A stretch of DNA of 22,886 nucleotides from a virus. Below, piece by piece: positions 1-22,886 of this stretch. Both the position numbers and the translations under genes were made by a program. The notes under the pieces were generated by a model. That model made no database searches, had not been told where the DNA came from, and saw only the letters and a program-made list of their open reading frames with translations. The stretch is from IMG/VR virus record IMGVR_UViG_3300037184_000085, positions 1 to 22,886 of that record, one strand, 5' to 3'. The stretch's first letter is position 1. Every line of letters begins with the position of its first letter.

Positions 1-119
1 GGCGGGTTGAAGAGGGAGCCAATCTGCACGGCGGCAAAGATCGCCGCAAAAAGCAGCCACACAGCCAGCGTCGAGGGCTCGGCTTGCGGGCGAGTTTGCG
101 TTAAAGCTTGAGTTTTCAT
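1..119 (-). CDS. membrane protein, N-terminal fragment (cut by window edge)
   Basis: Reading leftward from an ATG at 119-117 gives 39 codons that run off the left edge. The start MKTQALTQTRPQAEPSTLAV is followed by a hydrophobic stretch (about residues 21-35) and then SLFNPP. This is an N-terminal cytoplasmic tail leading into a first transmembrane helix. The helix followed by a short Pro-containing extracytoplasmic loop resembles the start of multi-pass ArnT/PMT-type glycosyltransferases, but the fragment is too short to assign a family. It lies 95 bases downstream of the SixA gene on the same strand and could be co-transcribed with it. Base composition matches the host side rather than the prophage. 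Confidence 0.5.
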   Translation of the reverse strand, partial: MKTQALTQTRPQAEPSTLAVWLLFAAIFAAVQIGSLFNP

Positions 120-214
120 TGCTGGGATACCATTCCCAACAGGATAACAGCCGCGTGGATGGGATGGTTCGCGGGGGAGGAAATCGAACTCTGGTCGCCG
201 CGCAAGGAGGCCGG

Positions 215-742
215 CTACTTCCGCGAGGTCTTCGGGCGCGAACTCTTCTGCACGCTGGCATAGATGGCGCGCGCCATGCGTGGTTCGATCAGCCACTGCA
301 GGAGCGGCGGATGGCGGTCCAGATCGACGCGGGCCACCGAGCCTTTTCTCATGCGGATGGCGGCGCCGCCGTTGCCGGTGACCAGCCGTCCCAGAAACTG
401 GAAGACGTTGGGGTTGTGTCCCACCGCCAGCACGCCTTCATAGCCGGAATAGTGGGCCAACATCTGCTGAAAGTCAGCGTAATTGGCGTCCGGCTCAAGC
501 GCCGGGCTGATCTCGACCCGGGCGTCGTAGCCTATCTCCGTGCCCACAAGCTGCGCGGTTTGCAGCGAGCGCTTCAAGGGGCTGGAGACAATCACGTCCA
601 CCTGCACCTTGAGCGCGTTCAGAAGCCGCGCCATCAGGATGCACTGCTCCTTCCCGTCCTTGATCAGGGCGCGCTTGGCGTCGAGAGTCGGATTCCCGCG
701 GGACAATCCGGCATTGGCGTGGCGCATTAGATAGAGATTCAT
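215..742 (-). CDS. sixA: SixA-type phosphohistidine phosphatase (histidine phosphatase superfamily)
   Basis: This 175-residue cytoplasmic protein carries the RHG-type motif LMRHANAG at residues 5-12, with Arg7 and the phospho-accepting His8. A second conserved Arg lies in SSPLKRSLQTA (Arg58), and the second catalytic His is in VGHNP (His109). These define the short SixA branch of the histidine phosphatase superfamily, which removes phosphate from phosphohistidine on HPt domains or phosphotransferase proteins. The ATG at 742-740 is preferred because the superfamily usually begins directly with the strand carrying the RH motif. The open frame extends to 814, but its extra 24 residues are Pro/Arg-rich and unlike the family. 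It is divergent from the 922-1383 gene, and the shared upstream region holds 11-bp direct repeats. It is a host gene outside the prophage. Confidence 0.9.
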   Translation of the reverse strand: MNLYLMRHANAGLSRGNPTLDAKRALIKDGKEQCILMARLLNALKVQVDVIVSSPLKRSLQTAQLVGTEIGYDARVEISPALEPDANYADFQQMLAHYSGYEGVLAVGHNPNVFQFLGRLVTGNGGAAIRMRKGSVARVDLDRHPPLLQWLIEPRMARAIYASVQKSSRPKTSRK

Positions 743-796
743 TCGGGGTGGTCCGGCGGGGGTGTAAGGGGGCTGCCGGCTCCTTGAGAATCCATA

Positions 797-824
797 GTAA
801 CACGACGGTAACACGACTGTAACG
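797..824. repeat. 11-bp direct repeats in the divergent promoter region (possible Pho-box-like operator)
   Basis: The sequence GTAACACGAC occurs at 797-806 and again at 808-817, followed by a partial third copy GTAAC at 819-823. The period is exactly 11 bp, one helical turn. It lies upstream of both sixA (starting at 742, leftward) and the 922 gene (rightward). Response regulators of the PhoB/OmpR family bind direct repeats with 11-bp spacing, and TGTAAC-like half sites fit that class. The assignment to PhoB is an inference. Confidence 0.4.
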
Positions 825-921
825 TTCCGGCGGAAATTGGCGCACTACTGGGAGCGGCCTCGGTGCTGGAGTGGTGATTGCCGTTCGCCAAGCTGAGGCT
901 CGTATGTGAGAATAGGGCCGA

Positions 922-1383
922 ATGCCCCTTTATCCTCAGGCAGCGGCCTTCATCCGTGACAACCTCGAAGCGATCCGGGATGGCAAAAAAGTCAAGCCTG
1001 TGACCATCGGAGCGCTGACTGGCGTTCAACTCGCGGCGATTAACCGTCACCGGCTTGCCCGCAATGCAACATTGCCACAGATCGTAGCCGAAGTGATTTT
1101 CATTGGCAGCCATATCTACGAAAGCCGCGTCGTCCGCGACGGCTACAGCATTGAAGACGTAATAGACCAGATCGTGAGCGCGATGGACGCGGCTTCCCGG
1201 CTGGTCGGCAACCTGCCCATGCAAACCATTGAGAATCCGGCGCCCAGGGCCGACCGATACGGAAACCAGATTCACGACAGAGCGGTCTTTGAATGCATGA
1301 GCCGGCACCCGCGACCGGAACTATTCTCCGTAGTGCCGAAAGGCGACAAAGTCAGGCCGAAAAAGCAGAAGGGCCGCTCGTGA
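922..1383 (+). CDS. hypothetical protein, 153 aa
   Basis: I do not recognise this family. The protein is soluble, with no signal peptide or membrane segment. It has an acidic/hydrophobic core (residues about 30-100) that looks helical, including the stretch RDGYSIEDVIDQIVSAMDAA, and a basic tail ending KKQKGRS. It is chosen over the overlapping minus-strand frame at 739-1308 because its composition is protein-like and its stop sits exactly inside the hairpin at 1366-1395, as expected at a gene end. No strong ribosome binding site is visible before the ATG. It lies between the divergent promoter region and tRNA-Leu, outside the prophage, so it is probably a host gene. Confidence 0.6.
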   Translation: MPLYPQAAAFIRDNLEAIRDGKKVKPVTIGALTGVQLAAINRHRLARNATLPQIVAEVIFIGSHIYESRVVRDGYSIEDVIDQIVSAMDAASRLVGNLPMQTIENPAPRADRYGNQIHDRAVFECMSRHPRPELFSVVPKGDKVRPKKQKGRS

Positions 1384-1395
1384 GCGGCCCTTCTG
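1366..1395 (-). terminator. hairpin terminator overlapping the stop of the 153-aa gene
   Basis: There is a perfect 14-bp inverted repeat (1366-1379 with 1382-1395) around a 2-base centre. The TGA stop of the upstream gene (1381-1383) lies inside it. An A-run before it on the plus strand (1360-1364) becomes a U-run on the minus strand, so as a factor-independent terminator it works best on leftward transcription. On the plus strand no U-tract follows, so there it may only protect the 3' end of the mRNA. Confidence 0.7.
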
Positions 1396-1528
1396 AATTC
1401 AATCAAGCGACCCGCCCGGCTAACAGAAACCATCCGGCGCACCAGCCACTCAGTAAAAGTATACCCCTATTGTCAATCCACCTGCAATGGCGATTTCCAT
1501 TCAGCGGCTTTTGCGCTACGTGTAGTAG

Positions 1529-1557
1529 TTCCTTCCGTCCCCGAGTTTTGCTATACT
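1529..1557 (+). promoter_or_regulatory. probable tRNA-Leu promoter
   Basis: A good -10 hexamer, TATACT, lies at 1552-1557, 18 bases before the mature tRNA 5' end. That leaves room for a short leader removed by RNase P. The hexamer at the expected -35 position (1529-1534, TTCCTT) matches the consensus poorly. The call rests mainly on the -10 and its position. Confidence 0.45.
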
Positions 1558-1575
1558 CGTAGAGTTCACCCGAGT

Positions 1576-1661
1576 GCGGAGGTGGCGAAATTGGCAGACG
1601 CACCAGCTTGAGGTGCTGGCGCCCACAAGGCATAGGGGTTCAAGTCCCCTCTTCCGCACCA
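1576..1661 (+). tRNA. tRNA-Leu (anticodon GAG), CCA encoded
   Basis: The 86-base gene folds as a class II tRNA. The acceptor arm GCGGAGG (1576-1582) pairs with CTTCCGC (1651-1657, one G-T pair), followed by discriminator A and encoded CCA. The D-arm region contains TTGGCAGA. The anticodon stem is CCAGC/GCTGG (1603-1607, 1615-1619), with the 7-base loop TTGAGGT and anticodon GAG at 1610-1612. There is a long variable arm, and the T arm is AGGGG-TTCAAGT-CCCCT. GAG reads CUC/CUU leucine codons. Phage structural genes begin just past its 3' end, making it the likely integration target. Confidence 0.95.
1634..1661 (+). other. predicted prophage attachment core at the 3' end of tRNA-Leu
   Basis: Host-like genes end here and prophage genes begin within about 260 bases. 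Tyrosine-recombinase prophages commonly recombine within the T-arm and acceptor 3' half of a tRNA gene and regenerate it, which leaves a direct repeat at the distal end. The second copy and the integrase are outside the window, so core length and exact crossover are unknown. The interval given is the T arm to CCA. Confidence 0.4.
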
Positions 1662-1690
1662 AACTTCATGTAAGTGTTTGAAAACAAAGA

Positions 1691-1730
1691 AGAAAGAGAC
1701 CCTACGGAGGATCGTGGGGTTTCTTTTTGC
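1691..1730. terminator. bidirectional factor-independent terminator between tRNA-Leu and prophage lysis genes
   Basis: ACCCTACG (1699-1706) pairs with CGTGGGGT (1713-1720) with one G-T pair. The stem extends outward as A/G-rich against U/C-rich flanks to about 16 bp. A T-run (1723-1728) follows on the plus strand, and TTCTTTG-TTTTC follows on the minus strand. It can therefore end the tRNA transcript rightward and the phage late transcript leftward. I cannot tell whether it is of host or phage origin. Confidence 0.8.
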
Positions 1731-1924
1731 CCGTTTTCTTTACAAAGCGGTTTTGGGCGGAAAGTGTAGAGAATACAGCGGTTAAGTGCTGATTACAGGG
1801 GGTTTATGAGATTTTTTCCAAACATTCAGGCTGAAACCCATGTATCGCTGATGTGCGTCAATTGTGCAAAAGTATTACAACGCTGCGGGCGCTCGACGCG
1901 GGCTACCCGCCTCTGTTGCGCCCG
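1730..1924. other. non-coding stretch at the prophage left end
   Basis: No convincing gene lies here on either strand. A short GC-rich inverted repeat (GCGGG-CTA-CCCGC, 1897-1909) lies 16 bases beyond the lysozyme stop, but no U-tract follows, so it is not called a terminator. No spanin-like small reading frame (membrane segment or lipobox) is visible downstream of the lysozyme. Confidence 0.5.
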
Positions 1925-2371
1925 TCACGCCTGTTGAGGGGAATCCCCCCACAATGCAGCCTCAGCCTGTCTACGGGTCAACAGGGCGGAACAAACGTTA
2001 CCCCCGGCGCGGTCCCAGAGCAGCAATTGCCCTCTCGCGTCATCATAGTGACCGACATTGAGCACCTTGAGCAGAGTCGAAGCTGCCAGCCGACCGGAGC
2101 CGAGATTGAACGTGAAGTCCACTAGGGCGTCAAAAATACCCTGACTGATCACAACCTTGACCAGACGCGAGACCGCCTGTTCCGCGCTCTGTACATCCTT
2201 TATGAGCAGAGCCGTTGCCTCATCCTCAGTGACGCCGTGGGGGTACGACTCAGGGTGTAGCAGCTTGTGACCGTACCCGATGGTGGGGAACCCAGCCACG
2301 TCTAAATACACCGTGGCTCGAAATCCCTCGCTCGTCTTGATTAGCTGTAACCCATCATTAGATATATTCAT
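1925..2371 (-). CDS. phage endolysin, lysozyme of glycoside hydrolase family 24
   Basis: This 148-residue muramidase cleaves the N-acetylmuramic acid to N-acetylglucosamine bond in peptidoglycan at the end of the lytic cycle. The catalytic triad has exact T4-lysozyme spacing: Glu15 in KTSEGF, Asp24 in VYLDVAG and Thr30 in FPTIGYGH (gaps of 9 and 6). The C-terminal half contains ALVDFTFNLGSG and the LLTRRQAEAALW helix, both typical of the family. There is no signal peptide or SAR segment at the N terminus, so release should depend on a holin, and the gene starts 3 bases after the holin-like gene. The start has GAAGG upstream. It is the last gene of the late operon before the terminator at 1691-1730. 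Confidence 0.95.
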   Translation of the reverse strand: MNISNDGLQLIKTSEGFRATVYLDVAGFPTIGYGHKLLHPESYPHGVTEDEATALLIKDVQSAEQAVSRLVKVVISQGIFDALVDFTFNLGSGRLAASTLLKVLNVGHYDDARGQLLLWDRAGGNVCSALLTRRQAEAALWGDSPQQA

Positions 2372-2374
2372 GGG

Positions 2375-2602
2375 TTACACCTTCTGAAACCACGGCCATG
2401 CGTGAATGAGCAGGGTCACTATCGCGCCCAAAATAGCCAACAATATCGTCACTGCGGACGCTCCAATAATCTTAATCACCTTGAATGCTCCTTTCCACTC
2501 GGCAATAATCTCTGTGTGCCCCACGAGCACGGCTAATGCGGGGTCAACAGTCTTTTCGCGCCAATCTTCTATGATGCCAACTCTTGTCTCTATCTCTTGC
2601 AT
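2375..2602 (-). CDS. holin-like small membrane protein (one TM segment)
   Basis: The 75-residue protein has an amphipathic, charged N-terminal half (residues 1-40, helix-forming) and one strongly hydrophobic segment at about 42-66 (VIKIIGASAVTILLAILGAI), followed by WPWFQKV. This layout of a soluble helix and one C-terminal TM resembles XhlA-type haemolysin/holin accessory proteins and one-TM holins. Its position 3 bases upstream of the lysozyme supports a role in permeabilising the inner membrane at lysis. An AAAGG lies before the ATG. Sequence alone does not prove holin activity. A tail or membrane-anchor role is less likely. Confidence 0.7.
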   Translation of the reverse strand: MQEIETRVGIIEDWREKTVDPALAVLVGHTEIIAEWKGAFKVIKIIGASAVTILLAILGAIVTLLIHAWPWFQKV

Positions 2603-2621
2603 GGTGTACCTTTCGTGTTAG

Positions 2622-2960
2622 TTAGTTAATTGTGGTTCCATAATTCGGCTCAACCTCAGCCAGCATTGCTATCAGTGCGCCCATCGACATTCCCGCTGTC
2701 GCGCCCTTGTCGGCATACGCAGCTATGATTGCCGGATTCACCGGAGTTGGGTCATACAAAAGTGGGCAAACAATTACTCGCGGGTCTTCTTTTGCTGCGG
2801 CAATCTGATGCGTGTTGCATAGCACCTGGCATAGAGCGGAGCCGCCCTCTGTTGGAAAACAGGGACAATGCCAACCACTACCATAGGCGGAGGCTACAGG
2901 AGCCATCACCCCGATTAAGTCGTCGTGGTAGAACTGACTATATATCCATCTGCTAGTCAT
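2622..2960 (-). CDS. hypothetical phage protein, 112 aa
   Basis: I do not recognise this protein. Four cysteines lie at residues 32-49 (in HCPCF, ALCQ and LCN), and a fifth lies in VIVCPL. The C-terminal half is Ala/Met-rich, including ATAGMSMGALIAMLAEV, which is helical and only mildly hydrophobic. There is no signal peptide. A strong AAGGAAGG ribosome binding site precedes the ATG. It sits between the tail-tip gene and the holin/lysozyme pair, so it may be a small tail-associated or lysis-accessory protein. Position is the only support for either. Confidence 0.6.
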   Translation of the reverse strand: MTSRWIYSQFYHDDLIGVMAPVASAYGSGWHCPCFPTEGGSALCQVLCNTHQIAAAKEDPRVIVCPLLYDPTPVNPAIIAAYADKGATAGMSMGALIAMLAEVEPNYGTTIN

Positions 2961-2996
2961 TAGATTTAGCCTTCCTTTTCTTCCACTTTTCGATTT

Positions 2997-5900
2997 CTAT
3001 GAATTTATAGACTGGTTATGGATAAGCAGGTCGCCGATGTAGTAATTGTGATCGTTGTCAATACCAGCTTCAACAGTAATCATGACCTTAGTGCCCTTGT
3101 CTCCATTAAACGAGGCGCTTGGAACCATAAAAGCGGGCATCCACTGCTCGTTGTAATGCACTGACTCACACGGGCTATTCTTGTGCCCGCCGATGACACG
3201 CCATGCGTAACAGGTCTCCTTGCGTATGTGGATGACCCGTCTGTATACATCCTCGCCAGTTGTGAATGAGTGACCGAGAATGTAGTTGCCCACAACCACA
3301 TCGCCAGCGGCTATCTTCCCCCTATCCCTCTCACACACTATCTCTTGAGATTCTGGACAGCTTATACCACCGCTACCACCACCAGTACCACCACCAGATG
3401 CTGAGGTGGTAATCGTGACCGCTCCGAGTGAGATACGTCCATCAGCGGCTGCTTGCAACGCCATCGTTGCATTCGCCACTGTTGGCGGTGGATTGCCGTT
3501 TGTAGCCATAAGGTTGCCTGATGCAACTGAGACGTATGGGTATAAATGATAAGTGGTATAGGCTGACAGCCCCGTGTAACTTAGTGATGCCGCATTTACC
3601 GTCTGTGTGCTGCCATCAGCGCGTAACAGGCTTTGTGCCGCCACGGATACCCCAACAGAGGATGACGAGTACGACGTGGTGTACACCACATTCTCGTTAG
3701 GAATTATGCTTCCCTGCCCGTTGAGAAGTGTACTCGTTCCATTCCCCACCAGTGCGCCTTGTTCAATCAATCCAGTCGATGCAGATACCGTGCCCGGATT
3801 AAGCCCCGGCACTGTAAATGTTACAGTGCCTAGGGTTGATAAATCTTGAGCACAATTGCCAACCCAGTTCACGGATTGATATTTGAAATACAATGTCTTA
3901 CTGACCCAAGATGGGTCATACGTGTATTTCAGCACGGATGAGTCCAGCCGCATAAACAGGGAACCAGCAGCATGGGCACCGATAGTGGAACTCATTTGTC
4001 CACGGCGGAGATAGCCACTCATTGTGTAAGTATTATTGCCGGTCAGGGCACACGTCGAGTAGCTGATGATTTCCCCATCAACATAGCACATCGTATTGCC
4101 ACTGTCGGCGTCTAAGTGTGTGCCCGACTCCAGCGGTGCTGAGTTGTCCACCAGTTCCACGACCAGACTCGCGGTCGTGTCAGGATCACTAGTAACAGCC
4201 AGAGCAGACGTGAGTGTGCCCATCCTTGCAGCGTTGGGGATGCTTCCAATTTGCAGATATTTGGTGTTATCTTGACTAACCCAAACGTTGCAAGCGCCCC
4301 AGTCTGATGAGGGACCGGATGCGCCAATCCAGATTTGGTTGCCTTGATACCGGGTCAACGCACTGGTGGCTTCAAACATCACAACCTCAGAGTTCCCCGG
4401 CTGGCTGTATGCATTGAGCAGGGTAGTGCCAGTAGAGATTCCCTTGTTATAAATCGACGGCTGGTGTACGCCCCAGAGATAGTCTTCACACGTGATTTCA
4501 AGCCCGTTCTTGGGGTCATCGACAATCTTGGTGATACGCACCGGCAAAGTCACAATGTCTAAATTGACATTGTTTGAATTAGCCGACCATAAAGAAGAGG
4601 TGGTGATGTTGATAATGTCCAGCGGCTCAAGGTAGCTGTAAGTGTACGGCACTGAGAACGTGTATGTGTTGCGGATGTTCACACTTCGCTTGACGCGCAT
4701 ACTGGCAGCGAACGTAGCCGCTGGTAAAGTGCAAATGAAGTCCCAGTCTTGCGCGTCTTCTACCCTTAGACCATAGCGGTTAATGGCAGCTTGATCAGAC
4801 TCGCTGACGATTTCATCGCAATACTGATTAGAGCGGTTTTTGAATTGTACCTGTACTTTGTTGCTTGCATCCTGCCATGCAGACCGCTCAATCTTAACTG
4901 GGTCTTCGCCCTCTTTACCAATGAAACAGGTGTCGTCCAAACTGACTATGGACTCCGCCGGGGCTATCCATGTGCAGCCGTTAGCAGCCGCAGAGGTGTC
5001 ACCGTAAGGCACAAGTTTGAGCAAACCCTCAGACATGAAGGCGGCACACATCCCAGCCTCAAGCCACTTACCCATGGTGGATGCAGCGGTGTCTTGTGAG
5101 TCGATGATCGGTGAAATGAAGAAGCTCTGGGCAGCAAACCAATTCCATGCAGTGCTATTTGCCGACTGAGTGCCAGCCGTACCCGGTGTCCCCCATGTCA
5201 CTGAATCGATGACTGACGTAGGGAATGGAACCAGACCGGAGCCGAGACCCCACTGCGTATTAGTTAATACCTTGCTGATGCAAGCCACAGGGTTGCAGTC
5301 GATGACTCCAGCGCCGAAACCATCGGGGGTTATAACTTCAAAAACGTTATCCTGAATTTCGGCGGATGTACCCAGTGACATTGGGCTAAACAACAGGTAA
5401 GCAATGCCGGGGTATGCTAGAGACTCGCTCGATGATACATAGGGGGCAGGGGATTGACCCGCACCTCCGCCGTATAACTCATAGTTTAGTGTTGTGGGGG
5501 CGGACGGTTGAACGGCATTGGTGTTGGTATAGCTCCACGTAATGAGAACTTCGTTGCCAATATCCCCCGATGCAAACTTGTATTCTGGTGCTGACGAGTT
5601 GTTTGAGGTGAAGCTATAGGTTCCTGTCTCAGTAGGCGTACCCTCGACAGCAGTTAGTGCCTCACCATCAAGGCTGTTACCGTTGTTGTAATAGACCACC
5701 CCGTAATCGACCTGTGGTCCGTTGCTGCCACCGGGATAAATGGGGGACGCGCCAATAAGGTCAACCTCAGTCTGCATGAACTGAGTCAACGAATAGGAGT
5801 AGCTCATCTGGACAGTAGCTCCAGCCGCAACATCCGCCCCTGAGAAGTAGTAGGTTCCCGTCGCGGGGTTGTACGTATACTGACCAGTGGCTAAGCCACC

Positions 5901-6389
5901 TTGACCACCAGAGGAGTAAGGCACCGAATTCATTGAGCTATAGTTAGACCCAGACAGGGTTGTGCCGTAAGAGCCGTAATCGTTGTACGTCCCTGAGTAA
6001 TTTGTGTTGATTCCTACCCCGTTGTCGCCGGTAAGGTTGCCCGATGGGGTGTAGCTGGATGATGTAAGCGTGTGTGTTGTGTTTCCGTAGCTGCTAGCAA
6101 GCCACGTTTGCCCAGACCAGACATTACCAATGGCGGACACAGGACCGGCGCAGAGCGCGGTGATTACATCGGCGGAGTACAGATACTCATCCCCACCCTT
6201 GCCGCTGCCCTTGCCCCCGCCGCCCGTGGAGGATGAGACCTCTTGCGAGGTCAGGCTATCAAGCCAGATGAGGCTCTGAGGGACTTTGTTTGCACCCATG
6301 ACAACAGTGAGAGGGTAACCCTGCTTGCTCTGGGTGATTTGGACGCCGTTGACCTTTGTAGGTCCGGTGCTGCTATTTTGGAAACCCAT
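2997..6389 (-). CDS. J-like tail tip / central tail hub protein with C-terminal Hint domain
   Basis: The 1130-residue protein sits after the DUF2163 and NlpC/P60 genes, the place of lambda J. Its N terminus (to about residue 100) contains KVPQSLIWLDSL, a Gly/Lys-rich linker (56-66) and ALCAGPVSAIGNVW, which is typical of siphophage tip-attachment proteins. Two related beta modules follow, ending TYYFSGADVAAGATVQMSYSY (about 180-200, interrupted here by one residue class change) and KFASGDIGNEVLITWSYT (about 271-288). The middle holds DCNPVACISKVLTN, usual in the hub region. After a Gly-rich linker, residues 1011-1125 form a Hint domain starting at Cys1011 and ending HN. Only five residues follow. 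A GAGG precedes the ATG, and the gene starts 2 bases after NlpC/P60. Its expected role is DNA-channel closure and receptor contact at the tail tip. Confidence 0.85.
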   Translation of the reverse strand: MGFQNSSTGPTKVNGVQITQSKQGYPLTVVMGANKVPQSLIWLDSLTSQEVSSSTGGGGKGSGKGGDEYLYSADVITALCAGPVSAIGNVWSGQTWLASSYGNTTHTLTSSSYTPSGNLTGDNGVGINTNYSGTYNDYGSYGTTLSGSNYSSMNSVPYSSGGQGGLATGQYTYNPATGTYYFSGADVAAGATVQMSYSYSLTQFMQTEVDLIGASPIYPGGSNGPQVDYGVVYYNNGNSLDGEALTAVEGTPTETGTYSFTSNNSSAPEYKFASGDIGNEVLITWSYTNTNAVQPSAPTTLNYELYGGGAGQSPAPYVSSSESLAYPGIAYLLFSPMSLGTSAEIQDNVFEVITPDGFGAGVIDCNPVACISKVLTNTQWGLGSGLVPFPTSVIDSVTWGTPGTAGTQSANSTAWNWFAAQSFFISPIIDSQDTAASTMGKWLEAGMCAAFMSEGLLKLVPYGDTSAAANGCTWIAPAESIVSLDDTCFIGKEGEDPVKIERSAWQDASNKVQVQFKNRSNQYCDEIVSESDQAAINRYGLRVEDAQDWDFICTLPAATFAASMRVKRSVNIRNTYTFSVPYTYSYLEPLDIINITTSSLWSANSNNVNLDIVTLPVRITKIVDDPKNGLEITCEDYLWGVHQPSIYNKGISTGTTLLNAYSQPGNSEVVMFEATSALTRYQGNQIWIGASGPSSDWGACNVWVSQDNTKYLQIGSIPNAARMGTLTSALAVTSDPDTTASLVVELVDNSAPLESGTHLDADSGNTMCYVDGEIISYSTCALTGNNTYTMSGYLRRGQMSSTIGAHAAGSLFMRLDSSVLKYTYDPSWVSKTLYFKYQSVNWVGNCAQDLSTLGTVTFTVPGLNPGTVSASTGLIEQGALVGNGTSTLLNGQGSIIPNENVVYTTSYSSSSVGVSVAAQSLLRADGSTQTVNAASLSYTGLSAYTTYHLYPYVSVASGNLMATNGNPPPTVANATMALQAAADGRISLGAVTITTSASGGGTGGGSGGISCPESQEIVCERDRGKIAAGDVVVGNYILGHSFTTGEDVYRRVIHIRKETCYAWRVIGGHKNSPCESVHYNEQWMPAFMVPSASFNGDKGTKVMITVEAGIDNDHNYYIGDLLIHNQSINS
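3015..3359 (-). other. Hint (hedgehog/intein-like) domain encoded at the 3' end of the tail tip gene
   Basis: Residues 1011-1125 of the tail tip protein begin with CPESQEIV after a Gly-rich linker. They continue with KIAAGDVVVGN (the usual AGD-x-V turn), a segment around SVHYNEQWMPAF with His1078 at the block-B position, and end YYIGDLLIHN, the classic C-terminal block with His1124-Asn1125. Cys at the first position and terminal HN are the residues used by inteins and bacterial intein-like domains for the N-S shift and Asn cyclisation. The domain ends the protein rather than interrupting it, as seen in other phage tail Hint domains, so protein splicing in the intein sense is unlikely. Self-cleavage or cross-linking is possible. 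Confidence 0.75.
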
Positions 6390-6391
6390 AT

Positions 6392-6847
6392 TTAGCCTCT
6401 ATCGTCGTTTAAGGTCATAATCTTGCGTGTAACTGTCATTAACTTGGGGTGTTTCGTCACATCGACTTCTCTGACGCCCCCGTGCGCGAGTGCATGGACA
6501 ATACGGGGCCACTCGGTAACAATTCCACCGTGGGCGTATGCATGACCAATGAGGAACAGAACAATATCACCCGGCTGGACTTCTTCTTCGGTTATCTCGT
6601 GAGTGAACTGTTCCACGAGGTTAAAATAGGTAGTGTCTGCACGATGCTGGGCAACCTGTAGGCTGTACGAGGGATCGATGCCTAAGTCACCCTGTGGAAT
6701 AAGCTGTGCCTCTTGGTAAACCATGCGTAAAAGCTGCCCACAATCGGTGCCCCCCTTGGGTCCACGAATAGATGCCCAGCCAATATACGGGGTTCCAATC
6801 CATGACTTTGCAATTCTAACTACTGCATTTTGCTCTTCTTTAGTCAT
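6392..6847 (-). CDS. NlpC/P60-family tail peptidase (lambda K-like / GTA gp14-like)
   Basis: The 151-residue protein has the papain-like NlpC/P60 layout. Catalytic Cys36 is in GGTDCGQLL, His106 in YAHGGIV, and a third polar residue is probably His118 in IVHALAHGG. The N terminus AKSWIGTPYIGW is the usual family start. In siphophages and gene transfer agents this protein sits at the tail tip and cleaves peptidoglycan peptide stems during DNA entry or helps tail assembly. It lies between DUF2163 and the J-like gene, its conserved position. AAGGA precedes the ATG with good spacing. Confidence 0.92.
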   Translation of the reverse strand: MTKEEQNAVVRIAKSWIGTPYIGWASIRGPKGGTDCGQLLRMVYQEAQLIPQGDLGIDPSYSLQVAQHRADTTYFNLVEQFTHEITEEEVQPGDIVLFLIGHAYAHGGIVTEWPRIVHALAHGGVREVDVTKHPKLMTVTRKIMTLNDDRG

Positions 6848-6858
6848 AACAATCCTTA

Positions 6859-7797
6859 CTAAGCGGCGTCGCTTGATGGAGGGGTGAAAGGGGTTCCGCC
6901 AAACTGGTACAGGTTACTGACCGTTGCGCCGGAAATCTGTACGAGTTTGGAACAAGCTGCCATCGTCTTGTTACATCCCATGATGACGCTGAAAGTATCC
7001 CCTACAGCCGGTGGTGAAATCCATGGAGTAGACAACTCCAGATGACCTGATGAGTCATGGGTACGAACCGTTTGACTTAGTCCGGCATTGGCTCCAGCCG
7101 TGCAGGTTACCACGCCTTGCGTGTAATAGCCAGCAGCTTGGCTGAAAGCCGTAGCCGGTATCAGTGTGTAATTCGTGCTCCCTGTTGCCGCCGTGAACAC
7201 ATGAGTGTAGTTAGCCGCCAATTGACCGCAGCTTGAGTCGCAAAATCCCCACGGGCAATCGGCTTGGAACAGTCGAGTGGGAATCTTCATGTCGAGCAAA
7301 TACAGTGGGTCTGCACATTCAAACTCAACATGGACACGGTTAATGTCACTGATCTTGGTAACCGTGCCGACAAACTTAGTTTCAAGCCCAGCGGAAACAT
7401 TGCCATAGTTGCCCAAAGGCATATATGCCGTTTGAACTGTAACCTTGGCACCATCAAACAGCCCCTGCAAAGCAGCATTGAGGAGCATAATCGACGTACC
7501 GGGGTAGTTTGTTGCTGGCTGCACAACGCAGGTTAGCTCCATCGTGTTTGAGTTGAGGGAGAACCCAGCCTCGCTCGTGATAGCACCCCGACTCCATCTG
7601 CCGTATTGAGCGGCAGAGAATGTAGTCGTCGCACCAGTCCAACCGCCCGTGCCAGCGGGGACGGTGATATTCTGTGGTCCTTCGCATAGATACACCGTCG
7701 CGCCCGTTGGCAAAGTCAGAGTGAAGAGGTCTGACTTTAGGCAGTTTAGGTTAGTTTGTAAAAACTCAATTAGTGAAGATGGCATCAAGCGTTTCAT
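6859..7797 (-). CDS. DUF2163 / BR0599-family tail hub protein, probable Fe-S cluster
   Basis: The 312-residue protein opens with LIEFLQTN and DLFTLTLPTGATVYLC, typical of the BR0599 family (lambda L-like, gene transfer agent hub protein). It includes the pattern RGAITSEAGFSLNSNTMELT near residues 70-89. Cysteines at 181, 186, 190, 275 and 282 (C-x4-C-x3-C and C-x6-C) match the cysteine-rich C-terminal region that holds a [4Fe-4S] cluster in lambda L and the GTA homologue. The cluster here is inferred. The protein should form the ring joining the tail tube end to the tip. AAGGA lies upstream of the chosen ATG. It would normally follow DUF2460 directly, but two fibre-like genes intervene here. 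Confidence 0.88.
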   Translation of the reverse strand: MKRLMPSSLIEFLQTNLNCLKSDLFTLTLPTGATVYLCEGPQNITVPAGTGGWTGATTTFSAAQYGRWSRGAITSEAGFSLNSNTMELTCVVQPATNYPGTSIMLLNAALQGLFDGAKVTVQTAYMPLGNYGNVSAGLETKFVGTVTKISDINRVHVEFECADPLYLLDMKIPTRLFQADCPWGFCDSSCGQLAANYTHVFTAATGSTNYTLIPATAFSQAAGYYTQGVVTCTAGANAGLSQTVRTHDSSGHLELSTPWISPPAVGDTFSVIMGCNKTMAACSKLVQISGATVSNLYQFGGTPFTPPSSDAA

Positions 7798-7849
7798 TTA
7801 GAGTCCTTAGTTCATAATGTTATAGTTGTACGGGCTGGTAGACATTCAA

Positions 7850-8530
7850 CTAGTTAAGGATGAAAGCTACTGTGCCATAATAAAATGCAGCGCCAACTAT
7901 AGATACTCCTGGGTTGTAGGTGCCCGCTGATTGAACGGAATTGCCGCACTCTATTTGAGGTTCTAACCAGCTATAGCCAGTGCCTGGGCTAATTGATGTT
8001 CCTCCCATTATAAATCCACACACTTCCCATGCGCCAGAGCCAGTGGTCGTGACGCTGCCCGTTGCTGTGATTATTGGATTATAGTTGTAATTTATTCCAG
8101 ATACCGGCCCGATGGGCGTGCTGGAGTTAACCCCGGAAACTTCTTCCGCAGTATGGCTATCTCCGTTGTATCCGACGGTCGCTAACGAAACACTTGTTGT
8201 GCCCGCCGGAATGCCAGTAATGATGTATCCCATATAATTGGGTGAGCCAATATCTGTTGCTGGCCACTGCGTCATTGTGCCGGGAGTAGAAGCGGTGGGG
8301 ATATAGTACCAGTATCCCCCCATGATCAGTGAATCACCGCTCGCAAGTCCCGAACTCGCTGTGCAAACAGTCGTGGAGGCACCCACAGCTTTGACACATG
8401 ACCACGCTTTGACCGCCGTGAAGCTGTGGCTGACTGAGGTTTGATGATACCGGGCAAAGATAGTTTCTTGCCCCCTACTCACAGGTAAAGGCAAACATAA
8501 AAGAGCAAGAATGAAAATAAGTTTTTTCAT
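7850..8530 (-). CDS. signal-peptide-bearing fibre-cassette protein, 226 aa, unknown function
   Basis: The N terminus MKKLIFILALLCLPLPVSRG is a textbook Sec signal peptide (KK, hydrophobic core, cleavage probably near Gly20-Gln21). There is no lipobox (the residue before Cys is Leu). The remaining ~205 residues are Gly/Ser/Thr-rich and beta-like, with many short turns (for example CTASSGLASGDSLIMGG and GSVTTTGSGAWEVCGF), and carry several cysteines. I do not recognise the family. The ATG overlaps the stop of the large fibre gene as TAATG, so the pair is coupled. A signal peptide is unusual for a protein encoded within a tail module. It could be an exported host-surface protein (moron) or a structural protein with a retained N-terminal helix. 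Confidence 0.75.
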   Translation of the reverse strand: MKKLIFILALLCLPLPVSRGQETIFARYHQTSVSHSFTAVKAWSCVKAVGASTTVCTASSGLASGDSLIMGGYWYYIPTASTPGTMTQWPATDIGSPNYMGYIITGIPAGTTSVSLATVGYNGDSHTAEEVSGVNSSTPIGPVSGINYNYNPIITATGSVTTTGSGAWEVCGFIMGGTSISPGTGYSWLEPQIECGNSVQSAGTYNPGVSIVGAAFYYGTVAFILN

Positions 8531-11202
8531 TAGTAAGTGTACTCCACAATCATTGCTATTGAAGTGCCTGTGAGAGTTCCGGCCATGGCTGGATCAATAC
8601 CTGTTCCGGTTGTCCAACTTGCATTACTCACTGTGCCAGAGGACGAGTAAGCGTAGCTATTTCCGCAGGTCAGCGCCCCGCTTAATATTGTTGTGCCGGT
8701 TCCTGCACTTCCAAAAGTGGGGTTGACGGTCGTTGTATTTGAACCAACGCTACTTCGACATTTAACTGCTGTAATTGTGCGTGTAACACCAGAGTCGTTA
8801 TAGCACGCATTGTTGACCGCAGCATCATCTCCTGATGTCAAGACAAAGGAGGCTCCACTGCCACCCCATGCTTCAGTGCAAGAACCTTTTGTGTATTGAG
8901 ATGGAAGAGTGTAGCCACTAAGCGCCACCCACGCAGAAGCGATGCACATATAAAGATCGCTGCCGATGCTACCACCGCCTGAATACAACTCCAACGACCC
9001 GGTGTTACATGAGCCGGAAGGAGCCGCCGAGGTGAAGATCAGCGCCGGTTTACCGTAGGCTCCAATGTAAGTGGACACGGTAGATGAGCAGGTTGCCTCA
9101 TAGCCAATACAAACCGTGCTGGAGTCCGAGCCATTGGTTGTATTGGCAGAGCGACCAAGTAGGGTGTTATAGTTGCCGGTCGTGGGGGTGGCTCCTGTAG
9201 ATTCTCCAAGGAACGAGTTATTAGAACCTGTTGTTATACCCAGACCGCTGCCCGTCCCGATAATCGTGTTATTGTATCCGGAGGTTACAGACGTGGAATT
9301 ATTGTAACCCAGAAAAGTGTTATACATACCTGTGATCGAGCTACTTCCCGCTTCCCCAAAGATCGTGTTATACCACACAAGGTCGTTGTTTACTGCGTAG
9401 GTAGATAGGAAAGTACCGAAGGATGCCGCACCAGAACCATTGATAAACGCGCACGCTGTACTTGTTCCACAGTACCAATACTCACCGCCGGTCTGCGCGT
9501 TGTTATAGTTATGGACAAGATTTTTCCCTCCCCACGTATTAAGATCAAACTCTCCATTAGGATTCATCGTTATAGCCGTCTGGTTTGTTGGGTTGTAAGT
9601 AAAATTCAGTTGTCCAGACGGACTTTTGCCAGCAGTCCACGTCTTCACTAATGAACCTGTTGCGCCGGAACCCCAAACAAAGTCAACCTCTTGAGGGACG
9701 GTTACTCCAGCCGCGATGTAAAAGGTCATTGTAGCATCTTGGCATAGCTGCCGAATTATCGACCCCGCGCCGAACCCTCCGACTATATTAAGTCCGTCCA
9801 CGTCGCAAACAGTTGCTGGCAGGTAACTGTTGCCATGCGCACCATTCTGCTGCTGGGCATTCAAAAAACCATTCCCACGGTAGTTATTCGCCATGCCGCC
9901 ATCAAATAAAATGGGAACAGTGGTGCAGCAACCGTCTGGTCGTATATCCCCCACTCCGCCAGATGCGTATGTATGCACGCCGTAGTAGCACCCCTCTAAA
10001 TCAGTCCAGTGCATGGTGAATTCACCTTCTTGGATAGTTACACAGGCTTGGTAAGCTGCTATCCCTGTTGTGGCTGCAACGCTGATAGTTACAGGACTTC
10101 CCGCACAGGTGCCTGTTGAGCCGCTGTTGCAGGTCGCCGTAGTTGGATTGGTACAACCCGCCGAAGCTCCAATCATGGGCGTTGCGCTGACGAAAGCCCC
10201 GCTTGCAAGCAGCACTGTCGAAGTTCCGCCTGAGCAGCCATTATTAAAATTGCTCAAGAATATATCGCCGCTTCCACTAAACGTCCCTCCACTTATGCCA
10301 GTAATCGTTGTGCTATGGTTTTGCGATGCGTTGATATGGGTATCACCATCGACAGTTACCTGTGCCCAGTCCGCCAACCCGGTGCCGGTTTCGAGCACGC
10401 CTGAACCGCCTGAAATAAATGAGTTATGAATCTCTAATTGCTGTGAATAATACCCTGTGATGTTTGGTGTTTCCAATTCCAGCGAAGGCGCGGGGTTTGT
10501 GCCACCGGTGGAGAGGCTGAGCCGAAGATTGTCCAGGATAATATGGGCAGACGGACTCCCTAGATAGAGTGCTCCACCACCATCTGAGGTTGCACGTATA
10601 CCTATATGGCTTAGTTCGATAGCTTGCACAAAGATACCAGCGGTGGGACCGTCCGTAATAGACCATGCAAAAGTTGACCCTCCATAATTGAAATAAGCTC
10701 CCGCCGCCGTTCCTGCTATATTGGAGGGCATCACGTCTGATCTAACTGTGAAGTTCTGGACTGTCCCCGCCGCTCCATTGTTTTCGATTAAGACGCGGTA
10801 AACGCCCATATTCACGGTTAGATTTGAACTGAGCAAGAGCGCCATTCCTGATGCGTTCGAGGCGGTCAGGGCAAGGTCTGCGTCCATTGACCATGTGCCT
10901 GACATAGTGCGTGCGTCAGCGATGTTGCTGCCAGCAGCCCGCGCAGCGACTAGACAAGCTGTGATCACCTCACTCCACTTTGTAGTGTCGGAGCCAGCAA
11001 TAGAGTTGCACACAAACGGAACCCCTAGTGTAGCCAGCGGCAGATACCCAGAGATGTTAGTAGGATTGGCTGCATCATGTTGCCAAATTACATTTGCCCC
11101 GCCGGTCGGTGCGGCTGGTGTGGTATTGGAAAAGTTAACGCCGGAAGTCTGTGCAAACGCCGACCCTGTGAGTAGCGCGAATAGAATTAATAGCTTATAC
11201 AT
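8530..11202 (-). CDS. large beta-structured tail fibre/tailspike-like protein with N-terminal signal peptide
   Basis: The 890-residue protein begins MYKLLILFALLTGSAFA, a signal peptide with an AFA cleavage site before QTSG. The next segment (NTTPAAPTGGANVIWQ and NISGYLPLA) resembles the start of some phage fibre proteins. Residues about 95-400 are rich in beta-strand and Gly/Asn/Ser, as in right-handed beta-helix tailspikes. Residues about 611-715 carry short YNT-hydrophobic-hydrophobic-G repeats like those of trimeric adhesin/fibre heads. The C-terminal region (ITAVKCRSS to MIVEYTY) is beta-rich. TTGGAG precedes the ATG. It lies between DUF2460 and DUF2163, so a receptor-binding role is likely, while the signal peptide raises the alternative of export to the cell envelope. 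Confidence 0.8.
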   Translation of the reverse strand: MYKLLILFALLTGSAFAQTSGVNFSNTTPAAPTGGANVIWQHDAANPTNISGYLPLATLGVPFVCNSIAGSDTTKWSEVITACLVAARAAGSNIADARTMSGTWSMDADLALTASNASGMALLLSSNLTVNMGVYRVLIENNGAAGTVQNFTVRSDVMPSNIAGTAAGAYFNYGGSTFAWSITDGPTAGIFVQAIELSHIGIRATSDGGGALYLGSPSAHIILDNLRLSLSTGGTNPAPSLELETPNITGYYSQQLEIHNSFISGGSGVLETGTGLADWAQVTVDGDTHINASQNHSTTITGISGGTFSGSGDIFLSNFNNGCSGGTSTVLLASGAFVSATPMIGASAGCTNPTTATCNSGSTGTCAGSPVTISVAATTGIAAYQACVTIQEGEFTMHWTDLEGCYYGVHTYASGGVGDIRPDGCCTTVPILFDGGMANNYRGNGFLNAQQQNGAHGNSYLPATVCDVDGLNIVGGFGAGSIIRQLCQDATMTFYIAAGVTVPQEVDFVWGSGATGSLVKTWTAGKSPSGQLNFTYNPTNQTAITMNPNGEFDLNTWGGKNLVHNYNNAQTGGEYWYCGTSTACAFINGSGAASFGTFLSTYAVNNDLVWYNTIFGEAGSSSITGMYNTFLGYNNSTSVTSGYNNTIIGTGSGLGITTGSNNSFLGESTGATPTTGNYNTLLGRSANTTNGSDSSTVCIGYEATCSSTVSTYIGAYGKPALIFTSAAPSGSCNTGSLELYSGGGSIGSDLYMCIASAWVALSGYTLPSQYTKGSCTEAWGGSGASFVLTSGDDAAVNNACYNDSGVTRTITAVKCRSSVGSNTTTVNPTFGSAGTGTTILSGALTCGNSYAYSSSGTVSNASWTTGTGIDPAMAGTLTGTSIAMIVEYTY
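9058..9372 (-). repeat. tandem fibre-head repeats within the large fibre gene
   Basis: About six degenerate repeats of roughly 15-17 residues have the form (Y/N)NT-x-(L/I)(L/F/I)G followed by a Ser/Thr/Gly-rich turn. Units begin YNTIFG, YNTFLG, YNNTIIG, NNSFLG, YNTLLG and a last STYIG. Such repeats form trimeric beta-rolls in YadA-like heads and phage fibres. Boundaries are approximate. Confidence 0.6.
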
Positions 11203-11215
11203 TTATGCTCCAATC

Positions 11216-11899
11216 TTAGACCAGTGTACCGTTGACATAGATTTCGCTCCCGCCCCCGCCACCGATAAATACAACGGGTGGTGCTATGGGGGTTACTACA
11301 GGTGCGATCACTGGCACGCTTGCTACGGCACCAACAACAACTGTAGTGTTATCCGGTACAAACTCAGAATCAAACTTAATGCTGCTCATATCCCATAAAT
11401 CCACGCCGTTATTTGTGGTGAAGGTGCGAGTCGCGTCTATTGTGTCAGAGTCAAAACGACAAGCGAAGTAAAACGCCCCGCTCCACGTGAGGGTTGCACC
11501 AGACGCCGGAGCAGTTGAAAAGGTTATGAGTCCCGATTGTGACAGCGTACAGGCTGTAGTAATCGTCCCATTGACATAGATATTGATGCTGCCGTTCACA
11601 TTCTGGATTAGATCGAGTGCTCCCACAATACCGCCAATGTTACGGGCAAGTTGGAATACTGTTGAAGTTCCATTTGCAATCGTGGATAATGGGGTAGTTG
11701 AGCCGCTAGTTACGTCCACCATGGCTGAGTTAGCTGCGGTTACAAAGTTGTCTTGAGCGTCGCTAAAAAGGAACAACCCATTCTGTCCGCCGCAAGCCAG
11801 AAAGATTCCCATAAACTGAGCTACGACAGACGAGATATAAGACTCACTGCCTTGTACCGCGTCAAGATCAAATTCAAAAGCCCACGTCGGAAAGGGCAT
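11216..11899 (-). CDS. DUF2460 tail protein, main part (227 aa, lacks its N-terminal block)
   Basis: The protein shows the DUF2460 signature in order: FPTWAFEFDLD, then SSVVAQFMGIFLACGGQNG and FLFSDAQDNFV, then STVFQLARNIGG, GLITFSTAPASGATLTWSG and FYFACRFDSD. DUF2460 proteins form the distal tail / stopper ring that joins the tail tube to the hub (GTA gp12). The usual first ~35 residues of the family are missing here and are found in the preceding 40-codon frame (11899-12021), offset by -1. The two are joined by TAATG, so this ATG may be a reinitiation start or the gene may be frameshifted. The last ~45 residues are a Pro/Val-rich linker, Gly5 and SEIYVNGTLV, an extension not usual for the family. 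Confidence 0.85.
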   Translation of the reverse strand: MPFPTWAFEFDLDAVQGSESYISSVVAQFMGIFLACGGQNGLFLFSDAQDNFVTAANSAMVDVTSGSTTPLSTIANGTSTVFQLARNIGGIVGALDLIQNVNGSINIYVNGTITTACTLSQSGLITFSTAPASGATLTWSGAFYFACRFDSDTIDATRTFTTNNGVDLWDMSSIKFDSEFVPDNTTVVVGAVASVPVIAPVVTPIAPPVVFIGGGGGSEIYVNGTLV

Positions 11900-12021
11900 T
11901 AGTCCGACAGATGAATACCTCTACCCGCTGCCACCTTTTGCACGACGGTGTTGTATACGGGCGCTTTATGTAACCCCTTAGCCATCGACAGGGGGAAGTT
12001 TGCCATTGTGGGGTATGTCAT
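11899..12021 (-). CDS. DUF2460 N-terminal piece, 40 aa, separated from the rest by a -1 frame change
   Basis: The ATG at 12021-12019 overlaps the tape measure stop as TAATG, and the frame runs 40 codons to a TAA whose last base starts the next gene. The product (MTYPTMANFPLSMAKGLHKA, then PVYNTVVQKVAAGRGIHLSD) matches the N-terminal block of DUF2460 proteins, whose consensus is roughly a FP start, a G-x-x-x-x-P-x-(Y/F)-x-T-x-V segment and a GRE-like turn, followed directly by the P-x-W-x-F segment that here opens the next frame. I see no slippery heptamer in the shared window, so this is either a split gene, a frameshift mutation or a sequencing error. Confidence 0.7.
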   Translation of the reverse strand: MTYPTMANFPLSMAKGLHKAPVYNTVVQKVAAGRGIHLSD

Positions 12022-14528
12022 TATGCTGCCCTCTTATTTTGCTTCCGTAAAACACTCGAAACGTGCTTGTTAAAGGTAGCGGCGTGTCGTTTTAACATCG
12101 ACTCTACACCGTTCGAGTCGATTGCTTGAACATTAGGGGCATAAGTGAAGTGGTGGTGAACGTCACCGCCGCTCTTGCCACTTGAACCTTGAGCATCCTC
12201 AACCTGCCGTGTAAGAGCGGCACTAACAACGGTTTCATGTGGCGACAGCATCGCTGGTACAGTGTCACCCGTTCCTGAGCCGGGGACTGTGCCGCCCTCG
12301 GCGAACGCCATAACTCCCATCCATGCCGCAGCCGCTTCAATAGCTCCGAGTATCGGGTTAGGAGCAGCCGCCCACGCTTTACCAGCCGCTTTGTCAGCGG
12401 ATGACAGCAAGGATGTTTTGTCTTGAGTTTGCTGTACGCCTACTTGTGCTGCACCTGCCGAGGCGTTTTGTGCTAACAGAGCGGCGTTGGTCTGAGCGTT
12501 TGAGCTAATATGCCTGACGTTATCCATAAGGGATGTCTCAAGCCGCTTCATTTCGTATTCAATCCATTGCTCAAGTAATTGAGAAGTTAGCTGCTTCATC
12601 GACTTGCCAAAACTCTGACCACTGATGACCATCTTGGCAAAGTCTGAATTAAACTGACTCTGCACCTGCTTCATTTTCTGTTCAAATGGGGTAAGTGCAT
12701 CCTGCTCTTTCTTGATAGCAGCAGCAGCGGTTGCACCCTCTAACTGCCGAGCGTCCCGTAACTGATTGACAAGTTGAATCTGCTGTTTGGTTAACGTGTC
12801 CGCCTTGCTCAAATAATCAATGTAGCCTTGGTCACCCTTGTTAACACCTGCTGCCGCTTGAAGAGCACCCGCAGCTTTCGCCGCGTCAATTTTTACCTGT
12901 AGCTGCTGCTCTTCAAGCCCAACCTCTTTCAGCATGGCAGCTTGCTTCGCAGCTAACTCTTGCTGGATAAGGGCAATTTTTGCAGCGGTGGCTTGTTTCT
13001 GAGTTATTGTCCCATGAGCTACAGCGGAGTTGATAACCTCTTCCCCTGCGGCTGTAGCTTGCTTTAATGCGGACTCTTCCGCCTTATAGTTTTCCTGAAT
13101 GAACTTGGATTGCTGCTCGGCAGACTTGTCAGTTAACTCGTTCAGCTTGGCGATGGACTCTTCCGTCAGTTTGAGTTTCTCGGCGTTAGCCGTGGCTGTT
13201 GCCTGAGCACCCTTTTGACTGCGAGTCGCTTCGGCGGTTTCATACTGTGCCCAAACCGCTTCTTCCAAGTTGGCTTCTTCGGCTATGATCTGCAATTTTC
13301 GCTGCGCTGTAGTTCCCACAGCATTAAGCTCGGCGTCTAGCTTGGATTTCTTGTCATCATATGCGTCTGAGTTAAGGGTATTAGTTTTCTCAAACTCTGC
13401 CTGATGTGCGGCTATCTCATCCTGTGCAACCTTGCCGGGGTCTCCCCTGTCGGTTGTCTTGTGATGGATAGCATCCGTTTCGGCGTAGATGGCTAACAGG
13501 CTTGCCTGAGCATCCTTTTCCTGTTTGATTCCGTCAATCTTTATGTCGGTTAGTTTCTGCGCGTCGCTAGCGGCAATCTTTGCAGCCTCGATTTGGTCTG
13601 TGCCGCCTGTAACAGCCTTGGTCTGGTTTATGAGAGTAGCTGCGCTTAGCTGGTCTTGTAACGCACCAACGACTGACTGTTGCACGACAAGGTCGTTTTT
13701 GCTCGCCTGTATACCCGCCTCGTCCAGCACCGCAGCAGCAGCAGTCAACTTACTCTGCTCCTCGGCGGTTCTGACCGTCTTGTTAAGCTCTACGTTATAG
13801 CCCTTTTGAGCTTGTTGGACTTTCAGTGCGGATTCGAGGGTGCCTTTGAGTAAGTCACCAGCACCTTCGGTATCACCCTTTGCTATAAGTGCATCATACT
13901 GAGTCTTGAAGTCATTAAGAGCGGACTTAGCGTTGTCCGACCCGTGGCTCCACACTTCCCAAAACGACGTGTTAGCTTTTACCTTGGCAAATACTCTGTC
14001 TGCTTCTGCGCCGAACTTGTCAAACTCCTCCATCAGTTCTTTTAATGATTGATGGTCAAGCAATTCAAGTTGCTTACTCAGAGCAGCTATGTGATTACCC
14101 GCGAGTTCATCTGTTTTGATTTGCGCTTCTAGCAGCCTGTCCCCAAGCCCCTGTAACGCCATCATGCCCTTAGTGCTGGCCTCTGACTCGACATTACCAA
14201 GTTCTCTCGCGGCGGTGGCAGCTTTCTCGTGGGCTTGAACGAGCTTTGACACAACCTCAATGGCAGCTACGACGCCAAGGATGGGCAACATCGCAGAGAA
14301 CGCCGCACCAACAGGACCGATGCTGGCAATAAGTCCAGTTAAGGCGCGGGGAAGGTGGACGCCCGTCGCCTCTTCCAACAGCATGACGCCTTCACGACCC
14401 TTGCCCATGCCGCCAGACACACGACCACCGGCGGACTCAGACTTATCAGCGAGACCGTCAAGGTCACCCTGGGCCTTACCCAGATCGTCGGAGAAAGTAG
14501 CCGTCTGGGCCTCAAGCGAAACCACCAA
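12021..14528 (-). CDS. tail tape measure protein
   Basis: The 835-residue protein is mostly helical, with Ala/Lys/Glu/Gln-rich coiled-coil stretches from about 100 to 640. A hydrophobic segment (about 62-97, from ALTGLIASIGP to EVVSKLV) may enter the membrane during DNA ejection. The C terminus carries VPAMLSPHETVVSAALTRQ, the HHHF motif and a basic end, typical of tape measure tails. It sets tail length. At about 0.15 nm per residue it would specify a tail of roughly 125 nm (inference). The frame opens at TTG (14528), but AGGA is better spaced for the next codon, GTG (14525), so that may be the real start. It follows the two-frame chaperone and couples to DUF2460 by TAATG. Confidence 0.93.
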   Translation of the reverse strand: MVVSLEAQTATFSDDLGKAQGDLDGLADKSESAGGRVSGGMGKGREGVMLLEEATGVHLPRALTGLIASIGPVGAAFSAMLPILGVVAAIEVVSKLVQAHEKAATAARELGNVESEASTKGMMALQGLGDRLLEAQIKTDELAGNHIAALSKQLELLDHQSLKELMEEFDKFGAEADRVFAKVKANTSFWEVWSHGSDNAKSALNDFKTQYDALIAKGDTEGAGDLLKGTLESALKVQQAQKGYNVELNKTVRTAEEQSKLTAAAAVLDEAGIQASKNDLVVQQSVVGALQDQLSAATLINQTKAVTGGTDQIEAAKIAASDAQKLTDIKIDGIKQEKDAQASLLAIYAETDAIHHKTTDRGDPGKVAQDEIAAHQAEFEKTNTLNSDAYDDKKSKLDAELNAVGTTAQRKLQIIAEEANLEEAVWAQYETAEATRSQKGAQATATANAEKLKLTEESIAKLNELTDKSAEQQSKFIQENYKAEESALKQATAAGEEVINSAVAHGTITQKQATAAKIALIQQELAAKQAAMLKEVGLEEQQLQVKIDAAKAAGALQAAAGVNKGDQGYIDYLSKADTLTKQQIQLVNQLRDARQLEGATAAAAIKKEQDALTPFEQKMKQVQSQFNSDFAKMVISGQSFGKSMKQLTSQLLEQWIEYEMKRLETSLMDNVRHISSNAQTNAALLAQNASAGAAQVGVQQTQDKTSLLSSADKAAGKAWAAAPNPILGAIEAAAAWMGVMAFAEGGTVPGSGTGDTVPAMLSPHETVVSAALTRQVEDAQGSSGKSGGDVHHHFTYAPNVQAIDSNGVESMLKRHAATFNKHVSSVLRKQNKRAA

Positions 14529-14599
14529 TTTTCCTATTTCACTAATTTGACTACCCCCTCAGCGGCTTTACGCTTACGCCAATACTCTTTTAATTACTC

Positions 14600-15423
14600 T
14601 TATTTGAGGGAGGGCCATGCCTCATCAAATAACTCTCTGGCGTCTTTTCTGCCCTGCGCTGTAAGACTTGCTATAACCCGTTCCTTAACTTCCAAATACT
14701 TATCGCGGCTTGTGCCCGTTGGCATTTGACCAATAACGGACTTTAGCACCCGCTTAATCTCGGTGGTCTGCTCACGTTGCGGGTCGGAGACCCTAACAAA
14801 GTCTATCGGCTCTATCAGGGGTGAATCAGCACTCGATCTATTCACGTTGTAAATAGCGGATGCTACAATCGCAGCCGCGTATCGATCCATTTTGAACTTG
14901 AGGTTACGACGCTTACAGAGCGCGTAAAATCCGGTAGGTGTTAAGTCTTCAAACTCTTTAAGGGTTAGACCCAGGTCATACCTAGCAATCGCCCACAGGT
15001 CAACCCACGTCTCTGGTGGCTCTTCTAAACGGTCGCCTGAGTCTGCACGTTTGGGCTTTCTGATGCACCCTGTTCCTTTTGTGTTTTAGCCCATGCTTCC
15101 GCGATGCCGGGAAACATGAGGTTAAATATCTCATCCGAGAGCAACCGTTGTGCGGATGGATTCAGAATGTCCAGCACGTCGTCTAGCGTGACCTCTGGGT
15201 TATAGCGATGCAGCCCACCGTGTACAATCTGGGGGAATTGCGTGCCACTTGAGATACTCTTCCACGCCTCTATCTTTTTGAGGTCTAATCCTGTAGCCTC
15301 TTCGATTAGAGCGATTGACCTATAGTCATACGCCAGTCGCCACTCTTTAGTAGTCCCGTCTTCCATGTCTATGACCAGCTTGAAATACGGGGTAATGCAC
15401 GTCTTGATTACAGATTCATTCAT
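14600..15423 (-). CDS. tail assembly chaperone G-T fusion made by programmed -1 frameshift
   Basis: If ribosomes slip -1 at the heptamer CCCAAAC (15055-15049), the 125 codons read from 15423 join a second frame that continues to the TAA at 14602-14600. This gives a 274-residue fusion. The downstream frame is open across the whole shared window and reads through EEPPETWVDLWAIARY, LGLTLKEFEDLTPTGFYALC and MDRYAAAIVASAIYN to ending PSLK. The W-x-x-A...LTLKEF..LTP segment and the MDRYAA...DFV region resemble gpT-type chaperone domains. In lambda and most siphophages the rare G-T fusion recruits the tape measure while G coats it, and the ratio matters. The internal ATG at 14890 could only give the last 96 residues and has no good ribosome binding site. 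Confidence 0.85.
15025..15423 (-). CDS. tail assembly chaperone, short (G-like) form
   Basis: The 132-residue zero-frame product lies between the tail tube and the tape measure, the fixed position of the G chaperone. It contains FKLVIDMEDGTTKEWRLAYD, then RSIALIEEATGLDL and LDDVLDILNPSAQRLLSDE, a pattern shared by tail assembly chaperones (short beta start, helical body). The frame ends with TAG at 15027-15025, seven codons after the slippery site. GAGG precedes the ATG. It is expected to coat the tape measure before tail tube polymerisation and is absent from virions. Confidence 0.88.
   Translation of the reverse strand: MNESVIKTCITPYFKLVIDMEDGTTKEWRLAYDYRSIALIEEATGLDLKKIEAWKSISSGTQFPQIVHGGLHRYNPEVTLDDVLDILNPSAQRLLSDEIFNLMFPGIAEAWAKTQKEQGASESPNVQTQATV
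15049..15055 (-). promoter_or_regulatory. -1 programmed frameshift site (slippery heptamer CCCAAAC)
   Basis: On the minus strand the heptamer C-CCA-AAC fits X-XXY-YYZ exactly in the zero frame (15054 is a codon first base: 369 bases from the start). CCA can re-pair as CCC and AAC as AAA. The -1 frame is open and continues into the T-like domain, and the zero frame stops seven codons later. A small CCAC/GTGG stem lies about 30 bases downstream, but no strong pseudoknot is obvious. Confidence 0.85.
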
Positions 15424-15441
15424 GTTATACTTATCCTCTGA

Positions 15442-15490
15442 TGTGACAGGTCACAGTTCTGATGTTAAGCGTGGTGGGCAGTTTCCCACC
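15442..15490 (-). promoter_or_regulatory. two inverted repeats between tail tube and chaperone genes
   Basis: About 32 bases after the tail tube stop, GGTGGG (15473-15478) pairs with CCCACC (15485-15490) around a 6-base loop. A second perfect repeat, TGTGAC-AG-GTCACA, spans 15442-15455. No U-tract follows either on the minus strand, so they are not ordinary terminators. They may stabilise the tail tube mRNA or reduce readthrough into the chaperone gene. Confidence 0.45.
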
Positions 15491-15521
15491 CACCATGCGA
15501 GTAACCCAAAAGGCAATGAGA

Positions 15522-15956
15522 TTAAGCAGTTCCTGCCAGTGAGATTGGCCACGCGCCGGTCAGCTTAATCTTGTAGTCAATGGTTGCTGGTTTATCAAGC
15601 GGCAATGCAATCGTTGCAGACTCAACAATGCCAGAGCCATTTTTTCCGCCCAAGCTGAGAGGATAGGCGACTTCAAAAGGTACGGCGATACCAGCGAAGC
15701 GAATTGCTTCAAGGGCCACTTGACTCGCGTCACCGGGCATATACAGACACTTAACATCAAGCGTGCCGGGTTCTTGCGTGCCGCTGATGTAAGTATCCAC
15801 GCCACTGGTGGTTAGCATATTGGTCGTCTTCTCGGTGGAAACTTTGTCACCACTGAATGCAACTGACTGGACGCCTAGAAGTGGCGTGAAAATGGTTGGG
15901 GAAAGAACACTCGCGAACGAAACGGCTGTTCCTAAACCTACAATTGGTTGTGCCAT
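15522..15956 (-). CDS. major tail tube protein
   Basis: The 144-residue protein is beta-rich and Gly/Thr/Ala-rich, as tail tube subunits are. It opens MAQPIVGLGTAVSFA, contains VAFSGDKVSTEKTTNMLTT (the strand and loop region of gpV-like folds) and ends LTGAWPISLAGTA. It lies two genes upstream of the tape measure, directly before the chaperone pair, which is the tube protein's standard place. The ribosome binding site AAGGAGT is the strongest seen in the window, fitting a highly expressed subunit. Family assignment rests on composition and position because tube proteins diverge strongly. Confidence 0.85.
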   Translation of the reverse strand: MAQPIVGLGTAVSFASVLSPTIFTPLLGVQSVAFSGDKVSTEKTTNMLTTSGVDTYISGTQEPGTLDVKCLYMPGDASQVALEAIRFAGIAVPFEVAYPLSLGGKNGSGIVESATIALPLDKPATIDYKIKLTGAWPISLAGTA

Positions 15957-15986
15957 TGGGTTACTCCTTTATGAGTTGGTTAATTG

Positions 15987-16694
15987 TTATTGTTTAATCC
16001 GGGCTATATCCGCCCAAAAACCTTTAGGTAAGTCATCTCTGCTCACCTGTGCGAATTGTTGGCAACCGCGCCCTATGTACTGTGCTAGAGGGCACTTACT
16101 ATCCTCGTGTGCGCGTGCAACGCACAATTGCTCTGCGTCGCATGAATCAAGCTGGTTGGCTTGTGCAGCTTCAAGCTGGAACCGGTAATCTTCTACGCCG
16201 GTGCTGCGAAACGGGTGTTGCCCCCACCATGACTTTCGATAACACTGACTGGTGCCGCACGCATACGGTTCGTGAGAGTGCGGACGCCCCGCTGCATAGC
16301 TATACTTGTAACAGTTACCCGTGGAGGCATCGTGGTACTGGATATTGTGCCAGCCTGTAACTGCCTTGCCTGACTCCAGCAGTCGATTAACCTGTGATTC
16401 AACTCTATCCATAGCTGACCAGTCGTCTTCATCCCATGAGATACAGACTTCTCCAGTTGCATAGCTCGTGCCAAGATTACGAAGAGCACCAACCGGCATA
16501 CGTTCACAGCGGTGGTACTTGATTCGTTCGTCATCCTCATCATCTATGAGTGACACTATACTTGTGTCACTGTTGTCTACGATGACGATTTCAAGTTCAC
16601 CCTCATAGGTCTGAAATTGAGCGCAAGCCAGAGCGAGTTGAAAGTATCTGTCACCGTACCCGACCGGAAGAATTAGACTGACTGACGGTAGCAT
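15987..16694 (-). CDS. family 2 glycosyltransferase (GT-A fold) inside the structural operon
   Basis: The 235-residue protein begins VSLILPVGYGDRYFQLALAC and ELEIVIVDNSD, the nucleotide-sugar binding start of GT2 enzymes. ALRNLGTSYATGEVCISWDEDD carries the acidic metal-binding motif (residues 88-91, D-E-D-D). A later GVEDYRF (166-172) fits the catalytic-base region. There is no membrane segment, so it should act in the cytoplasm, transferring a sugar to an unknown acceptor. It is coupled to the HK97-gp10-like gene by TAATG and lies 30 bases before the tail tube, in the same transcript. It carries 10 or more cysteines, unusual for the family. It could glycosylate a virion protein or a host surface precursor. 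Confidence 0.85.
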   Translation of the reverse strand: MLPSVSLILPVGYGDRYFQLALACAQFQTYEGELEIVIVDNSDTSIVSLIDDEDDERIKYHRCERMPVGALRNLGTSYATGEVCISWDEDDWSAMDRVESQVNRLLESGKAVTGWHNIQYHDASTGNCYKYSYAAGRPHSHEPYACGTSQCYRKSWWGQHPFRSTGVEDYRFQLEAAQANQLDSCDAEQLCVARAHEDSKCPLAQYIGRGCQQFAQVSRDDLPKGFWADIARIKQ

Positions 16695-17290
16695 TACTTA
16701 TCCCTGCTCTCGTGATATGCTTCGTTCTCACTCTTGCTAATCCCGCTTGAATGTTGCACCAGTGAAACTCTGTTACGTTCGTTGTTTTCACGATATGCCG
16801 CATTGCGGTCACGCTTCATTCTTGGCTGCGATGGAGTGCTAGAGCCTGAGCGGTCTGATTCGTCGTTCTCAATCATGGCTTCGGATTGATCACGAGCTAC
16901 CAGCCTAGCGTATAACTCGTTAATACCAGTCATATACACATCTAATACTGTTTCCTGACACGCGCTCCATGCGTTTCCCATCCAATGCTTGCCAGCCATG
17001 TGGCTCGTGCCGAATTCTTGGAACATTCCGTACGGGACACGCCGAGCCGGACCAACGCTGGTAATGAGAGCCTCGCCGCCGTCTTCACCCTGACCCCATT
17101 TGTTTTGGTAGACGATGTTATCCCTGAGCTTGCCACTTTCATCAGGCGCGGTGCTCTGCATTGCTTCAACTATGACCTGAGCGGCTGGTTTGCTGCACTT
17201 CACCATGTAGCTTTTTGCACAACGAGGTGCGATAGTGGTCAGCATTTCGCTGAGTTCCGCCAGCCCCGTGATGTTGATAGCTCCAGCCAT
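16694..17290 (-). CDS. HK97 gp10-like tail/neck protein with a long charged C-terminal tail
   Basis: The 198-residue protein shows the gp10 family pattern: INITGLAELSEMLTTI, AAQVIVEAMQSTAPDESGKLRDNI and VPYGMFQEFGTSHMAGKHWM (residues about 87-106). It joins the head connector to the tail terminator in HK97-like phages. The family domain ends near residue 130. The last ~65 residues are Ser/Arg/Glu/Asn-rich, with no hydrophobic core, and probably disordered. It is coupled at both ends by TAATG, to the DUF3168-like gene upstream and the glycosyltransferase downstream. Confidence 0.85.
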   Translation of the reverse strand: MAGAINITGLAELSEMLTTIAPRCAKSYMVKCSKPAAQVIVEAMQSTAPDESGKLRDNIVYQNKWGQGEDGGEALITSVGPARRVPYGMFQEFGTSHMAGKHWMGNAWSACQETVLDVYMTGINELYARLVARDQSEAMIENDESDRSGSSTPSQPRMKRDRNAAYRENNERNRVSLVQHSSGISKSENEAYHESRDK

Positions 17291-17694
17291 TAGTTCAAAC
17301 TCGTAAATGTCAACGTAACTGACTCTCTATAAAATCTGGTGTCTTCCTCGAACATGGAAGGGATTGATGCAACGTCGGTGTACAACACCACCGTGCCGTC
17401 ACTTAGCGTGCCTTGGAACAGATCAAACAAATTGTGGATAGCTTTAATGCCGTAGGCCGCCGATTGATATGTAAGTGACCAGACGGATAAGTCTATCTCA
17501 GTCCGGGTTGCCATAACTGACTTTGCTCCAACGTCCACACCGGCATACTTGCTATTCACAATCTCATAAGTAATAGCCGCACCTGATGTGCCGTTGAAAT
17601 TCAAGGGCAGCACGGACTGATATACTCTACTGCCAACAATGGCGGACAGGGTAGAGTCATTGATGCAGCGATTATAGACTCCCTCGTAGATCAT
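17290..17694 (-). CDS. DUF3168-like tail terminator/completion protein
   Basis: The 134-residue protein starts IYEGVYNRCINDSTLSAIVG and SRVYQSVLPLNF, followed by AAITYEIVNSKY, EIDLSVWSLTYQSAAYGIKA and a C-terminal RFYRESVTLTFTSLN strand. This is the DUF3168 pattern of short helix-beta proteins that cap the tail tube at the head side (lambda U-like, SPP1 gp17-like). It lies among the connector genes. It ends in a TAATG junction with the gp10-like gene. Confidence 0.85.
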   Translation of the reverse strand: MIYEGVYNRCINDSTLSAIVGSRVYQSVLPLNFNGTSGAAITYEIVNSKYAGVDVGAKSVMATRTEIDLSVWSLTYQSAAYGIKAIHNLFDLFQGTLSDGTVVLYTDVASIPSMFEEDTRFYRESVTLTFTSLN

Positions 17695-17704
17695 TTATAC
17701 CGCC

Positions 17705-18061
17705 TTATGACGCTGTGTTTACGACCCAGCAAAGTATTTGGAGTTCCCTGTGCTGGAAATTCTTATCAAGTATGGCTTGAATTACAAACGTTGCGCCATC
17801 GCAAACAATGCGATCTGCTGCACTAATGGACACTGCCGGGTTATAACGTACCGTGAGGTTGTAAACCGCTTGCGAAATAAATTCTCCGGTATTGTACAAA
17901 AGTGCCGAGTGTTGAATATCAACACTGCCCCAAAGAACCGCATAATCCACCCACGTGGTTAGCTCTCCGCCAGAGTTTGGAGTTCCGCCCAAACATTGGA
18001 AATGCAGCCTCTTGTTGAGCTTTCCTGCATTGGTAACCGCTTTAGGTTTCTGTTGTGCCAT
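17705..18061 (-). CDS. head closure / head-tail adaptor protein (SPP1 gp16-like)
   Basis: The 118-residue protein has the adaptor pattern: AGKLNKRLHFQ, SGGELTTWVDYAVLWGSVD, then a strand carrying AVYNLTVRYNP and ISAADRIVCDGATFVIQAILD, ending in NFQHRELQILCWVV. Proteins of this family plug the connector channel after DNA packaging and give the tail its docking surface. Its ATG overlaps the upstream connector stop as TAATG. Confidence 0.88.
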   Translation of the reverse strand: MAQQKPKAVTNAGKLNKRLHFQCLGGTPNSGGELTTWVDYAVLWGSVDIQHSALLYNTGEFISQAVYNLTVRYNPAVSISAADRIVCDGATFVIQAILDKNFQHRELQILCWVVNTAS

Positions 18062-18714
18062 TAGCGGAGATACCCCACTGGTTGTGACTTGTAGCCCTTC
18101 AAAAGCAGGGATGCTGCGTTATTGGTAGTCGTTGAATCGCCGCGATTTTCGTACCAGTCACAGATTAGAAGCCGCATTGCCACCTTTATAGTCTCCGGCA
18201 CGTAAGTATATCCAGCTACAAACTCAATCTGTACAGCATTGCGAATCGTCCAACTGAAAGGCCAGTAGTAATTGCTGACTGGGCTAATGCAGCCGGGGTT
18301 ACTCGCCGTGTCTACTGTGTAGAGTGACGGGTCAAGAGTCAGGTAGGAGCCACCGTAGGAGGGCATATACTGCACAGATGTTACCGATTGCAACGGAGCC
18401 TTGGGAATTCTAAGAACCTGATTCTCAGCCCACCAATTCTGAAATCTATTGATGGTGTTTCTCGCCGGTCCTGTGTTCTCCTGCCAGCCATACGGGAAAC
18501 AATCCAGCCAATATGTCCAGTTACTCGTGATCAGTGACCGCCCTGTGATGACCTCGCAGCGTTCTCTCGCTGCTGTAATTAGACTCATGATGAGCGTGTC
18601 ATCCGTTGGGTCAGTAATGTCAATCTTGAGAAAGTTCTTTACGTCAGCAAGAGCCAGAGGTTCAGTAGGGGCGACATACGGACTCGAAGGATTGTATTGG
18701 AGTGAGATAGACAT
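18061..18714 (-). CDS. head-tail connector, phiE125 gp8 / HK97 gp6-like
   Basis: The 217-residue protein contains PLALADVKNFLKID, DDTLIMSLITAARERCEVIT and GRSLITSNWTYWLDCFP, the signature of phiE125-gp8-type connector proteins, with a central beta region and VKVAMRLLICDWYENRGDS-like helix near the end (in the sequence, after VPETI). The family forms a dodecameric ring below the portal. It begins 3 bases after the small 70-residue gene. Confidence 0.88.
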   Translation of the reverse strand: MSISLQYNPSSPYVAPTEPLALADVKNFLKIDITDPTDDTLIMSLITAARERCEVITGRSLITSNWTYWLDCFPYGWQENTGPARNTINRFQNWWAENQVLRIPKAPLQSVTSVQYMPSYGGSYLTLDPSLYTVDTASNPGCISPVSNYYWPFSWTIRNAVQIEFVAGYTYVPETIKVAMRLLICDWYENRGDSTTTNNAASLLLKGYKSQPVGYLR

Positions 18715-18717
18715 TAG

Positions 18718-18930
18718 TTATACCTGCTTGGTTCTCTTGCGGGATAAAGCCTTTTCGTAGCTTGGCTTTGTTGCGGTCTCACACGTAGCCTCAATAGCTG
18801 GTGCTACCTGAATTGCTAACCCGTGGTGAATCCATGCCGTTGCATCGTCGTCTTGAATATCAGCAATCTCGCCCTGCTCCATGTGACCACGAGGCGTGTA
18901 CCGAAACGTGTGTAATGTTTGAACCAGCAT
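18718..18930 (-). CDS. small head-region protein, 70 aa, unknown function
   Basis: The 70-residue protein reads MLVQTLHTFRYTPRGHMEQG then EIADIQDDDATAWIHHGLAI and has a basic tail ending RKRTKQV. Small proteins with this layout (a strand, a G-E-x-x-x-(L/I) turn, a helix ending in a GLA-like turn) are common between capsid and connector genes in HK97-like phages, but I cannot name the function. AAGGAATTAA precedes the ATG. A strong hairpin at 18948-18970 separates it from the capsid gene. Confidence 0.7.
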   Translation of the reverse strand: MLVQTLHTFRYTPRGHMEQGEIADIQDDDATAWIHHGLAIQVAPAIEATCETATKPSYEKALSRKRTKQV

Positions 18931-18947
18931 TTAATTCCTTTGGTTGC

Positions 18948-18970
18948 GGGGGCTGGGTTTAGCAGCCCCC
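18948..18970 (-). promoter_or_regulatory. strong hairpin just after the major capsid gene
   Basis: GGGGGCTG (18948-18955) and CAGCCCCC (18963-18970) form a perfect 8-bp GC-rich stem with a 7-base loop, 9 bases past the capsid stop. On the minus strand GCAACC follows, not a U-tract, so full termination is unlikely. It may act as a 3' RNase barrier for the capsid mRNA or as a partial attenuator. Confidence 0.6.
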
Positions 18971-18978
18971 TTGGTTGA

Positions 18979-20154
18979 TTAGGTGGTCAAGCTGATGATG
19001 GGGCTGGTGGAACCCGAAGAAGGATTCAACACAACTCCGCCCGCACGAGCAAAGGCGACGTAGCCGACTTCGTTCGTCGCAGCGTAAAGCTGATCGAGCA
19101 CCTTAATACGGATACCTCCCTGAATTTCGTTCAGCTTGTATCCCGTAGAGTAGTCCCCAAACTGCATGACAACAGTGCCGGTTACAGGGGAGGTCGGAGT
19201 TACCTGACTGCCCAAGAACTGGTTAAGCTGCACGGGGTAGCCCAAGATTGAGCCAATTGTGCCCTTGGGTGCATCGCCATACGCTTGGAAGATAGGGCGG
19301 TTGTTGGCATCCAGAATGTTGAGCAAGAAACTCAGGGTGGTAGTGTTAAAGGTCAGCACAGCATCCTGCGTGTAAGCAGGGTCAAGATAGGTTACAAACT
19401 TGACCATGTCAGCGTAAGTAATGACGTTGGCAGTCGCAGTCGTCACACCGGCGGTGATGGTATTCAGACCGGCGATGTTGCTGGAGTTACCCTGCGTAAT
19501 CCACTGAGACACGTTACGGACGTAACGGGTGTAAATGTCGGACACAACCTGACCAACGATGTCGAACGCTGCGTCCTGAACAAGCGAGTTATCCAGCTTC
19601 AAAGGCTGGAAGCGCAGGTCGTCAATCGTGATGGTAGGACCGGCGGAAACCGTTGGGTCGGTGGTAGCCAGACCAGCAGAGTTCAAAACCCAGCTATTAG
19701 CCAAGTCATTCCAGTAAGGCACCTTGACTGGCGCACCAGTGGATGTTGCCATCTTGCCGACTAGGTTATAGATAGCACCGGGGGATTTCTTCGCGATTAC
19801 TGGCTGTGCTACGAAAGTAGGAATCAAGATTCCGTCTGCCGAGACAGTCAGGTCGCGTTGCTCAGACTTGCCGGTGCGGAGATAAGAGCGAAACGCCTTG
19901 CGGGTTTCCTTTTGGTCTACAGCATCAGACGAGCCAGTGTTAGAGAGATTCAAGTTCTTAGCGCGAGTCTCGTTATTGCGCGTTTCTTCGGCTTCAAAAG
20001 AAGCAATAAGGGAGTCCAGACCACGCGCATCGGCAAGCATAGCTTCCGTCTTAGTGCGGAGTTCGGATGTATAGAGTTTCATGTCAGCGGGAATTGACGC
20101 CTGTGCCTCTGCTACCAGCTTGGCGCGTTGGTCCCTGAGTTCTTGTGCCTTCAT
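18979..20154 (-). CDS. major capsid protein, HK97 fold, with N-terminal scaffold (delta) domain
   Basis: The 391-residue protein has a charged, coiled-coil N terminus (residues 1 to about 65, Glu/Lys/Ala-rich), then a linker. The HK97-fold body begins around LTVSADGILIPTFVAQPVIA (102-121). Later marks are SPGAIYNLVGKMATSTGAPV, WITQGNSSNIAGLNTI and the C-terminal YVAFARAGGVVLNPSSG. The N-terminal arm likely acts as scaffold and is removed by the adjacent protease. The cut is probably between residues 65 and 102, but no site can be fixed by eye. AGGA lies before the ATG, within a predicted hairpin. Confidence 0.95.
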   Translation of the reverse strand: MKAQELRDQRAKLVAEAQASIPADMKLYTSELRTKTEAMLADARGLDSLIASFEAEETRNNETRAKNLNLSNTGSSDAVDQKETRKAFRSYLRTGKSEQRDLTVSADGILIPTFVAQPVIAKKSPGAIYNLVGKMATSTGAPVKVPYWNDLANSWVLNSAGLATTDPTVSAGPTITIDDLRFQPLKLDNSLVQDAAFDIVGQVVSDIYTRYVRNVSQWITQGNSSNIAGLNTITAGVTTATANVITYADMVKFVTYLDPAYTQDAVLTFNTTTLSFLLNILDANNRPIFQAYGDAPKGTIGSILGYPVQLNQFLGSQVTPTSPVTGTVVMQFGDYSTGYKLNEIQGGIRIKVLDQLYAATNEVGYVAFARAGGVVLNPSSGSTSPIISLTT

Positions 20155-20157
20155 TTT

Positions 20158-20220
20158 GTAAGTCCTATATGTAGGGGTTGCCTACTTACCACATTGCTCT
20201 ATGTTTTGCAGCGTGCAAAA
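20158..20220 (-). promoter_or_regulatory. capsid leader hairpins, one enclosing the ribosome binding site
   Basis: GTAGG (20171-20175) pairs with CCTAC (20181-20185). GTAAG (20158-20162) can pair with CTTAC (20185-20189) outside it, leaving the capsid AGGA (complement at 20163-20166) in the bulge next to the stem. Further upstream in the leader, TTTTGCA-GCG-TGCAAAA (20204-20220) is a perfect 7-bp hairpin with a 3-base loop. The two may tune capsid translation or be an RNA/protein binding site. No convincing promoter was identified in the 132-base gap. Confidence 0.4.
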
Positions 20221-20286
20221 TATAGTTAGTTGATAGATAACCAGTCACTCATTCAAGAGTTGCTCTAGGCTCTGGTACGATATTTG

Positions 20287-21000
20287 TTAAAAAGCTAATG
20301 CTACCTCTATCGCTAGTTTGATGGCTCTAATCTGGTTGCAGTCGCACTGAGCGTCTGAGCAGTCTGAGTTACTACAGAGAGGGCAGCTACCCGCTTGGCA
20401 CCGCTCACAGCCACAATTGCATCCGCTCTGCGGGTCGTCAAGCGATGACGGTACATCCTCGGTTATGTCACCGTCGCGGGTCTCCAATGCCTTAACAACA
20501 GAATCAGGCATACCGTCGGGGAAGTTACGAGCCTCACTCGTGGCTGACCGATACGCTGGATATGTCACCGGGGATACATCCATCAAAGACACATTAAGTA
20601 GGGTACGGGTTACCGGGGTGGTGGTGTAGTCCCACTTGTCGTCATTGGTTATAAATCCAAAACTTGAGGAGTCAACATCACCGCGTTTCATGCTTGTCAT
20701 AAGATCACGTGCTGCCTGAGTATCGGGCGGGTCTATCTCATACTTGAGACCCTTTGCGTCTACGCTGAGACGCAGCGTGCCCGACTTTGTACGACCGAGC
20801 ACTGCATCAGAGTTGTGGTTCCAGAGAGCGCGAACGTCGGCGGTCAATGTTCCATCAAAAGCGTGAGGGTCTACAATCTCGACAAACCCCATATCCTCGG
20901 AGCGTGAGTTAAAGACGGCTGCGTAGCCGCTGATCTTGGGTGAAGAGGGGTCATCGCTTACTGTAACTGGCTGGTTGATAAACCTACGTTCAATCTTCAT
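20287..21000 (-). CDS. HK97-family prohead maturation protease with cysteine-rich C-terminal tail
   Basis: The 237-residue serine protease (U35/HK97 gp4 type) cuts the capsid scaffold domain during maturation. It shows ISGYAAVFNSRSED, then VRALWNHNSDAVLGR with the likely catalytic His62. DVDSSSFGF carries the likely nucleophile Ser113, and LMDVSPVTYPAY follows at 139-150. The protease core ends near residue 155. The tail is unusual: nine cysteines between 194 and 221 (194, 196, 198, 201, 206, 209, 214, 219, 221), spaced like a metal-binding knot, then a hydrophobic end. Its start overlaps the portal stop by 11 bases, indicating coupling. Confidence 0.9.
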   Translation of the reverse strand: MKIERRFINQPVTVSDDPSSPKISGYAAVFNSRSEDMGFVEIVDPHAFDGTLTADVRALWNHNSDAVLGRTKSGTLRLSVDAKGLKYEIDPPDTQAARDLMTSMKRGDVDSSSFGFITNDDKWDYTTTPVTRTLLNVSLMDVSPVTYPAYRSATSEARNFPDGMPDSVVKALETRDGDITEDVPSSLDDPQSGCNCGCERCQAGSCPLCSNSDCSDAQCDCNQIRAIKLAIEVALAF

Positions 21001-22696
21001 GGGTTACCTCTACTAAAATAGATTTCGCTCTTATCTCGGCTGCGTCGGCCTCGATGGCAAACACCAAACACCTATACAGTTTGTTGAATTCAGCATCGGC
21101 GGTCGTGTTGCTCAGCCGCGTTGCTAATCCTGCCAGATACTTGTCCACTGCCTTTTGCTCGGCGGAGTTTTTCTCGAAGCCACGAGGAGGTTTGCCAGCC
21201 CCTCGGAAGTAATCTCCTATCGCATTGCAGACTGGCGTCATCGTCTGTGCAATCGCGGCGGAGTCTTTTTTCTCCCTGTGTGTCAAACGGCTGTAGGCGT
21301 CGCTGAACAGCGGCTCTAGCAGCGATCTAGGCGACGGGGGGGTAGCTGGTGGTTTCAGTGCTTGCTTGATAAGAGCATTTGCGGCTGCTGTAGCTTTGGC
21401 ATTAGGGTCGGTCGGTGCCGCGCTCCCCGGCGATGTGTCGGTCGGGTCATCCTCTGTTTCCTCTTCGACTGATGCTTCGGTTGCCGCTTGATAATTTAGA
21501 GGCGTGATGTAAATATCCCCACCGGGGATGGGTTCCATATTTAGCTGCTCACGAATATCATTTACAGATAGCCAACCGCCCATACGTCCCGCTGTCTGCT
21601 TTGCCGTCATTGTGATTGTGTCAGCAGCTAGCAGCCCGTCAAGGTAATGCCTAATAACATACTGATTAGCTGAGCGCCCCAGCGAGAGCAGCAGCTTATA
21701 TTGAAATTCCTGAGATATACGCGACAGCCAAGGTTGCAAGCTGTATTGTAGAAACTCTCTGTTTTGGGCTTCAATCGAAGCACGGAGCACTTTCTCAGTT
21801 GAGAGCATCGACGGGGGGACGCGCATCATCGCTGCTATTTCATCACGAGTATACTTGCTCGTGTTGATATATTCGGTTAGTGCATTTTCATCAATCGAGT
21901 TAGGGACAATCTTAACGCCGTTGGGTAAAACCCCCACGCGGAAGGTGTTCCCACCCGTGGACAGTGCCTCAACGTCTAACTTCATTAGTGTTAAATCTTC
22001 CGGGGTTAGATCAGTTTCCGATTGAAGGAAAAACTGGGACCGTGCCCCATTAGCATAGAATCGAGCGCCAAAACGGGCAGCTACAAGTGCAAGCCCGATA
22101 GTTTGTCTTGCCATGCGTACCAGTGGGGTGCCCTGTAACCCGTCGAACGTAAACCCTGTGACGTGGAGCATATCATCGGGTTTGATTATCTTGGGTAACC
22201 CATTGCTGGTGTCTGTTGTTTCAAATACTAAAATACCGTCTTTGCGAACAGGTTTGGTTTTGTGCGGCAATAAGGGCCACAGTGCTATAGGACGACCATT
22301 GTTATCCCGTTCGATCTGCGCGTATGCGTTACTCCAGCCCACCGCTGCCACCATCATAGCTTGGAAAAATGCCATAGCGGACATTTGCGGGTTTGGACGC
22401 TCTGTGAGCAGATAATATAGGTTGTGTTGCGGAGCGGGTCGTTGACCGCGTGGCAACTTTTCATAGACCCTCAATGGCAACGACGCTACAGCGTCGGATA
22501 AAATACGGACGCAGGTGAGATAAGCGGTGGCGTCAAACGCTGACCGCTCTGAAACCGATTCATTACTATCCGTAAAGGAACCAACACCGAGAGCGGCAAG
22601 CCCAGCGGCTAACGATATTCCGCTCTGGTTGAGGTTCACGCCGCCGTCGCGCTTTTCAAGCGGATATTGTATGTTAAGGCTGATTAAGTCTGCCAT
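20990..22696 (-). CDS. portal protein, HK97 family
   Basis: The 568-residue protein forms the dodecameric DNA channel at the capsid vertex. Family marks are AYLTCVRILSDAVASLPLRVYE (interrupted, residues about 58-79), HNLYYLLTERPNPQMSAMAF, PDDMLHVTGFTFDGLQGTPL, GARSQFFLQSETDLT and ADTITMTAKQTAGRMGGWLS, followed by DIREQLNMEPIPGGD. The core ends near residue 410. The last ~150 residues are an acidic, Pro-rich linker and a helical domain (SLLEPLFSDAYSRLTHREKK onwards), longer than in minimal HK97 portals. It is preceded by AAAGGCG and the terminase gene, 21 bases away. Confidence 0.95.
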   Translation of the reverse strand: MADLISLNIQYPLEKRDGGVNLNQSGISLAAGLAALGVGSFTDSNESVSERSAFDATAYLTCVRILSDAVASLPLRVYEKLPRGQRPAPQHNLYYLLTERPNPQMSAMAFFQAMMVAAVGWSNAYAQIERDNNGRPIALWPLLPHKTKPVRKDGILVFETTDTSNGLPKIIKPDDMLHVTGFTFDGLQGTPLVRMARQTIGLALVAARFGARFYANGARSQFFLQSETDLTPEDLTLMKLDVEALSTGGNTFRVGVLPNGVKIVPNSIDENALTEYINTSKYTRDEIAAMMRVPPSMLSTEKVLRASIEAQNREFLQYSLQPWLSRISQEFQYKLLLSLGRSANQYVIRHYLDGLLAADTITMTAKQTAGRMGGWLSVNDIREQLNMEPIPGGDIYITPLNYQAATEASVEEETEDDPTDTSPGSAAPTDPNAKATAAANALIKQALKPPATPPSPRSLLEPLFSDAYSRLTHREKKDSAAIAQTMTPVCNAIGDYFRGAGKPPRGFEKNSAEQKAVDKYLAGLATRLSNTTADAEFNKLYRCLVFAIEADAAEIRAKSILVEVTHED

Positions 22697-22717
22697 TTAC
22701 ACGCCTTTACTAACTAA

Positions 22718-22886
22718 CTAAAAGAAAACTATGCGCTGATATTTACGTGCAGGTTCCGGTGCCTGTATTGCCTGACTCAGTGCAATAATTGTTGCAACCG
22801 CGCCGTCTATTTTGTTTTCGGACTTGGACTTTCTTGGAAATATGTTGTCGTTAAAGTCCGTCTTAATTTCGACATTCCCCATCATC
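22718..22886 (-). CDS. terminase large subunit, C-terminal end (cut by window edge)
   Basis: The frame enters from the right edge and ends with TAG at 22720-22718, giving 56 complete codons. The visible residues include NVEIKTDFNDNIFPRKSKSE and NKIDGAVATIIALSQAIQ. The N-x-x-P-(R/K)-K-x-K-S-x-x-K-I-D-G-x-x-A pattern is the usual end of the nuclease domain of phage large terminases. The ATPase motor and most of the nuclease are outside the window. It lies directly upstream of the portal gene, the standard order. Confidence 0.88.
   Translation of the reverse strand, partial: MMGNVEIKTDFNDNIFPRKSKSENKIDGAVATIIALSQAIQAPEPARKYQRIVFF

Follow-up and report, generated by a model that had tools for sequence, protein, structure and literature searches.

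The window (the whole stretch of DNA analyzed, 22,886 nucleotides, from IMG/VR virus record IMGVR_UViG_3300037184_000085) carries a gene for a megatron/J-like protein of 1130 aa (2997-6389), whose family matches identify it as a tail-tip protein; this gene, the features within it and the gene that follows it all lie on the minus strand. Phage-tail_3 (Pfam) was found on residues 430-598 (5.6e-18) and Rcc01698_C (Pfam) on residues 721-812 (2.1e-14), and the protein was also matched by PHROG tail protein 1101 (2.8e-62) and, partially and under the cut-off, by the NCBIfam model GTA_megatron (GTA 'megatron' baseplate protein). Directly downstream lies a gene for a 112-aa protein of an unnamed family (2622-2960), which was linked to the tail-tip gene by HMM co-occurrence and is called the companion gene here. 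Immediately upstream is a gene for an NlpC/P60-like peptidase (6392-6847, minus strand), and the same order of peptidase and tail-tip genes was observed in Acinetobacter phages whose related tail-tip proteins lack the Hint domain described below (L074 and L076). Elsewhere in the window, an ORF within the virion structural gene cluster (15987-16694, minus strand) reads from its sequence as family-2-glycosyltransferase-like, and a tRNA-Leu(GAG) gene (1576-1661, plus strand) adjoins the lysis genes. Past this tRNA gene, positions 1-1570 contain apparently bacterial genes, such as one for a SixA-like phosphatase (215-814), which gives the window the appearance of a prophage end, with integration at a tRNA gene.

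The tail-tip protein ends in a domain of 115 residues (residues 1011-1125; 3015-3359), which is preceded by a Gly-rich linker (GGGTGGGSGGIS, residues 999-1010; 3360-3395) that is Gly-rich in all homologues. The initial annotation had placed an intein-like Hint domain at exactly these positions, a proposal that depended on a horseshoe-like beta fold and on homologues keeping the catalytic Cys and His-Asn (HN). Structure prediction gave such a fold, and both Cys and HN were invariant in the 21 distinct sequences, the window included, that we gathered stepwise from viral contigs. The final viral scan contributed one extra homologue (L085), which was compared separately from the residue alignment of 20 sequences. 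An AlphaFold2 model of the domain from 18 sequences (pLDDT 88.6, pTM 0.81) superseded a first model from 7 sequences (pLDDT 66.6), and when it was compared with PDB by Foldseek, all of the best 50 listed matches were Hint proteins. The best match was Tetrahymena BIL2 (E 5.3e-5, TM up to 0.77), and others included the C. thermocellum BIL (TM 0.72), Vint (TM 0.71), many inteins and Hedgehog (1at0). The weaker early model had given the same answer against PDB, and in BFVD it had hit numerous proteins of phages and viruses that contain a Hint domain. Judged from these models, it is nearly certain that the C terminus of the tail-tip protein has a Hint fold. On the other hand, no convincing match to the window's domain was found in curated families (Pfam, PHROGs and NCBIfam) or among PDB sequences, and no Hint family model scored above its cut-off for this domain or its homologues.

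The conserved residues were compared with the motifs expected of a Hint domain. As previously annotated, Cys1011 (3357-3359), the block-A nucleophile, stands right after the Gly-rich linker, which puts the predicted scissile bond between Ser1010 and Cys1011, and the domain ends in GDLLIHN, followed by only five residues. Cys1011 and the invariant Pro1012 next to it were present in all 20 aligned sequences and in L085; to our knowledge, a Pro straight after Cys1 is unusual in Hint domains. His1124 and Asn1125 (3015-3020), which represent the block-G penultimate His and terminal Asn, were likewise invariant, including in L085. Thus, the residues that the annotation had assigned to the N-S acyl shift (Cys1) and to Asn cyclisation (HN) are kept throughout the family. 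Other positions invariant in the 20 aligned sequences were Glu1016, Val1018, Gly1039, Trp1063, Gly1068, Pro1073, Glu1075, Ala1086, Asn1115 and Leu1122. Cys1-Pro2, the penultimate His and the Asn stay invariant, and the block-B His nearly so, down to approximately 38% identity; the residue before Cys1 is variable.

Two of the earlier motif assignments had to be revised. The proposed AGD turn is present (1028-1030, within AAGD), but it lies just before the usual block-A 'GD' position, which is occupied by Gly1034-Asn1035 in the window and by GD in most homologues. His1078 (3156-3158), which had been taken as the block-B His, is replaced by Tyr or another residue in homologues (ESVY), and the conserved one is instead His1069 (3183-3185), found in 19 of the 20 aligned sequences in the context W-R-x-x-x-G-H-(K/R) and replaced by Tyr in L073 and L085. 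The usual block-B motif of Hint domains is TxxH; in this family its Thr is replaced by Ile, Val, Leu or Tyr. The block-F position (His1114; 3048-3050) is variable (His, Gln, Ala or Cys). One homologue (L025:8001-8375) has a Cys in place of the block-F His (DECNFW) and retains Cys1 and HN, which is reminiscent of, yet not identical to, class 3 inteins. Cys1060 and Cys1074, which look invariant, were considered as a metal site and rejected, since each is lost in some homologues.

The very end of the protein shows a pattern of its own. The residue directly after Asn1125 is Gln in the window, and in homologues it is variable and mostly non-nucleophilic (Q, M, G, W, Y, N, L, P or F), with Thr in three. 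In the window the HN is followed by the peptide QSINS (3000-3014), whose final Ser is encoded at 3000-3002, and all homologues terminate 5-8 residues past HN with a final Ser or Cys (ten each among the 20 aligned sequences, and Cys in L085); together, Ser and Cys account for 8.8% of Hint-domain residues. This pattern is suggestive rather than a formal test, because the 21 sequences share ancestry, and on the Hint tree one to three changes between Ser and Cys suffice for the terminal residue. Compared with L020, the window shows a change between AGC and TCA in the codon for the final Ser, which may have gone in either direction and has kept Ser. We also considered whether the terminal residue is set by the ribosome-binding site of the companion gene. 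In several loci an AGC codon lies near this site; however, in the window the site follows the stop codon and the Ser codon is TCA, and in the Cys-ending homologues the site is also located after the stop codon, so this does not explain the pattern.

The companion gene was found directly after the Hint gene in all 23 Hint contigs (22 by HMM, including the window, plus L085), with a size of 110-120 aa across the Hint loci, whereas HMM search detected it in none of the seven Hint-less relatives of the scaffold (L007-L009 and L074-L077). A search with the companion only returned solely Hint-bearing contigs, two of which were new (L072 and L073); the absence of companions without Hint rests on this one scan, as most other contigs had been found via the Hint domain. 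The companion protein had no match in Pfam, PHROG or phage records, and it carries neither an invariant Cys nor an N-terminal nucleophile. We infer that it is the best lead to the purpose of the Hint chemistry, which it might assist as a chaperone, set off as a trigger, or enter as the partner in a ligation. In L012, the companion gene is followed by a gene (5712-8819, plus strand) for a protein of 1035 aa that has collagen-like GPQG repeats and is probably a tail fibre.

Comparison of whole proteins and DNA revealed that the Hint domain does not travel alone. Ten homologous proteins (L020, L021, L012, L033-L036, L038, L072 and L073) resemble the window's protein only over residues from approximately 885 to 1130 in full-length comparison, and their N-terminal parts are unrelated, or undetectably related, to that of the window; the shared stretch is shorter in L058. 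This region includes, ahead of the Hint domain, a pre-Hint domain of approximately 110 aa (residues from approximately 885 to 996; 3402-3737), delimited by full-length blastp. At the DNA level, blastn between the window and L020 matched only 2638-3683 (69% identity), a stretch that takes in both domains, pre-Hint and Hint, together with the companion gene. Conversely, L039 matches the scaffold of the window from 3789 upward but not the cassette; thus, this phage has the same scaffold and carries a diverged module. PHROGs assigned L020 and L035 to tail fibre protein and central tail fibre J, and L015 to the tail family of the window, and the scaffold label requires at least seven changes on the Hint tree. 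These changes, together with the DNA match limited to the cassette, indicate that different tail scaffolds have traded the cassette. Its three parts (pre-Hint domain, Hint domain and companion gene) therefore behave as a single exchangeable unit.

Among known systems, A-type bacterial intein-like (BIL) domains (Clostridium thermocellum BIL, 2lwy; Tetrahymena BIL2, 6y75/6tmm) most resemble the window's domain: they gave the best fold matches, share Cys1, the block-B His and the C-terminal His-Asn, and by definition (PMC7765530) do not need a +1 nucleophile, in line with the invariant HN and variable +1 residue observed here. However, identity to them is only approximately 13%, the sequence-profile search gave no match, and the present family differs in the missing block-B Thr, the invariant Pro after Cys1, the location at the extreme C terminus of phage tail-tip proteins, where 5-8 residues follow HN, and the coupling to a companion gene. 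Class 1 mini-inteins (such as NpuDnaB, 4o1r, and gp41-1, 6qaz) have the same fold, Cys1 and HN, whereas the window's domain is not inserted in a conserved protein, has neither a C-extein nor a homing endonuclease, and has Gln instead of a nucleophile (Cys, Ser or Thr) directly after the Asn. A domain that lacks both a +1 nucleophile and a C-extein cannot splice as an ordinary intein does. The Hedgehog Hog/Hint domain (1at0) is similar in fold, C-terminal position and N-S shift residue, but it uses the first step only (PMC7664689) and has a sterol-recognition region (PMC7765530), whereas the window's domain retains HN and its protein ends five residues later without such a region. Vint (PF14623; PDB 8r2c) is another fold match, and its Pfam model weakly matched a single homologue, L033 (E 0.0019; 18.5 bits, under the family cut-off of 27); unlike Vint, the domain belongs to a phage rather than a eukaryote and is not accompanied by a VWA domain. 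A polymorphic-toxin Hint domain (PT-HINT) would be expected to precede a toxin domain, and in the window there is no downstream domain and no Pfam match. Finally, the phage Hint proteins in BFVD (such as A0A6J7WKC1, 'Hint domain containing protein', and fibronectin-type proteins of uncultured Caudovirales) also place a Hint fold in virus proteins, but identity to them is only 9-20%.

Based on these comparisons, we favor, with a probability of roughly 0.6, the reading that the domain processes itself in the manner of an A-type BIL, with a thioester at Cys1011 and cleavage or ligation during tail maturation. In A-type BILs, a Cys1 thioester without a +1 nucleophile leads mainly to cleavage, and HN permits cleavage at the C-terminal side (PMC7765530, PMC7664689). 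The placement of the domain precisely where the tail-tip protein ends, on a Gly-rich linker, agrees with this reading, whereas the missing block-B Thr, the variable block-F His, the block-B Tyr in two homologues, the unusual Pro after Cys1 and the lack of a Hint family match above cut-off count against it. What the analysis shows is the fold, the conserved residues, the co-inheritance and the modularity; the individual chemical steps and the role of the companion are what we infer. After the Hint domain has folded, the Ser1010-Cys1011 bond would be converted to a thioester on Cys1011, aided by His1069. The thioester would then be resolved by water or by a nucleophile of another molecule, which would free the Hint domain from the tail tip, and cyclisation of Asn1125, aided by His1124, would release the last five residues. 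The companion protein might act together with the Hint domain as a chaperone, as a trigger or as a partner joined to the tail tip. Judging from the conserved residues, the domain is likely to be catalytically competent, and its release from the tail tip appears to be the most probable outcome. The suggestion in the initial annotation that the domain may cut itself off, or attach the tail tip to a nucleophile, agrees with the conservation and with the missing C-extein.

Several other explanations share part of this evidence. The Hint domain might be catalytically inert and serve a structural or binding role at the tail tip, such as a docking site for the companion; the motif losses listed above, including the block-B Tyr in L073 and L085, would fit such a role. 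We consider this rather doubtful: the most important positions, Cys1 and the HN at the end, do not vary even at approximately 38% identity, whereas Cys and His residues elsewhere in the domain change between homologues, and inteins tolerate the loss of the block-B and penultimate His (PMC7664689). A decayed origin, as a remnant of an intein or of a toxin-release domain of the polymorphic-toxin type whose C-terminal payload was lost, could account for the C-terminal position and the tail of 5-8 residues, but it is very improbable, since no payload or C-extein follows HN in any of the 21 sequences, and the invariant HN with a tail always ending in Ser or Cys suggests that this end is under selection rather than decaying.

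Other alternatives concern what the cassette does. It might serve receptor binding or assembly, with the companion as a chaperone of the tail-fibre-assembly type and the Hint domain as a folding aid that removes itself, with a logic comparable to that of the C-terminal intramolecular chaperones of phage spikes. A small co-inherited gene directly downstream of a C-terminal module that is swapped between scaffolds speaks for this reading, and we regard it as a tentative possibility, although the companion matches no known chaperone family in Pfam or PHROG. Alternatively, the Cys1011 thioester could serve covalent attachment, joining the tail tip to the companion, a virion protein or a nucleophile on the host surface. 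The constant proximity of the companion gene is compatible with this idea; in addition, BIL2 of Tetrahymena, the best fold match, reportedly delivers an activated ubiquitin-like protein (PMC9200820), and the title of Aranko et al. 2013, as cited in PMC7664689, indicates that BIL ligation without side-chain nucleophiles is possible. Nevertheless, attachment seems quite unlikely, as the companion offers no invariant Cys or N-terminal nucleophile, and hydrolysis would leave an identical sequence signature. It is also unlikely, if slightly less so, that the two genes together form a portable, self-activating covalent coupling device, in which the end of the tail tip would become a thioester and the companion or the terminal Ser/Cys would help pass the tail tip to an acceptor on the virion or host surface.

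We found no convincing relatives of the Hint module in 50,697 phage records, a plasmid collection or GTDB genomes. In the papers searched we came across no work on Hint domains at the tail tips of phages, none that accounts for such domains on virion proteins, and no description of this Hint family, its companion gene or the exchange between tail tips. Hint domains in phage proteins had already been annotated, and hence this is not a new kind of domain. As far as the conserved residues indicate, the Hint domain that ends the tail-tip protein probably cuts or exchanges a bond of the protein chain unaided, and our results suggest that, together with its companion, it is a portable maturation or attachment device for unrelated phage tail proteins. 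With an invariant catalytic pair at the extreme end, a strictly co-inherited companion and natural cassette exchange, the family provides a clean system. If active, it would supply thioester chemistry in compact form for ligating proteins, and it would represent a new route by which a virus could mature or covalently arm the protein that contacts its receptor.
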